From: Candidatus Omnitrophota bacterium
Lineage (GTDB): Bacteria > Omnitrophota > Gorgyraeia > Zapsychrales > JANLHA01
DNA: 60,471 nt
Reading direction: 5' to 3'
NCBI GenBank assembly: GCA_029560465.1
Contig: JAKQKX010000006.1
Location: 1-60,471 of the forward strand
Part shown: piece by piece, positions 1 to 60,471 of the stretch
Layout of the letters: each line of letters begins with the position of its first letter
Numbering within the stretch: position 1 is the first letter of the stretch
Translations under genes and position numbers: made by a program
Notes under the pieces: generated by a model
What the model was told of the DNA's origin: nothing
Databases searched by the model: none
The model's input: only the letters and a program-made list of their open reading frames with translations

Positions 1-2
1 GC

Positions 3-683
3 GGCGAAGGGCAAGGGGATGGGAGCGGTGCGGGGCAGGGGGCTGGGACGGGTACGGGAGAAGGGGAAGGTTCTGGGCAAGGCGAGGGAGAAGGCTCTGG
101 ACAGGGGCGGGGGTCTGACAGCGCGCAGGAAGGCCAGGGGGTGGACGGGTCGTCGCAAAAAGGTGGCGGGGAAGGTGACGGCGCGCGCGGGCAAGGGGAA
201 GGCGCCGGCGAAGGGGAAGGTGCCGGCGCGAGTGAGCGCGGGAGCGGTTCCGGCGGGCAAGGCGGGGGCAATGACGATGACGCCCGCGGCCGCGGTACGG
301 GGGAGGGGTCGGGTCAACAACCCGGGCCAGAGAAGGCCGCAACGGGCAAACCCACTCCGAAACCGACAACGCCGGCGTATCTCGCGCCGATCAAAGAAAG
401 GACCAAACAATTTGAGGGCCTGATGGATAATAAAAAGGTGAAGGGATTCCGGATCGACAATCTTTATTCGCTGTGGAAGAATTTTTGGGGTAATAAGGAT
501 GACGCGAAAGCGGGGCAGGGGGCAGACACAGGCAGCGGGTCTTCTCAATCTCAGAGTGATGGCGGGAAAAAATCTCATAAACCGGGCGTGCAGGGGATGA
601 AAGATCTTAAAGATATTAAAGAAGAGAACGTCGAAGATAAAAATTTATGGGAGAAGATGATCAAATCTAAAGGGAAGAAATAG
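3..683 (+). CDS. Glycine-alternating low-complexity protein, 5' end outside window
   Basis: The frame is open from base 3, so the gene starts before the window. The visible N-terminal part (about 100 residues) is a low-complexity stretch in which Gly occurs at nearly every second position, alternating with Glu, Gln, Ser, Thr, Ala or Asp. It then becomes a Pro/Thr-rich linker and a charged, Lys-rich C-terminal tail of about 110 residues that includes the segment TPAYLAPIKERTKQFEG. No known domain is recognised. The stop lies 14 bases before the TPR gene, so the two are probably cotranscribed. A neighbouring TPR gene and an extreme linker are reminiscent of BatB/BatC-type aerotolerance operons, but this is only a guess because the upstream part is missing. 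Confidence 0.6.
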   Translation, partial: GEGQGDGSGAGQGAGTGTGEGEGSGQGEGEGSGQGRGSDSAQEGQGVDGSSQKGGGEGDGARGQGEGAGEGEGAGASERGSGSGGQGGGNDDDARGRGTGEGSGQQPGPEKAATGKPTPKPTTPAYLAPIKERTKQFEGLMDNKKVKGFRIDNLYSLWKNFWGNKDDAKAGQGADTGSGSSQSQSDGGKKSHKPGVQGMKDLKDIKEENVEDKNLWEKMIKSKGKK

Positions 684-697
684 GAGGGAGAGAAAAT

Positions 698-1567
698 ATG
701 GTGATGGCGCGTACTCAGGCGGCCGTGGCGGTTTTTCTGATTTTGTCCCAAGGCACTGTCTTCGGCCAGGCGTTGAGGGATTTTTATGAAAGAGGCGAAG
801 CGGAATACAAGCGGGGGAATTACCAGAAAGCGGTTCAGGAATATGAGAAAGCCGTGGAAGTAGATCCGAATTTCGCGCCGGCTTATAACGCGCTGGGCCT
901 CGCTCATCAGGCGATGCAAGACAAGCTGTCCGACGTGCTTTGGTTTTTCAAAGTCGCGGTCGATATTGACCCCCAGTATGCGGACGCTTACCATAATATG
1001 TGCCGGGCCTATTATCAGGCGGGGAAGCATAACGAAGCCGAACAGTCCTGCCGTAAAGCCCTGGAGGTCAATTCCGACATGTTGAGCGCCAAGCTGTCTC
1101 TGGCATGGATTTATCTTGTCGGGAAACAGCAGCCCGCGGACGCTGTGCTTTATTTTAATCAGGTGTTGGGAAAGATTCAGAGCCCCATGATTTATTTCGG
1201 GCTGGGTCTGGCCTACGCGCAGAGCGGAGACCGGCCCCGTGTCTTGGAGGTGATCACGGTTTTGCGCAACCAGGGAGAGAATAATCTGGCCACGCAGTTG
1301 GAAAGATCCATGATGACCCCTATGCCGCCTCAGATGCCGGAGAACTTTTCGCGATTCCCCATTCCGGCCCCGCAGAATTCCAGCCGGCTTATTGAAGCCA
1401 CCCCGAAACCGAAGCCACAAACCACAGAGGATGCCGCCTCTCAGTCAGCGACCATGAAAATACGGTTGCGGGGGACGCTGAACACGGTTCCCGTCCCTGT
1501 TGAAGTAAAAGAGGAAAAAGCCCAAGATCAGGGCGTCAAGCATCCAGGGTCGTTATCCCATCAATAA
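698..1567 (+). CDS. Secreted TPR-repeat protein
   Basis: 289 residues. An N-terminal signal peptide (hydrophobic AAVAVFLILSQGTVFGQA, cleavage near residue 25) is followed by about four tetratricopeptide repeats (residues about 26-200, for example GEAEYKRGNYQKAVQEYEKA) and a Pro-rich, poorly conserved tail. TPR arrays are protein-binding scaffolds, so this is probably a periplasmic or envelope adaptor; the partner is unknown. A strong AGGAGGGAG ribosome site lies 8-15 bases before the ATG, and a second ATG two codons in is equally possible. The 3' end overlaps the convergent STT3 gene by 7 bases. Confidence 0.8.
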   Translation: MVMARTQAAVAVFLILSQGTVFGQALRDFYERGEAEYKRGNYQKAVQEYEKAVEVDPNFAPAYNALGLAHQAMQDKLSDVLWFFKVAVDIDPQYADAYHNMCRAYYQAGKHNEAEQSCRKALEVNSDMLSAKLSLAWIYLVGKQQPADAVLYFNQVLGKIQSPMIYFGLGLAYAQSGDRPRVLEVITVLRNQGENNLATQLERSMMTPMPPQMPENFSRFPIPAPQNSSRLIEATPKPKPQTTEDAASQSATMKIRLRGTLNTVPVPVEVKEEKAQDQGVKHPGSLSHQ

Positions 1568-4110
1568 GAAGCTTGTTGGGGGTCTTGTTTGAGATAGCGT
1601 GCCCAATTGATCTCGAACGTACAGATTTGCGTGCGGCCTGTCAGGTCTTGGGCCCGGTGGAAGGTTTTTATATATTTAAAATCCGCGTCTGGAAAGAAAT
1701 AGAGGCGCATGAGCAAAGACCGGGCGAGGTAATTGTCCATTAGCGCGCACTGCAGTCCTCCGGGGGTGTTGGAGAGGATGAGCGAATAATTAAGGGTCCC
1801 CCGGGGGTTCTCTTTTTCTATGATGTTCCCGTTTTCAACATAATGAATGAACCGGGGCATTCCTTTCCCGTATGTGGGGGAATTGACGACACATTCTTTT
1901 TTGGCTAAGTGGCAGATCACGTTGTCGGTAAAGAGGACCTTGTCCCCGTCCTGGGCCACCGGGCTTAATATCCCGCTGTAGCGGGGATATCCTCCGGCCA
2001 TGTCCCACAGGAAAGCAATGTAATCTTTAGACCCGTAACGTGGAATTTTCTTTAAAAGGGCCTTGTCCTGGTTGATCGCCTCGGCTTTCCGAAAATCCCA
2101 GCGACCGGCGAAACTGATCAAAATATGCGATTGGATCAAATCATTGGTTATCATCAGGTAGCTGGACGCAGGACTGGCATGGGTGAGGTCGAGAAGGCGC
2201 TCCCCGTCTTCGTCCGGGAGCATGTCTTTCAGTAAAATCCCGGCGGCCTCCCGGTCAAGCGCGGTGAGCCGCTTGAGCAGCGCCACCGCTTCCGAGAGCG
2301 GCATGCCTAATTGGAGCAGGTAATCCGTCGCCTCGTTGGCCGAGCCGTTTAACATGCGCAATATGCCGAACGCTTCCTGCTCCGTGCCGCTGAGAAACGC
2401 CTGGGCCAGCCAGAAAGCCTGCGGCTTGTTGATCGTCGCGCCGTCGAACGTGACGCGCCTTTGCGCGATGGCTTTAATGAAATGTCCCGGGGGCCACCAG
2501 GTGTTAATAATACTGTCTTCCGGCGTGTGGTCGCGGATATAGGTCAAGGATTCATCCCAGGTGGCGTTATAAATGGGGTTCAGGAGGGATTCGGTATCTC
2601 GGCAGGCGGACCTCACCGAACCGGCGGCCAAGGCCACAAGCAGAAGAGCGGTGACACTGTTGAGGATGAAAGTCTTCCCGCGGTGGCCTGGAAGCGCTTG
2701 ATCCCATAAGCGGCCCCATATCATGACAGCGCTGTTGAGCCCGTGCGCCGCCAGCAAGACGGCCGGGATCAGGCATAACAGGGCGAAGCGCTGGGCGCCC
2801 ATGGTCATGGGGACGATGAAGGCCAAGAAAATGGGCACTAAAAGAGTATCGGAGGAAAGGTCCTCCTGTTTGCGGGCCAGGCGTCCGACGCTCACGGCCA
2901 CGCCCAGTATCGTGAACGGCCACATCAGAACCCCTCCGGTGAGCCCGATGAGGAACGGGAGGGTCGCCTTTTTGAGTTCCCCCACCGCCAGGTAGAGGTC
3001 GGGCCATAAGGAAAAGGAAGGGTTCCAGAAATCACGAAGGGCTTTTAATCCTTCCTGGAATAAGGTGAAAAATTCCTGCCACCCGAACAACACGCTGACT
3101 CCCGCGAAACTGAAGGTGAACACCGCCGCGTAGAATGACAGGATTCGCCGCGCGATGGTTTTCTCTTTTTTATAAAAGAAGGCATACGCGCTGTCGGCGA
3201 TCCCTCCCACCACGACAAGGCTTCCCATGAAGACCCATCCCTGCCAAAAGAGGGCGTAGAGGCTTAATGCAGATCCGCTGGCGATCGCGATGTTCCCCCA
3301 GGGCTTATGCTGTTGTATTCTTTTAAGGCCCGTCAAAATGAGCGCAAGGATGGTCAAGGGGAATAAAACGCTGTAGGGGTCATTATCATACCATCCATAC
3401 ATGCTGCGTTTGAAAAAGATCGGGGCGCTGATGAGGAAGAAAGCGCATGTCAGGGTGACGAAAAATGGATACCCCCGCAAACGGCATATCCAGAGAAACG
3501 GCAGGACAGTGAGACACATGATGATAAGCGGGGTATAGCTCACTGTATTCATGAGCGGTATCCCCGGGAAAAACCGTGATATGCCGGAATGAACGGCCGC
3601 GCCGATGTAAGGATGCAGGTTGAACGGCTCCCAGTATCCCCGCGGCGCGGTCATTTTGGGGTTGAAATATTTACTTCCCTGGACCCGGCTGCTGACGCTC
3701 CCGGTCTGAAGGATATTTTGGGTTAAGTCGAGGTAGTAAAATGAATCAGACGCCAGCAGATAAAATCTGCCCGGCTCGGGGAGTTTTTTTTGTATATCGG
3801 CGCCTAACTGGGCAATTGTTTTCTGGACCTGTTTTCTTTCCTGTCGCAGCAGCTCGTCAAACTGTTTTTTTATTAATAGGTTTTTTTCAGCAGGGTTCAG
3901 CTGCGGGAAGCCGGCGGACACGGACGCTTCCACGGACTGCTTGAGCTGGTTGATGACCAGTAAGGAGGCCTTTTCCCTGGCTTCATTCGACACGTAGTGA
4001 AGGAGCGGGAACAGCCGCATATGGACGCCGACGGCGCAGACAATAAGCCAGCATACCCAAAAAGCCAGGGTCCGGCTTGGGAGGAACGTTGGGGGTAACG
4101 GATTTTTCAT
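1561..4110 (-). CDS. STT3/AglB/PglB-like oligosaccharyltransferase with variant WWDYG motif
   Basis: 849 residues with about a dozen membrane segments in the first 500 residues and a soluble C-terminal domain, the layout of STT3-family oligosaccharyltransferases (GT-C fold), which move a lipid-linked glycan to Asn of exported proteins. The first acidic motif appears as SDSFYYLDLTQNI (about residue 121). The second appears as YGWYDNDPYSVLFP (about 237), matching the DxD-type metal motif. The WWDYG sequon-binding signature aligns with WWPPGHF (about 540): the WW and G are kept but D and Y are Pro. A predicted-helical insert of about 80 residues lies in the first external loop before the first acidic motif. 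Family assignment is firm; activity and acceptor specificity are not. Confidence 0.8.
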   Translation of the reverse strand: MKNPLPPTFLPSRTLAFWVCWLIVCAVGVHMRLFPLLHYVSNEAREKASLLVINQLKQSVEASVSAGFPQLNPAEKNLLIKKQFDELLRQERKQVQKTIAQLGADIQKKLPEPGRFYLLASDSFYYLDLTQNILQTGSVSSRVQGSKYFNPKMTAPRGYWEPFNLHPYIGAAVHSGISRFFPGIPLMNTVSYTPLIIMCLTVLPFLWICRLRGYPFFVTLTCAFFLISAPIFFKRSMYGWYDNDPYSVLFPLTILALILTGLKRIQQHKPWGNIAIASGSALSLYALFWQGWVFMGSLVVVGGIADSAYAFFYKKEKTIARRILSFYAAVFTFSFAGVSVLFGWQEFFTLFQEGLKALRDFWNPSFSLWPDLYLAVGELKKATLPFLIGLTGGVLMWPFTILGVAVSVGRLARKQEDLSSDTLLVPIFLAFIVPMTMGAQRFALLCLIPAVLLAAHGLNSAVMIWGRLWDQALPGHRGKTFILNSVTALLLVALAAGSVRSACRDTESLLNPIYNATWDESLTYIRDHTPEDSIINTWWPPGHFIKAIAQRRVTFDGATINKPQAFWLAQAFLSGTEQEAFGILRMLNGSANEATDYLLQLGMPLSEAVALLKRLTALDREAAGILLKDMLPDEDGERLLDLTHASPASSYLMITNDLIQSHILISFAGRWDFRKAEAINQDKALLKKIPRYGSKDYIAFLWDMAGGYPRYSGILSPVAQDGDKVLFTDNVICHLAKKECVVNSPTYGKGMPRFIHYVENGNIIEKENPRGTLNYSLILSNTPGGLQCALMDNYLARSLLMRLYFFPDADFKYIKTFHRAQDLTGRTQICTFEINWARYLKQDPQQASY

Positions 4111-4160
4111 GAAATTTTAAACCTTGACCATGATTATATTAGAACGGCCGGGGCATGACA

Positions 4161-4928
4161 TTATTTTTTTGCATTTGTTTCCTTGAGGTATTTTATGAGG
4201 TGACCCAGGATCTGGTTGGCTGGGATGGCAAAACTGGAGTGGTCGGCTCCGGTTTCTTTGGCGGTCATTAATCCGATGAGCCCTCCGTCTGTGTTAAACA
4301 GGGGGCCTCCGCTGTCCCCTTCATAAAGATTAATGGTTGTTTGGAAAAGGTCGTTTTGTGTTTGCCCGTGCCGTGTGGCTGTCCGGTTCCGCCCCAGCCC
4401 GATGATGATCCCCCCGGACACGGTTTGTTTTAAGAGAGGGGAATTCCCGATGGTTAAGACCTGGTCCCCGAGGCGTGTTTGGTCGGAGTCGGCGAGGGGT
4501 ACGGACGTGAGGGGGGCGGGCGTGTGAACGCGCAGAAAGGCCATGTCGAGATTGTGGACAAGGCGGATCACTTCGGCGGGCATTTCCAGTTTGTTGTGCA
4601 GTTGCACCGTGATCCGGTTGGCCCGGTTGACCGTATGGGCGTTGGTCACGATAATCCCTGAGGGATGGATAATCATCCCGGCCCCTGCCCGGCGGTACGA
4701 GGCCTGTTGAACGTTGCGGATGATCCCCACTCGTCCGGAGCGGGGGTCTAGGACAGGCCCTCTGACCGAGGCGCCGACCTGGATGTTTTCCGCGATGATA
4801 GCCACCATCGCCTCTTGGGTGTCCATGATTTCGGACAGGACGGCATGCTGGCCCGGCACCGGGTTGGGACAAGAGAGCCCGAGGCAGAAAACCCCAGCGG
4901 CGGCCGTGATTATTTTGCCTGTTTTCAT
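4161..4928 (-). CDS. Exported trypsin-like serine protease (S1C/HtrA-like, no PDZ)
   Basis: 255 residues. The catalytic triad of the chymotrypsin fold is visible: His98 in TNAHTV, Asp128 in HNLDMAFLRV and Ser206 in GDSGGPLF. The N-terminus is a signal peptide; Cys15 or Cys20 might act as a lipobox cysteine, but the -3 to -1 residues fit poorly. Unlike DegP/HtrA there is no PDZ domain, because the chain ends about 50 residues after the active-site Ser. It probably cleaves proteins in the periplasm. It lies 50 bases upstream of the STT3 gene on the same strand and may be cotranscribed. The 96-base gap to the divergent Yip1-type gene should hold both promoters. Confidence 0.85.
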   Translation of the reverse strand: MKTGKIITAAAGVFCLGLSCPNPVPGQHAVLSEIMDTQEAMVAIIAENIQVGASVRGPVLDPRSGRVGIIRNVQQASYRRAGAGMIIHPSGIIVTNAHTVNRANRITVQLHNKLEMPAEVIRLVHNLDMAFLRVHTPAPLTSVPLADSDQTRLGDQVLTIGNSPLLKQTVSGGIIIGLGRNRTATRHGQTQNDLFQTTINLYEGDSGGPLFNTDGGLIGLMTAKETGADHSSFAIPANQILGHLIKYLKETNAKK

Positions 4929-5024
4929 TAGTATAAGTATATATGAAAACAGAATCCTTGACCAAACTGTAAAATATCATTACATTAATGAAGACAATCA
5001 TTCCAATACATTGCGGGGAGAAAT

Positions 5025-5918
5025 ATGCAAGGCGGCGGAGAGCGGCAGAGTCGGGACACACACACTGTCCCCTGGGATATCCGGGAACGGGTCGGCCTTT
5101 TCCCGGCGTTGGGGAGGACCATAACGATGGTCCTTTTCCAGCCGGACGAATTCTTCCGGAGCGTGCGGGTTTCCGACAATGTCACGTCCCCTCGCAATTT
5201 TTTTATCCTTGTACAATTCATAAATTTTTCTGTCATGGGGGTGATCCATTTTTTGTCTAACCCCGCTACCCCACCGCTGCTTTATCTGATTATGCTGGTT
5301 TTCTTCGTGCCGATCATCATGCTGACACTGCTGTTGGTCAGCGCGGTGATGCATGTCTTTGTGAGGTTGGCCGGTGGGAAAAAGAAGTTTAAAGCCACGT
5401 TTCATGTGATGGCGTACAGCAGCGTGACCGGGCTTTGGCAGGGAGTCCCATGGGCCGGGGGGCTTATCAGTTTGATCTGGGGCATTTATGTTGGGATTAT
5501 CGGGTTAAGAAGAGTGCAGGGCTTGAGCGTGCCGCGGGCGGTGATTGCCTGTGTCATGCCTTCGGTGATGGCCTTGAGCCTTATGTTCGCCTATGTCTGG
5601 GCGCCGAAACATTACCGGGTGAGGGATATTGATAAAAATGACCGGCACATGCAGATGACTTTAAAGGGGATTTCCACGGAATTGGAAAATTATGCTCAAC
5701 AGCATGACGGGCGTTATCCCACGAGCTTGGATCAGGTAAAAAGCAGCCCGCCTCTTTTGGAAGAGAGGTATTGCGGCGTCAACAGAGGGGGATTTCTCGT
5801 TTCCTGCCGGTTCGCGGACGACGGTTATGTCCTGACGGCAACTCCTATAATAATAGAGAAGACCGGAACAACGACCCTGACGGTCCAGACCGGAGGGGTC
5901 AGTAATTTCGGGGATTGA
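5025..5918 (+). CDS. Yip1-like membrane domain fused to a pseudopilin-type C-terminal domain
   Basis: 297 residues. Residues about 20-190 resemble the Yip1 family: about five membrane segments with a conserved-looking FHVMAYSSVTGLWQGVPWAG stretch. The last 100 residues read like the globular domain of type II secretion/pilin GspG proteins, with LKGISTELENYAQQHDGRYP and TSLDQV, the usual helix-then-YPTSLDQL arrangement. A GGGGAG-like ribosome site lies 5 bases before the ATG. The C-terminal domain is placed after the last membrane helix, probably outside the cytoplasm. Role unknown. The fusion is seen directly; both domain names rest on motif resemblance. Confidence 0.65.
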   Translation: MQGGGERQSRDTHTVPWDIRERVGLFPALGRTITMVLFQPDEFFRSVRVSDNVTSPRNFFILVQFINFSVMGVIHFLSNPATPPLLYLIMLVFFVPIIMLTLLLVSAVMHVFVRLAGGKKKFKATFHVMAYSSVTGLWQGVPWAGGLISLIWGIYVGIIGLRRVQGLSVPRAVIACVMPSVMALSLMFAYVWAPKHYRVRDIDKNDRHMQMTLKGISTELENYAQQHDGRYPTSLDQVKSSPPLLEERYCGVNRGGFLVSCRFADDGYVLTATPIIIEKTGTTTLTVQTGGVSNFGD

Positions 5919-6046
5919 AAACCCGCGAGAACGTTCAAAAAATTTATTGCAGAGGATGGATATTTCATTATAATAAAGGAGTTTTACGTCCGGACGTTTG
6001 GCGCGAAAAACTTTGGAACAATAATATAATATAACTTGTTGATCCC

Positions 6047-6120
6047 GGGCCATTAGCTCATCTTGGTAGAGCACCTGACTCTTAATCAGGGGGTGGCAGG
6101 TTCGAGTCCTGCATGGCCCA
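6047..6120 (+). tRNA. tRNA-Lys (anticodon CTT)
   Basis: Full cloverleaf: acceptor GGGCCAT pairs with ATGGCCC (7 bp), D stem GCTC/GAGC, anticodon stem CCTGA/TCAGG with loop CTCTTAA (anticodon CTT, reads AAG), and T arm GCAGG-TTCGAGT-CCTGC. The discriminator base is A and CCA is not encoded. A run of T follows at once and may help termination. Confidence 0.95.
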
Positions 6121-6277
6121 TTTTTTATGTAGTTTTATGGGATTTTAGCCGTAGCCCTCTGCACGCCTATATGAGCAGCCCTTCCCGCGTCAGATCGCCC
6201 CATCACGGAAGCGCATGAAACGGCTTGGCGTTTTTTTAGGAATAATGTTTTCGACGGATGATTAAAGGAGGCCTTTC

Positions 6278-7114
6278 GTGACAACGAAATGCGAGGATAT
6301 CAATGTGTTAAAAACAAAAGCGGTGGCGTACCGGAAAAAGGTCCTGCAGATTATTCATGCGGCCGGATCCGGACACCCCGGCGGTTCGCTTTCAGCGGTC
6401 GAAATTTTTATCGCTTTATATCATTACAAAATGGCCCACCGTCCGGATAACCCGCGATGGGAGGACCGTGACCGGTGCATCGTGTCCAAGGGGCACTGCT
6501 CGCCGGTCACCTATGTGACACTGGCGGACTGCGGGTATTTCCCGGAATCCGAGTTGTTGCGTTTTCGCAAGTTCGGGAGCCCTTTGCAGGGGCATGTCCA
6601 TATCAGGGTTCCCGGGGTTGAATTCAACACCGGTTCTCTGGGGCACGGCCTGTCTGTTGCCAACGGGATCGCCTTGGGCGCGAAAATGTTGAAAAAAAAG
6701 ATAAAGACGTACTGTATCCTCGGTGACGGAGAAATCCAGGAAGGGTCGGTCTGGGAAGCGGCCATGACGGCCGCGCACCATAAACTGGATAATTTATGCG
6801 CGATTGTTGATTATAACAAGGTCCAGGAAAACGGGCGAACCAATGATATTAAGAACCTTGAGCCGTTACCGGCCAAGTGGGCGAGTTTCGGCTGGCAGGT
6901 GGTGGAAGTCGACGGCCATGATTTTCATGACTTGCTGTGCGCGCTTGACCAGTTCGACACTGTATCCGACAAGCCGTATGTGATCCTGGCGCACACGGTC
7001 AAAGGGAAAGGCGTTTCTTTCATGGAAGGGAAATCCCAATGGCACGGGAAGGCGCCTAAAGAAGATCAACTTAAAGCCGCCTTGGCAGAACTGGACGGCA
7101 TTAAAACCAATTAG
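6278..7114 (+). CDS. Transketolase, N-terminal subunit
   Basis: 278 residues forming the thiamine-diphosphate (PP) half of a split transketolase, which moves two-carbon ketol units between sugar phosphates in the non-oxidative pentose phosphate pathway. The SGHPGGSLSA motif, the ThDP/metal motif GDGEIQEGSVWEAA and the later DYNKVQ are all present. The start is GTG with an AAAGGAGG ribosome site 7 bases upstream; no better ATG is available. The gene for the second subunit follows after 29 bases. Confidence 0.93.
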   Translation: MTTKCEDINVLKTKAVAYRKKVLQIIHAAGSGHPGGSLSAVEIFIALYHYKMAHRPDNPRWEDRDRCIVSKGHCSPVTYVTLADCGYFPESELLRFRKFGSPLQGHVHIRVPGVEFNTGSLGHGLSVANGIALGAKMLKKKIKTYCILGDGEIQEGSVWEAAMTAAHHKLDNLCAIVDYNKVQENGRTNDIKNLEPLPAKWASFGWQVVEVDGHDFHDLLCALDQFDTVSDKPYVILAHTVKGKGVSFMEGKSQWHGKAPKEDQLKAALAELDGIKTN

Positions 7115-7143
7115 GGCAACGGCGCTGTGAACAGGAGAGGGCT

Positions 7144-8088
7144 ATGAGCGAGATGATTCCCACCAGAGACGGTTTTGGGAATGAGCTGGTAAAATTGGGA
7201 AAGGAGAATGATAAAATTGTTGTCCTTTCAGGAGATATGGAAGACGCGACCAGGGCGGAGTATTTCCGGGACGCGTTTCCGGACCGTTTTTATAACCTTG
7301 GGATTGCGGAACAGGATGTGGTCGGGACGGCGGCGGGGCTGAGTTCGCTTGGGTTTATCCCGTTCGCCTGTTCTTTCGCGGTTTTTATGACGAACCGCGC
7401 TTATGATATGATCCGGCTGGATATTTGTTATAACAATTCCAATGTCAAAATCGTCTGTTCCCACGCCGGGGTCACGGTCGGAGAGGACGGCGCTTCCGCG
7501 CAGTGTCTTGAAGATTTGGCCATCATGCGCGTTCTCCCGAATATACAAGTCATTTGCCCGGCTGACGCCATTGAGGCTGCGAAAGCGACCCGGGCCATGA
7601 CAGGGATTACCGGCCCGGTTTACATGCGCACGTCCCGGGCGCCGTTCCCGGTGATCACGCGGGAATCTGACCCCTTCGAAATCGGCCGGGCGGTTGTTGT
7701 CAGGCCCGGGGGCGATGTCACCTTGATCGCCTGCGGGCTCATGGTTTATGAATCTTTGCGTGCCGCCGATATCCTCCGGAAGGACGGCATTGAGGCCCGG
7801 GTGGTCAACATGCACACCATTAAACCAATTGATATTGAAGCGATTCAGACGGCCGCACGGGAAACCGGCGCGATTGTCACGGCGGAAGAACATCAGGTGT
7901 CCGGGGGGCTAGGCAGCGCTGTCGCCGAAGTGGCTGCCCGGTTCTGCCCGGTCCCGATCGAGATGATCGGCGTGCCAGACACGTTCGGCGAATCCGGAAC
8001 CCCCCAAGAGCTCCTCATGAAATACCATTTGAGGGACACGGACATCGCCGCTGCGGCCCAAAAGGCCCTTCAAAGAAAAAAGGCGTGA
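7144..8088 (+). CDS. Transketolase, C-terminal subunit
   Basis: 314 residues carrying the pyrimidine-binding and C-terminal domains that complete the split transketolase. The conserved Glu that activates ThDP sits in NLGIAEQDVVGTAAG; the later SHAGVTVGEDGASAQ and YMRTSRAP motifs are typical. It has an AGGAGAGG ribosome site and lies in a likely operon with the N-terminal subunit and the PaaK-like gene 13 bases downstream. Confidence 0.93.
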   Translation: MSEMIPTRDGFGNELVKLGKENDKIVVLSGDMEDATRAEYFRDAFPDRFYNLGIAEQDVVGTAAGLSSLGFIPFACSFAVFMTNRAYDMIRLDICYNNSNVKIVCSHAGVTVGEDGASAQCLEDLAIMRVLPNIQVICPADAIEAAKATRAMTGITGPVYMRTSRAPFPVITRESDPFEIGRAVVVRPGGDVTLIACGLMVYESLRAADILRKDGIEARVVNMHTIKPIDIEAIQTAARETGAIVTAEEHQVSGGLGSAVAEVAARFCPVPIEMIGVPDTFGESGTPQELLMKYHLRDTDIAAAAQKALQRKKA

Positions 8089-8101
8089 ATCCGGAGGTGC
8101 G

Positions 8102-9622
8102 ATGAATTCCTGGACACAGCTGCAGCGATCCTCTGCCCAGACGATCAGGGCTTGCCAGAATAGAAAGCTGAATGAGTTCATCAACTTTTATTTATACCCC
8201 TTCAGCCCGTTTTATAAGAATCTTTTTGACCAGCACCGCATTCCTCCCCGTTCAATCCGTTCTGTGGAAGACCTGGCCCGGATCCCATTCACAACAAAAA
8301 ATGATTTTGTGGGCGAAACGAACCCGGATAAGTTCCGGGAATTTGTTCTCCGGCCATCGCCGGAAAGCGTCCAAAAGGCCTGGCCGTTTCCAAAATTGCT
8401 CGCTTTGAAACTGTCCCGCTGGGCGAAGGGGGAGTCCCGGCTTCGGGAGGAATTTGCCCGGGAGTTCCGTCCGGTTTTTATGACGTTTACCAGCGGCACG
8501 ACGCAAAACCCGGTGGCGTATTTTTATTCCCGCTATGACATCGACAACCTGAGCCTCGCTGGCGAACGCCTGATTGATGTTTTGGATGTGGCCCCGGCTG
8601 ATTATTTGTTGAACCTGTTTCCTTACGCGCCTCATCTGGCTTTTTGGCAGGTTGTCCTCGGAGGGCTTGCCGCGGGTAATTTCATTTTAAGCACGGGCGG
8701 GGGGAAAGTTTATGGGACCGAAGGCAACATCAAGGCGGTCATGAAGCTCCGGCCGGCCGTGCTCCTGGGAACCCCGGGGTATGTCTATCACATCCTCCGT
8801 GAGGCGAAAGAGCGGGGATGCGTCCTGGATTTTGTAAAAAAGGTTGTCCTGGGCGCGGCCAGGATAGAGCCGTTTTTTAAGCTTAAATTAACCGAGATTA
8901 TGTCCGAGCTGGGGGCCGGAGAGGTCAAGGTGTTGGGCACCTACGGATTCACCGAGGCCCGCATGGCCTGGACGGAATGCCCGGCGGATCACAGCGCGTC
9001 AACAGGATATCACACCTATCCGGATAAAGAGATATTCGAAATCATTGACCCGGAAACCGGCCAGGTCAGGCCGGAGGGCGGGGACGGGGAGTTGGTGTAC
9101 ACGTCCATTGATTCCCGCGGCAGCAGTGTCCTGCGCTACCGGACCGGAGATTTTGTCAAAGGGGGGATCACATACCAGCCATGCCCTTATTGCGGCCGGA
9201 CCGTGCCGAGAATTTCCAGCGACATTTCACGGATTTCGGACGTAAGAGACCTCCGGTTAACAAAGATTAAAGGGTCTCTGGTGAATTTGAGCAAATGTTC
9301 TGCGCTTCTAGAGGAGTTCCGGGAGATTGAGGAATGGCAGATGGAGATATGCAAAAAGGATGGCGACCCGTATGAACTGGATCAGATCAATATCTATATC
9401 GCCTGCAAGGAGTCTGTTGCCCGGGATCGACTGAAAGAGGCGGTGACAAAGAAATTCTATCTGGAAACCGAAGTGAGCCCTAACGCGGTTGTTTTTCTCC
9501 CTCTTCAGGATCTGGTCGCCCGCCTGGAGCTGGAGATATCCGGGAAAGAGAAGAGAATTATTGACCGGAGGGGTTATCTCAGGCATAATATAAAAAATAC
9601 TTTGACAGATAAAAAGGAATGA
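8102..9622 (+). CDS. PaaK-like adenylate-forming enzyme
   Basis: 506 residues of the ANL superfamily, closest in motif style to phenylacetate-CoA ligase: the P-loop FTSGTTQNPVAYFYS, GTYGFTEARMAWTEC, the YRTGDFVKG hinge region and a CPYCGR Zn/structural motif followed by SDISRISDVRDLRL. Such enzymes activate a carboxylate as an acyl-adenylate. The substrate cannot be read from the sequence, and a CoA acceptor is only assumed. A GGAGGTG ribosome site precedes the ATG. It follows the transketolase pair and overlaps the next gene by an ATGA junction. Confidence 0.8.
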   Translation: MNSWTQLQRSSAQTIRACQNRKLNEFINFYLYPFSPFYKNLFDQHRIPPRSIRSVEDLARIPFTTKNDFVGETNPDKFREFVLRPSPESVQKAWPFPKLLALKLSRWAKGESRLREEFAREFRPVFMTFTSGTTQNPVAYFYSRYDIDNLSLAGERLIDVLDVAPADYLLNLFPYAPHLAFWQVVLGGLAAGNFILSTGGGKVYGTEGNIKAVMKLRPAVLLGTPGYVYHILREAKERGCVLDFVKKVVLGAARIEPFFKLKLTEIMSELGAGEVKVLGTYGFTEARMAWTECPADHSASTGYHTYPDKEIFEIIDPETGQVRPEGGDGELVYTSIDSRGSSVLRYRTGDFVKGGITYQPCPYCGRTVPRISSDISRISDVRDLRLTKIKGSLVNLSKCSALLEEFREIEEWQMEICKKDGDPYELDQINIYIACKESVARDRLKEAVTKKFYLETEVSPNAVVFLPLQDLVARLELEISGKEKRIIDRRGYLRHNIKNTLTDKKE

Positions 9623-10236
9623 CCGCCATGAGTCATAAAACGTTTCGCATGGAGTTGGCCGAGCATTTTCGATGGAAATCGATCGCGCTGAATGCCCTGA
9701 TTGTCTTAGGGATTTTGACTGCCCTTTATGCCATTTTAAACGTGATCCCTGTTCACAAGTATGCCACATTCACGCACCCCCCCACAGGAATTCAGATCAA
9801 GTTCCCTAACAATTGGGGTTTCGACGACCCTAAACAGCCCGGGGCGATCATTGTTTTTACAGCGCCTCCGGAAGGCCCGCTCGATATGTTTACCGAGAAT
9901 GTCGTTTTAACGTACTGGGACCTGAACCCGGATATTAACACGTTGACAAAACTGTCTCAAAAAATGGTTCATCAGGTCACCAGGACGTTTAAAGGATATA
10001 TGGAGGTTCTGGAAAGCAAAAGAAGCCGGGTCGGGGGCCAGTTGGGGTATAAGTTTGTTTATGTCGGGAAGGTGGAGGGGGTCGATGACCCGAATAAGTT
10101 TATGCATGTCTGGACGATCATCGGCACTCGGGCCTTTATTTTAACTTACGCCGCTAAAGAAAGCACGTTTGATAAATATTTAAAACATGTCAACAAGATG
10201 ATTGACTCCTTGAGGCCCATCCCCCAGCAGAAGTGA
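9619..10236 (+). CDS. PsbP/DcrB-like membrane-anchored protein
   Basis: 205 residues. One membrane anchor (about residues 24-45) precedes an extracytoplasmic domain of PsbP/DcrB type: HPPTGIQIKFPNNW, a central VGGQLGYKFVYVG strand pair and a C-terminal helix ending in KMIDSLRPI. In these folds the domain often binds a partner protein or a small ligand; the role here is unknown. It overlaps the PaaK-like gene by an ATGA junction, so it is translationally coupled. Confidence 0.6.
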   Translation: MTAMSHKTFRMELAEHFRWKSIALNALIVLGILTALYAILNVIPVHKYATFTHPPTGIQIKFPNNWGFDDPKQPGAIIVFTAPPEGPLDMFTENVVLTYWDLNPDINTLTKLSQKMVHQVTRTFKGYMEVLESKRSRVGGQLGYKFVYVGKVEGVDDPNKFMHVWTIIGTRAFILTYAAKESTFDKYLKHVNKMIDSLRPIPQQK

Positions 10237-10470
10237 AAGAGCTTCAGTGCCAGGCGTTACCGGTTAATCCCCGTAACTGCCAATCCAACAACATCAATTT
10301 TCTTGCCGATAAAAGAAAAACAGAAACACAATTATTTAATATCTTACAACACACTTCTGGCCTTACTTTGAAATCTGTGATAGAGGGGGATTATTGTATT
10401 AAAATGGTTGTTTTCTGTAGATGTTTTGATAAGATAATAACCAAAAAACAGGTTGGGAAAGGAGGATCCC

Positions 10471-10569
10471 GTGGAAGACGATGGTGGCGGTTGTAAGGGT
10501 TTTGTTTCAAATAAATTCTGTAACCCGATTTTAGGCTCCCTGTTGGTTATTTATTCTCCTGCTGGATAA
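10471..10569 (+). CDS. Possible regulatory leader peptide of mgtE
   Basis: A 32-codon open frame starting with GTG and preceded by an excellent AAAGGAGG ribosome site (10459-10466, 5-base spacer). The product begins MEDDGGGCKG: acidic residues directly after the start are the kind known to destabilise E. coli and Salmonella ribosomes at low magnesium, as in the Salmonella mgtA leader MgtL. It lies 51 bases upstream of mgtE in a region with mutually exclusive RNA pairings (see the regulatory entry). It has no recognisable homologue and is proposed from position, ribosome site and residue content only. Confidence 0.4.
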   Translation: MEDDGGGCKGFVSNKFCNPILGSLLVIYSPAG

Positions 10570-10619
10570 TACTTCTTCCAAATCGCCTTCATCGGTTACG
10601 AAATTGATGGAGGTGTTTA
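10520..10619 (+). promoter_or_regulatory. mgtE leader: RBS-sequestering hairpin and competing helix
   Basis: CGCCTTCATC (10584-10593) can pair with GATGGAGGTG (10606-10615), a 10-bp stem with two G-T wobbles and a 12-base loop that buries the mgtE ribosome site GGAGGTG. An alternative helix pairs GTAACCCGAT (10520-10529, inside the leader reading frame) with ATCGGTTAC (10591-10599), with one bulged C. The two helices share bases 10591-10593 and the loop, so they exclude each other. Ribosomes moving through the leader would mask 10520-10529 and favour the closed form; early drop-off would favour the open form. Folding was done by eye. Confidence 0.4.
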
Positions 10620-11969
10620 ATGCCGCACAAACAGTCATTAATCTCGCCCGAGATAAAAGAAATTTTAAATTTACCGAATAAAGCTGAGAATATAAAAGAG
10701 GCTTTTTCTGACTTCCACTCAAGAGATATTTTTGTCCTTTGCGAGAGTCTGGAGCCGCAGGAAAATGCCGAGATCGTGATGGCTCTTGGACGGCCTTTGG
10801 GGATTGAATTTTTTCAAGAGTTTAAGATAAAACAACAGCGTGAGATATTCAAAAGATTTTCTAAAGAATGGATGGGGCATCTCTTGGATGAAATGGCTCC
10901 GGATGAGCGAGCGGATTTTATAAAAGCTTTGCCCAGGGAACGGGCTGATGAGTTGCTTCCGTTAGTTGCCCAGGCTGAACGTAATGACATAAAGAAACTT
11001 GTCCAGTATGAGGAAGGCACCGCCGGATCGATCCTTACTACGGAATACGCTTTTATCCCGCAAGATATTAAAGTCAAAGAGGCCATAGAAAGGCTTAAAT
11101 TGCAGGCATTTAACAAGGAGACGATTTATTATGTTTATGTCACAGATAAAGACCGGCAACTTTTGGGATTTGTTTCATTGAAAGACCTGCTTGTTGCTGG
11201 CGTAGATAGAGTTGTTAAAGAGATTATGCACACAAATATTATTAGTTCTTTGGTCACCGATGACAAAGAAGTGGTCGCTCAAAAGCTCTCCGACTACGAC
11301 CTGTTGGCTATCCCTGTCGTCGATAATGCAAATCGACTGATGGGAATAGTTACGGTTGATGACGTTCTTGATGTTATCGTTGATGAAAGCACGGAAGATA
11401 TTTATAAATACGGCGCGGCCGGTGAATATGTTGATTATATGGGGTCGCATCCGGGCGTTATCGCCAAGCAGAGAATCTTATGGCTTTTGGTTTTAGTGGT
11501 GATGGGGTTTTTTTCTGGGATGATCATGGAGAAATACGCTTTTCAGCTCGAGGCAGTTGTGGCACTTGCGTTTTTTATCCCGCTTCTTTGCGATTCGGGT
11601 GGTAATGCCGGAACCCAGTCATCGACGGTTGTTATCCGCGGGCTCGCCACAGGTGAGATAAAGATGAAAGATGTTTTTAGAATTTTAAGAAAAGAGTTGT
11701 TGGCCGGGTTAGTTGTCGGACTTGCTATGGGCGGATTGGCAGGAATTCGGGCTATTATTATGAATAAAGATCCCTTGCTTGGAGTGACGGTTGGTCTGTC
11801 GATGATTGTGACAGTCGTGGTCGCCACAACATTGGGGGCGATGCTTCCGTTGTTATTTAAAAAGATGAAGCTGGACCCGGCATTGATGTCCGGTCCTTTT
11901 ATTACGAGTATTGTTGATATTGTTTCACTTTTTGTGTATCTTAATATTGCCGTGTTGGTTTTAAAATGA
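10620..11969 (+). CDS. mgtE: MgtE magnesium transporter
   Basis: 449 residues with full MgtE order: an N-terminal helical superhelix domain, two CBS domains (about residues 130-255, including MGIVTVDDVLDVI), then a plug helix and five membrane helices. The pore-region signature CDSGGNAGTQSSTVV is intact. The protein admits Mg2+ and closes when the CBS/N domains bind Mg2+ in the cytoplasm. The ATG follows GGAGGTG by 4 bases. The upstream 383-base gap holds a probable leader peptide and an RBS-sequestering hairpin. Confidence 0.95.
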   Translation: MPHKQSLISPEIKEILNLPNKAENIKEAFSDFHSRDIFVLCESLEPQENAEIVMALGRPLGIEFFQEFKIKQQREIFKRFSKEWMGHLLDEMAPDERADFIKALPRERADELLPLVAQAERNDIKKLVQYEEGTAGSILTTEYAFIPQDIKVKEAIERLKLQAFNKETIYYVYVTDKDRQLLGFVSLKDLLVAGVDRVVKEIMHTNIISSLVTDDKEVVAQKLSDYDLLAIPVVDNANRLMGIVTVDDVLDVIVDESTEDIYKYGAAGEYVDYMGSHPGVIAKQRILWLLVLVVMGFFSGMIMEKYAFQLEAVVALAFFIPLLCDSGGNAGTQSSTVVIRGLATGEIKMKDVFRILRKELLAGLVVGLAMGGLAGIRAIIMNKDPLLGVTVGLSMIVTVVVATTLGAMLPLLFKKMKLDPALMSGPFITSIVDIVSLFVYLNIAVLVLK

Positions 11970-12064
11970 GTTTATGTGGTGCCTTTTGTCCTGTTTTTGA
12001 GATGGCATCAGCAATCCGAAACTTTCACACTCGAAAGCCCGCGACGGTTTTTTAACAATTCATC

Positions 12065-13141
12065 ATGATGATGCCTAATTTTTTTTCTGAATCTTCCAGG
12101 TCAGGAGGGACTGTTTCTGCGAACCCCGTTTGTCCTCTTTTTGGCCTGTGCGGGGGGTGTCAGTATCAGGATTTAAATTATCAGGAGGAATGCCGCCGGA
12201 AATCGGACGCTCTTGAAGAACTCCTGAAAAACGCTCTTGACCTTGAGCGCCTTCCTTTATCGCCTTTGGTTCCGTCTCCACGGGAATATGACTACCGGTG
12301 CCGTTTAGATATGAAATTGCTTAAGACGCGGGCCGGGGATATTTTTATGGGGTTTTCCCCGGCTGGGAAGAATCGTGTCGTGGAGGCCGTGGCTTGCCCT
12401 ATCGCTTTGACGGCGATTTCGGACTTTCTCCCGGAGCTCAAGAAGCAGGCGGTGTCCCGTTTGCCGGCCGGATACCGGAATGCGAACCTGGTGGTTAAAT
12501 CCGGGGACGACGGCCGGGTTTTTTGGGGAGGAATCGGCCGGCGGTCATTAAAGATGAATGAGTCGGATTACCTTTGGACGCGGGTGAGGGGGAGGAAAAT
12601 TTATTTTTCCCTGGACACTTTTTTCCAGGCGAATTTGTCGATCCTCCCGGCTGTAATGGCGCGTATTATTGACCTCGGTATTCTCGGCCCGGATGTTATA
12701 TTCTTTGATTTATACGGGGGGGTCGGCTTATTCGGTGTTGCCCTGCATGACCTGGTGAAAGAAGTGGTTTTGGTGGAGGAGAATGTTTACGCGACACAGT
12801 GCGCGGCCTATAACGCCGCGGTGTCACGGTGTGGCTGTTTCAGGATTATCACCGAGCGGGTTGAGAACGTGGTGTTGTCGCAAGCGGCCGGGGCAGACGC
12901 CCGGCGGCAGGTGGCGATTGTCGACCCTCCCCGCCAGGGGCTGAATTATCACGTCGCGGCCGCGTTGGCCCGGGAGAAAGCCTTCCGGCATCTGATGTAC
13001 CTTTCTTGCCATATGGATTCTTTGGCCCGTGACTTAAAGATTTTTCTGTCGCACCAGTGGATCATCAACACCATCATCCCTTTTGATTTTTTCCCCAAGA
13101 CACGTCACCTGGAAACGTTGGTCCTTTTGTCGAGCTGTTGA
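12065..13141 (+). CDS. TrmA/RlmD-family RNA (uracil-5-)-methyltransferase
   Basis: 358 residues. The N-terminal cysteines CPLFGLCGGCQYQ plus a later ACP match the 4Fe-4S site of RlmD-type enzymes. The SAM domain shows FFDLYGGVGLFG, and the catalytic region shows DPPRQGL and YLSCHMDSLARDL with the nucleophilic Cys. It methylates U to m5U, in tRNA or 23S rRNA; which one cannot be decided. It is shorter than RlmD (about 430) and seems to lack an N-terminal TRAM domain. The start is uncertain between two or three adjacent ATGs. Confidence 0.85.
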   Translation: MMMPNFFSESSRSGGTVSANPVCPLFGLCGGCQYQDLNYQEECRRKSDALEELLKNALDLERLPLSPLVPSPREYDYRCRLDMKLLKTRAGDIFMGFSPAGKNRVVEAVACPIALTAISDFLPELKKQAVSRLPAGYRNANLVVKSGDDGRVFWGGIGRRSLKMNESDYLWTRVRGRKIYFSLDTFFQANLSILPAVMARIIDLGILGPDVIFFDLYGGVGLFGVALHDLVKEVVLVEENVYATQCAAYNAAVSRCGCFRIITERVENVVLSQAAGADARRQVAIVDPPRQGLNYHVAAALAREKAFRHLMYLSCHMDSLARDLKIFLSHQWIINTIIPFDFFPKTRHLETLVLLSSC

Positions 13142-13231
13142 GCGGATGGCCCGGATTTTTTTACAACCCATCGGCGGGGGGAGGCGCTTTATATCCGTCC
13201 ATAGATTCCGGAGTCCGTTATTGATTTTCAA

Positions 13232-15373
13232 ATGAAATGTTTCTATACTAATAACACCGTTTTATTAAAAAAAAAGTTCATAATGACGTCCTTGAATTCA
13301 TATTTTAAAAGGGTCAATTTTATCAGGCAGTTCCCGGTTTTTAGCCAGCTCAGCTGGCTGGAACAGCATCGTATCGCGCTGTTATCGGAAGTGTGCGAGT
13401 TCCGGAAAGGCGATATTATCCGGGCCCAGGGTGAACCGCCAGACGCCCTTTATTGCCTGATCTCCGGCCGTGTCCAGGCCTTCCTTGTAGATGAGTCCGG
13501 CGGCAGAATTCACGCCGACTTTTTCCGCCGGGGGATGTATTTCGGTATCATCTCGCTTTTAACCGGCCAGCCGCATTCGCTTACTTTTGAGGCCATCAAC
13601 GACTCGGTTATCCTGAGGATTCAGAAAGACCGTTTTCATGAAGTCCTGAAAGGCATCCCGCAGCTGGGGCTGGAGTTCAGCCAGACTTTGTCCCAGCGGA
13701 TCCGGCGGAATATCCTGCACGAAGATAAATCCCGGGCGGCGGGCATGATCATTGCAGTCTACAGCCCTTTTAAGGAAGCCGGAAGTTCGACATACGCGAC
13801 GCATTTGGCGTTCGCGCTGAAACGGGAATCGGGGCGCAGTGTGATCCTTGTCAATCTCCGTTCCGCCGCGGCCGCTGAAACCCCATCCGTCCCATCTGTG
13901 AGCGCCGCGCCGCAATGGCGGCAGAGCGGCCCCTTGTTGGAGAACATCCTGAATGAGCCGGACAAACTCAAATCTTATATTGACCATCATGCCGATGCCA
14001 TTGACCTTTTGAGCGTGTGCTTTGACCCGCAGGACACGGCGTTGACTCAACAAATCAGCGCTTTTGTCACCGAGCTGGAGGGCGATTACGATTTTGTCGT
14101 GGTCGACCTGCCCAACGAGATGGACGATGTCGTGATTAAGGCCCTCAGCCAATCCGACAATATTCATTTAATCCTCAGCCTCCACCGGCAGGAAAATTTT
14201 CAATTGGCGCGGGACGTTATTTATAAAATTGAGGAAGAGCTGAAGGCGAATTTTTCTTCCCAGAAGGTGCGGGTGATGGTCAGCGGTATTCGGGGCACGG
14301 ATATCCCCTTTGAGGAGATCAATAACCGGGTTGATTATGAGATTTCCGCCAAGCTCCCTTTTATTGATGTTTCAGATTGTGAAAAGACCTTTGAAACGGC
14401 TTATTTCCGCACGTCGTTCCCGGCCGAGACATCGCCGTACGGGAGGTTCATCAAGGCTGTGGCCCGTCAGATCAGCGGGGTCCGGGTTGGGCTGGTGCTG
14501 GGCGGGGGCGCGGCGTTCGGCCTGGCCCATATAGGGGTCTTGCGCGTCCTGGAAGAGGAGCACATCCCGGTTGACATGGTGGTGGGAAGCAGCATAGGCG
14601 CGCTCATCGCCAGCCTGTGGGTCACCGGCATGAACGCGGATGCCATCGCCCAAATGGCCAGGGAATTCGGCACACAACGGGCCATGCTCAGGCTTTTTGA
14701 CCCGGTTGTCCCTAAATCAGGGTTGATGGGAGGGCGGTTGATTAAAAGCTGGCTTAAAAAGCGGCATCTTGCGGAGAAAACTTTTTATGACGCCACGATC
14801 CCCCTGAAGATTGTCGCCTATGATTTGCAGAAACGGCAGGATTTGATCCTGGACTCCGGCCTTTTGGTTGAAGCCGTCAGGAAAAGTATTTCGATCCCGG
14901 GGATTATGGAGCCGGTTCAGGAGAAGAATCAGGTTATCATCGACGGGGGAGTGCTGAACCCCCTGCCGACGAATGTCCTGCGCGAACAGGGGATCAGCAA
15001 AGTGATCGCCGTTAATGTGCTTCAATCTCCGGAAGATGTCATTCGGGCCCAGGATATCCCTCACGGACAGGCCCTGAAGCGGCGGAAACAGCTCCGTGAC
15101 AAGAAATCGGTTTTCGGATTTATAACGAGAAACATGCATTTAAACCTTAAAGAGGCTTTGAGCCCGAACATCTCGGATATCATTGTCAAAAGCCTGATGG
15201 CGTCGGAGTACATGATATCCCAGAGCAGCGCCGAACTCGCGGATGTCGTGATCCATCCGGACATGGCCGGGGCCCAGTGGTACGAGTTTTTTAAAGTCGA
15301 TCTTTTGGTCCAGCAAGGGGAAACCGCGGCGAGGGCGGTTTTGAAAGATATTAAAAATTTGTGTTCGGGATAA
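13232..15373 (+). CDS. cNMP-binding / MinD-like / patatin phospholipase fusion
   Basis: 713 residues in three parts. Residues about 35-150 form a cyclic-nucleotide-binding (CRP-type) beta-roll. Residues about 170-400 resemble a MinD/CpaE-type P-loop fold with a degenerate Walker A (SPFKEAGSST) and YDFVVVDLPNE as a Walker B-like strand. Residues about 410-610 are a patatin lipase with the oxyanion loop LGGGAAFGLAHIG, nucleophile elbow GSSIG and catalytic Asp in DGGVLNP. Phospholipase activity gated by nucleotide binding is the likely theme, as in NTE-type enzymes. The oxyanion loop has Phe where Arg/Lys is usual. Met18 (13283) is an alternative start; neither start has a clear ribosome site. 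Confidence 0.75.
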   Translation: MKCFYTNNTVLLKKKFIMTSLNSYFKRVNFIRQFPVFSQLSWLEQHRIALLSEVCEFRKGDIIRAQGEPPDALYCLISGRVQAFLVDESGGRIHADFFRRGMYFGIISLLTGQPHSLTFEAINDSVILRIQKDRFHEVLKGIPQLGLEFSQTLSQRIRRNILHEDKSRAAGMIIAVYSPFKEAGSSTYATHLAFALKRESGRSVILVNLRSAAAAETPSVPSVSAAPQWRQSGPLLENILNEPDKLKSYIDHHADAIDLLSVCFDPQDTALTQQISAFVTELEGDYDFVVVDLPNEMDDVVIKALSQSDNIHLILSLHRQENFQLARDVIYKIEEELKANFSSQKVRVMVSGIRGTDIPFEEINNRVDYEISAKLPFIDVSDCEKTFETAYFRTSFPAETSPYGRFIKAVARQISGVRVGLVLGGGAAFGLAHIGVLRVLEEEHIPVDMVVGSSIGALIASLWVTGMNADAIAQMAREFGTQRAMLRLFDPVVPKSGLMGGRLIKSWLKKRHLAEKTFYDATIPLKIVAYDLQKRQDLILDSGLLVEAVRKSISIPGIMEPVQEKNQVIIDGGVLNPLPTNVLREQGISKVIAVNVLQSPEDVIRAQDIPHGQALKRRKQLRDKKSVFGFITRNMHLNLKEALSPNISDIIVKSLMASEYMISQSSAELADVVIHPDMAGAQWYEFFKVDLLVQQGETAARAVLKDIKNLCSG

Positions 15374-15414
15374 CCTGCGGGGTTCCCGGGGGCGGACAGG
15401 AAAGAGGGGGCGGT

Positions 15415-16056
15415 ATGAGTAAACTAAAAACAATCGGTCTTGAACTGGTCCACCATTTGCCATTCTCTATTTTCGGAGTGGCTTCGGGCTTGCTGGTCAT
15501 GGGGTTCCTTACCTTTATAGCGGTCCTTTTGGGGAGCGAGGACCGCCTGTCAGTGGCTTCACAAGAGTTGTTTCATGTGTTTCACCCGACGCATATTCTT
15601 TTCAGCTCTGTGACCACGACCGCCATGTTCCTCAAACATGAGAAACGCCGCTTGAAAGCGGTTGTCGTCGGATTCTTTGGCTCCGTCACGATTTGCGGGG
15701 TGAGCGATGTTTTTTTCCCGTTCCTGGGCGGGAAGATTCTGGGGCAGGACATGGCGATGCATATCTGCATTATTGAACACCCCGGACTGATCATCCCTTT
15801 TGCCCTCGGAGGAATTTTAGCCGGGCTTTTTATCGGACAATCCATTGAACATTCTACTGAATACTCACATTCCACCCATATTTTTATTTCCAGCGTCTCG
15901 TCCATCCTGTACTTAACGGCTTACGGGCTGGAAGACTGGCCCCATATGATCGCGGGAGTTTTTATAGTCACGATTTTAGCCGTTATGATTCCCTGTTGTG
16001 TTTCGGATATAGCGTTCCCCCTTTACTGCGTGCACCGGAATTGTAATCATCCCTGA
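15415..16056 (+). CDS. Duplicated polytopic membrane protein with conserved His/Asp pairs
   Basis: 213 residues, about six membrane segments; no family recognised. The chain contains an internal duplication: HPTHILFSS (His57, His60) followed by CGVSDVFFP (Asp98), and again HSTHIFISS (His152, His155) followed by CCVSDIAFP (Asp198). An EHPGL motif sits between the halves. Paired membrane His and Asp/Cys residues suggest a metal or proton site, which is inference. The start at 15415 follows AGAGGGGGCGG; the frame is open further upstream, but that part overlaps the preceding gene's 3' end and looks non-coding. Confidence 0.7.
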   Translation: MSKLKTIGLELVHHLPFSIFGVASGLLVMGFLTFIAVLLGSEDRLSVASQELFHVFHPTHILFSSVTTTAMFLKHEKRRLKAVVVGFFGSVTICGVSDVFFPFLGGKILGQDMAMHICIIEHPGLIIPFALGGILAGLFIGQSIEHSTEYSHSTHIFISSVSSILYLTAYGLEDWPHMIAGVFIVTILAVMIPCCVSDIAFPLYCVHRNCNHP

Positions 16057-16088
16057 AGGACAAAACGGACGGAATTTGAACCAGATTA

Positions 16089-16097
16089 TGCTATAAT
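16089..16097 (+). promoter_or_regulatory. Extended -10 promoter candidate
   Basis: TGCTATAAT is an extended -10 element (TGnTATAAT). No good -35 is seen at the right distance. It would drive the radical-SAM remnant and the aminotransferase homologue. Confidence 0.4.
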
Positions 16098-16203
16098 GCG
16101 GTCATTTGCCGCGCTTTCTAAAATTCGGACCCGGTATGGGTTCCCTATTTTGGGAGGGGTATGGCAGACAATGACCCCTAATCGATTATGCAGGCGTGTT
16201 ATC

Positions 16204-16502
16204 ATGAACGACAAGAAACCGGTTAATGATTTGAGAATTTCCCTGACAGACCAGTGTAACTGGAGTTGCGGCGACGGCAAGAGTTTTGAGCGGCCGGATT
16301 ACACTCGGCCCGGCGGTGATAATTCGGGTCAAAAATACTCTTGCTCGAGATTGTGCTGTACGCTGTCGTCCCGGACGATTTTGATTATTAATTCGCCGGG
16401 TAAGCCCTCGCGGCGACACGGAATCCCTGTCCGCAGCCATGGACCAACTCGGGCGCAGCCTGGATATGCTGGCCGGGAAACCGTATCAGAAAGGGTGAAC
16501 TG
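16204..16502 (+). pseudogene. Remnant of a radical-SAM (MoaA-like) gene, frame-disrupted
   Basis: From the ATG at 16204 the frame reads NDKKPVNDLRISLTDQCNWSC, matching the N-terminus of MoaA-type radical SAM proteins (xLRISxTDRCNxRC). The third cluster cysteine is missing, and the sequence turns into an unlikely composition within 20 codons. Near the 3' end another frame gives a protein-like tail containing SLSAAMDQLGRSLDMLAG that stops 8 bases before the next ATG. Frames change at least twice. The best reading is one or two decayed genes. A 141-codon frame does remain open across the region, so a short intact gene cannot be fully excluded. Confidence 0.45.
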
Positions 16503-16507
16503 TTCTC

Positions 16508-17764
16508 ATGAAAACGCTTAATTCCCGGCAATTGTGCCGTCAAAGCCGTAAGATTTACCCGGACGCCGCCCAGAGTTCTGGTCAGGCTTTCGAGAAGATG
16601 GGCGTGGCGCCGTTATTTTTTAGAACCGGTAGGGGGGCACTTTTGTATGACCAGGACGACAACGCGTTTACGGATTATGACCTTTGCGGGGGCACTCTGA
16701 TCCTCGGTCACGGGCATCGCAATGTTGTTTTGGCGGTGAAAAAAGCCGCGGAATACGGCATCCATTTCGGTTTGGCTTCGAAAGCCGAACTGGATCTGGC
16801 ACAGGAAATTTTAAAAGCGTTCCCGCGTCTGGAACGGATCACCTTTAGGCCGTCGGCTGGGGCCGCGTTGCAAGAAGCCCTGCGGCTGGCCCGCGCATTT
16901 ACCGGCAGGCCGCTGGCTGTCATCCTTGACGCCAGGGATGAGCCGGGCTCTTCATCTGAAGGCGGGCTTCTGCCCATGGCCCTTTCGACGGGATGTGGCC
17001 AAGGGGAGGGGCTTCGGACTTGGGGTCCCCACCAGATGATTTTATCCTGCGGTTCTATGGAGCGTGTTGAGGCCGCTTTGGATCCGTTTAAAACACAGTT
17101 GGCCTGCGTGGTGGCCGCGCCGTTATTGATGGGGGACGACCGGGTCGCTGTTATGGAGCAGTCTTATCTGAAGGACTTACGGGCGTTGACAAGAAAGTAT
17201 AAGTGTTTGCTTGTCGTTAATGAGATCGACAGCGGATTCCGTTTTCACAAAGGGGGATTGCAGGAACGGCTCGGGACACACGGGGATTTAACCTGCCTGG
17301 GAAAGATCATTGGCGGCGGGTTTCCGCTTGGCGCGGTCGGGGGGCGGAGGGATATTTTAAGTCAGGGGACCTGCGGGGGCCCCGGGGCGACTGGGGATGG
17401 GGAGGCGGCCGCGGCTGATCCTGTCATTATGCGTGCCGGGTTAGCCACACTGCGCCTGCTTCATAATGACGTGTACCAGGCTCTCGAGAGACGGGCCGCA
17501 AACCTGGCGGATGGGCTCAATGATTTCTTCAGCGCAGAGGGGCTTCCGGTTCGGGCCTGGCGTTCCGGGTCTTTGTTAAAGTTGCAGTTCAACAGGCTGG
17601 AGCCCCAGGTCATTTATCCGGCGCTGTTTCAGTTCTTGCTCAACAATAAAATTTTATGGCCTCCGGATGCCTGTCAGCCGTTTTCTCTGTGCGCCATGCA
17701 TCGCGCTGGTGATTGTGACCGCTTGGCATTTCTATTGAAGAAATTCTTTCAAAAAGCGCCGTGA
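16508..17764 (+). CDS. Divergent class III aminotransferase / HemL-like protein
   Basis: 418 residues aligning along its length with glutamate-1-semialdehyde aminomutase-type PLP enzymes: GHGHRNVVLAVKKA, the Schiff-base lysine in TCLGKIIGGGFPLGAVGGR and RAGLATLRLL. Several PLP contacts are altered. The usual SGTEA loop reads SAGAA, the YHGH aromatic segment is absent, and the Asp that holds the pyridine nitrogen (DEV) is Asn (NEI in LLVVNEIDSGFR). The protein may have lost transaminase chemistry or gained another role. It lies directly after a decayed radical-SAM gene. The fold assignment is confident; activity is not. Confidence 0.7.
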   Translation: MKTLNSRQLCRQSRKIYPDAAQSSGQAFEKMGVAPLFFRTGRGALLYDQDDNAFTDYDLCGGTLILGHGHRNVVLAVKKAAEYGIHFGLASKAELDLAQEILKAFPRLERITFRPSAGAALQEALRLARAFTGRPLAVILDARDEPGSSSEGGLLPMALSTGCGQGEGLRTWGPHQMILSCGSMERVEAALDPFKTQLACVVAAPLLMGDDRVAVMEQSYLKDLRALTRKYKCLLVVNEIDSGFRFHKGGLQERLGTHGDLTCLGKIIGGGFPLGAVGGRRDILSQGTCGGPGATGDGEAAAADPVIMRAGLATLRLLHNDVYQALERRAANLADGLNDFFSAEGLPVRAWRSGSLLKLQFNRLEPQVIYPALFQFLLNNKILWPPDACQPFSLCAMHRAGDCDRLAFLLKKFFQKAP

Positions 17765-17800
17765 TGTCGTATGATCATATTAATAAAAAAGGAGTGGAAT

Positions 17801-18199
17801 ATGATGCGATTGCCTAAACAGTTTATCCTTGTCGTCAGCTTGGCGATGTCGGTTGTTGCGTTATCCGGGTGTGTCGCGTTGGTTGTCGGGGCGGCTGCGG
17901 CCGGGGCCGGGGGGTATGCCTGGATTAAAGGCGCTTTGGTGAAGGAGTTCGATGTGTCAGCCGAAGAATTATATAAAGCGACCAAGTCGGGCCTGAAGGG
18001 CCTGGCGATGCGGGTGACGGAAGACCAGGCTGACCGGGTGTCCGCAGTCCTTGCGGCTGATTTCGCGGATGGCAAGAAAGTGAAAATCAATATTGAAGCG
18101 CTGACTGAAGTCCGTTCGCAGATTAGGATCCGCGTCGATGTCTTTGGCGACAAATCGAAATCCGAATTGATCCTTAACGCGATCGAGAGGAAGCTGTGA
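17801..18199 (+). CDS. DUF3568-type lipoprotein
   Basis: 132 residues. A signal peptide with lipobox LSGC (Cys near residue 23) is followed by a Gly/Ala-rich stretch and a small alpha/beta domain with EFDVSAEELYKATKSGLKGL, characteristic of DUF3568 lipoproteins. It is probably anchored in a membrane facing the periplasm; function unknown. The start is placed at the ATG 8-12 bases after AAGGAGTGG; an in-frame ATG further upstream lacks a ribosome site. Confidence 0.75.
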   Translation: MMRLPKQFILVVSLAMSVVALSGCVALVVGAAAAGAGGYAWIKGALVKEFDVSAEELYKATKSGLKGLAMRVTEDQADRVSAVLAADFADGKKVKINIEALTEVRSQIRIRVDVFGDKSKSELILNAIERKL

Positions 18200-18267
18200 C
18201 GCCGGTGGCGGGCGCCGTAACACCCCAAGATGTCCTCTCTTTATTAAAGCTTGAATAATTTTATAGG

Positions 18268-18304
18268 AACCCCGGATTGCCGCTTGATGCGGCTGTCCGG
18301 GGTT
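18268..18304 (+). terminator. Terminator-like hairpin after the DUF3568 gene
   Basis: AACCCCGGA (18268-18276) pairs with TCCGGGGTT (18296-18304), 9 bp perfect, and an inner GCCGC/GCGGC stem adds to it. The T tract after it is weak (TCTATGTTTG), so this is a terminator candidate rather than a textbook one. Confidence 0.5.
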
Positions 18305-18370
18305 GTCTATGTTTGTCCTCTTGCCATAACACGGGATATTAGTGCATAATTATACAAGTTGGTTCAGAAA

Positions 18371-18934
18371 ATGCGCTATATCCTTCAGAATGTATTTATC
18401 CTTGTATATTTTCTATTCATAACAGCCTCGCCCGGCTGGCCTTCGCCCCGCCTTTCCTTTAAAGATATGATTCATGATTCGGATGTGATCGTTGAAGGAT
18501 TTGTGCTTGATCAGGCCGATTCCGCGAATAAACTTTACCAGGAAAATGTGGGTTCTCAGGGCGTCACCGTTGTCTTAAGCATGGGGCCTGTTAAACAAGC
18601 GAAATTTTATGTTTCCAAAGTGTATAAAGGGGAGCTTAAAGTCAACCAGCTCATTGACATATACACTGATTCCAGGGAATCAAAAGTTCCAGGTGAATTG
18701 AAAATCAAAAGAGAATATTTGATGTTTTTAAACCAGAAATGGGATAAAAGAGGTTATCAGATCGTCAATAAAGATAAAGGATACTGGCAGATTTTTGATT
18801 GTGAAGGGCAGAAGCGGTTGAAGGCCTGGAATCAGGACAGCCGTTTGAGGAACCCTGATTCTTATCAAAGTTATGCTGATTTTGTGAAAGAACTAGAAGG
18901 CAGCCTGTCAAGAATCGCTTTTGGAGAGGAATAG
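18371..18934 (+). CDS. Secreted protein of unknown function
   Basis: 187 residues. It has a signal peptide (hydrophobic to about residue 25, cut near ASPGWPS) and a compact mature domain. FKDMIHDSDVIVEGFVL and KVYKGELKVNQLIDIYTDSR suggest a small beta-barrel of the kind often seen in secreted proteins that begin with a D-x-V-x-G strand. The C-terminal half is Lys/Gln-rich. No family is recognised. The start at 18371 gives the best signal peptide; a TTG four codons upstream is possible. Confidence 0.65.
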   Translation: MRYILQNVFILVYFLFITASPGWPSPRLSFKDMIHDSDVIVEGFVLDQADSANKLYQENVGSQGVTVVLSMGPVKQAKFYVSKVYKGELKVNQLIDIYTDSRESKVPGELKIKREYLMFLNQKWDKRGYQIVNKDKGYWQIFDCEGQKRLKAWNQDSRLRNPDSYQSYADFVKELEGSLSRIAFGEE

Positions 18935-19364
18935 CAATATTAAGGCCGTAGATGGGATCGGCCTTGACGCAGAACCAAATGGACATGGACGATCCGTTTT
19001 CGCCAGCCTTGAGGCAGACGCGGGGTGAATCGAATCCGGGCCTGCCAGATGTGAGCCCCCCCAAAAAACAGCAAAGCAAAAAAGACTTGGAAATATTTTT
19101 TTGAAAAGTTGGCGTTAGTTAGACCCCGTCAGCGACCCCGGAAAAATTTTTAATAACGTTATCCGCGTCATTTTCACGCTGGTCTTCGCCGTTGTTTTCC
19201 CGGGGAAGGTGATCCAGGGTAAGGGAGCAAAATTCTTGCCCTGCGGAGGCGGTGAAACTGAAGGAATACCTATGGCAATGAGGTGGCTTTTATATTATAC
19301 TTATTTCAGTTTTCGGCCTCGACGAAAAAAATAATATGAACCAGGATTGGGGATATTTACAATT
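18935..19364. other. 430-base gap without recognised feature
   Basis: Read in all frames and for hairpins; no convincing gene, RNA or mobile element was seen. The last 70 bases are AT-rich (TATATTATAC region) and probably hold the promoter of the cupin gene. Confidence 0.5.
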
Positions 19365-19733
19365 ATGACATTCAATAATTATGATACGGTTTCTGACCGC
19401 CCTTGGGGCAGTTATTATAAACTTTACCAGGAAAAAGGCGTGTGGGTGAAACGTGTCGCCGTTGACCCGGGGTGCCGGTTAAGCCTGCAAAAGCACCATA
19501 AACGGTCGGAAAAGTGGATTATTGTTTGCGGGACTGGTATGGTGTTGGTCAATGGGGTTGAAATCACTGTGCATACCGGCTCTATTGTGGATGTCCCGGT
19601 CGGATCGGAGCACCGGATCGGGAATATCGGTAAAGAGAAGTTGGTTTTTATCGAAGTGGCCTGCGGCGATTATCTCGGGGAAGATGATATCGTCCGCATT
19701 CAGGACGATTTTGCCCGGAACAATGATGATTGA
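19365..19733 (+). CDS. Mannose-6-phosphate isomerase-type cupin
   Basis: 122 residues forming a single cupin like the C-terminal domain of bifunctional GMP-PMI enzymes: RPWGSYYKL, KRVAVDPGCRLSLQKHHKRSE (metal-binding His and Glu) and the second motif VDVPVGSEHRIGN. It should interconvert fructose-6-P and mannose-6-P, supplying GDP-mannose precursors that could feed the polysaccharide locus downstream. The stand-alone form is common. The ATG at 19365 fits the family N-terminus; the frame is open slightly upstream. Confidence 0.85.
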   Translation: MTFNNYDTVSDRPWGSYYKLYQEKGVWVKRVAVDPGCRLSLQKHHKRSEKWIIVCGTGMVLVNGVEITVHTGSIVDVPVGSEHRIGNIGKEKLVFIEVACGDYLGEDDIVRIQDDFARNNDD

Positions 19734-19858
19734 TGCCGGATCATTTTGTAACATATTTATTCTGAATATGTTGTGTTAAATAAAGCCCGACTTCCACGGC
19801 AGGAGAGCCCCTGGATGAAAGCCTGTACCCCGACGGGTATTCCAGATGATCTTTTTTG

Positions 19859-19887
19859 TTGACAAGCATGGATGTTGCCTCTAAAAT
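19859..19887 (+). promoter_or_regulatory. Consensus sigma-70 promoter
   Basis: TTGACA (19859-19864), a 17-base spacer, and TAAAAT (19882-19887). It is a near-perfect housekeeping promoter with no gene directly after it; transcription would begin near 19894 and meet the hairpin terminator at 20011-20041. Confidence 0.6.
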
Positions 19888-19893
19888 TGTACT

Positions 19894-20041
19894 GTTTTAT
19901 ATGTGTTTTTGCCGGCCGCGCAGAGCAATCTCGCGGCTGTGCCATCAATGGTATTCATGGAAGGTGAAAACTGGCATGTTCCTTTCCTTTTGGTGCCATT
20001 GATACAAAAAGGCGGGTTGATCTTCAACCCGCCTTTCTTTT
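19894..20041 (+). ncRNA. Candidate structured small RNA
   Basis: About 148 bases between a near-consensus promoter and a strong intrinsic terminator, with no open frame. By eye it folds into three parts. The first is a GCCGCG/CGCGGC hairpin. The second is a longer arm in which ATCAATGG pairs with CCATTGAT (extendable by wobble pairs) around an inner GGAA/TTCC stem. The third is the terminator stem. It matches no RNA family that I can name. It could instead be the leader of the broken cbiM gene that starts at its end. Confidence 0.4.
20011..20041 (+). terminator. Intrinsic terminator
   Basis: GGCGGGTTG (20011-20019) and CAACCCGCC (20025-20033) form a perfect 9-bp GC-rich stem with a 5-base loop, preceded by AAAAA and followed by TTTCTTTT. 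Confidence 0.85.
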
Positions 20042-20785
20042 GCGGCCCAGATGATTAATGTCAGCATCCCGGCCACAGGCTCAAGCGGCATTGGGGCGGG
20101 GGCATGATCCTGGCGATTCTTCTCGGGCTGCTTTCAGCTTTTTTGGCTATCGCATCGGTGCTCGTGGTGGAGGCGCTCTTTCTTGGGGACGGCGGCCTTC
20201 TGGCGCTGGGGTGCAATATTTTCAACCTCGGGTTTTTCCCCTGTTTTGTGGCCTATCCGTTTGTTTACCGTAAGATCGTTGAAAATAATCTAACGCAGAG
20301 GAAAATTGTGACTGGCTCCCCTGGCGGCGGCCGTTATCGGACTGCAACTGGGAGCGTTCGGCGTCGCCCTGGAGACACTTTTCCCGGGGTCACGGAACTG
20401 CCGTTTGTCACGTTTGTCCTGTTGATGCAGCCGATTCATTTAGCCATTGGCATTGTTGAAGGGCTTGTGACAGCGGCGGGGGTTCTGTTTGTCTTTAAAG
20501 CAAGGCCGGAGATTCTTTATGCGGTAACCCGCGTTGAACTGATCGGCGCGGTGAATATGAGGACAGTTCTTGCCGGATTACCGGCGGGAACACGTATCTT
20601 CGGGGGTGCTTTGAGTTGGTTCGCCTCCAGCCGCCCTGACGGCCTGGAATGGGCCATGCGGAGAAATTACCCCGGGAGTGGACAGGCTGGCCACGACCGA
20701 AATCTTTAAAAGCTCCGTAACGGTCAGCTTGCACCCTGCGGAGGCTTTTTTGAGTTCGATCAGGACCGGCGGGACAATGTCATGA
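20036..20785 (+). pseudogene. cbiM: cbiM pseudogene (Co/Ni ECF transporter S component)
   Basis: Segments typical of CbiM/CbiMN appear in order but in changing frames: SFAAQMINV (20036 on), MILAILLGLLSAFLAIASVL (20104 on), DGGLLALGCNIFNLGFFPCF, LQLGAFGVALETLFPG (another frame), ELPFVTFVLLMQPIHLAIGI, FKARPEIL, SWFASSRPDGLEWA and finally DRLATTEIFKSS. At least four frameshifts are needed to join them, and the usual N-terminus (MHIPDG...) is missing, so the gene is dead. CbiM is the membrane substrate-binding subunit for cobalt or nickel uptake. The break point coincides with the T tail of the terminator at 20041. Confidence 0.85.
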
Positions 20786-20943
20786 TTTATGTGCCCGTCA
20801 AACCTGAGGAACAAGATTCAGAGAACGTGTTTTTAAATCATCTGGGTTTCTTGAGTGATTTCTACGGGAGCCCGATGGAAGAAGGCCAGTCCTTTAAGAA
20901 TTTTTGTAAAAAAGGTTTTAGCTCAATGTTAATTGGGAGATAG
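20782..20943 (+). CDS. Small ORF after the cbiM remnant
   Basis: 53 codons whose ATG overlaps the last stop of the cbiM remnant (ATGA). The product starts MIYVPVKPEEQDSE; it is not recognisable as CbiQ, the usual next gene. It could be a short real gene or more debris. Confidence 0.25.
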   Translation: MIYVPVKPEEQDSENVFLNHLGFLSDFYGSPMEEGQSFKNFCKKGFSSMLIGR

Positions 20944-21040
20944 AAAAGTTCGGAATTATATTGAATTAATAAAGTAAATAAAATAATATTATTCTAAAAT
21001 AATCTTTTTTTAGAAGTAATTCTAAAATGAGGGGGGTGGA

Positions 21041-23099
21041 ATGAAAAAAATAATAGTGATTTTTCTGCTGGCGTGTTTTTCAAACATTCTAGGAGGGATA
21101 GCCTCTGCGACTAATTCGGAAAAAGAGATGACGATGGAAGAATTGTTGTCGATGGATATTGGAGATTTGTTGAAAATCCCCGTTGTTTCTACCGCAACCC
21201 TGAGAGAACAGAGCGGTACCAGTGCCCCCGCCGCTATCAATGTGCTTTCGGGTGATGAAATTAAACGACGCGGATACCGTACCATAAAAGATATGGTGGA
21301 AGACATTCCCGGATGGGCGGATGTTTCTGATGCCAATGAAATTATCGCCGCCATCAGGGGTATGTATGGCCAGTACGACGAATAAAGTCCTGGTCATGAT
21401 TAACGGCCACAGGATGAACGATTTGAACTTGGGGCGTTATAACCTGGATCAGTTTTTAGGGGTTGACATTATTGAACGCGTAGAGTTTATCAAAGGGCCA
21501 GGTTCGGTTTTGTACGGTAACGGGGCGCTGATCGGCGTCATTAATATCATTACCAAAAAAGGCAGTGATGTGGACGGTACCTATGTGGACAACAAGATGA
21601 GGTTCTACCCCGGCAACATGGATTACGAATCGAGCGTTACGTGGGGAAATAAAAATAACAAATTGGAATCCCTTTTCAATTTTACCTTCCTGGATGCTAA
21701 AGGCGATGAAATCAAATAGTCTGCCTCTCTGGAGAAAGTGCCTGTCGGTCAGACGCAGCAGGGCGGGGTCGTTTATTACAATAAATATCCCAGAAATTAT
21801 TCCATGTTTGGTTCGTTCTCTTACGATCAGATGAGTCTTGATATTCGCCGGGAACATTACACGCGGGCCACTCCCCGCGCACCCAATCTGAGTTTTTACG
21901 TGTATAATGACGAACCGCTAAAGAATGAGTATGAGGAAGATATTACCTATCTTGATTTTAAATATGCCATTCCTCTTAGCGAAACTTCAAAATTCACTCT
22001 GAATCCCGGCGTTACATGGTACGAACTTGATGAGTTGTCGTGGATCAGCAGTTACGGCCCTAATTATCTGCCTCCGTACGGGACCGTTTCCGGGCAGAGC
22101 ACTCGATATGAACAGTATCAGTTCAAGGCGACTTACGAAAATCAGCTTAAAAGCAATATAAATTTGATTGCCGGTATTGATTCGCTTTTCGCGGATTTTC
22201 GAGACATGAATGCCGTCACCGGCAGCACCGGCACCACCCCCTGGGTAAAGACAGCAAGTCCCAGCGGATCGTGGCTTTTGGCCGGCGGATTCGGACAATT
22301 GGTGTGGTTGCCGATCAAGCCTCTGGAGCTCACCTTTTCGGGCCGGGTGGATACCTTCGAACATTTCGCAGACCCGGACTTTTCCAAACGATTTGGCGCA
22401 GTCTATACTGTTTCAGAAAAATTTACGACAAAATTGCTGTACGGGGAATCCTTTCTTTCTCCCCAGTGGGCCCATCTTAACCCGCTTACGGCCGGTGCTT
22501 TTAGTTCGAACCCTAATTTAGAACCGGAAATATTTAGCGGCTGGGATCTGATTTTTGATCTTAACCTGGAGAAAGCCTCTTTTAATCTTGATTTCTTCCG
22601 CAATCACTTGGAAAATTTGATAACAACGGGTTCTACCTCTACCTACGCGTATGTCAATTCGGGTGAAAACACATATCAGGGGTTCGAGCTGGCGGGGAAA
22701 TACAGTCCTATAAAGAAGCTGGGTTTTGAAGGAAGTTATAGTTATGTCGTCGATGAAGGAAACACCTCTGATGCTTCGCTGCTTTTCGGCTCCATCAAAA
22801 ATATACCAACCAGCATCTACCGGTTGGGTTTAAGATGTGTTCCCTTGAATCGGTTGCAAATTTATCTCTGGGGAAGGGCTTATTCCCAGGTGCGGACCTC
22901 GGATGCGATTACGAACGAAAACAGGATTAAATCCTGGGCCACGATGGATATGACGATGAATTACACATTGAAAGATTTTGATTTCCAACTTAAGTTGAGC
23001 AATCTTTTTGATAAGTATTATGAGGTTGGGGGAGCGGTGAACCGGCCTCTTGCCAGGCCTGGGCGGGCCGTCGAGGTTTCCGTGGGGTATAAATTCTAA
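21041..23099 (+). pseudogene. TonB-dependent receptor, broken by a frameshift and a stop
   Basis: Read together the pieces give a full outer-membrane receptor: a signal peptide (to about GGIASA), a plug domain (TSAPAAINVLSGDEIKRRGY, then KVLVMINGHRMNDLNL and FIKGPGSVLYGNGALIGVIN), a beta-barrel and a terminal GRAVEVSVGYKF ending in Phe. The first frame ends at 21385; the plug continues in the next frame, so a shift lies at about 21345-21385. A TAG at 21717-21719 then interrupts that frame. The remaining 1.36 kb barrel is open. The ribosome site GGGGGGTGG is intact. Beside the broken cbiM it may have served cobalt/nickel or cobalamin uptake, but the ligand is not readable. Confidence 0.85.
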
Positions 23100-23180
23100 A
23101 TTCTATCGCCGGAGCAGTTCTCCCGGCAACAAAAACAAGGACCCCCAAAAGTCAAAATTTTTAACCTGATGGTGGTCTAG

Positions 23181-23494
23181 CAGTCTGCTGAAAAAGCCCG
23201 ATTTTTAAAAATGCTCCCTGTGAGTGAGCAAAAAATGAGCAGACCAAATAATAATTTCTTCCAGCAAGGCGGCCCAAGCCGCCCTCTCCAGGCATTTTTA
23301 GGTTGTTCCCATTCTGTCCCTTGGCCCAACGTTTGAGATTCAGCAGCTAGCCGATCATCAGGGCTCCCTGTCTGACGTTCGTCAAGGTTCGCCGGAAGAA
23401 TCTCTGGAAGCCGTGTCTCTTATCAAAAGTTTACTCTATTATAACTTGCATGAAAACATCGTTTTAGTATAAATAAGGGTTTTTCAGCAGACTG
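23181..23494. mobile_element. 314-bp non-autonomous IS-derived (MITE-like) element
   Basis: Terminal inverted repeats CAGTCTGCTGAAAAA (23181-23195) and TTTTTCAGCAGACTG (23480-23494) match over 15 bp. On the - strand the interior keeps a transposase-like C-terminal fragment (FQRFFRRTLTNVRQGALMIG, then a stop and LLNLKRWAKG), so it is an internally deleted copy of a DDE-type IS. No clear target-site duplication was seen. Confidence 0.7.
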
Positions 23495-23507
23495 TTAAAT
23501 GTACTAC

Positions 23508-23682
23508 GATGAGAAAAAGGTTTAAGTTCCTGGATTATGTTTTCTATGGTGGCGGTGGTATCTGGTCAAAAGGATATTTCGTGTCGACAGCAGGGATTAA
23601 CGAAGAAGTGATTCGCAATTGCCTCGAGCATCAATGGCGTGAAGACCGAGGACAAGTGCAGCTTGGGTTTAAAGGAATTTAA
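23508..23682 (+). pseudogene. IS200/IS605 TnpA, C-terminal remnant
   Basis: 58 codons with the C-terminal signature of Y1 (HUH) transposases: GGIWSKGYFVSTAGINEEVI, then LEHQWREDRGQVQLGF. The N-terminal His-hydrophobic-His part is missing, apparently cut off where the 314-bp inverted-repeat element ends 13 bases upstream. It is inactive on its own. Confidence 0.65.
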
Positions 23683-23688
23683 AGAGCG

Positions 23689-23708
23689 CCACGGGCGTGA
23701 GCCCGTGG
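23689..23708. repeat. IS200/IS605 right-end hairpin
   Basis: CCACGGGC-GTGA-GCCCGTGG, an 8-bp perfect hairpin 6 bases after the tnpA stop, the position and shape of the imperfect palindromes bound by Y1 transposases. Confidence 0.6.
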
Positions 23709-23723
23709 ATATCTAGGCGGTTG

Positions 23724-25124
23724 TTATATTTTACGAAGATGAGAAGGAAGGATGCGCTCCATCTGGCGGTATTTTGTGATTGTGCGGCGGGCGATGGATG
23801 TGCCCTTCTTAAAGAAATATTGCTGGATTTCAGCGTCCGAGAGGGGCGAGGATTTGTTCTCGTTTTCAATGAGTTCTTTGATTTGTTCTTTAATCGTGCG
23901 GTTTGAAACATTGTTCCCGGTTGTCCCGGCTGCGTTTTCAGCCGCTTTCCCGACGGACTGGGAAAAAAAGAATTTGAACGGGAAAAGCCCTTTCGGGGTA
24001 TCCATATATTTATTATGAATCGCCCGGCTTACGGTGGATTCATTGCGGTCGATCGCTTCGGCCACATCTTTGAGGGTCATGGGCGCCAGGCCGGAGTGGC
24101 CGTCTTGGAAAAATTTTTGTTGGTGGGCAAGAATATGCTCCGCGATCGCCCGGACCGTCTGCCCGCGCTGTTCAATGCTTTTAATAAAAACAACAGCGTT
24201 CTGGAGCTGGTCCCGGATGAATTTTTTTTCGTCGGCCGATAATTTCCCCTGCCGTATTAAAGCCTTATATTTCTGGTTGATCCTCAAGGGTGGCAGCCCG
24301 GCTTTGTTGACAACAACGGATAATTGATCGTCTTCCGTGCGGATGACCGTTACGTCCGGTTTAATATAAATACTTTCCCGGATGGGGCGATGGTTGCGCG
24401 CCGGGCGCGGGTCCAGAGACGCGATGAACTGCGTGGCCGCTTTGACTTTGTCAATGGGGGCTTTCAGCCTTTTTGCTATTTCCGTGAATTTTTTTTGCCC
24501 GAGTTCTTTGAGGCATTCCCGGACAATGCGGGAGGCGAGTTCGGACTCGGGTGAGGAGTCGGTGCCCGCCAGCTGCAGCAATAGGCATTCCTGAAGGTCC
24601 CGGGCGGCAATGCCCGGAGGATCAAAGCATTGGATGATTTTAAGGACACGCATAACCGTTTCAATGTCCTGGACCGCCAGGTTTGCGGCGATTTCTTCAC
24701 AGCTTAATGTGAGGTAGCCGTCTTCGTTTAAATTCCAGATGATAAACTCCCCAATTTTTAAAAGCAGGGGATCTGAAACGTCGATTTGGAGCTGGCGGAA
24801 CATCTTTTCCTCTAGAGAAACAAGGTGCTTGAACGGTTTTTCGTCTGGAGGGTCGTCATAAATACCTCCGCTAAAAAAGGGCGTATCCGGGCTTTCAATC
24901 AATTGATCCAGGGTCCGGTCCATGGCTGTTGCGTTGTCGCGGTCCTCTTCCTGCTGTTGCAGGAGGCTGTCCTCGTCGATTTCCAGGAGGGGGTTATTTT
25001 GAATTTCAATATTTATACTCTGGTAAAGATCCATAAGCGGCAGTAACAGCACCTCGATGGACTGCTGCATGGATGGAGCTAGAATTTGTTTCTGGACCTG
25101 GATTGTGGATAATTTCATGTTCAT
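23724..25124 (-). CDS. rpoN: RNA polymerase sigma-54 factor
   Basis: 466 residues. Region I is a Gln/Leu-rich N-terminus (KLSTIQVQKQILAPSMQQSI) that contacts activators, followed by an acidic linker, the core-binding domain, an HTH (MTLKDVAEAIDRNESTVSRA) and the RpoN box ARRTITKYR near the end. It directs polymerase to -24/-12 promoters and needs an AAA+ activator. Met7 of the longest frame is taken as the start because it matches the family N-terminus; no ribosome site is clear. The gene diverges from the exopolysaccharide locus, whose first gene has a -24/-12 promoter. Confidence 0.95.
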   Translation of the reverse strand: MNMKLSTIQVQKQILAPSMQQSIEVLLLPLMDLYQSINIEIQNNPLLEIDEDSLLQQQEEDRDNATAMDRTLDQLIESPDTPFFSGGIYDDPPDEKPFKHLVSLEEKMFRQLQIDVSDPLLLKIGEFIIWNLNEDGYLTLSCEEIAANLAVQDIETVMRVLKIIQCFDPPGIAARDLQECLLLQLAGTDSSPESELASRIVRECLKELGQKKFTEIAKRLKAPIDKVKAATQFIASLDPRPARNHRPIRESIYIKPDVTVIRTEDDQLSVVVNKAGLPPLRINQKYKALIRQGKLSADEKKFIRDQLQNAVVFIKSIEQRGQTVRAIAEHILAHQQKFFQDGHSGLAPMTLKDVAEAIDRNESTVSRAIHNKYMDTPKGLFPFKFFFSQSVGKAAENAAGTTGNNVSNRTIKEQIKELIENENKSSPLSDAEIQQYFFKKGTSIARRTITKYRQMERILPSHLRKI

Positions 25125-25298
25125 ATGCAAGAAGTATACCATGCCGAGTATTTCTTAACAAATTATTTTCTTTTGTTATGTAAATTATTGTAAAGTAAGA
25201 ATAAATTTGTTTAATTCCGCTATTATATTGTTAATTTAATATATAAAATTGATAATTTTTTTAAACATTTTGTAAAGCGTTGTTGTGCTGAATGTTTC

Positions 25299-25324
25299 GG
25301 GTTTGTCCTGGTTTGTCCTGGACA
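25299..25324 (+). promoter_or_regulatory. Possible activator (enhancer) site
   Basis: A tandem GTTTGTCCTG repeat (25301-25320) overlaps the near-palindrome TGTCCTGGACA (25314-25324). It lies about 130-150 bases upstream of the -24 box, the usual range for a sigma-54 activator. The string GGGTTTGTCC recurs upstream of the second sigma-54 promoter. Confidence 0.4.
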
Positions 25325-25451
25325 GAGATGTTTAATCTTTTAAACAATAGCATAGACCGGCTCAATCTTAATAATAATCTCTCTCATTCTCTGCGGTGCA
25401 ACCTTTTGTGTTTTAATGAGTTTTGTTTAGGGAAATAATATGATTCTGCGG

Positions 25452-25467
25452 TGGCATGTTATTTGCT
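25452..25467 (+). promoter_or_regulatory. Sigma-54 (-24/-12) promoter of the exopolysaccharide locus
   Basis: TGGCATGTTATTTGCT: GG and GC separated by exactly 10 bases, in good match to TGGCAC-N5-TTGCW. It lies 61 bases upstream of the MerR-like gene. The rest of the 385-base gap (25143-25527) is AT-rich and holds no gene. Confidence 0.8.
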
Positions 25468-25527
25468 GTATCCATTATATCAAACGCTGATTTAGAATCT
25501 ATATCCACAAAGAGGAGTTGATATACT

Positions 25528-25734
25528 ATGCAAGGAGGACTGTCAGTGAAAAAGAGGATGACCATTACAGAGGTCGCGGAGGTTGTGGGGATAAGCCCTA
25601 AAACTTTGGCACGCTGGGAGAAAGTCGGTAAAATCCGCCGGCCCAAGCGTGATTGGAGGGGGTGGCGGGTTTATGATGAACAGGACATTCGTGAAATCAA
25701 AGATTTTCATGAAACTTTGTTTGAAGTTGAATAA
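25528..25734 (+). CDS. Small MerR-type helix-turn-helix protein
   Basis: 68 residues, essentially one winged HTH: MTITEVAEVVGISPKTLARW then GWRVYDEQDI, as in MerR/excisionase N-terminal domains, with no effector domain. It is probably a DNA-binding regulator of the operon it heads. An alternative GTG start at 25546 has a better ribosome site (AAGGAGG, 9-base spacer) than the ATG at 25528. It follows the sigma-54 promoter and precedes the export gene by 28 bases. Confidence 0.8.
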   Translation: MQGGLSVKKRMTITEVAEVVGISPKTLARWEKVGKIRRPKRDWRGWRVYDEQDIREIKDFHETLFEVE

Positions 25735-25762
25735 TCTGATTTTATTTTAAGGAGATTGAGAA

Positions 25763-26590
25763 ATGAATATAAAAAATAGTGTATCTGTCAGTGCTGTTGT
25801 CCTTTCCCTTCTGGTCATGAATCCGCAGGCTTTGGCGCAAAATTTTACGAATTGGAGTCCTGACGGCGGTTCGCAGGAAGCGCCGTCCAAGCTGACAAGC
25901 GAAGAAGAAAAAATTAATGATGTCCTTAACCGGGTTGCCGCCGAAGGGATTGCGGATGATTCCGTGGAAGCCGTTGAGGAAATGCTTCCCGGCCAAGAGG
26001 GGAGCAGCCGCTACACCTTGGGCCCGACTGATGTGATACAAGTGAGTGTTATGCGGCACCCGGAGGTGAGTGGGGATTATTTTATTAATCAGGAAGGCAA
26101 GATCCAATATGAATTTGTCGGCGATATACAAATAACAGGAAAGACCAAGGATGAGGCCGCCAAACTGATTGCAGAAAAATTATCAGAATATATTATTTCT
26201 CCGGAAGTCTCTGTTAAAATTACAGGGTACAACAGCAAGGTGGTTTATGTTGTGGGTGAAGTGGGCCGTCCCGGCAAGATTTTTATGCGCGGGGACACCA
26301 TCTCGATCAGGGAAGCGTTGATGCAGGCGGGGCTCCCGCAACTCACCGGAGTCACTCGCAAAAGCCGGCTCATCACCCCGTCGGAATCAGGGAAGGCGGA
26401 CATCCGGAAAGTCGATGTGTACGCACTTTTGTATGAAGGGGATTTGAGGGAAAACCTGGAGATGAAACCGGGGGACGTGATTTACATCCCGGCGACGTTC
26501 TTGACAAAAGCCATGCGGGCGATCCAGCCGGTGGCCGCTCCGATCGGAACAGCCGCCAGCACCGGCCGGACGGTGACGACCGGGTTCTAG
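25763..26590 (+). CDS. Polysaccharide export protein, Wza/EpsA type (exosortase-locus class)
   Basis: 275 residues. A signal peptide (cut near ALAQ) is followed by the Poly_export domain (YTLGPTDVIQVSVMRHPEVS, then GKIQYEFVGDIQITGKTKDE) and a SLBB domain (VYVVGEVGRPGKI and REALMQAGLP, then MKPGDVIYIP). It should build the periplasmic/outer-membrane channel for the exopolysaccharide. A lipobox is not evident, unlike E. coli Wza. It is the first structural gene of the locus, with an AAGGAG ribosome site. Confidence 0.9.
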   Translation: MNIKNSVSVSAVVLSLLVMNPQALAQNFTNWSPDGGSQEAPSKLTSEEEKINDVLNRVAAEGIADDSVEAVEEMLPGQEGSSRYTLGPTDVIQVSVMRHPEVSGDYFINQEGKIQYEFVGDIQITGKTKDEAAKLIAEKLSEYIISPEVSVKITGYNSKVVYVVGEVGRPGKIFMRGDTISIREALMQAGLPQLTGVTRKSRLITPSESGKADIRKVDVYALLYEGDLRENLEMKPGDVIYIPATFLTKAMRAIQPVAAPIGTAASTGRTVTTGF

Positions 26591-26681
26591 CTCCGGCAGG
26601 ATTGTTACGGTCCCGTGTGGGGATCCGAACGGATTTGAGAACAGATTTGCACAACCGAGTACTAAAATTAAGGAAGGGAAC

Positions 26682-27962
26682 ATGGCCGAATTTAATGCAG
26701 ATACAATGTCTTTCATGGCGTATTTAAAGATGTTTTTTCGCCGGAAAGAGCTGGTGATTATCCCCATGCTTTTAGGCTTGTCGTTGGGGATTTGCGCCGG
26801 GATCTTGTTGCCTAAGAAATACCTCTCTTCGACGGTTATCTTGGTCGAAGAGGGCAAAACCGATAACCCGCTTTTCAGCGAGCTGGCGGTTTCGTCGACG
26901 GTTCAGCAGCGCATGAACACGATTAAGGAATCCATGCTCGGGTGGACGAGCCTGGTGGAACTGGTCAAGAGGCTTCACCTGGATCAAAACGTGAAGACGC
27001 GCCAGCAGTTTGAAGCCCTCATTTTGGGGATCCGGAAAGATATTATGATACGCCTCCGGGCGAATAATATCCTCGAACTGGCGTATGTCGGGCTTGATCC
27101 CGTCCAGACGCAGGCTGTCGTGCAGAATATTACGGATATTTTTATCGAACGCAACAAAAAGATTCAAACCCAGGAAACCCAGGACGCGATCACGTTTATT
27201 GAACAGCAGCTCAAAATTTATAAGGGCAAGATCAAATCCGCGGAAATCGCGGAACTTCAGGACAAGCTCGATGAGCTGATGATCGATTCAACAGAAAAAC
27301 ATCCTTTGGTCAGGCAGATTCTGGAAAAGATGAATATCCAGAAAGCGGAACTGGAGGCGGAAAACCTCCAATACACCAAACCTGATAAACTGGAAAAGGA
27401 AACAAGCAATCCGCTTATTTCCAGCATTAAGGCCGCGCTGGATAAGATGGAAGGGGCGCCCGTGGACGCGTCCAAGGCCAGGACAGCCGAGGAGGGCGAT
27501 CTTTATAAAATTATGCTTTTGAACACCGTGGCCGCCCGGGACGTGCGCGTGAACGAGCAAATTTATAACATGCTCCTTCAGCGCTTGGAAACGGCCAAAA
27601 TAACCCAGAGCCTCCAGTTATCCAAGGAGGGGACAAAATACACCATCCTGGACCCGCCGCGCGTGCCCCTGCAGCCGTTTCAGCCCAACCGGACTCTGGT
27701 CGCGCTTATCGGCGCTGTGATAGGCTTGGCGCTGGGTATCGGCCTTGTGTTTTTGCTGGAGTTTTTAGATAAGTCTTTTATTGACGTCGAGGAAGCCAAA
27801 GATTTTCTCGGCGTGCCGCTTTTAGGGGCGATTTCTAAAATAGAAACCGAGGTCACGGTCCGGATGGAACGGGAAAAACAGGTCTGGATGTATGCCGTGA
27901 CTGTGTTGGGCAGCGCAATTTTGGTGATAGTTACAATAGCGGTTGAGAACTTTTTGAAATAA
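26682..27962 (+). CDS. Chain-length determinant (Wzz/GumC-like) of the exosortase-type locus
   Basis: 426 residues. It has membrane helices at about 24-44, 344-366 and 402-422, with a long periplasmic coiled-coil region between the first two (FIEQQLKIYKGKIKSAEIAE and similar). The Pro-rich motif PPRVPLQPFQPNR before the second helix is the Wzz signature. It is a polysaccharide co-polymerase controlling chain length and contacting the exporter. The kinase domain is on a separate gene (29276), as usual in PEP-CTERM-associated loci. Confidence 0.88.
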   Translation: MAEFNADTMSFMAYLKMFFRRKELVIIPMLLGLSLGICAGILLPKKYLSSTVILVEEGKTDNPLFSELAVSSTVQQRMNTIKESMLGWTSLVELVKRLHLDQNVKTRQQFEALILGIRKDIMIRLRANNILELAYVGLDPVQTQAVVQNITDIFIERNKKIQTQETQDAITFIEQQLKIYKGKIKSAEIAELQDKLDELMIDSTEKHPLVRQILEKMNIQKAELEAENLQYTKPDKLEKETSNPLISSIKAALDKMEGAPVDASKARTAEEGDLYKIMLLNTVAARDVRVNEQIYNMLLQRLETAKITQSLQLSKEGTKYTILDPPRVPLQPFQPNRTLVALIGAVIGLALGIGLVFLLEFLDKSFIDVEEAKDFLGVPLLGAISKIETEVTVRMEREKQVWMYAVTVLGSAILVIVTIAVENFLK

Positions 27963-28019
27963 ACATGGCTCATGAGCGGGGCCGGCCCCGGGATATCCGG
28001 GCGGGCCAGGGGTGAATGC

Positions 28020-28925
28020 ATGTACAAGAAACATTATGGGTTTAAAGAAACGCCGTTTAACTTAACGCCGAACTCGAAGTTTTTCTACGCCAGCGCGAAG
28101 CACACGGAAGCGATCAGCACCCTGGTTTACGCGATCCGGGAGCGGAAAGGTTTCGTCGTCATCACCGGGGATATCGGCTCTGGCAAAACGACCATCTGCC
28201 GCACGCTTTTAAACCAGCTGGATACGAACACCGAAGTCGTTTTGGTCACGAACACGCATATCAGCGGCAAGGACCTGTTGACCACGATTTTGGATGACTT
28301 GGACATCGAGTATGTGCCGGGGTCAAAGGCCAAACTGTTATCCCAGCTGAACTATTATTTGATCGAGCAGTTGCGCAGCGACCGGAATATCGTGCTGATC
28401 CTTGATGAGGCGCAAAATTTGGCGGCTTCGGTGCTTGAAGAAGTGCGCATGCTTTCGAATCTTGAAACCGAGAATGAGAAATTGATCCAGATTATTTTTA
28501 TCGGCCAGCCGGAGTTGAAGAAAAAACTGGCCTTGGCGAGCCTGGAACAGTTGCGCCAGAGGATCGCGGTCTTTTATCATCTGGTCCCGCTCTCCTATAA
28601 AGAAACCCACGAATATATTCTGCACCGTTTGAAGATCGCCAGTGAAAGCGACCGTCGGTATTTCACCGATGAGGCTCTGGAATTGGTCTGGAAATACTCT
28701 AAAGGGGTGCCGCGGCTGGTGAACCAGATTTGCGACAGCGCTTTGTTGACCGGTTATATCGCCGGGGTCGAAGAAATCTCGGCGGAGATCATGCTGGAAG
28801 TTATTAATGAATCGCCCATGAACCAGATATCGGCCGGAACGTCCCGGGCGATTCAGAAACTCGATCAGGTTGAGCATGAAAAGTATGAACGGGAGAGCCT
28901 GAATATTAAGATTCCGGAGATTTGA
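28020..28925 (+). CDS. ExeA/GspA-like AAA ATPase of the exosortase locus
   Basis: 301 residues. MYKKHYGFKETPFNLTPN is the standard N-terminus of this ATPase family, followed by Walker A GDIGSGKTT, Walker B VLILDEAQN, sensor region IIFIGQPEL and C-terminal YILHRLKIA. These genes recur in exosortase-linked polysaccharide loci, presumably powering assembly or export at the inner membrane. The start was set at the second in-frame ATG, which begins the conserved part; 16 extra Gly/Pro-rich codons upstream look non-coding. Confidence 0.88.
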   Translation: MYKKHYGFKETPFNLTPNSKFFYASAKHTEAISTLVYAIRERKGFVVITGDIGSGKTTICRTLLNQLDTNTEVVLVTNTHISGKDLLTTILDDLDIEYVPGSKAKLLSQLNYYLIEQLRSDRNIVLILDEAQNLAASVLEEVRMLSNLETENEKLIQIIFIGQPELKKKLALASLEQLRQRIAVFYHLVPLSYKETHEYILHRLKIASESDRRYFTDEALELVWKYSKGVPRLVNQICDSALLTGYIAGVEEISAEIMLEVINESPMNQISAGTSRAIQKLDQVEHEKYERESLNIKIPEI

Positions 28926-28928
28926 CAC

Positions 28929-29174
28929 ATGATGGAACGGACAGCCAGACATGAAGCGCATCCGGTTCCTTTTCGGCCCGGGGAAGGCGGGCGATGGGGC
29001 CGCGTAACGCTGGCATGTTCCGGGGACGAGCCGTTGTCCGGCCCGAAGAACACGTGGCTTGAGATGGCTTATCATGAAGGATACCTTTCCCGGAGAAAAT
29101 TCCGGGAACTTAAAAAGAGATATGAAAAGGTCTATGCCTTGATGACGCAAAGACGCAACGGCGTCCCGTCGTAA
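28929..29174 (+). CDS. Small protein of unknown function
   Basis: 81 residues. Gly/Pro-rich N-terminal half, then an amphipathic, charged helical C-terminus (WLEMAYHEGYLSRRKFRELK). It lies 3 bases after the ATPase stop, so it is probably part of the operon. No family is recognised. It may bind a partner through the helical part. Confidence 0.5.
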   Translation: MMERTARHEAHPVPFRPGEGGRWGRVTLACSGDEPLSGPKNTWLEMAYHEGYLSRRKFRELKKRYEKVYALMTQRRNGVPS

Positions 29175-29275
29175 TCAGGGGATAGGAAGTGGAACAACCA
29201 TTATTCAACGCGTAATCTTGCTCCGGGATGGGGCTGATGAAGGCCTAGGGCCCGACATGAAAGGACAGTATACTG

Positions 29276-30061
29276 ATGGGGAAATTGACAGAAGCCTTGA
29301 GAAAAGCAGCGGATGAACGGCTTGAGCGCATAGAAAAAATTAATAAATTAAAAACCCATGACCGGCTGGTCATCAAGAAAATGGGGGACTCCAAAGTCGA
29401 TCCCCGGGTCATCACCTACTTTGACCCCAAGTCCCCGATATCCGAGCAGTACAAGATCCTCCGGACGAATGTCCTTTCGCTGAACAAGATTAAAACGAAT
29501 AAAGCCATTGTCATTACCAGCGCCATCAACACGGAAGGGAAAACGGTGACCACCCTTAATCTTTCCATGACGATCGCTCAATCGGCGCAACAACCGAAAG
29601 TGCTTGTGATTGACGCGGACATGCGGCGGGGCCGGATCGCCCGTTATCTCGGGGTGGAACACAACGTGGGGCTCTCTGACGTTTTGCAGGGGAAAGCGAC
29701 CCTGGAAGAAGCCGTTTTCAAGATTGATGTCGAGAACCTTAATTTTATCGCGTCCGGACCGGTGCCGGAAAATCCTGCGGAACTCCTGGATTCTCAAGAA
29801 ATGAAAAATTTCCTGGGTGACCTTAAACGCCAGTTTGATTACATCATTATAGACACTCCCCCCATTATTGCGGTGACGGATTCCGGGATCCTCGGCGCGC
29901 AGGTTGACGGGGTCATCATGGTGATCCAGGCCGGCCGCACCCAGCGAGGGATCATCAAAAGGGCTTCCGAATTGCTTCACCAGTGCCATGCCAAGGTGTT
30001 GGGCCACGTGCTGACAAATATTGAGTATCATCTGCCGCAGTACATATACCGTTATTTGTAA
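29276..30061 (+). CDS. CpsD/CapB-type tyrosine kinase (BY-kinase)
   Basis: 261 residues. The P-loop kinase core shows Walker A SAINTEGKTVTT, Walker A' VLVIDADMRRG and Walker B IIIDTPPIIA. A short C-terminal tyrosine cluster (QYIYRYL) should be the autophosphorylation tail. It works with the chain-length protein to regulate polysaccharide length and export. The Walker A has Asn-Thr-Glu where Pro-Gly-Glu is common. Ribosome site AAAGGACAG. Confidence 0.88.
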   Translation: MGKLTEALRKAADERLERIEKINKLKTHDRLVIKKMGDSKVDPRVITYFDPKSPISEQYKILRTNVLSLNKIKTNKAIVITSAINTEGKTVTTLNLSMTIAQSAQQPKVLVIDADMRRGRIARYLGVEHNVGLSDVLQGKATLEEAVFKIDVENLNFIASGPVPENPAELLDSQEMKNFLGDLKRQFDYIIIDTPPIIAVTDSGILGAQVDGVIMVIQAGRTQRGIIKRASELLHQCHAKVLGHVLTNIEYHLPQYIYRYL

Positions 30062-30244
30062 TATTCCAAAGTCAGAGGATAACGCGGTTTTCTTTAAATA
30101 TTTAAAATATTAGTATAAATGTTTTTAAGGGGATAGTAAGCTAACACGCGGTCTGGGGGTTGAACGCCCCGTGAGAATAAAAGGCACTTATTTAAAATAA
30201 AGCTGTCATGCCGACGGCGGACGCGCGGGAAGGAGAATACATTC

Positions 30245-31189
30245 ATGGCTAAATTTTTGATTACCGGAGGGGCGGGGTTTATCGGGTCTAACATCGCCCA
30301 GAAGCTGCTGGGGGAAGGGCATTACGTGCGGGTGCTGGATAATTTTTATTCCGGCAAGGAGGAAAACCTCGCGTTTGTTGAGGGGCTGGACCCAGGAAGA
30401 TTTGAGCTGCACCGGGGGGATATCAGGGATAAGGACGCCTGCGAACGGGCCTGCCAGGGGATGGACTATGTCCTGCACCAGGCGGCCTTGCGGTCGGTGC
30501 CGAAATCCATGTCCGACCCGGAGAGTTATAATGACGTCAATATCAGCGGCATCCTGTTCATGCTGCAGGCCGCCACCAAGCATAAAATCAAACGTTTTGT
30601 TTTCGCCTCTTCCAGCTCTGTTTACGGGGACACCGACCAGTTTCCGGAACAGGAGACTTTTTATCCGCTCTTGATTTCCCCTTACGCGTTGAGCAAGCTG
30701 GCCGGAGAATATTATTGCCGGATTTTTTCAGAGAGCTTTGGTTTGGAAACCGTGTGTTTAAGGTATTTCAATGTTTTCGGCCCCCGCCAGGCGCTGGACG
30801 ATGAATACGCGGTCGTGATCCCGAAATTTATCCATTGCATCCTGAATGACGAGCCGCCGCCTGTTTTTGGGACAGGCAAGCAGTCCCGGGATTTCACTTT
30901 CATCGAGAACGTGGTTTCGGCGAATATTTTGGCGGCCACGGTCCCCGGGATCAAGCATGAAGTGCTGAACGTGGGCAACGGCGCGGACCACACGGTTCTC
31001 GAGCTCATCGCGGCGCTGAACAAAATTATCGGGAAGAACCTCGAGCCCAAGCTTCTACCCGTAAGGCCGGGGGACGTGTTCCGGACGCTGGCCGATATTT
31101 CCAAGATCAAGGATAAGATCGGCTACAAACCGCTTATCGCGTTTGAAGAAGGGTTGCGGAAGACCGTAGCGTATTTTAAGAGTTTGTAA
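30245..31189 (+). CDS. NAD-dependent UDP-sugar 4-epimerase (WbpP/GalE-like)
   Basis: 314 residues of the short-chain dehydrogenase type: Rossmann motif GGAGFIGSNIA, ASSSSVYGD and catalytic YALSK (Tyr-x-x-x-Lys). SVPKSMSDP and the C-terminal RPGDVFRTLADISK are typical of UDP-GlcNAc/GalNAc 4-epimerases of the WbpP group. It should make an activated hexose or HexNAc for the polymer. The 183-base gap before it holds only a short GGGG/CCCC hairpin. Confidence 0.85.
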   Translation: MAKFLITGGAGFIGSNIAQKLLGEGHYVRVLDNFYSGKEENLAFVEGLDPGRFELHRGDIRDKDACERACQGMDYVLHQAALRSVPKSMSDPESYNDVNISGILFMLQAATKHKIKRFVFASSSSVYGDTDQFPEQETFYPLLISPYALSKLAGEYYCRIFSESFGLETVCLRYFNVFGPRQALDDEYAVVIPKFIHCILNDEPPPVFGTGKQSRDFTFIENVVSANILAATVPGIKHEVLNVGNGADHTVLELIAALNKIIGKNLEPKLLPVRPGDVFRTLADISKIKDKIGYKPLIAFEEGLRKTVAYFKSL

Positions 31190-31192
31190 GGG

Positions 31193-31633
31193 ATGAAAAT
31201 ATCACGGCGTTTCTGGTTGGTGTTGACCTTTTCTTACATGCTGGCCATCCTGTGGAGCTCAACGATTCCCAGTTCATCCGATACGGAAGGGTTTTCCAAA
31301 AGGGGGCTGGTGATGAATCTTTTGCATATCCCGGCGTATTCCATTTTGACTTATTTTTTCCTGCGGACATTCTATGCGTTCCGTATTTTAGGCAACCACA
31401 CGATATCTTCACATCATGCCGGGGATAAAACGGATGTCGAGAAATTTTTCTCGCTGACGGACCCTATCAGGATTATCCAAATCTTGGCTTTCGCGGTCGC
31501 GGTGTGTTTCGGGATTTTGAACGAATTTGTCCAGGCGCATATCCCGGGCCGGGAATTCTCAATCGGGGATATGTTGAGAAATGCGCTGGGCGCGGGCCTG
31601 ACGTTGTTTTTTTACAGAAATGGGGAAGGTTAA
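31193..31633 (+). CDS. VanZ-like membrane protein
   Basis: 146 residues, four membrane segments with the VanZ pattern: WSSTIPSSS after the first helix, LLHIPAYSILTYFFL, FGILNEFVQAHIPGREFSIG and DMLRNALGA. VanZ-like proteins are frequent in exosortase-linked polysaccharide loci, where their role is undefined. It begins 3 bases after the epimerase stop. Confidence 0.85.
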   Translation: MKISRRFWLVLTFSYMLAILWSSTIPSSSDTEGFSKRGLVMNLLHIPAYSILTYFFLRTFYAFRILGNHTISSHHAGDKTDVEKFFSLTDPIRIIQILAFAVAVCFGILNEFVQAHIPGREFSIGDMLRNALGAGLTLFFYRNGEG

Positions 31634-31649
31634 TAATTTAGTATAAGAT

Positions 31650-32711
31650 ATGCCTAATATAATTAGTTCGATCATTAATAATAAAAATTATTTCTACCCC
31701 CACATGCATCGTATTGGTTATTTGGGATGGGTTGGGCATCATAACTTGGGGGATGAGGCGCTGTTTATCGCCTTCCAGAAATTATTCCAACGGGCGCTGG
31801 TCTTGCCATATAAATTAAATGATAAATTCAAGAAGTTCGAAAAGGTCTGCCCCATCCCGTTATTTAAATCGGTTTGCCTTGGAGGGGGGACGCTTATTAA
31901 TTTTAATGAGTTGGCCCCTGAATTTGAATACATTCAGGGGAAGTATGCCAGTTCTTTTGTGTTTGGGAGCGGGGTCAGGAATCCTTCTTTTTGGGCCACG
32001 CGGGGAAAGCATAAAGACTCTATTCAGGATTGGGTTAGGATTTTGAGGCGGTGCGAATTCGTGGGCGTCCGCGGGCCCTTGTCTTATGGGTTGCTTAAAG
32101 ATAACGGATTGGATAACGTGAAAATTATCGGCGATTTGGCTCTTTCATTAGCCTCCGGCAGCGTGAAGCCGAAGAGCATGAATAAACGCGTGGGGATTAA
32201 TATCGGGATAAGCAATGGTCATGTCTGGGGCACAGAAGAGGAAATTTTGGAGAAGGTGGTCAGCCTTGGGGACGCGTTGCTTGATGATGGGTGGGGCATC
32301 ACTTTTCTTCCTGTCTGGGCCCGGGACCTCCCTTATATAAAACGGGCCGCTGAAAGAATGAAGAAAAAGGTCGACATCCTGCAGGACTTTTTATCGTTGG
32401 AAAAGACAATGCGTTTCCTGGAATCCTGTGATGTGTTCGTCGGTGAAAAGTTGCATTCGGTGATCCTGGCGATGGCCGCTTACACGCCGGCTATCATGCT
32501 TGAATACCGGCCCAAATGTCTGGATTTCATGCTTTCGATGGAGATGCCGGAATTTAATTTTAAAACAGACGCAATTAAGGTGCGTGATATTTTGGAAAAG
32601 GTCCACGGCTTGTATTCGAATATCCCGTATTATCAGGACAAAATCGCTGAAAAAATAAACTATTACGCCTCTTTGCAACGCTCCGCCGCGGAAGCGTTGA
32701 TGGCGTCCTAA
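31650..32711 (+). CDS. Polysaccharide pyruvyl transferase family protein
   Basis: 353 residues. LGWVGHHNLGDEALF near the start, VCLGGGTLIN and a C-terminal KLHSVILAMAAYTPAIMLEY with the conserved Lys-Leu-His are characteristic of the CsaB/polysaccharide pyruvyltransferase family. It would add pyruvate ketals from phosphoenolpyruvate to sugars, giving the polymer acidic groups. The ATG at 31650 has a poor ribosome site; the conserved region begins about 15 codons later. Confidence 0.8.
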   Translation: MPNIISSIINNKNYFYPHMHRIGYLGWVGHHNLGDEALFIAFQKLFQRALVLPYKLNDKFKKFEKVCPIPLFKSVCLGGGTLINFNELAPEFEYIQGKYASSFVFGSGVRNPSFWATRGKHKDSIQDWVRILRRCEFVGVRGPLSYGLLKDNGLDNVKIIGDLALSLASGSVKPKSMNKRVGINIGISNGHVWGTEEEILEKVVSLGDALLDDGWGITFLPVWARDLPYIKRAAERMKKKVDILQDFLSLEKTMRFLESCDVFVGEKLHSVILAMAAYTPAIMLEYRPKCLDFMLSMEMPEFNFKTDAIKVRDILEKVHGLYSNIPYYQDKIAEKINYYASLQRSAAEALMAS

Positions 32712-32727
32712 TTCAGCCTGGGATCAA

Positions 32728-33942
32728 ATGATGCGAATCAGTCAACCCAAAGTCATCCGGCAGCAACAAGATATCCTGTATTCCGTTGATGTGGAATCCG
32801 GAAACGGACAGCAGGTTTTATGGTACAGACTCGATAATACGTTCGCGGGTTTGTTGACGGATTCCTCTGACGCGTCCTTGGCGGCGCTTTTGATCCCGGC
32901 GATGGCCCTGGGTGAGGATATTTATGTGGATGGCCCGGTTTCGCCCAGGCTTATGCATAATTTTTCCGGACCGTATCAACGTTTATTGAGGCACATCATC
33001 CCCTGTCTGAAGCCCGTCCGGATTTATTCAGATGTGACGCCGGCAGAGAGGCCCCGGGGAACGGGCGTTGCGACAGGATTTTCAGCCGGCATTGATTCTT
33101 ATTGCACTTTGGCCGACTATTTCTATTCTCAAGTCCCGCGACATTTAAAGATTACGCATCTTCTTTACCATAACGTGGGCTCTCATGGGCGGGGAGAGAA
33201 AGGGGACCATTTATTTCAAAAACGTTTTCTGGCTTTAGAGCCGGTCGTGGCCCGGTTGGGGGTGCCGTTTATCAAGATTAATTCGAATATGGACTCATTT
33301 TACAATGAGCGGATTGGTTTTCATAAAACCCACACGTTGCGCAACGTTTCCGCGGCCTTACTGCTTCAAGGAGGAATAGGCCGGTATATTTATTCATCTT
33401 CATATGCTTTTACGGATATATTTGTCGGGGAGACTTATAGTATGGCCTACAGTGAGCCGGTCGCATTGCCGTTTTTATCCACGGAAACGTTTGAGGCTGT
33501 TTCTGCGGGCGGTGAATACACGCGCGTTGAAAAGACACTCCGCGTGTCGGATATCCCGGACTCGTATAATACGCTGGATGTTTGTGTGAGCGGGGAGAAG
33601 GCGGGGAATTGTTCCGTGTGCTGGAAATGCCTGCGCACGCTTTTAACTTTGGAGATCGCCGGCCGCATGGCCCGGTATTCGGCGTCATTTGACCTTGATG
33701 CTTATCGGCGTAAGAAAGAGGCTTACATAACGGAGGTGCTGAGAAGCCGAGACCCGTTATTAAAAGAAATCGTGCGATTCGCGGCCGACTGTGGCTATTC
33801 ATTCCCGGTTTTGCCATCCGTCCTGGGACGAATCTTGTATTGTTTGGATAGGATGAAATATATTATAAAAACTCCTCTTCGCGCGATCCGGGCATTGTGC
33901 CGCCGGCTCCTTGTGATCTTGAGAAGAAAGGGTCCCTGTTAA
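32728..33942 (+). CDS. PP-loop ATP-pyrophosphatase-like protein with a CxxCxxC site
   Basis: 404 residues. Residues about 112-125 (TGFSAGIDSYCTLA) match the PP-loop SxGxDS nucleotide-binding motif of the adenine nucleotide alpha-hydrolase superfamily (GMP synthetase, QueC, WbpG). A late CSVCWKCLRT looks like a Zn or Fe-S site. Such enzymes adenylylate a carbonyl or carboxyl and then add N or S. WbpG-type members aminate LPS sugars, which would fit this locus, but the sequence is not clearly WbpG. The N-terminal 110 residues are unrecognised. Confidence 0.6.
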   Translation: MMRISQPKVIRQQQDILYSVDVESGNGQQVLWYRLDNTFAGLLTDSSDASLAALLIPAMALGEDIYVDGPVSPRLMHNFSGPYQRLLRHIIPCLKPVRIYSDVTPAERPRGTGVATGFSAGIDSYCTLADYFYSQVPRHLKITHLLYHNVGSHGRGEKGDHLFQKRFLALEPVVARLGVPFIKINSNMDSFYNERIGFHKTHTLRNVSAALLLQGGIGRYIYSSSYAFTDIFVGETYSMAYSEPVALPFLSTETFEAVSAGGEYTRVEKTLRVSDIPDSYNTLDVCVSGEKAGNCSVCWKCLRTLLTLEIAGRMARYSASFDLDAYRRKKEAYITEVLRSRDPLLKEIVRFAADCGYSFPVLPSVLGRILYCLDRMKYIIKTPLRAIRALCRRLLVILRRKGPC

Positions 33943-33945
33943 TAT

Positions 33946-34770
33946 ATGTCCGCCCCGTTGACCGTCATCACCCCTGTATTGAACGGCGAACGGTTTATTG
34001 AGCGATGCCTGCTCAATGTCAGGGATCAGAATTGCGCCGGCCTGGAGCACCTTGTGATTGATGGCGGTTCGTCCGACCGGACACCGGAGATTGTCCGGGA
34101 TTGGCAGGCCCAGCTGCCGTATGTGCGGCTTGTCCCGGAAGCGCGTGACGGCCTGTCCGCGGGGCTGAACAGGGGGATCCGGGAAGCTTGTGGCAGGATT
34201 ATCGGTGTCTTGAACGTGGATGATTTTTATGAGCCCGGCGTGCTGAATGAGATCCTGGCGGTATTCCGAAACCTCCCGGAGCCGTCTTTGGCGGTTGGGA
34301 ACTGCCGTGTTTTAGACGGGGATGATAAGGAAATATATATTAATGTGCCTAAAGAGTTGCGTTATTATGACCTGTTGGCCGGTTCCCCTCATCCGGTGAA
34401 CCCTTCGGCTTATTTTTACCATAAATCTCTGCACGACCTTATCGGGTTATATGATGAGAACGAGAAGAGCGCGATGGACCTGGATTTCCTGATCCGGGCG
34501 GTGAGGGGTAGTTCCGTGAAATATGTCAATAAGATATGGGGGAATTACCGGCTTTATCCAGAGTCGTTAACCGGGCGGGCCATCGCCTCCGGGCTTGTTA
34601 AAGAAAATAACTTGCGAATCATTGGCCGCTATTTAGATAAAGAAAACTTTTTTGTGAAGATATATATACAAATGCTGCAATACCGCCGAGAATGGATTTA
34701 TAAATTACGTTTGCGGGGCAGCCCGTATAAACATAAGCTTATGAGGTTGTTGAAAAGAAGGATGGTATGA
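33946..34770 (+). CDS. Family 2 glycosyltransferase (WcaA-like)
   Basis: 274 residues with GT-A fold motifs: LTVITPVLNGERFIERCL, HLVIDGGSSDRT and the metal-binding NVDD in IIGVLNVDDFYEP. It is an inverting transferase adding one sugar to the lipid-linked repeat unit at the inner face of the membrane. Donor and linkage are not readable. It begins 3 bases after the PP-loop gene and overlaps the flippase by 4 bases. Confidence 0.88.
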   Translation: MSAPLTVITPVLNGERFIERCLLNVRDQNCAGLEHLVIDGGSSDRTPEIVRDWQAQLPYVRLVPEARDGLSAGLNRGIREACGRIIGVLNVDDFYEPGVLNEILAVFRNLPEPSLAVGNCRVLDGDDKEIYINVPKELRYYDLLAGSPHPVNPSAYFYHKSLHDLIGLYDENEKSAMDLDFLIRAVRGSSVKYVNKIWGNYRLYPESLTGRAIASGLVKENNLRIIGRYLDKENFFVKIYIQMLQYRREWIYKLRLRGSPYKHKLMRLLKRRMV

Positions 34771-36329
34771 TCAATAAAAGCGGACATCCTAAAGGCACGT
34801 TATTGGCGATCGGGTCTGTTTTGCGTGCGGCGAACCTGTTTTCGACCTGCGTTGTCGCTTTGGTCATGACGCCCTTTTTAATTAAGTCTTTGGGCGACCG
34901 GGTCTATGGGATGTGGATGCTGGTGAGCTCGCTTTTCGGATTTTATGACTTGCTGGATCTGGGGATGGGGAAGGCCGTCAACCGGTTCCTCGCCAGAGAA
35001 ATTGGCTTGAAAGATGAAAGGGCATGCAATCAGGTTTTTAATACGGCCTTGTTCACCTTCACGATTATAGGGATGGGTTCGTTTCTTATTACAATCGTCT
35101 TTTCTTTTATGGCGAGGTATTTTATTTCTGCTCCGGCAGAGATCATAATTTTTCGTAAATTTATTATTCTGTCAGGCTTAAGCATCGCGCTTTTTTTTGT
35201 CATGCGGGCGTTCAGCGGGGTGTTGGAATCGCATCTCCGCTATGATATCAATGTTTCTGTGGATTTCTTAAATTTGGTACTGCGGACCACGCTTATCGTT
35301 GTTTTCCTGAAAAAAGGATATGGCCTGGTGGCCATTGGCGTGATTATGCTGTTGGTCAATGTTTTTTGCCACATGATTACGATCATACGGACAAAAAAGG
35401 TGGCGGGGTATTTAAAATTTTCTTTAAAGTGTTATGATTCAAAACAGCTGAAAAAGTTTTTTGGATACAGTATTTATTCTTTTTTAAGCCAGATTTCTCA
35501 CCGGATCAGCCACGATATTGATAATTTCGTTATCGCCGGGTTTCTGGGGATCGGGTTGGTCACGGTCTATTCAATCGCCGCGAGGTTGGTGAAATATTTT
35601 TCCCAACTTTTGTTCGCCACGATGGGGTTAATGACCCCGGTTTTTAGCCAGTATGAAGCGGTTGGGAATTATGACGCTATCAGGGAAAAATTCGAATTTA
35701 TCTCTAAAATCTGCTGGTGCGCTTCCCTGATTATCGGTGGCAATATCCTCCTTCTTGGAAAAGTTTTTATATTAAGATGGGTGGGGCCGGAGTACGGCGC
35801 GGCGTACGCGTTGCTGATTATTTTGGCCTCATCCACCATGCTGTCTTCAACAAATATCCCGGGGTTGAACTTGGCGTTTGGCATATCCAGGCATCGCTTC
35901 CCGACGATTTTAAGCCTTTGCGGGGCCCTGACGAATTTAATATTAAGCATTATCCTTGTGAAGCGTATCGGGCTTCAGGGGGTGGCCTGGGGCACCGCGA
36001 TCCCGGCCGTTACCATCGGGCTTTTTATATTGCCTGTTTATATTTGCCGGATTATTCAGATGAAGATCACGCAGTATTATTTTAAGATTGCTTTGCCGGT
36101 TTTGTCGCTGACAGTCGTTTATTTCTGGGGCGCCTGGCTCGCGCAGAGACATGTGCTGGCTCCGGGGTATGGGTGCCTGCTGGCCTGTGGCTTGCTGAAC
36201 ACGTTTGCGTGCGGTTTGCTGGCGTACTATTTGATATTCAATAATAAGGAGCGGAAATACCTTCACGCGCTTGTGCCATCTCAAAAAATGAGAGAGTTCC
36301 TCGACAACAGGATGGAAAGGCCTGCTTAA
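34767..36329 (+). CDS. Wzx-type polysaccharide flippase
   Basis: 520 residues with about 14 hydrophobic segments and few charged loops. The N-terminal GSVLRAANLFSTCVVALVMT and later DLGMGKAVNRFLARE are typical of the MOP/PST flippases. It would move undecaprenyl-linked repeat units to the periplasmic side for polymerisation by the Wzy protein at 45910. ATGA overlap with the GT2 gene. Confidence 0.87.
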   Translation: MINKSGHPKGTLLAIGSVLRAANLFSTCVVALVMTPFLIKSLGDRVYGMWMLVSSLFGFYDLLDLGMGKAVNRFLAREIGLKDERACNQVFNTALFTFTIIGMGSFLITIVFSFMARYFISAPAEIIIFRKFIILSGLSIALFFVMRAFSGVLESHLRYDINVSVDFLNLVLRTTLIVVFLKKGYGLVAIGVIMLLVNVFCHMITIIRTKKVAGYLKFSLKCYDSKQLKKFFGYSIYSFLSQISHRISHDIDNFVIAGFLGIGLVTVYSIAARLVKYFSQLLFATMGLMTPVFSQYEAVGNYDAIREKFEFISKICWCASLIIGGNILLLGKVFILRWVGPEYGAAYALLIILASSTMLSSTNIPGLNLAFGISRHRFPTILSLCGALTNLILSIILVKRIGLQGVAWGTAIPAVTIGLFILPVYICRIIQMKITQYYFKIALPVLSLTVVYFWGAWLAQRHVLAPGYGCLLACGLLNTFACGLLAYYLIFNNKERKYLHALVPSQKMREFLDNRMERPA

Positions 36330-36336
36330 TTATAAT

Positions 36337-37272
36337 ATGCCCAAAGTCAGCGTCATTATCCCTGCCTATAACAGCGCCCTTTATCTGGGAGAAGCGATAG
36401 ATTCTGTCTTGAACCAGACGTTTCAGGATTTTGAAATTATTATTATTGATGACGGCTCAACGGACGGCACAAAAGCTGTCGTTGAGAAGTATTTAAATTG
36501 TCCTCAACCAAGAGTCCGCTATTATTACCAGGAAAACAACGGGCCTGGGGCAGCCCGGAATCTTGGGATTAAAGTTGCCGAAGGGAGATACCTGGCATTT
36601 CTGGACGCAGATGATAGATATTTGCCGCGGTTCCTTGAAGAGTGTGTCGCACTTTTGCAAGAGCAAGGATTTGATGTGATTACGCCTAAATGTTTCGCGA
36701 AAAGGTTTATGGGCCGGAGTGAAGACACTCCAATCGAGACGTTTTCTAGAGAAGATTTTCCTGAAGACGCTCTTGAGCTTTTTAAACTGCTTTATGAAAA
36801 GCATGCCGGCAGTCAATCAATGGTGGCCAGGAAAGAATGTTTCGATGTCGTTGGGTTATATGATGAGAATTGTTATGTGGAAGATTGGGACATCTGGATA
36901 CGGTTCGCGCAGTATCGTTTAAAATTAGGCCAGGTCAAAACCGATGAGCCGTTATGGATTTACCGTGTCAGGGAAGAAAGCCGGTGGAACAGTTCTACCA
37001 ATGAAACTAATAAGTTCCTTGGGCAGTATGGGGTTTTGGAGAAGTATAAAAAAACCGCTTTCTCAATGGACCCGTCGTTAAGAAAGGTTTACGCTGGTTC
37101 GCTCTGGGCCATCGGCAAAGGGCTGGTGTCCCAGAATTCTTATCGTTTACTCGGAGGCCGCCTGATGCTCAAGAGCCAGTATTATAGTTTTGATATCGGT
37201 AGGATAAGGGATCTTTTTATAAAAATGAGTGATCGGATTGTTGTTAAAACTAAACGGATGTTTGAAGGATAA
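36337..37272 (+). CDS. Family 2 glycosyltransferase
   Basis: 311 residues: KVSVIIPAYNSALYLGEAID, IIIIDDGSTDGTK and the DxD-type FLDADDRY, followed by YVEDWDIWIRFA as the acceptor-side ED motif. It adds a single sugar to the repeat unit. It starts 7 bases after the flippase and its stop is 3 bases from the next ATG. Confidence 0.88.
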   Translation: MPKVSVIIPAYNSALYLGEAIDSVLNQTFQDFEIIIIDDGSTDGTKAVVEKYLNCPQPRVRYYYQENNGPGAARNLGIKVAEGRYLAFLDADDRYLPRFLEECVALLQEQGFDVITPKCFAKRFMGRSEDTPIETFSREDFPEDALELFKLLYEKHAGSQSMVARKECFDVVGLYDENCYVEDWDIWIRFAQYRLKLGQVKTDEPLWIYRVREESRWNSSTNETNKFLGQYGVLEKYKKTAFSMDPSLRKVYAGSLWAIGKGLVSQNSYRLLGGRLMLKSQYYSFDIGRIRDLFIKMSDRIVVKTKRMFEG

Positions 37273-37275
37273 GGG

Positions 37276-38442
37276 ATGAAGATTTTATTCCTATCAGAAA
37301 TGCTGCCTTACTTCCCCTGTTTTGACGGTTTCCGTTTGATCCCGTACAGCCTTATCAAGGAGCTGTCTAAAAACCATGAGGTTCATCTCCTGGCTTTTTA
37401 TGTGGATAAGAAAGACCGGGAGCGGACGGATTCCATTTCCAGATACTGTAAGTCTTTGGATATGGTGTATTATCAATATCCGACATCCTTTCTGGGGGTT
37501 GCCCGCAATGTGTTTTCCAGGTATTCCAGCAGCCCGGAAATGTCCGCCAGGATAGAGCAAATGCTTAAAAAAGAGGCTTTTGACCTGGTTCATGTGGAAG
37601 GCGCCCATATGGGGCAGTATGTCATGGGGGTCAAAGATATCCCAAAAATCATTTGCCCGCATGATTCCCCGTCAGCCAACGCCTGGCAGCAATTCAAAAG
37701 CAATAAAGCGTTAAAGAAAAAATTGAAATATCTGATCGAGATCGGGAAAAGGCGTTATATTGAAAAGCGTATTTACGCCCAGTTTGACCATTGTGTGGTC
37801 GTCAGTGAAAAGGACAAGGAGATAATTCAAAGGCACGCGCCATATCTCGAAGTCACGGTGATGACCAACGGCGTTGATTTGGATTATTACGACTATAATC
37901 CATATAAGGGGACGGAAAATAATATCATATTTACCGGCACCATGTCCTACGCGCCGAATGTTGATGCCGCATTGTTTTTTTATCATGAAATATTTCCGAT
38001 GGTCCGGGCGCGCATTAACAATGCCAAGTTTTATATTGTCGGCGCCAATCCTCCGGATCAAATTCTTAAACTAAAAGAGGACCCCGCCGTGATGGTCACC
38101 GGCAGGGTTGATGACATACGGGAGTATATTTATCAATCGGCCGTTTATGCTTGCTCCATGCGGTACGGGACAGGGATAAAAAATAAGGTTCTGGAAGCTA
38201 TGGCCATGGGGATCCCAATCGTTGCCACACCTTGTAGTATCGCGGGGATCCCCGCTGTTGATGGTGAGCATATTTCCCTGGCAGACGATCCGGATGCTTT
38301 CGCGCAGAAAACCATCCGATTGTTGAATGAAAAAATGGAACGAGCCCGGGTGGCCGAAAACGCCAGAAAACTTGTTGCGGCGCATTTTAACTGGGCTGAC
38401 CGCGCCCAAATGATAGAAGATATATACCGGAGGATAATATAA
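37276..38442 (+). CDS. Family 4 glycosyltransferase (exosortase-locus type)
   Basis: 388 residues, GT-B fold. The N-terminus MKILFLSEMLPYFPCFDG and the C-terminal donor site MRYGTGIKNKVLEAMAMGIP match the sugar transferases that accompany exosortase systems. It is a paralogue of the genes at 47184 and 51820, with the same ADDPxAFAxK tail pattern. Retaining transferase, sugar unknown. Confidence 0.87.
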   Translation: MKILFLSEMLPYFPCFDGFRLIPYSLIKELSKNHEVHLLAFYVDKKDRERTDSISRYCKSLDMVYYQYPTSFLGVARNVFSRYSSSPEMSARIEQMLKKEAFDLVHVEGAHMGQYVMGVKDIPKIICPHDSPSANAWQQFKSNKALKKKLKYLIEIGKRRYIEKRIYAQFDHCVVVSEKDKEIIQRHAPYLEVTVMTNGVDLDYYDYNPYKGTENNIIFTGTMSYAPNVDAALFFYHEIFPMVRARINNAKFYIVGANPPDQILKLKEDPAVMVTGRVDDIREYIYQSAVYACSMRYGTGIKNKVLEAMAMGIPIVATPCSIAGIPAVDGEHISLADDPDAFAQKTIRLLNEKMERARVAENARKLVAAHFNWADRAQMIEDIYRRII

Positions 38443-38445
38443 TAT

Positions 38446-39366
38446 ATGGACGAACATCCCTTAGTGTCTGTCATCATCCCGACCAGGAACAGGCCGGAAG
38501 ATGTGGAAGATTGCCTTAGATCTCTTTATCAGCAATCCTATTCGGCTTTTGAAGTGATTGTCGTTGACGCTTCCCCTAATGAAAAAACAAAGGAAGTTAT
38601 TCAGAAGAAGTTCCCGCAGGTTCATTATGAATATTTTCCAAAAGGGGATAACCAGCGCCCCCAAGCCAAGAACATCGGGATAAGGATCGCTAAAGGGCAG
38701 ATATTGGCATTTATTGACGATGACAGCCTGGTGCAGGAGGGGTGGATGGAAGCGTGCGTGAACAGTTATTCGTCGCCTGAAACCGGCGGGGTGGGCGGAT
38801 TCATTGTCGAGAAGAGGGAAGAAAATGTTGCGCCGCATGAAAAGGATTATGTGGCGAGGATCACTTTTAATGGCACCAGGATCGGCACTTTTAATTTTGA
38901 TAAAGGAGAAACGATTGAGGTCGAGCACCTGCGGGGGTGCAATATGTCTTTTCGGCGGGAAGCGGTGGAGAAAATAGCGGGGTTTGATCCCAATTATATC
39001 GGGTCTAATGTCCTGGAAGAAACGGATTTTTGTGTCCGTATCAGAAAGGCGGGGTATAAGATTTTATACAATCCCCGGATGCGTGTCATTCATACGGCCG
39101 GGACGCGTTATCTCGTCCAAAGGACAGTCTTTGATTACAAGCGGCAATATTATATCACCAGGAATGCGACCTATTTTATGCTCAAAAATTATAATGCCCT
39201 TCGGACCTTGGCGTATATTTTGACGAACAATACGAGTGTCCCCGCCTTCCTGCGTAAACCTGACGCGCCAAAGTTCAACTGTATTTTTGTGGGGATATGG
39301 GGGAAGATCGTGGGGTTGTGGGTGGGGGTTAAAAAAATATGTGTATTGAAGGCTAGATATAAATGA
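38446..39366 (+). CDS. Family 2 glycosyltransferase
   Basis: 306 residues: LVSVIIPTRNRPEDVEDCL, FIDDDSLVQEGW as the metal site, LRGCNMSFRREA, and LEETDFCVRIRKAGYKI as the catalytic ED region. It resembles rhamnosyl-type GT2 enzymes in layout, but the donor cannot be assigned. Four-base overlap with the kinase gene. Confidence 0.87.
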   Translation: MDEHPLVSVIIPTRNRPEDVEDCLRSLYQQSYSAFEVIVVDASPNEKTKEVIQKKFPQVHYEYFPKGDNQRPQAKNIGIRIAKGQILAFIDDDSLVQEGWMEACVNSYSSPETGGVGGFIVEKREENVAPHEKDYVARITFNGTRIGTFNFDKGETIEVEHLRGCNMSFRREAVEKIAGFDPNYIGSNVLEETDFCVRIRKAGYKILYNPRMRVIHTAGTRYLVQRTVFDYKRQYYITRNATYFMLKNYNALRTLAYILTNNTSVPAFLRKPDAPKFNCIFVGIWGKIVGLWVGVKKICVLKARYK

Positions 39367-41237
39367 GCGGAAGATTACGGCATAAAATCTGGTCAGCAGT
39401 GAATACAAAAACCCGAGAGGGGCTGATACCGTCTTCTTCAAGATTACCTTGGCAGGTAGGTTATAAAATTGCTGATCGTTACGAAATCCATAAGATCCTG
39501 GGGGGGGAAGGGAAGCGCGGGATAGGGATAGTGTACATATGTTATGACCACGAACTGAGGGAAACGATTGCCTTAAAGACGCTCCCGGATCAGTTCCTGG
39601 ATTCCGAAAACAAGAAGGGCATTTTTAACCGGGAGGTTCATCCCTGGACACAGTTTGAGAAGCACCCTTATATTGTTCGAGCTCAATGGGTAAAACTTAT
39701 AGAGGGTCGATTGTTTATCGGGATGGAATATGTTGCCCCGGATCAAGCCGGGAGAAATACTCTCCAGGATTATTTAGGGCAGCTGTCGTACGCCCAGATT
39801 CTAAAAGTGGGGATAGAAATATGTCTTGGCATGGAATATGCCTATGGTGAGGGAATAGCAGCGCACCGGGATATCAGGCCGGAGAACATTATGATGACGA
39901 TGGATAAGAGGGCGAAGATAACAGATTTTGGGCTGGTTAAGGCCCTTCAGGAGATCGGCCCGCAAGGGCAGTCTGGACTGCGGGCAGGAGGCGACGGCAG
40001 GTTAACGCTATTTAGAAATAAGGGAATCAACATATGTGGGACGCCAACGCATATGGCGCCTGAACAATTTGACGGATATGCGGATAGGCGAAGTGATATC
40101 TATGCCTTTGGGATCGTGCTATACCAGATGGTTAATGATGGGATGCTCCCGTTTATGGGGGGTGAATGGGAAAAGTTACATCGGTATAAAAAACCGGAAA
40201 GGATTCCATCCCCGGTATTCCCGGCCATAGAAAAGTGTTTGGCTAAGAAGCCAGAAGAACGTTATAAAGATTTTAAGGAAATCCGGGAGACACTTGAAGC
40301 GATCTATTGGGCAGAGATTGGCCAGAAATTTGCTTTTCCTAAGAAAGAGGAGTTGGATATAGGGGAATGGCTTAACAGAGGATTTGGCCTGAAGGAATTG
40401 GGCAGGAGTCAGGACGTGATAAAGAGTTATGATGAAGCCTTGAAGGTCAATCCGAATGCTGAAAAGGCCCAGATTGGTAAGGGAGTTATTCTTTATACTC
40501 TCGGTCAATATCAGGAAGCATTGGCTTGTATTGAAGAAGCGCTGCGCGTTGATCCCGATTTTATTTATGCGCAAGAGTTGAAAAGCAAAATTCTTCAGAT
40601 TGTTACGGATAAAACAATTTTAGGAACCCCGTTGGTGTTAGCGGCTGAGCAAGGGGATCTGAACCAGGTGGAGTTTTTGCTTTCCCAGGGAATTAATGTC
40701 GAATGTTACGGGTTCGGAGCATTAAGAGCGGCGTCTGAAAACGGTCATGTGGAGATAGTGAAGCTGTTATTGGAAGAAGGTGTAAAAGGGAACATGTCGT
40801 TTCCGTCATTGAAATGGGCAAAAAAGAATGGGGTAGTAAAATATTTAGTGGCTCTTTATCAACTTTTAGGGATTATGGTGTCTTCCGGCCTCCCCGTTAA
40901 GACGCCCGCTGAAAACCTCGCTAAGAAATATAATATAGGTATAGTGATTATCATCGCTGCTATTCTTTTTGCATGTATCAAGATCCCTGAATTTAAAGAG
41001 GGCGCCAGGGAACCGCAGCAAACACGTTCTAAATTCCTTACCAAAAGAAAAGATCAACAGTTTCAAGAACGAAAGCATAAAGATAAAATGGGCGACATGG
41101 AGAAAGCAATGATTCAAACACGGCAGGCTCAAAAGCAGGATTGGCAACGCAGGCAGACTTCCGAGAAAATTTTTAATGAAGCAGAAGCCCTCGAACAGAG
41201 GCGCAGGCATTTAATTGCAGATTTACAACATAGATGA
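39363..41237 (+). CDS. Ser/Thr protein kinase with TPR and ankyrin repeats, membrane-anchored
   Basis: 624 residues. The kinase domain (about 38-315) has a Gly-rich loop variant (LGGEGKRGIGIVY), Lys in TIALKTLPD, catalytic loop HRDIRPENIM, DFG in ITDFGLVK and an APE motif in THMAPEQFDG. Then come about two TPRs (320-415), ankyrin-like repeats (about 420-495), one membrane helix (VIIIAAILFACIKI) and a charged, Gln/Lys-rich coiled tail. The loop has Arg in place of the usual Lys after HRD. Setting a kinase of this type inside a glycan locus is unusual. Codon use is a little AT-richer than the neighbours, hinting at later insertion. Confidence 0.83.
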   Translation: MSGRLRHKIWSAVNTKTREGLIPSSSRLPWQVGYKIADRYEIHKILGGEGKRGIGIVYICYDHELRETIALKTLPDQFLDSENKKGIFNREVHPWTQFEKHPYIVRAQWVKLIEGRLFIGMEYVAPDQAGRNTLQDYLGQLSYAQILKVGIEICLGMEYAYGEGIAAHRDIRPENIMMTMDKRAKITDFGLVKALQEIGPQGQSGLRAGGDGRLTLFRNKGINICGTPTHMAPEQFDGYADRRSDIYAFGIVLYQMVNDGMLPFMGGEWEKLHRYKKPERIPSPVFPAIEKCLAKKPEERYKDFKEIRETLEAIYWAEIGQKFAFPKKEELDIGEWLNRGFGLKELGRSQDVIKSYDEALKVNPNAEKAQIGKGVILYTLGQYQEALACIEEALRVDPDFIYAQELKSKILQIVTDKTILGTPLVLAAEQGDLNQVEFLLSQGINVECYGFGALRAASENGHVEIVKLLLEEGVKGNMSFPSLKWAKKNGVVKYLVALYQLLGIMVSSGLPVKTPAENLAKKYNIGIVIIIAAILFACIKIPEFKEGAREPQQTRSKFLTKRKDQQFQERKHKDKMGDMEKAMIQTRQAQKQDWQRRQTSEKIFNEAEALEQRRRHLIADLQHR

Positions 41238-41303
41238 ATTTTTGCAAGTGCGGTATGCTAAGATAAAAAATATTATCAGAAATATAATATAAAGGGGAAA
41301 TCG

Positions 41304-42476
41304 ATGGTTCATTTGCTTACGATCGGATTGGATTATTTAATGCTTCAGGGCAGTAAAGTCAGGGGTGATGTGCGCTTGCGGCAATTTGATTACGCCAAAT
41401 CATTGGCATCGCTGGATTCCATCGTTTATTCCCCCAGGGGGCTCAATTTGACCGACAGCCAGTGGGCGGAAAATTTCCGGCTTTACCCGACCCAGTCCAG
41501 GAGTAAAGCGGTATTTATGTTTGACGCCTATAAAATTGCCGTGAAAATATGCCGGGAAAAACAGATTGATGTTATCAGTGCTGAAGATCCCTTTATAACA
41601 GGTTTGGTCGGATATTTCCTGAAGCGGAAGTTCGACATACCGTTGAATGTGCAGGCGCATATTGATTTCGTGGATAACCCGTATTGGATGAGTTTACGCC
41701 CGATTAACCGGCTTTTTAACAGCCTGGGGAAATTCATTTGTAAAAAGGCGGATACGATACGGGTTGTCGCCAGTGAGACTCAAGAAAGCCTTGAGAAGTG
41801 TGGTGTCGCCGCGGATAAAATATCGCTCATTTCCGTGCATTCTGATTTAAGCCATTTTCAGGCCTTAGACGGGTCTGAAATCCGGGCAAAGTATAAGAAG
41901 GAAGGGTTTGAGCAGATTTTATTATTTGTGGGAAGGCTGGTGCATCAAAAGGATATTCCCAACTTATTCGGTGCTTTTAAGTATGTTTTAAAAGAAAAGC
42001 CGAAAACGGTTTTGTTATTAGCCGGGGAAGGGCCTTTAAAAACCGAGATGGAACTTTTTTCGGAAAAAGAGGGGATTGCGAAAAACGTGCGGTTCGTCGG
42101 TTCGGTGGATCACGCAGAAATCCAGAAATATTATTCCGCTTGCGATATTTTCGTTTTGCCGTCGATTTTCGAAGGGCGCGCCACGGTTATCGTGGAAGCG
42201 ATCCTTTCTAAGAAACCGATCGTTTCCACCGATGTCTCGGGTTTAAGGGAGTGGCTGGTTAACGGGGAAACAGGGTTTGTTGTTCCCCGGAAAGATCCGA
42301 AAGCCCTGGCTGACAAGGTGGTATTCTTGTTAAACAACCCCGATAAAATTGTTTCTTTTGGCCGTAAAGGATATGAAGTCGCGCAGAAGAATTTGAAAGT
42401 TATCGGAGACATCAGTTCCATGATCGCGCTTTGGGAAAAAACAGCCGTTCAAGGAAGGAAAACACATGGGGCATGA
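41304..42476 (+). CDS. Family 4 glycosyltransferase
   Basis: 390 residues, GT-B fold. The acceptor half is unrecognised; the donor half has ILLFVGRLVHQKDIP, LLLAGEGPLKTEME and the EX7E-type site PSIFEGRATVIVEAILSKKP. It adds one sugar to the repeat unit. The 66-base AT-rich gap before it, after the kinase gene, may carry an internal promoter. It overlaps the next gene by 11 bases. Confidence 0.86.
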   Translation: MVHLLTIGLDYLMLQGSKVRGDVRLRQFDYAKSLASLDSIVYSPRGLNLTDSQWAENFRLYPTQSRSKAVFMFDAYKIAVKICREKQIDVISAEDPFITGLVGYFLKRKFDIPLNVQAHIDFVDNPYWMSLRPINRLFNSLGKFICKKADTIRVVASETQESLEKCGVAADKISLISVHSDLSHFQALDGSEIRAKYKKEGFEQILLFVGRLVHQKDIPNLFGAFKYVLKEKPKTVLLLAGEGPLKTEMELFSEKEGIAKNVRFVGSVDHAEIQKYYSACDIFVLPSIFEGRATVIVEAILSKKPIVSTDVSGLREWLVNGETGFVVPRKDPKALADKVVFLLNNPDKIVSFGRKGYEVAQKNLKVIGDISSMIALWEKTAVQGRKTHGA

Positions 42477-43551
42477 ATTCGATAGAGCGCGGGTGGCCGA
42501 GGAAATCAAGATCGGCGATAAAGAAGGTGCCGTTTCTGTCATTCTCATCGGGAGCTTCGCCCGTGGGGAAGCTCTGTGGATTGACCGGAACGGGAGAAAG
42601 CAATGTTTAAGCGACGTGGAGGCGATGGCCGTTCTTGAGGAAGAGAAATTCCTGGACAGGACGTGGAGGAGGGATTTCGAGAAGGCGTTAAAACGGGCGC
42701 TTCCGGCCGGTATTTTTAGCGAGGCGTCCGCGGAGGCGGCCAGCGCCGGCGTGGTTGACACGAGTGTCGGATTCACGACCAAACTGCATTTACGGCGTTT
42801 GAAGCCCCATATATTCACGTTGGAATTAAAGAAATTCGGAAAAATTATTTGCGGCGACCCCTCTGTCCTGGATTTAATCCCGGACTATGCCCCGGCGGAC
42901 TTATCCCGGTTGGACGCCTTGGTGCTATTATGCAACCGGATCGTGGAACAGTTAAAAGCTTATGCTGTGATTAAAAGGAGCCCGTCCGTTCAGCAATACT
43001 TGATCGATAAAGGTTATGTTCAGGTGGTGAACTCCCTGCTGTCTTTCGAGAAGACATATTGCGCCCTTTATCCGGAAAAGCAGGCCGCTTTTGAGGCCTT
43101 AACCAGTCTGAAAGGCTCGCCTCTGTCCGGGTTGGGGTTGAATATCCCGGCCTATAACAACGCTTTCGCGCACATCGTGCAACGGGACTTCCCGGATATC
43201 GGCCCGGACAAGGCGCTTGAGCAATGGAAAGTTTTGAGGGACGAATTCGGAAAAGCTCTATGTCACGAAGTCGCCGAGATCCTGAAATATGACCGCCTGA
43301 ACATCAAGGAGGCGGTGGATTGTCTGGTCACGATCCCGAATTTGATGGATTGCGCCAAAGGCTGGGTAAAAGTCTTTACGCGCAACCAGGCCGGGATATT
43401 GCGGCCCGGTGAAATTGCGCGCTCCATCTGGCGCACGTCCCCGCAGTTTTGGATTTATCGGCAAGCCGCCCGGTTGTATTTTTCGGAAGCATTGCCATTA
43501 TTGGATGATCGCATGAACGTGATCGAGCAATGGCAAAGGATCGTCAAATAG
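42466..43551 (+). CDS. Nucleotidyltransferase-fold protein
   Basis: 361 residues. The N-terminus shows the Pol-beta-type signature: VILIGSFARGEALW (GSxxRGE) followed by CLSDVEAMAVL (the D-x-E metal-binding pair on the next strand). The remaining 250 residues are helical and unrecognised. Members transfer NMP groups to proteins, RNA or small molecules. Its place between two glycosyltransferase genes and next to a phosphodiesterase is notable. It overlaps the upstream gene by 11 bases and is followed 12 bases later by the phosphodiesterase. Confidence 0.65.
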   Translation: MGHEFDRARVAEEIKIGDKEGAVSVILIGSFARGEALWIDRNGRKQCLSDVEAMAVLEEEKFLDRTWRRDFEKALKRALPAGIFSEASAEAASAGVVDTSVGFTTKLHLRRLKPHIFTLELKKFGKIICGDPSVLDLIPDYAPADLSRLDALVLLCNRIVEQLKAYAVIKRSPSVQQYLIDKGYVQVVNSLLSFEKTYCALYPEKQAAFEALTSLKGSPLSGLGLNIPAYNNAFAHIVQRDFPDIGPDKALEQWKVLRDEFGKALCHEVAEILKYDRLNIKEAVDCLVTIPNLMDCAKGWVKVFTRNQAGILRPGEIARSIWRTSPQFWIYRQAARLYFSEALPLLDDRMNVIEQWQRIVK

Positions 43552-43563
43552 AGGAGGGGCTAT

Positions 43564-44700
43564 ATGAAGACAGTGTCTATATTTGTTTTGATTGACGCCC
43601 TGGGCTGGGATTATATCAAGAACCGTTCTTTTCTGGATGATATCTGCCCGGTCAAGCGCCCGGTCAAGAGCATCCTGGGGTTTTCCAGCGGGGTGATCCC
43701 GTCCATCCTCACCGGAGCCTACCCGCCGGAACACAAACATTGGTTTCTTTATTTTTACAGCCCCAAACAGAATTGTTTCTTGTGGACCGCCTTCTTTGAC
43801 TGGCTGCCGGCGGACTGGCTGAACAGCCGTTATACCCGGAAGATCGTGGAAGAGATTTCCAAACGGCTCATGGGCTACAACGGTTATTTTGAAACTTATC
43901 TTATCCCGGTGGAGAGATTGCACCTTTACGACATCAGCGAAAATAAGCGGATTTACGCCCCCAAAGGCATGCGGCACGGGAAGAATATTTTTGACATCCT
44001 GGAGGAGCGGGACGTGGATTACAAGTGTTACGCTTATCCGATGAAGGACCAGGATATTTTTTTCCAGGCGCAGAAAGATATCCTGTCCGCGGGCAGTTCT
44101 TTTTATTTCCTGTATTTTTCGGAATCCGACGCTTACCTGCACCGGGGGTGCAAGGATCAGGAAGGCACGCGAAAAATGATCGATGTTTATGAACAGGAAA
44201 TCCGCACCCTGTACCGGGAAGCATCCAGGAAGCATGACCGGGTGGATTTGTATGTTTTTTCCGACCATAGCATGTCTCCGGTGTATGAGTCTCATGACCT
44301 GAAGTCGGAAATTGAGGCGCTGGGTTATAAAATCCCCAAGGATTACGTGCCGTTTTATGATTCGACCATGGCCCGGTTCTGGTTTTTTAACTTTCAAGCG
44401 CACGATGCGGTTGTCAAACTGCTGAAGCAGAAACCTTACGGCCGGCTTTTATCGTTGAAAGAGAAGAAAGAGCGGCACGTGCATTTTGAAGACGACCTTT
44501 ATGGGGAAGAATTGTTTTTGATGAATAATGGAACCGTCATCAACCCCAGCTACATGGGGAACAGGCCTCCTGAAGGCATGCATGGGTATGATGTCATGGA
44601 CGGCGCGATGGATGCCGTTCTGGTGAGCACCCGTCAGCCGGACGTGGAGGTTGCGGACGTGAAGGATTTTTTTAAGATCATGGAGAAGTACGCGAGATAA
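43564..44700 (+). CDS. Type I phosphodiesterase / alkaline-phosphatase-superfamily protein
   Basis: 378 residues. IFVLIDALGWDYI provides the first metal ligand, GFSSGVIPSILTGAYPPEH the nucleophile region (Ser/Thr), SESDAYLHRG and VFSDHSMSP the second set of ligands, and GMHGYD the last His. This is the nucleotide pyrophosphatase/phosphodiesterase layout. There is no signal peptide, so it is probably cytoplasmic. It may hydrolyse a nucleotide-sugar or a phosphodiester on the polymer. GAGGAGGGG ribosome site. Confidence 0.78.
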   Translation: MKTVSIFVLIDALGWDYIKNRSFLDDICPVKRPVKSILGFSSGVIPSILTGAYPPEHKHWFLYFYSPKQNCFLWTAFFDWLPADWLNSRYTRKIVEEISKRLMGYNGYFETYLIPVERLHLYDISENKRIYAPKGMRHGKNIFDILEERDVDYKCYAYPMKDQDIFFQAQKDILSAGSSFYFLYFSESDAYLHRGCKDQEGTRKMIDVYEQEIRTLYREASRKHDRVDLYVFSDHSMSPVYESHDLKSEIEALGYKIPKDYVPFYDSTMARFWFFNFQAHDAVVKLLKQKPYGRLLSLKEKKERHVHFEDDLYGEELFLMNNGTVINPSYMGNRPPEGMHGYDVMDGAMDAVLVSTRQPDVEVADVKDFFKIMEKYAR

Positions 44701-44704
44701 TATC

Positions 44705-45928
44705 ATGCGTTTACGGCCGGATTTATCGGCCGGTGTCGTGAGCGGGGAGCTTGCATTGAAAAAAGTTTTATATTTTTTAAACAGCGGCGCTCGGGGCGGG
44801 GTGGAGGAACACGTGCTCTGTTTGCTGCGTTGGCTTGACCGGGAGGCGTTTGACCCGGTTCTGGTGTGTCCGGCAGAGCTGCTGAAGCTTCTCGAGCCGG
44901 AGCTGAAGGCGTATCGGGTCCGGTCTTATCCGGTGTGTATCCGGAAATGGACGGATTTTAAAGATATCCGGGTGTACTGGCGGATATTGAAACAGGAAAA
45001 ACCTGATGTCGTGCATTCGCATTTATTTTTCGCCACTCTGTATGCAGCGCCTTTGTCGAAACTGGCGGGGGTGCCGGCGGTGGTTGAAACCGCCCATATC
45101 CGCGAAGCGTGGAGGAAAGGGATTAAGAAGGCGTTTTTCATCGACCGGTGGGCTTACGGGTATGTTGACCGGATCATCGCGGTTTCGGAAGCGGTTAAAC
45201 GGTTTTTAACCGGGAGCAAAGGAGTGGCGGAAGGAAAGATCACGGTGATTCGTAACGGGGTGGATTTGGAGCGGTTTTCCGCGGCCTATACCGATCAGCC
45301 GGTTGTAGGTCTTGATAAAATTAAGAAAGGGCTGGGCTTTCGGAATAAAGGGAATACAAACCAAAGAGTGAAGATCGGGGTCATCGGCCGGCTGGCGCCG
45401 CAAAAAGGCCATAAATATTTTTTTGATGCGGTCCGGTTGCTGCGGGATAAAGCGGATAAGGCGGAATTTCTCATTGCCGGGGAGGGCAGTTTAAGGAAAG
45501 AGTTGGAGAATTTATGCCAGGCTTACGGCATCGGTCACCAGGTGAAATTCTTGGGATTCCGCCCGGATATTAAAGACATTATGGCGTCGTTGGACATTTT
45601 GGTTTTACCGTCCCTGTTTGAAGGCCTGCCCCTGGTCGCACTGGAAGCGTCAGCCATGGGCAAGGCGGTGATCGTCACGAATGTGGATGGCAGCCCGGAG
45701 GTTGTCTTGAATGAAGAAACCGGGTTGGTCGTTCCCCCGGAAGACAGCAAGGCGTTAAAGGAAGCGATGGAGGTGCTGATTTTTGATGACGATCTCAGGA
45801 AAAAGTTCGGGGAGCGGGCTAGAAAAAGAATGGAAGATCATTTTGATCTAAAAAAGCAGGTGACTGAAACCGAAAATATTTACAGAAGAGTCTTAGAAAG
45901 GAATACTCCATGCCCGGTCTGTTCGTGA
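44705..45928 (+). CDS. Family 4 glycosyltransferase
   Basis: 407 residues, GT-B fold: LNSGARGGVEEHVLCLLRWL near the start (Gly-rich loop), IGVIGRLAPQKGHKYFFDA, and donor site PSLFEGLPLVALEASAMGKA. It adds one sugar to the repeat unit. The ATG at 44705 lacks a good ribosome site; a TTG at 44756 preceded by GGGGAG and directly followed by the conserved KKVLYFLNS strand may be the true start. It overlaps the polymerase gene by 19 bases. Confidence 0.85.
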   Translation: MRLRPDLSAGVVSGELALKKVLYFLNSGARGGVEEHVLCLLRWLDREAFDPVLVCPAELLKLLEPELKAYRVRSYPVCIRKWTDFKDIRVYWRILKQEKPDVVHSHLFFATLYAAPLSKLAGVPAVVETAHIREAWRKGIKKAFFIDRWAYGYVDRIIAVSEAVKRFLTGSKGVAEGKITVIRNGVDLERFSAAYTDQPVVGLDKIKKGLGFRNKGNTNQRVKIGVIGRLAPQKGHKYFFDAVRLLRDKADKAEFLIAGEGSLRKELENLCQAYGIGHQVKFLGFRPDIKDIMASLDILVLPSLFEGLPLVALEASAMGKAVIVTNVDGSPEVVLNEETGLVVPPEDSKALKEAMEVLIFDDDLRKKFGERARKRMEDHFDLKKQVTETENIYRRVLERNTPCPVCS

Positions 45929-47187
45929 TCTTCGCCGTTATCGGCGGCGTCGTAATCTTGGCCAATCCGTTTTTCGGATTGCTCGCCACGATTGTCCTTT
46001 TTCCGCAGGCGCTCATCCCGTCCATGGGATATTCCTTCTTGGGCGCTTTTTCCATGATGACGCCGATCAAGATTATCGGTGTCCTGATGTTTTTAGGGAC
46101 GCTGATCCAGGTGGTGGCTAAGGGGATAAAATTGCCTTTTCTAAGCAAAGGGGGGTTTCTATTTTATACGTTTTACCTTATTTATATGTATATAAATGGT
46201 TTCGCCCAGCCCACTGCGTTTTCCAGGGAGCTTTTTACTTCTTTTACATCGTTTTGGGTGTTTGGTTTTTCGATCCTCGTCTTGGTGACGACGCGTCAAA
46301 GATTCCGAATTATCGTGATCACGGCTGTTTTATCGTTTGTGGTGGCCGCGGCGCAATCCGTGATTAATTTTTTAACCCATCCGGACTATTTAGTCATGGC
46401 GGCCAGATTACAGGGCACCAATTTTGATCCCAATTATTTCGCGATCAGCCTTTTGCCGGTCATTGCGTTGAGCTTTTATTCCGGGCTTGCGGAGAAAAAT
46501 TTTTTCTGGAAAATAAGCCTCCTGGGATCCCCGGTCATATTATTGGCGGCCTTGATTTTAACCCAGTCGCGGGGGGGGCTGTTGGGTTTGGGTGTTATGC
46601 TTCTGTTCGCGATTTTCCGGGCCAAGAATAAGTTTTTAGGCTTGATCACGGTCGGGATTATTTCCCTGACGCTTGTTTATGTCATGCCGGACAGCGTTTG
46701 GGAACGGTTTGAAAAAACAAAGATTGAAGACACATATGACGACACGATCGGTTCGACCGTTAGGCGCTATTACCTGGCCATGGCGGCGTGGGAAATGTTT
46801 TTAGACAACCCGGTTTTCGGCTCCGGGCCCGGGGATTTTTATTATAATTGCCGATTGTATTACCCCCTGAAAGCGGGGCGGGCGCACACGATGTATCTAG
46901 AAATCATGGCGGAAATGGGAATGATTGGGATCGGGCTTTTTCTCGCGGTCCTTTTCTCCTCTTTGCGCGGTTCCGGACGGGGTATTAAATACGGGGAAGA
47001 AGGGTATGGAGGGTATGGCAGGGGGTTATGGCTCGGGTTGATCGGATTTATGGTGTCGGCGTTTTTTTTACACGCGCAGCAGGAGAAAGTCCTTTGGCTG
47101 GTCGTGTTTCTCTCTTTGGCCATTGAAAGATTAGTTTTGGCCCCGCCATCCGAGAGCGGGCTTGGACCTAAGAAGCGGGTTGTGTGA
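45910..47187 (+). CDS. O-antigen polymerase/ligase (Wzy/WaaL-like)
   Basis: 425 residues with about 11 membrane segments and a large periplasmic loop containing TQSRGGLLGLGVMLLFAIF, the Wzy_C-type motif, and RRYYLAMAAWEMFLDNPVFG before GRAHTMYLEIMAEMG. Proteins of this family in exosortase loci polymerise repeat units or ligate the finished glycan to another molecule, and the two cannot be told apart here. ATGA overlap with the next gene. Confidence 0.85.
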   Translation: MPGLFVIFAVIGGVVILANPFFGLLATIVLFPQALIPSMGYSFLGAFSMMTPIKIIGVLMFLGTLIQVVAKGIKLPFLSKGGFLFYTFYLIYMYINGFAQPTAFSRELFTSFTSFWVFGFSILVLVTTRQRFRIIVITAVLSFVVAAAQSVINFLTHPDYLVMAARLQGTNFDPNYFAISLLPVIALSFYSGLAEKNFFWKISLLGSPVILLAALILTQSRGGLLGLGVMLLFAIFRAKNKFLGLITVGIISLTLVYVMPDSVWERFEKTKIEDTYDDTIGSTVRRYYLAMAAWEMFLDNPVFGSGPGDFYYNCRLYYPLKAGRAHTMYLEIMAEMGMIGIGLFLAVLFSSLRGSGRGIKYGEEGYGGYGRGLWLGLIGFMVSAFFLHAQQEKVLWLVVFLSLAIERLVLAPPSESGLGPKKRVV

Positions 47188-48392
47188 AAATGAATGTTCT
47201 GTTTCTGGCCAAAGAAATCCCGTATCCGCCAGTCAGTGGCGGGCGCATGCGTTGCTGGAACCTTTTGCGGATTCTCGCCTCCCGGCATAAAGTTGTTTAC
47301 GTTTGTTTTGGGCGGGACGCCGACCCTATCCCGGAAGAAATGAGCCGGATAGCCGATGTGATTCGAGTTTCCCCTCCGGTCCATCGCGAAGGCCGGTGGT
47401 GGAATTATTTTAGCCTGCTGTTGTCGTTTCTTGGCAAGGGGCCGCGGGTGGTTGGCCAGCGGCGGTCTATGTGCATGCGAAGGATGGCCCAGAAGGCGAT
47501 TGAAGAACGGGGGATTGATTTTATTTTCTGTGATTCGGTCTTTTATGCGGTGAATCTCCCCCGATCCGAAATTAAAGTGGTTTTGAATGAACATAATCTT
47601 GAATCGAAGCTTTTAGAACGGGCGTTGATTTATAAGAAAAATCCAGTTTCCAGGTTTTTTTTAAACGATCAATTGCGGAAATTTAGAAAATATGAAGAAG
47701 AAACCTGGAAGGCCGCTGACCTTGTTTTGATGTGCTCGGAAGTCGACCGGAAGGAAGCGGCGCGCCGTTGTCCAACGGATGCTTGTTTTTCCGTGACCCC
47801 CAACGGTGTGGACGTCTCGTTTTTTTATCTCCCGGACAGGGGCGTTTCGGAAACCCGCAAGATTATCTTTACCGCGGAGATGGGATGGTATCCGAATGTC
47901 GATGGTGTATTATATTTTTGTGAACACATTTATCCGTTTATAAAAAAGGAGTTCCCTGATATTCAATTTGACCTTGTCGGGAAAAATCCTGATCCTCAAG
48001 TGAAAGCGTTGTCCGGCTGCGACCCGTCTATCCGGGTGACGGGTTTTGTGGAGGATATCCGCCCCTTTGTGTTTTCCAGCGCGGTGTATGTTGTGCCTTT
48101 AAGGATCGGGAGCGGGACAAGGCTTAAAATTCTGGAAGCCATGGCCATGGGCAAAGCGATTGTGTCCACGTCGATCGGGGCGGAGGGGATTGAGGTTGCG
48201 GATGGCCGGGATATTTTTATCGCGGACGATCCAAAGGCATTCGCCGATAAGGTGATTGACCTGTTGAAGAACCCTGACAGGCGCAGGGAGATGGGCTTTA
48301 ACGCCAGAAAACTCGTTGAACAAACGTACACATGGGATGGGATCGGTGAGAAACTTGCACAAGACATACAAGATGTTTTCCAAGGGGATTAG
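47184..48392 (+). CDS. Family 4 glycosyltransferase (exosortase-locus type)
   Basis: 402 residues. MNVLFLAKEIPYPPVSGGRM and IGSGTRLKILEAMAMGKAIV are the hallmarks of the sugar transferases of PEP-CTERM/exosortase loci. It is a paralogue of 37276 and especially of 51820, with LNEHNLESK and VTGFVEDIRPF in both. It adds one sugar. Its end overlaps the secreted glycosidase-like gene by 20 bases. Confidence 0.87.
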   Translation: MKMNVLFLAKEIPYPPVSGGRMRCWNLLRILASRHKVVYVCFGRDADPIPEEMSRIADVIRVSPPVHREGRWWNYFSLLLSFLGKGPRVVGQRRSMCMRRMAQKAIEERGIDFIFCDSVFYAVNLPRSEIKVVLNEHNLESKLLERALIYKKNPVSRFFLNDQLRKFRKYEEETWKAADLVLMCSEVDRKEAARRCPTDACFSVTPNGVDVSFFYLPDRGVSETRKIIFTAEMGWYPNVDGVLYFCEHIYPFIKKEFPDIQFDLVGKNPDPQVKALSGCDPSIRVTGFVEDIRPFVFSSAVYVVPLRIGSGTRLKILEAMAMGKAIVSTSIGAEGIEVADGRDIFIADDPKAFADKVIDLLKNPDRRREMGFNARKLVEQTYTWDGIGEKLAQDIQDVFQGD

Positions 48393-50820
48393 GCCAGGGA
48401 TTGGGGTGGCCGTCATTTTAATGGGGATCTTAACGGGCCCTTTTCCGGCTTTTTCCGAATTGTCTCATTTTGATAAATTCGGCGGATGGAAGGGGCTCCA
48501 GGGCACGAAGACCGGCGCCTTTCACGTGGAGGCCATTCACGACCGCTGGTGGATTGTGACCCCGGCTGGGAATGTTTTTTGGTCTACCGGGGTTTATTGT
48601 GTCAGGATGTCGGGGATTCCTGAAACGGGCACGAATCGCCGTCCGTATCAGGAAGCGGCGATCAATAAATACGGAAGTGAACGGGAATGGGCCAGGGTCG
48701 CGAGCTTGCGGTTGAAAGAATGGGGATTCAACACGGTCGGAGATTGGTCGTCGGGGATCATGGGCCGTCAGAGCGGATTGGCTTATGTCGCGGGGATCGA
48801 CCTGCCACGCACGGCGCCGAACGTGATCGCGAAAGGGGCTTACGGGTATTTTCCTGATGTGTTTGACCCGGCATTTCAGCAGTCCGTGTACGGGGCCATG
48901 GAAACACGTTTTAAAAGTCAGGCGTATTTGATCGATGACCCCTGGCTGCTGGGATATTTTCTGGCGGATGAGCCGTCCTGGTATGGCAGCAAACAGCGGC
49001 ATGGCGCCCTGACGGATGATTTTATCGCTTTACCCGCCGACCGCAACGGCAAGCAGATCTGGGTGCAGTTCTTAAAAACTAAATATAAAGACATCGCAGG
49101 GCTCAATGCCGCGTGGGGGACGGGGTACCAGGGGTTTGATGATCTGTGGGCCGTCACCAAAATAGAAGACACGGATCCGACCATAGAAGATAAAAAGGCT
49201 TTTTTGAAAGTCATCGCTCTTCAGTTCTCGCGGGTACTTTTTACGACTCTGCGGCAGTTTGACCCTAACCATATGGTCCTGGGTACCCGGCCGACGCGGG
49301 AATACCCGGAGGTGATCGAGGCGATCGGTGAATACACGGATGTGTTTGGGATGGGATTATACGGATTAAATAAAGGGTATGAGATTTCCGAGAAGTACGA
49401 GAGCACAATCAATGAATTGTATTCCAGGACCGGTAAACCCCTTTTGCTGGGGATGCTCATAACGGGCCAGGATGCCGGGCTTCCTTACGGGATGATGAAG
49501 ACCCAGAGGGACCGGGGCGTCAGTTATTGGCGGTACCTGGCGAAGGTCGCGTCCGACCCGCGCGTCGTTGGGGTTCACTGGTTCCAGCATTTTGATCCGC
49601 CGCGCAAATGTTATGACGAGAAAGCGGCCAACTGGGGGCTGGTGAACGAGCAGGATGAGCCGTATGAGGACGCGGTTTCTTTGATTGCCCAGGCTAACCA
49701 TATGGTCTACGCCTATGCGCTTGGCGTTTCCAATTTTAAGCCGGAATTTGATAATCCGTTGGGGTTCAAAAAAGGCAAGCTTTCGGGAGAGGGTAAAGCG
49801 GTTAATATTAAGACCATCCGTATTCCGATAAATAACGGTGATTTTGAAGCGCGCGGCCAGGGGTGGAAATTGCAGGCCTGGAAAGGCGGGAGCAAAGCGG
49901 AGGTTGATTCCGTTCAAAAGCACGGCGGGAAGAACGCTCTTAAGATCATCGGCGGCCCTCAAGAGGGCTGGGACGCGGTTGGCGTGGCCGTGCAATACAG
50001 CCCCAATTTTGTGCTCAAGCCCGGGTTGAATTATAAACTATCCGGGTGGATCAAGGCTGAAGGGGTCGCGGATTTCGCTTTCATAAAGATTGCTGGGAAA
50101 CAGAATAGCGGTGGGGATTACGATTATCATACGGAAAATACCTATGGCACGCATGACTGGAAGCGCTTTGAAACCGAGTTCACCCCCTTAGAGGACAACT
50201 CCATCAAATACCTCGTCTTGCAGCTGGTCGGCCGGGGGGTGGTGTGGTTCGATGATGTTCAACTGGAGGTTGCGGCTCCGGAAAACAGCAGTTATAAAGA
50301 TTTTCTCGTCAGCCAAAAAGAAGAAGCCCCGGATATCCGTATGCTGCGGACGCGGCCCCTGCCGGTGTCTAACAGCGGTTTTGAGCAAGGGGACAAAGAT
50401 TGGGGGTTGCAGCCGTGGAAAGGCAAGCCGCGGGTCGGCGTGGCCTGGTTGAAGGGCCATAACAGCACGCGGGCCCTGGAGATTAAAGGTGCGGCGGACG
50501 GTTGGGATTCGGTAGGGGCGGGTGTGCAGGCTTTGGGCGCGATCATGTTTGATCCGGACAAAGAATATCTTCTCAAAGGTTGGATAAAAACGGCTAACGT
50601 GTCTGACGCCGCTTTTTTGCGGGTTAAAGTTAAGTACGACAATGGTCAAGAAGAATATTTTGAGACCGGGCCGGTCTCCGCGACAAGCGACTGGACGCAG
50701 GCGCAAAAGGTTTTTCGATTAAAAGGAAAAGGGACCGCGGATTACCTCGCCTGCCAGCTCGTTGGCAGCGGCACGGCCTGGTTTGATGATGTCAGCCTGG
50801 AAGAAATCATCCCGCGCTGA
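48373..50820 (+). CDS. Secreted glycoside hydrolase-like protein with two C-terminal beta-sandwich modules
   Basis: 815 residues. The signal peptide ends near PAFSE. Residues about 36-470 look like a (beta/alpha)8 glycosidase of agarase/GH-A style: WWIVTPAGNVFWSTGV, EWGFNTVGDW and FLADEPSWYG with Glu200 as a plausible acid/base. At the usual nucleophile strand the sequence is GKPLLLGMLITGQDAG, where Met replaces the expected Glu. Two repeated carbohydrate-binding-like sandwiches follow (each with LQAWKG/LQPWKG early and WFDDVQLE/WFDDVSLE late). It may trim or only bind the secreted polymer. The start was chosen at the ATG that gives a signal peptide. Confidence 0.75.
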   Translation: MFSKGIRPGIGVAVILMGILTGPFPAFSELSHFDKFGGWKGLQGTKTGAFHVEAIHDRWWIVTPAGNVFWSTGVYCVRMSGIPETGTNRRPYQEAAINKYGSEREWARVASLRLKEWGFNTVGDWSSGIMGRQSGLAYVAGIDLPRTAPNVIAKGAYGYFPDVFDPAFQQSVYGAMETRFKSQAYLIDDPWLLGYFLADEPSWYGSKQRHGALTDDFIALPADRNGKQIWVQFLKTKYKDIAGLNAAWGTGYQGFDDLWAVTKIEDTDPTIEDKKAFLKVIALQFSRVLFTTLRQFDPNHMVLGTRPTREYPEVIEAIGEYTDVFGMGLYGLNKGYEISEKYESTINELYSRTGKPLLLGMLITGQDAGLPYGMMKTQRDRGVSYWRYLAKVASDPRVVGVHWFQHFDPPRKCYDEKAANWGLVNEQDEPYEDAVSLIAQANHMVYAYALGVSNFKPEFDNPLGFKKGKLSGEGKAVNIKTIRIPINNGDFEARGQGWKLQAWKGGSKAEVDSVQKHGGKNALKIIGGPQEGWDAVGVAVQYSPNFVLKPGLNYKLSGWIKAEGVADFAFIKIAGKQNSGGDYDYHTENTYGTHDWKRFETEFTPLEDNSIKYLVLQLVGRGVVWFDDVQLEVAAPENSSYKDFLVSQKEEAPDIRMLRTRPLPVSNSGFEQGDKDWGLQPWKGKPRVGVAWLKGHNSTRALEIKGAADGWDSVGAGVQALGAIMFDPDKEYLLKGWIKTANVSDAAFLRVKVKYDNGQEEYFETGPVSATSDWTQAQKVFRLKGKGTADYLACQLVGSGTAWFDDVSLEEIIPR

Positions 50821-50863
50821 TTTGGGGTTCGGGCGGGGTATCTGGCTCCGACGGCCCTCAGGT

Positions 50864-51823
50864 ATGTCTATGTCTGTAACAAGAAAAAGAGATTATGAAG
50901 GCAAAGTTCAGGCCGGGTACGCCGCGATGAAAGGGCGCAAGGTCGCGATATGCGGCCTGGCCCGGGATTGCGCGCTGAACCTGCCCAGGAATATCAAGAC
51001 GATCGAGCGCTTAAGGAAATATTTTCAGGTTTCTTATGTCGTCGTCGTGGAAAACGACAGCCGGGACAGGACAAAGGAGATCCTGAAAAACTGGTCGGCC
51101 GCCCGCAAGGATGTCTTTGTCCTGTCCCAGGATACGGGGGAATTCACCACTCCGGCGCAGAGCCCTGGGCAAATCCGGCCGTGGTTTTCAAAGCACCGCA
51201 TTGAGCGGTTCGTTAAATTCCGTAACATGTATCTTGATTATGTGGAAAATAATTTGGCGGTTGACAGCCTGATCGTGCTGGATCTGGACATATTTAGTTT
51301 TTCTGTAAACGGGATTGCCCACACCTTTGGCCAGCCCATTGGCTGGCACGCGGTCACCGCCAACGGAAGGAATATCTCCACCGGCCGGGCGTTTTTTAAA
51401 GGATATAATTATTATGACACATACGCTTTACGGGAGTCCGCGGACACGCGGCCGCAGACAGAAGAGATGATCTTCGGCTACCAGAATGTTTTCAGAGGAT
51501 TGAAGCTCGGGATGCCCATGGTGCGCGTGGCTTCGGCGTTTAACGGCCTGGCCGTGTATCAGATGGACGCGGTAAAGGGGTTGAGGTACAGCTGCCTTTT
51601 AAATCAGGACCCGCACGTGGAAGCCGCCTGTGACCATATCTCTTTGCATAAGCAAATGGCGGAGAGAGGGCAGGATCTTATTTACATTAATCCTTCGCAG
51701 ATTGTCATGTATGATACATATACGAATTGGTTCTACCGGTATTTAAGAAAAACCGCGGGAAAGGCCCGGCGAGGTTTGTCCGCCACCCGTACCGCCGTTC
51801 AAAACAAAAGGGCTTCCTCATGA
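50864..51823 (+). CDS. CAP59/GT69-like glycosyltransferase
   Basis: 319 residues. VVENDSRDRTKEILKNW, RNMYLDYV and VLDLDIFSF (DxD) resemble the mannosyltransferases related to cryptococcal CAP59/CMT1 (family 69), which occur in some bacterial polysaccharide loci. A mannose donor is plausible, since a mannose-6-phosphate isomerase cupin lies upstream, but is not shown. The start at 50864 avoids a 60-base overlap with the previous gene; the ATG at 50870 is equally likely. ATGA overlap with the next gene. Confidence 0.75.
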   Translation: MSMSVTRKRDYEGKVQAGYAAMKGRKVAICGLARDCALNLPRNIKTIERLRKYFQVSYVVVVENDSRDRTKEILKNWSAARKDVFVLSQDTGEFTTPAQSPGQIRPWFSKHRIERFVKFRNMYLDYVENNLAVDSLIVLDLDIFSFSVNGIAHTFGQPIGWHAVTANGRNISTGRAFFKGYNYYDTYALRESADTRPQTEEMIFGYQNVFRGLKLGMPMVRVASAFNGLAVYQMDAVKGLRYSCLLNQDPHVEAACDHISLHKQMAERGQDLIYINPSQIVMYDTYTNWFYRYLRKTAGKARRGLSATRTAVQNKRASS

Positions 51824-53007
51824 ATATCCTTTTTATAGGCAGGGAGTTCCCGTTTCCTCCGGATAGCGGGGTTAAACAGCGGGCCTGGTATGTGCTGGAG
51901 CGGCTCGCCCGCAAACATAACGTTCACCTCTTGTGCTACGGCCAGGAAAGAGACCGGCAGGTCAGGGAGGTCCAATCCGTCCTTCGTTCTGTGGATGTGG
52001 TCCCGCCGCCGGCTCGGGGAAAGGGGCTAGGACTTTATTGCGCCATGCTGGCTGGGTTGTTTTATCCGCTGCCGTTTTCTGTCCAAAGCCGTGTTTCCCC
52101 CGAACTTCGGAAAAAGATCGACGCGCTGCTCGCTGCCCAGCCGATTGACATGATTGTTTGCGACTCTCTTTATCAGGCGGTGCAGTTTGAGGAAAACGGG
52201 CGCAAGGTTATTTTAAATGAGCATAATATCGAATCGGTTATTATCAAGCGCTATCAGCAGGTGGAGCGGAACCCGTGGCGCAAGCTTTACGCGGCGTATG
52301 AAGGCTGGAGAATGGAACGGTTTGAAACCAGAATTTGGTGCCGGTATAAGAATGTTTGGGTGTGTTCGCCGGTTGACCGGGATGAGGTCTTACGCCGCGC
52401 TCCCAAAAGCCGGGTGGAGGTGATCCCCAACGGGGTCCGTGTCCCTGTCTTAAATAAGGGCGGGCGGGATATTGTTCCCAAGAGTTTGGTTTACACCGGG
52501 CTGATCGGCTGGCATCCGAATGAGGATGCCGTGCTTTTCTTTGTGCGGGATATCTATCCGCTGATCAAACAGCGCGTTCCGGGTGTGAAGTTTTGGGTGG
52601 TCGGGAAAGACCCGACCGAAAGGATTAAGCGCTTGGCGGCGCAGGACGGTTCCATCACCGTGACCGGGTTTGTGGACGATGTGCGCGCCTATATCGAAAA
52701 AGCTGAAGTTTTTGTCGTGCCCCTTAGGATCGGCAGCGGCACGCGTTTGAAGATCCTGGAAGCCATGGCCATGAAGAAAGCCGTTATCTCTACGGCGGTG
52801 GGATGTGAAGGCCTGGCGGTGAGGGATCAGGAGAATATTTGTATCGCGGACGACGCCCTGACATTCGCCCGGCGTGTTGTGGAGCTTTTGGATGACGAGA
52901 AAGCCCGAAAACGGCTGGAGGAAAACGGCCGCGCTTTGATCGAAAAGGAATACAGCTGGGACGTGATTGGGGACAAGATCGCGGCGGTCGTTGATGAATT
53001 GCCGTGA
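51820..53007 (+). CDS. Family 4 glycosyltransferase (exosortase-locus type)
   Basis: 395 residues. MNILFIGREFPFPPDSGVKQ at the N-terminus and IGSGTRLKILEAMAMKKAVI at the donor site make it a close paralogue of the gene at 47184. The start is the ATG of an ATGA overlap with the preceding gene; earlier in-frame starts would run into that gene. Confidence 0.88.
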   Translation: MNILFIGREFPFPPDSGVKQRAWYVLERLARKHNVHLLCYGQERDRQVREVQSVLRSVDVVPPPARGKGLGLYCAMLAGLFYPLPFSVQSRVSPELRKKIDALLAAQPIDMIVCDSLYQAVQFEENGRKVILNEHNIESVIIKRYQQVERNPWRKLYAAYEGWRMERFETRIWCRYKNVWVCSPVDRDEVLRRAPKSRVEVIPNGVRVPVLNKGGRDIVPKSLVYTGLIGWHPNEDAVLFFVRDIYPLIKQRVPGVKFWVVGKDPTERIKRLAAQDGSITVTGFVDDVRAYIEKAEVFVVPLRIGSGTRLKILEAMAMKKAVISTAVGCEGLAVRDQENICIADDALTFARRVVELLDDEKARKRLEENGRALIEKEYSWDVIGDKIAAVVDELP

Positions 53008-53044
53008 GAGGTTATGAAGATCATTCAGGGGAAAGGATTCCTTC

Positions 53045-53728
53045 ATGAAGCTGATAAGTATGTATACCGAGTCCCATCGTGTTTTTAAAGACACATGGTT
53101 TTTGCCGTCTTTAAAAGATGACTATGCGGTTGACATGAGTTTTTGCGAGGAGCCTGGCGGGGCCTACATGGAAGAGAGTTGGTGCCGGGCCGTGACGTTT
53201 AAGGTGGAAACAATCATCCGGGGCATTCAAGATAACTGGGGGGAGATTTTTGTCTACTCGGACGTGGATATCCAGTTTTTTCAGCCGACCAAAGCTTTGT
53301 TGCTGTCTGCGGTAGAAGGTTATGACATCGTTTGCCAGCGGGATGACCCCTATGGGTATCTGTGTTCCGGGTTTTGGGTGGCGCGGGCGAACCGTCGGGT
53401 TCTGAGGTTATGGGAAAATATCCGGAGATCCATTTATGACGTACGAGATGACCAGAAATTAATGAATTTGTCCCTTCGAATGTCTTGGCGGAGAAAATTG
53501 ATATACGTCTTAAGGAATTTAAGCGGGTGTTGCCGCTATGCTTACTTGCCGGATATCTTTTACGGCGGCGGCATGATCACGGGAAAGCATTGGGTGGAGG
53601 GGATGCCCCTCCCTGTCCCGGAGGGGATTGTCATGCATCACGCGAATTACGTGGAGGGCCTCACGCGTAAGATCGCCCAGTTGGAATACGTGAAGAATGT
53701 TGTGGAGAGCCGTTTGAAGAACAGGTAA
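53045..53728 (+). CDS. Nucleotide-diphospho-sugar transferase-like protein
   Basis: 227 residues. FVYSDVDIQFF is the DxD-type donor-binding motif, with KVETIIRGI before it and HHANYVEGL near the end, as in the family of putative nucleotide-diphospho-sugar transferases (GT77-like, PF03407). It is probably a further sugar-adding step. It begins 37 bases after the preceding gene. Confidence 0.7.
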   Translation: MKLISMYTESHRVFKDTWFLPSLKDDYAVDMSFCEEPGGAYMEESWCRAVTFKVETIIRGIQDNWGEIFVYSDVDIQFFQPTKALLLSAVEGYDIVCQRDDPYGYLCSGFWVARANRRVLRLWENIRRSIYDVRDDQKLMNLSLRMSWRRKLIYVLRNLSGCCRYAYLPDIFYGGGMITGKHWVEGMPLPVPEGIVMHHANYVEGLTRKIAQLEYVKNVVESRLKNR

Positions 53729-53734
53729 AATACT

Positions 53735-54832
53735 ATGAAATTCTTAATGTTTTTGTGTTTATATATGCTGGCGCATAACTTTTTAGCTGTGCTTTATTTG
53801 AAGGCGGCGGCACTTGTTCTGCGACGCAAAAAGTCTTCCCCAGGCCCCGAGGTCAAGAAGGTCAGTGTGATCATGCCGGTGTATAACGAACAGGAATGTA
53901 TTGTCCGGAAAATGGAGAATTTGCTCGCGTGTTTTACTCACATTAACCGGCCGTGTGAAGTTTTAATCGGGTCGGACGGGAGCACGGATGACACGCCCAG
54001 GCAGGTGGAAGCTTTTATCCGGGAACACCACCTGGACGGGTGGCGGCTGGTCGCCTTTGAAAAGCAGGGCAAGGGCCCGACGATCAACCAGCTTGTCCTT
54101 GGAAGCGCCGGAGACCTTATTATTTCAACGGATGCGGACACGCAAATGGCGCCGGAGGCCATGGAATCTATCGTTAAGGCTTTTGAAGAGGACGTCGGCT
54201 TGGGGTGTTTGTCCAGCACCCCCCAGTATGATGGCCGCGACATGACCATCCAGTCCTGCTATTGGAAATACGAATTGAGTTTCCGGGATGCCGCGTCCCA
54301 CCTGGGGCGGCTTGTTGTCGCCACCGGCTGGCTTTACGCGTTTCGAAAAGACGCTTTCCGGGATATCCCGGCGTCAGCCATGGCCGATGATTTGTGGGTT
54401 CCCCTGACGGTCCTGTTGCAGGGAAAAAAATCCATGCATCTGAAAGGATTAAAAGCGCTTTCGGAATTCACCGATGACCACGTGGAAGTCAAACGGCGGA
54501 CCAGGGTGATCACCGGCGGCTTTGATGTGGTTAAACGCCTGTTCCCGGAGATCATTAAGAAGCCAGATTTGTTTTTTGTGGTATTTTCTCATAAGATCAA
54601 CCGCTGGCTTCTGCCCGTGTGGGTGGTTGTGTTTATTCTGGCATCGCTGATAATTAATGTGCGGGCCGCATTTATATATGGTATTCTTTTGGCGGTCCTT
54701 GTTGGGGTTCTTTCCCCGAAACGGTGTTATTATTTATTATACTCGGTTTTTTCGCCGGTGCTGTCAGCCGTCCAATTTGTGGCGCGTAAAGATTTTTCCA
54801 AATGGGACCATACGAGAAAAAAGACGGAATGA
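53735..54832 (+). CDS. Membrane-associated family 2 glycosyltransferase (CESA-like)
   Basis: 365 residues. An N-terminal membrane helix, then GT-A core KVSVIMPVYNEQECIVRKME, LIGSDGSTDDTP, DLIISTDADTQM and the catalytic region AMADDLWVPLTVL, then KRRTRVITGG (a variant of QxxRW) and three C-terminal helices. This is the layout of processive or lipid-linked GT2 enzymes. It could add an early sugar or a polyprenyl-phosphate sugar. It overlaps the uridine kinase fusion by an ATGA junction. Confidence 0.85.
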   Translation: MKFLMFLCLYMLAHNFLAVLYLKAAALVLRRKKSSPGPEVKKVSVIMPVYNEQECIVRKMENLLACFTHINRPCEVLIGSDGSTDDTPRQVEAFIREHHLDGWRLVAFEKQGKGPTINQLVLGSAGDLIISTDADTQMAPEAMESIVKAFEEDVGLGCLSSTPQYDGRDMTIQSCYWKYELSFRDAASHLGRLVVATGWLYAFRKDAFRDIPASAMADDLWVPLTVLLQGKKSMHLKGLKALSEFTDDHVEVKRRTRVITGGFDVVKRLFPEIIKKPDLFFVVFSHKINRWLLPVWVVVFILASLIINVRAAFIYGILLAVLVGVLSPKRCYYLLYSVFSPVLSAVQFVARKDFSKWDHTRKKTE

Positions 54833-56448
54833 GACCAGAAGACATCAAGAAACCGTTTATTGTGGCTATTGCCGGAGGAACGGCCTCAGGCAAGACGACT
54901 GTGGCCGAGCAGCTCGTGGAGCGTTTGGGGCGTGATCATGCGTGTATCTTGAGCCAGGATTCGTATTACCGGGATCTTGCGTATCTTCCTGAAGAGGAAC
55001 GGAAGAAGGTCAATTTTGATCATCCTGGCGCTTTGGATATAGAGCTCTTTAAAGAGCAGATTCACCAGCTTCAGGAAGGCCGGGTTATTCAGAAACCCGT
55101 GTATGATTACGGGATCCATGCCCGCCGGAATATCGTGGAAGAATTTTATCCCAAGCCGGTGATCATCGTGGAAGGTTTATTCGTGCTGTTGCCGGAGTTC
55201 TTACATTTATATAATTATAAAGTGTATCTGGATGTGGCGGATGATATCCGTTTAGCGCGACGGATATTAAGGGATATTCAACAGCGGGGGCGCCGCGCAG
55301 AAGATATTGTTGATCAATATCTTCAGACTGTCAGACCCATGCACGAGCATCATGTTCACCCGACCCGCGCCCACGCGGACCTAGTGCTCTCGGGAGAAAC
55401 GGCCTCGCCTCCATTGGCTGTTTCTGAAATAATGTCATTTATCAGAAAGGGTTTGGGCCTTATGAGAATTCTTGTTATCGGCAGTGAAGGTTTTATCGGG
55501 GGGTACCTGACCCGCGATCTTTTAAGCCGCGGCCACCAAGTGGTGGGCTTTGACATCGGGCAGCCGGATGAGCCACGTTCGGGTTATGAATTGATGAAAG
55601 GCGACCTCATGGACAGCGAAGCGTTGCGCCGGGCCGCCCAGGGCGCGGACCTTGTGATCAACCTAGCGGCCAAACATCACGACTTTGGAATTTCGCGGGA
55701 AGATTTTTTCTTGATTAATGAGGAAGGGACCCGGAGGATCCTCAATGTCCTGTCTGACCTGGGGATCAAGAAGTTTATCTTTTTCAGTTCTGTAGCCGTT
55801 TACGGCGACCTGGCCCGCTGTTCGGACGAAGGCTGCGCGCCGAAGCCGTCCAATGATTACGGCGAGTCCAAGTGGGCGGCGGAAAAATTGATCCAGGCCT
55901 GGGTTGCCGATAATCCCAATCGGGAAGTTGTCGTGATCCGCCCGACCGTGGTTTACGGCCCGCATAATTACGCGAATATGTACCGGCTGATTGACACGAT
56001 TTTTAAACGGCGTTTCTTTTTTGTCGGGAAAGGGGATAATATTAAAACGGTTTCGTATGTGGAGAACCTTTCCGCGGCCGCGGTTTTTTTAATGGAACGG
56101 ATGGAGCCCGGGATGGACGTGTATAATTACGCGGATTATCCGCATCACACGTCAGCCCAGATTGTGCGGTTTATCACAGACAGCCTCGGCCGCCGGCCGT
56201 ATCAATGGCACCTGCCGTTAAAGCCGATTTTAATGGTGACCAGCATCATTGATATCTTGGCCAGGGTCACCGGAATCAATTTCCCGATCACGGCGAACCG
56301 GATTTATAAAATCAACGCCGTGACATGGCACGGATCGGACAAGCTGCGTCAGCGCGGATTTGAGCCGGGGGTCACGGTCGAAGAGGGGATCCAGCGCATG
56401 GTGGCTTGGTATAAAGAAAAAATTGTGAAAAGCAGAGTTGTCAAATGA
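54829..56448 (+). CDS. Uridine kinase fused to an NAD-dependent epimerase
   Basis: 539 residues in one open frame. Residues about 1-205 are a complete uridine kinase: Walker A GGTASGKTT, LSQDSYYRDL, NFDHPGALD and YDYGIHARR, ending near the family's usual length. Residues about 212-539 are a complete SDR epimerase/dehydratase: MRILVIGSEGFIGGYL, FFSSVAVYGD, catalytic YGESK and RPTVVYGP. No stop separates them, but Met212 (55462) starts the second domain precisely and has a weak AAAGGG site, so internal initiation could also release the epimerase. Together they could supply UTP-derived nucleotide sugars. The start at 54829 gives an ATGA overlap. Confidence 0.8.
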   Translation: MRPEDIKKPFIVAIAGGTASGKTTVAEQLVERLGRDHACILSQDSYYRDLAYLPEEERKKVNFDHPGALDIELFKEQIHQLQEGRVIQKPVYDYGIHARRNIVEEFYPKPVIIVEGLFVLLPEFLHLYNYKVYLDVADDIRLARRILRDIQQRGRRAEDIVDQYLQTVRPMHEHHVHPTRAHADLVLSGETASPPLAVSEIMSFIRKGLGLMRILVIGSEGFIGGYLTRDLLSRGHQVVGFDIGQPDEPRSGYELMKGDLMDSEALRRAAQGADLVINLAAKHHDFGISREDFFLINEEGTRRILNVLSDLGIKKFIFFSSVAVYGDLARCSDEGCAPKPSNDYGESKWAAEKLIQAWVADNPNREVVVIRPTVVYGPHNYANMYRLIDTIFKRRFFFVGKGDNIKTVSYVENLSAAAVFLMERMEPGMDVYNYADYPHHTSAQIVRFITDSLGRRPYQWHLPLKPILMVTSIIDILARVTGINFPITANRIYKINAVTWHGSDKLRQRGFEPGVTVEEGIQRMVAWYKEKIVKSRVVK

Positions 56449-56570
56449 ACAATTTATATAGTATCATTAAAGGGCTGTGCGTGATGGAAAAAGCCCGTCA
56501 GCCCGCAAGCTGTGATCGGGCGTAAAGAATTTTGGGTGAGCGTTCATCTTAATATTAGGAGCGGTGATTT

Positions 56571-57410
56571 ATGGATTTAAAGCCTGTTGATTTGAAGCGC
56601 GTTATTAAAAATCATGCCCAGCCGCTCACGGCTGCCATGATTTTTTTGTTGGCTTACACCCCAACGCTGATGTGGATGTGGTCGCGGTGGTTTGCCACGG
56701 ATTCCTATTACAGCCATGGTATTTTGATCCCGTTTGTGAGCGGATATTTAATTTGGCAGAAGAAGGCAGAGCTCCAGGTGATGCCGGTCAAGGAATCCCG
56801 GTTGGGGATGCCTTTGATCGTGGCGGGAATCCTGCTGTATTTGTTCAGCGCATTGTTCAGGATTAATTTTTCCGGGGGCTTGTCCATGTTTGTCGTTATT
56901 TTTGGCATGATTTTGCATTTTTACGGCATGGCAATCCTGAAGAAAATTTTGTTTCCCATCGCGTTTCTGATTTTTATGTTTCCGCTCCCGGAAGTGGCGA
57001 TTGTTAATATCAGTTTCCGGATGAAAATATTCGCGGCCGAGATTGCGGAGAAATTGCTCAACCAGATGGGCATTTTGGCCAAGCGCAACGGCAGTATTAT
57101 CATGATGCGTCATGCGCAGGTTGTGGTGGATGACGTTTGCAGCGGTTTGCGGTCGCTCATTTCCCTGACGGCCCTGGGGAGTATTTTCGCCTTTTGGCTG
57201 AACGGGCCGGCCTGGAAAAGAGTAGTCCTCTTTTTAACCACGATTCCGATCGCGATTATTACAAATGTCTGCCGGGTGGTTTTTTTAGCCACGGTCAGTG
57301 AGATATGGGGCCCGGAATCGGCGGTGGGCTTTATTCACGACGCTTCGGGATTTCTTATTTTTGCATTGGCCTTTGTGCTGCTGTTAGGGGTGAGTAAAGC
57401 TATTGAGTAA
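56571..57410 (+). CDS. Exosortase (EpsH family)
   Basis: 279 residues, eight or so membrane segments. The sortase-like triad is present: Cys in VDDVCSGLRSLISL, Arg in NVCRVVFLA and His in GFIHDASGFLIF. It cuts PEP-CTERM signals and transfers the protein to a lipid or glycan. YYSHGILIPFVSGYLIW is the typical N-terminal motif. It is separated from the fusion gene by 122 bases, where a 26-codon frame is probably not real, and is followed by EpsI. Substrates with PEP-CTERM signals are encoded immediately downstream. Confidence 0.93.
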   Translation: MDLKPVDLKRVIKNHAQPLTAAMIFLLAYTPTLMWMWSRWFATDSYYSHGILIPFVSGYLIWQKKAELQVMPVKESRLGMPLIVAGILLYLFSALFRINFSGGLSMFVVIFGMILHFYGMAILKKILFPIAFLIFMFPLPEVAIVNISFRMKIFAAEIAEKLLNQMGILAKRNGSIIMMRHAQVVVDDVCSGLRSLISLTALGSIFAFWLNGPAWKRVVLFLTTIPIAIITNVCRVVFLATVSEIWGPESAVGFIHDASGFLIFALAFVLLLGVSKAIE

Positions 57411-57434
57411 GAAGGGCCTAAAAGGGGTGAGGGG

Positions 57435-58076
57435 ATGTCTAGTAAAGTGAACAAGAATTTTCGGGTGTTGTTGGGGTTGTTCTTTGCTGCGGGCGTGGTG
57501 TCCTGGACGCTCTATTTTAAGGAATATCAACAGAAAGATTCCGTGAGTATCCATGCGTTCCCTCAGGAAATCGCTGGTTGGAAATCCGAGGAATTGCCGA
57601 TCACCGACCGGGAGTTTAAGATACTGGAAACCAGAAACGCGTTCACGCGTAAGTATACAAATGAGCAGGGCGAGAGTGTTTATATTTTTATCGTTTATTC
57701 CCAGACAAACCGGAAAGTTGTCCATCCTCCGGAAATCTGCTATACCGGTGGCGGCGCTACTTTTATAAGTAATGCCCACCATGCGATTGATGTCCCGGAG
57801 CCGCGCATGCGGATTATAGCCAACAAATATTTGGTTGAGCAGGGCGCTCATCGTCAATATATGTGTTACTGGTTTAAGGTCGGGACCACATTTACCCCCA
57901 ATTACCTCAAAGGGCAGGCGCTTATCGCGATTAAAAGATTGGCTGGCCAACCGGCAAGCGGGGCGCTTATCCGGCTTTCTGCTGTTGTTGATCCGGAGAA
58001 TCCAGAGCAGGCCATGCAGCGGATTGACGCGTTTGCCCGGGACATCACGCCGCAGTTGTTTCAATATCTACCCTGA
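57435..58076 (+). CDS. EpsI-family exosortase-associated protein
   Basis: 213 residues. An N-terminal membrane helix and then a periplasmic DUF3485 domain: FPQEIAGWKSEELPI, YSQTNRKVVHPPEICY and YWFKVGTTFTPNYL. EpsI domains are encoded next to, or fused with, exosortases and are thought to assist them. It begins 24 bases after the exosortase stop with a GGGGTGAGGGG ribosome site. The 361-base gap after it contains the second sigma-54 promoter. Confidence 0.88.
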   Translation: MSSKVNKNFRVLLGLFFAAGVVSWTLYFKEYQQKDSVSIHAFPQEIAGWKSEELPITDREFKILETRNAFTRKYTNEQGESVYIFIVYSQTNRKVVHPPEICYTGGGATFISNAHHAIDVPEPRMRIIANKYLVEQGAHRQYMCYWFKVGTTFTPNYLKGQALIAIKRLAGQPASGALIRLSAVVDPENPEQAMQRIDAFARDITPQLFQYLP

Positions 58077-58252
58077 AATCCGTATATCCTGATTGATTCT
58101 ATCCTGCCGATTTCACTTAAAAGAGTGAATCTTTCGCCGGTTTTTCAATCAAATAAGGAAAGAATTATTAATTAAAATAAATTAATAATAAATGTCTAAT
58201 ATCTTCGACAAAATGTTCAACAAGGTCAACGCCGTTATGGGACGACTTGTCA

Positions 58253-58299
58253 GGGTTTGTCCACTTCTGAGATACTGTGTCCGCATTTGAGGTGGGGAC
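58253..58299 (+). promoter_or_regulatory. Possible activator (enhancer) site
   Basis: GGGTTTGTCC (58253-58262) is identical to 25299-25308, and TGTCC (58278-58282) with GGAC (58296-58299) form a further half-site pair. Both lie about 70-115 bases upstream of the -24 box. Confidence 0.35.
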
Positions 58300-58367
58300 G
58301 TCTTAATGTAAAGCATTGTAATTCAATGATATAAAAAGATTGTTTTGGTGCAGATGTTTTTATGAGT

Positions 58368-58383
58368 TGGCACGCAACTTGCT
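58368..58383 (+). promoter_or_regulatory. Sigma-54 (-24/-12) promoter of the PEP-CTERM cluster
   Basis: TGGCACGCAACTTGCT is an exact match to the TGGCAC-N5-TTGCW consensus with correct GG-N10-GC spacing. It lies 54 bases upstream of the sugar transferase start and is in the same orientation. Confidence 0.9.
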
Positions 58384-58437
58384 TATGAAATAAATAAAAA
58401 AATGTGAGAAAACGTTTTCAAAAGGCAGATCAACTCT

Positions 58438-59286
58438 ATGATAAAAATAAGTAAAACATTTAAAGAAATTTCTTTGTTGGTTTTGTTACTCCTATCCAGT
58501 ACTTTGGTGATTACCTCTGCGTGGGCCACAATGACCATGATTGATTATCAAGGCCAGCAGGAAATCTACCCCTTGAATGACAACCAAAAGAACGTTTTAG
58601 AAAATCCTGATTCTCCCAGGTCCCGAGCTCCGGAACCTTCGACGCTGGCATTATTAGGCAGCGGATTCTTAGGAATGATTATCAGTTTTGTGCGCCGAAC
58701 GTATTATATTGCTAAAAGAGTATTTGATGTTTTGGTTTCAGCCGCTGCGATTATTATTTTATCTCCTTTGTTCCTTTTAGCGACGTTGTTGATTAAAACG
58801 ACTTCAAAGGGGCCGATTATTTTTACTCAAATCCGTGTCGGGAAAGACGGCCAGCTTTTTAAAATCTTTAAGTTTAGAACCATGAAAGTGGATGCGGAAA
58901 AAGAAACCGGGCCGGTTTGGGCGGCCCAGGATGATCCGCGGTTAATTCCGGTAGGCAAATTCTTGCGTAAATCACATATGGATGAAATTCCGCAGTTTTT
59001 TAATGTGTTAAGAGGGGAAATGAGTGTTATTGGTCCCAGGCCGGAAAGACCAGAATTTGTCGCGGAATTGAAGAAAAAAATACCGGAATATGAAAAAAGA
59101 CTATTGGTGAAACCCGGGATTACCGGGCTTGCCCAGGTATGGCATCGTTATGATGAAACAGTGGAGGACGTAAGAAAGAAGATTAAGTATGATCTTCTTT
59201 ATATTAAAAAAGTATGCCTTTGGACAGATTTACGCATTTTCTTAAGGACGTTTAGGGTCGTATTAACTGGAGAAGGGGCTAGATAG
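58438..59286 (+). CDS. PEP-CTERM sorting signal fused to a monotopic phosphoglycosyl transferase
   Basis: 282 residues. Residues 1-30 are a signal peptide (cut after SAWA). Residues 31-63 are a short exported stretch. Residues 65-87 are a complete PEP-CTERM signal: Pro65-Glu66-Pro67, a hydrophobic helix ALLGSGFLGMIISFV, then Arg86-Arg87. From residue 88 a bacterial sugar transferase begins at once: YYIAKRVFDVLVSAAAIIIL re-entrant helix, FTQIRVGKDG, FKFRTM, catalytic Asp182-Glu183 in HMDEIPQFFN and MSVIGPRPERPEF. It transfers a sugar-1-phosphate to undecaprenyl phosphate to start the polymer. Topology fits: the signal helix exits to the cytoplasm exactly where the enzyme's membrane anchor starts. 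Confidence 0.88.
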   Translation: MIKISKTFKEISLLVLLLLSSTLVITSAWATMTMIDYQGQQEIYPLNDNQKNVLENPDSPRSRAPEPSTLALLGSGFLGMIISFVRRTYYIAKRVFDVLVSAAAIIILSPLFLLATLLIKTTSKGPIIFTQIRVGKDGQLFKIFKFRTMKVDAEKETGPVWAAQDDPRLIPVGKFLRKSHMDEIPQFFNVLRGEMSVIGPRPERPEFVAELKKKIPEYEKRLLVKPGITGLAQVWHRYDETVEDVRKKIKYDLLYIKKVCLWTDLRIFLRTFRVVLTGEGAR

Positions 59287-59304
59287 GAAGCGGGGGAATA
59301 AAAA

Positions 59305-59982
59305 ATGAAGAAATTAATCTTAGTATGTTTATTGGCCATAACAACGGTATTTATTGTTGGTGTCAGCGCTCATGCGACGCCACCACCTCCTTATACCTAT
59401 GAAATATCCATTGATCCGGTTGTTGATATTACGCCGGATAATAACCCTGCTTTGCCAGATGGTTATGATTGGTATAAATGGACTTATAAGATTTCTGTTG
59501 TTGGTGTTGGCCCGGATGACCCGGTTATTCATAATTCGTTAAGTCATTGGAATCTGGGTTTGGAAGATTGCTGGTTTAATATTGAAGATGACGTGTTGCG
59601 TCAGGCGATTATTGATTCTATCGGCTACGACGGCAATAATCCTGACGGCAGTGGGGAGCAAAGGACATATGTCATGACTTTTGAGCAGTTCGGCGCGGCT
59701 GATAAACCGGACGGATTTGAATGGACGCCCAACAGTTCAGATGTTTTGGATGACAGCTATAAGGTTGCTGGGCAGTTTGCGGAGTATGATTTCTTCTGGT
59801 TCAGTGTTCCAACCAATCAGGCTGTTTCTACGCAGGCGTTATTGAAATATGGGAAAGAATATAAATACGTGAATACAATCGCTCCGGATTGCCCGGAATG
59901 CGGTCGGACTCCAGAACCCGCCACCATGCTTTTATTGGGGACTGGGTTATTAGGTGTACTTGGGTTGAGAAAAAAGCAGTAA
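59305..59982 (+). CDS. PEP-CTERM-anchored exported protein
   Basis: 225 residues. Signal peptide (cut near SAHA), a mature domain of about 175 residues with PPPPYTYEISIDPVVDI at its start and no recognised fold, then the sorting signal TPEPATMLLLGTGLLG and the terminal LRKKQ. It is a substrate for the exosortase at 56571 and is probably attached to the cell-surface glycan. It lies 18 bases after the transferase gene and shares its sigma-54 promoter. CPECG just before the PEP may be a local metal or disulfide site. Confidence 0.88.
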   Translation: MKKLILVCLLAITTVFIVGVSAHATPPPPYTYEISIDPVVDITPDNNPALPDGYDWYKWTYKISVVGVGPDDPVIHNSLSHWNLGLEDCWFNIEDDVLRQAIIDSIGYDGNNPDGSGEQRTYVMTFEQFGAADKPDGFEWTPNSSDVLDDSYKVAGQFAEYDFFWFSVPTNQAVSTQALLKYGKEYKYVNTIAPDCPECGRTPEPATMLLLGTGLLGVLGLRKKQ

Positions 59983-60129
59983 TGTTTTGGGGGAGGGGTA
60001 CCTATGTGTTCCCCGAGACCGGTTAACAGAGAACCATAAGTACCATTTTTGCGTAAGAAGAATCTGTTCGAACCTAGCTTCTTACATAATGATAGATAAA
60101 AATTTTATTAACAAAAACGGAGGATGAAC

Positions 60130-60471
60130 ATGAAGAAAATTGTTCTAATCGCAACATTGGTTGCTAGCCTCTCGCTCATCAGCTCCCCGGTATTTGCTTT
60201 CGAGTTAAGAAACGGATATCGTGGGCCGGTAGAGTTCAAGTTTTCCGACTTCACAGCCGGAACTTTATACACTACCAGTTCTAATGGCTATGGGCAGGCG
60301 AACCAACAAGAAGATGCCTGGAGTATCTTTAAGATCTCCACCATCAAAACCCCTACTGCCAAGACCGTTTGGGCTGATGGCGATAATGGGGAAGAGCTGA
60401 CTGGTATTTTTTACGGTCTGGATGATGATTTCTGGACAGTAAACCCGAGTACCGGTGATCTCAACATCCAG
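60130..60471 (+). CDS. Exported protein, cut by the window end
   Basis: 114 residues visible. Signal peptide (cut near SPVFAF) and the start of a mature domain: FELRNGYRGPVEFKFSDF then DAWSIFKISTIKT. The C-terminus lies beyond the window, so a PEP-CTERM signal cannot be checked, though the location makes one likely. CGGAGG is the ribosome site; an ATG two codons upstream is also in frame. Confidence 0.75.
   Translation, partial: MKKIVLIATLVASLSLISSPVFAFELRNGYRGPVEFKFSDFTAGTLYTTSSNGYGQANQQEDAWSIFKISTIKTPTAKTVWADGDNGEELTGIFYGLDDDFWTVNPSTGDLNIQ

Follow-up and report, generated by a model that had tools for sequence, protein, structure and literature searches.

A candidate acidic leader-peptide switch ahead of the magnesium transporter gene mgtE in Omnitrophota and Aminicenantes

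Does a translated leader peptide control the synthesis of MgtE in a bacterium of the phylum Omnitrophota, and if so, to which signal does it respond? The question is raised by a 60,471-nucleotide stretch of DNA (the window) in which a short acidic frame precedes the gene of this Mg2+ transporter. The host genome has a size of 2.77 Mb and the leader-mgtE region is single-copy there. The mgtE gene (10620..11969, plus strand) codes for a Mg2+ transporter/channel of 449 residues, recognised by the Pfam domains MgtE (3e-39), MgtE_N and CBS, and 383 bases separate it from a PsbP-like gene ending at 10236. Four promoter-like sites were found upstream of mgtE, versus 1.5 +/- 1.3 expected, and the candidate promoter region (10368..10405, plus strand; TTGAAA-18-TATTGT or GTGATA-17-TAAAAT) is weak and not separable from chance. 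No intrinsic terminator was found in the region before mgtE. The same genome harbors a second mgtE (L002, G000:C68:175887-177221), 58% identical and devoid of leader, which lies directly 3' of a gene reading like endonuclease III. Elsewhere in the window (13232-15373), a cyclic-nucleotide-binding domain is fused to a patatin-like phospholipase domain, with an unassigned stretch in between.

Leader frame, hairpin and alternative pairing in the window

A preliminary description of this DNA had proposed a GTG frame with a strong ribosome site and an acidic start, MEDDGGG..., and this frame is indeed present at 10471..10569 (plus strand). It starts with the GTG at 10471, ends with a TAA at 10567-10569 and encodes a peptide of 32 residues, MEDDGGGCKGFVSNKFCNPILGSLLVIYSPAG, with acidic codons 2-4 (E2, D3 and D4) in the EDDGGG start and no proline within the first 18 residues. 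The leader Shine-Dalgarno (SD) sequence, AGGAGG (10460..10465, plus strand), is located 5 nt before the GTG and its anti-SD duplex amounts to -11.6 kcal/mol. Fourteen stretches of the window's genome were used as own-genome background: a uORF combining an acidic start and a strong SD was detected for two of the 167 genes having an upstream gap of at least 100, one of them being mgtE, a frequency of about 1 in 80 upstream regions.

Between the leader and mgtE, the anti-SD strand (segment 3, 10584..10597, plus strand) forms 14 perfect pairs out of 14 with the strand carrying the mgtE SD (segment 4, 10602..10615, plus strand). The resulting hairpin, closed by the loop ACGA, has an energy of -17.5 kcal/mol and masks the GGAGG at 10609-10613. 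When the preceding bases were shuffled and the SD strand was kept fixed, its stability was equalled in 2 of 1000 shuffles. On the basis of predicted accessibility, the mgtE SD of the window is the least accessible among 126 mgtE homologues and one of the four most hidden among 284 genes of the same genome. The folding energy of the whole region is ordinary (z -0.5).

The layout of the window comprises four segments, in which the pairings 1:2 and 3:4 are opposed to 2:3. Segment 1 (10478..10502, plus strand) consists of early leader bases with two alternative predicted partners, segment 2 (-15.2 kcal/mol) and the anti-SD strand itself. Segment 2 (10516..10537, plus strand) corresponds to the late leader codons 16-23 and can pair with segment 3. 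The existence of two mutually exclusive pairings, one masking the mgtE SD and the other using leader bases, had been announced from the sequence and is borne out by these foldings. The early-codon pairing (codons 3-8, -19.4 kcal/mol) is nevertheless a poor candidate for the switch, being equalled in 31 of 500 to 113 of 1000 shuffles, and was set aside in favour of the late-codon pairing (about -17 kcal/mol), which was equalled in 1 of 500.

The effect of the ribosome position was analyzed by folding. In a nascent transcript extending to 10604 and free of ribosome, the anti-SD strand lies on the early codons. A ribosome placed on codons 1-6 of the nascent transcript shifts the pairing of this strand to codons 12-33 (10-14 pairs), and one placed on codons 20-33 abolishes the pairing between late codons and anti-SD strand. 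The proposal that pairing with leader bases frees the mgtE SD is in agreement with the folding of nascent transcripts, whereas equilibrium folding keeps the SD shut at every ribosome position, and equilibrium switching in the window was rejected. Since completion of the SD strand gives the advantage to the hairpin whatever the ribosome position, an opening of the mgtE site would have to be trapped in the course of transcription.

Acidic leaders before other mgtE genes

Ten mgtE genes cluster with the window in the tree (support 80/88), and the support reaches 98/92 for nine of these. The acidic leader is absent in eight of the ten rows of the window's mgtE clade, including the gene that is 82% identical, and this lack of leader conservation among close relatives genuinely weakens the case for the window taken alone. 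The two carriers, which are not sisters, are the window and a locus (L039, contig JAGGYH010000049.1) labelled Aminicenantes, whose mgtE is 60% identical to that of the window. Its leader of 31 residues, MDDGPG... (MDDGPGSRCTRN...), extends from -143 to -47 relative to the mgtE start and nearly coincides in position with the window leader (-149 to -50). Among 127 mgtE upstream regions, only those of the window and of L039 contain, in non-coding DNA, a frame that joins an acidic start to a strong SD. As L039 was chosen by its leader start, its other features constitute a semi-independent test, which both the hairpin (-18.8, equalled in 5 of 1000 shuffles) and the duplex between leader and anti-SD strand (-28.2, equalled in none of 1000) withstood. 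The pattern GGAGG followed by an M(D/E)DG start, outside which MEDDG falls, gave short matches across 384 Omnitrophota genomes and, without recourse to their downstream genes, no mgtE leader was identified among them.

Other elements were observed near these relatives. On the minus strand of L039 (2625-2689), a fluoride riboswitch (Rfam RF01734) is oriented divergently to the leader and mgtE. In the 82%-identical relative (L005, 1380-1500), a tRNA-Ser-like sequence, just 5' of which lies a partial tRNA-like copy, stands where the leader would be, its end lying some 20 bases from mgtE. In a further member of the clade (L049), about 80 bases before mgtE, a T-rich run comes after the hairpin TTCGCGG...CCGCGAA, and the two perhaps make up a different attenuator.

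The search was carried on in the phylum of L039 and then in the class holding it. In this phylum, mgtE genes 38-42% identical to that of the window were found which also possess acidic leaders. In the class of L039, 18 mgtE genes with distinct upstream regions carry a leader of 35 residues, which occupies -150 to -42 relative to mgtE (-149 to -41 in one case). Its consensus, with single exceptions, is MSxC(E/D)(D/G/N)(G/S/D)DPYPSx(I/L)DG, followed by a variable tail. Four Aminicenantes genomes contain a tandem mgtE pair (G661:C30:281744-284817, L217 and L240; same in G940, G608 and G653) in which the 35-codon leader and the SD hairpin are present before each copy. Pairwise NG86 estimates on the 18 genes, made on short segments and not tree-corrected, gave dN 0.098, dS 0.544 and dN/dS 0.18 for leader codons 2-16 versus dN 0.443, dS 0.338 and dN/dS 1.31 for codons 17-35. 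This contrast suggests that the start of the leader is maintained for its peptide and the tail for its RNA only. A small RNA hairpin in codons 2-9 (GUUGCUG/CGGUGAC in alignment A2, with a C-G to U-A change) may contribute partly to the conservation of the start.

In the alignment of these genes, the helix between the late leader and the anti-SD strand (2:3) is 96% paired, compared with at most about 50% when it is slid, and displays one double change (CG in 14, UA in 4 sequences) which costs a Pro-to-Leu replacement. The SD hairpin (3:4) is also 96% paired, one of its positions being occupied by U-A, U-G or C-G. The covariation is limited to one double change per helix in related sequences, and that of the SD hairpin does not go beyond column shuffles. 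In the main family, the duplex between leader and anti-SD strand was equalled in 0-1 of 200 shuffles. An acidic leader and both stems, whose conservation the preliminary description had set as a test, are strongly conserved in Aminicenantes; among the mgtE genes closest to that of the window, the leader is not. Around the leader stop codon (columns 120-135 of alignment A2), many but not all sequences form another hairpin, CGGAGC-CUGA-GCUCCG, with variants such as CAGGGC/GCCCUG.

Further leaders share the same layout with a different sequence: MERNSREEGDPFFPG.. (L174), MEMSGREESEPFSLG.. (L232), MSDPAESDGG.. (L172), MSDPADSDGS.. (L175) and MSDSESGPG.. (L070). The leader of L215, MDSGPRCNRSPG.., resembles that of L039 by its start. 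The duplex with the anti-SD strand was equalled in 0-1 of 200 shuffles for L174, L232, L215 and L039, in 8 for L070 and in 15 for L175, and was no better than chance for L172 (200 shuffles). In L174 and L232, equilibrium folding leaves the SD more open as long as the ribosome has not reached about codon 21, and closes it once codons 23-33 are covered; in most relatives, the SD is predicted to be shut at equilibrium for all ribosome positions. The Omnitrophota and Aminicenantes leaders align poorly with each other, so that their common origin is no more than a possibility.

The frame, its geometry, the hairpin and the alternative pairing are seen in the sequence and its foldings, and acidic N-termini and stems are conserved in Aminicenantes. 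Given L039 and the Aminicenantes genes, the window leader is probably functional, and the window element is a probable member of an mgtE leader type which is apparently undescribed.

Proposed control of mgtE and known magnesium leaders

We propose that translation of the leader peptide controls translation of mgtE. Ribosomes reading the whole leader would cover the late codons and the anti-SD strand would close over the mgtE ribosome site. A failure of the ribosome in the first codons (EDDGGG in the window, E/D..DPYP in relatives) would leave the late leader bases free to capture the anti-SD strand during transcription, so that the mgtE ribosome site would emerge open. If MgtL and mgtQ are a guide, this failure would be caused by an acidic nascent chain destabilising the ribosome at low Mg2+, and Mg2+ shortage would lead to more MgtE. 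Leader translation, drop-off, trapping and the Mg2+ signal are here all inferred, and we regard a leader-peptide switch driven by Mg2+ and drop-off as the moderately favoured explanation of mgtE control. As to its direction, the mgtQ-like layout combined with the MgtL-like acidic start makes it most likely that full reading keeps mgtE shut and that early failure opens it.

In Salmonella, mgtQ is a uORF of 8 codons between mgtC and mgtB which controls mgtB translation; it possesses an AGGAGG and early Asp/Glu residues, and its 3:4 hairpin hides the transporter ribosome site that the 2:3 pairing frees (PMC8092293). The short ORF, the AGGAGG, the early acidic residues, the SD-masking hairpin and the Mg2+ transporter gene coming next are all found here, and an alternative 2:3 pairing is predicted on nascent transcripts of the window and is very strong in relatives, but is not the preferred state at equilibrium. 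Unlike mgtQ, which lies inside an operon ahead of a P-type ATPase gene, the leaders described here have 22-45 codons (32 in the window), form the 5' leader of an MgtE-family gene, carry their switching bases inside late codons, belong to other phyla and have no sequence similarity to it. Furthermore, the open pairing of mgtQ is reported to be more stable (PMC8092293), whereas folding of the mgtE leaders favours the closed one.

For MgtL, the mgtA leader of E. coli and Salmonella, ribosomes drop off at EPDP when Mg2+ is low (PMC11282234, PMC11552253), and MgtL/EttA provides a precedent (PMC11282234). The likeness resides in the acidic N-terminus (also proline-rich, DPYP, in Aminicenantes), in the Mg2+ transporter gene coming next and in an early translation failure which would alter the downstream RNA fold. 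The peptides are however unrelated in sequence, the window start EDDGGG lacks the prolines of EPDP, and MgtL, whose drop-off is Mg2+- and L31-dependent, acts through Rho-dependent termination on the P-type ATPase gene mgtA, while the target here would be the mgtE ribosome site. The corL uORF also lies ahead of a Mg2+ transporter gene, corA, whose expression is lowered by efficient uORF translation (PMC11552253), but it is Rho-dependent, has few acidic residues and serves a transporter of the CorA family. The initial idea of a translational MgtL analogue outside enterobacteria is partly supported, by the acidic leaders and both stems before Aminicenantes mgtE genes; its translational action is not new, as mgtQ acts in this way on mgtB (PMC8092293).

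The leader and the RNA switch could be real and respond to another signal, such as charged tRNA, the rate of release or initiation, EF-P/ABC-F factors or translational coupling. Nothing beyond a leader ORF and a switch is revealed by the anatomy, proline is missing near the start of the window leader, and the Cys4, Tyr10 and prolines also conserved in Aminicenantes leaders could serve another sensor. We consider such a signal unlikely: a Mg2+ transporter is encoded downstream in every case, and all lineages retain acidic residues within the first ten codons while the remaining positions drift, a pattern shared with MgtL and mgtQ.

It is also unlikely that the window frame is a chance ORF, with a hairpin acting alone (by low constitutive translation, as a thermometer or as a factor binding site) and a coincidental likeness to Aminicenantes. 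Such a coincidence would have to include a strong SD with an acidic start as rare as computed above, a leader position and length matching those of L039 and Aminicenantes, and a late-codon pairing at the same place as in relatives; the leaderless nearest mgtE relatives, the weak early-codon pairing and the ordinary folding energy of the region speak in its favour.

A direct Mg2+-sensing riboswitch is very improbable: the M-box (ykoK) serves Mg2+ homeostasis, precedes mgtE in other bacteria and uses a translational platform in Mycobacterium (PMC12810186), but it is a ligand-binding RNA devoid of leader peptide, and the region before the window mgtE matched no Rfam family, nor any M-box or other Mg2+ element even at E up to 10, so that known riboswitches were rejected at the window and the absence of an M-box presupposed at the outset was confirmed.

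A literature search on mgtE with ribosome destabilisation or a leader peptide found nothing relevant, and in the literature found, Mg2+ sensing via unstable translation of acidic leaders is described so far in enterobacteria only. We give an even chance to the view that Aminicenantes and some Omnitrophota possess a distinct family of acidic leaders in which Mg2+-sensing drop-off switches mgtE translation, as an independent counterpart of MgtL and mgtQ. The alignment of the 18 genes offers natural variants for asking which leader residues matter. If the proposed control is true, the MgtL/mgtQ principle would extend, perhaps through independent origins, to distant uncultured phyla and to a different transporter family.
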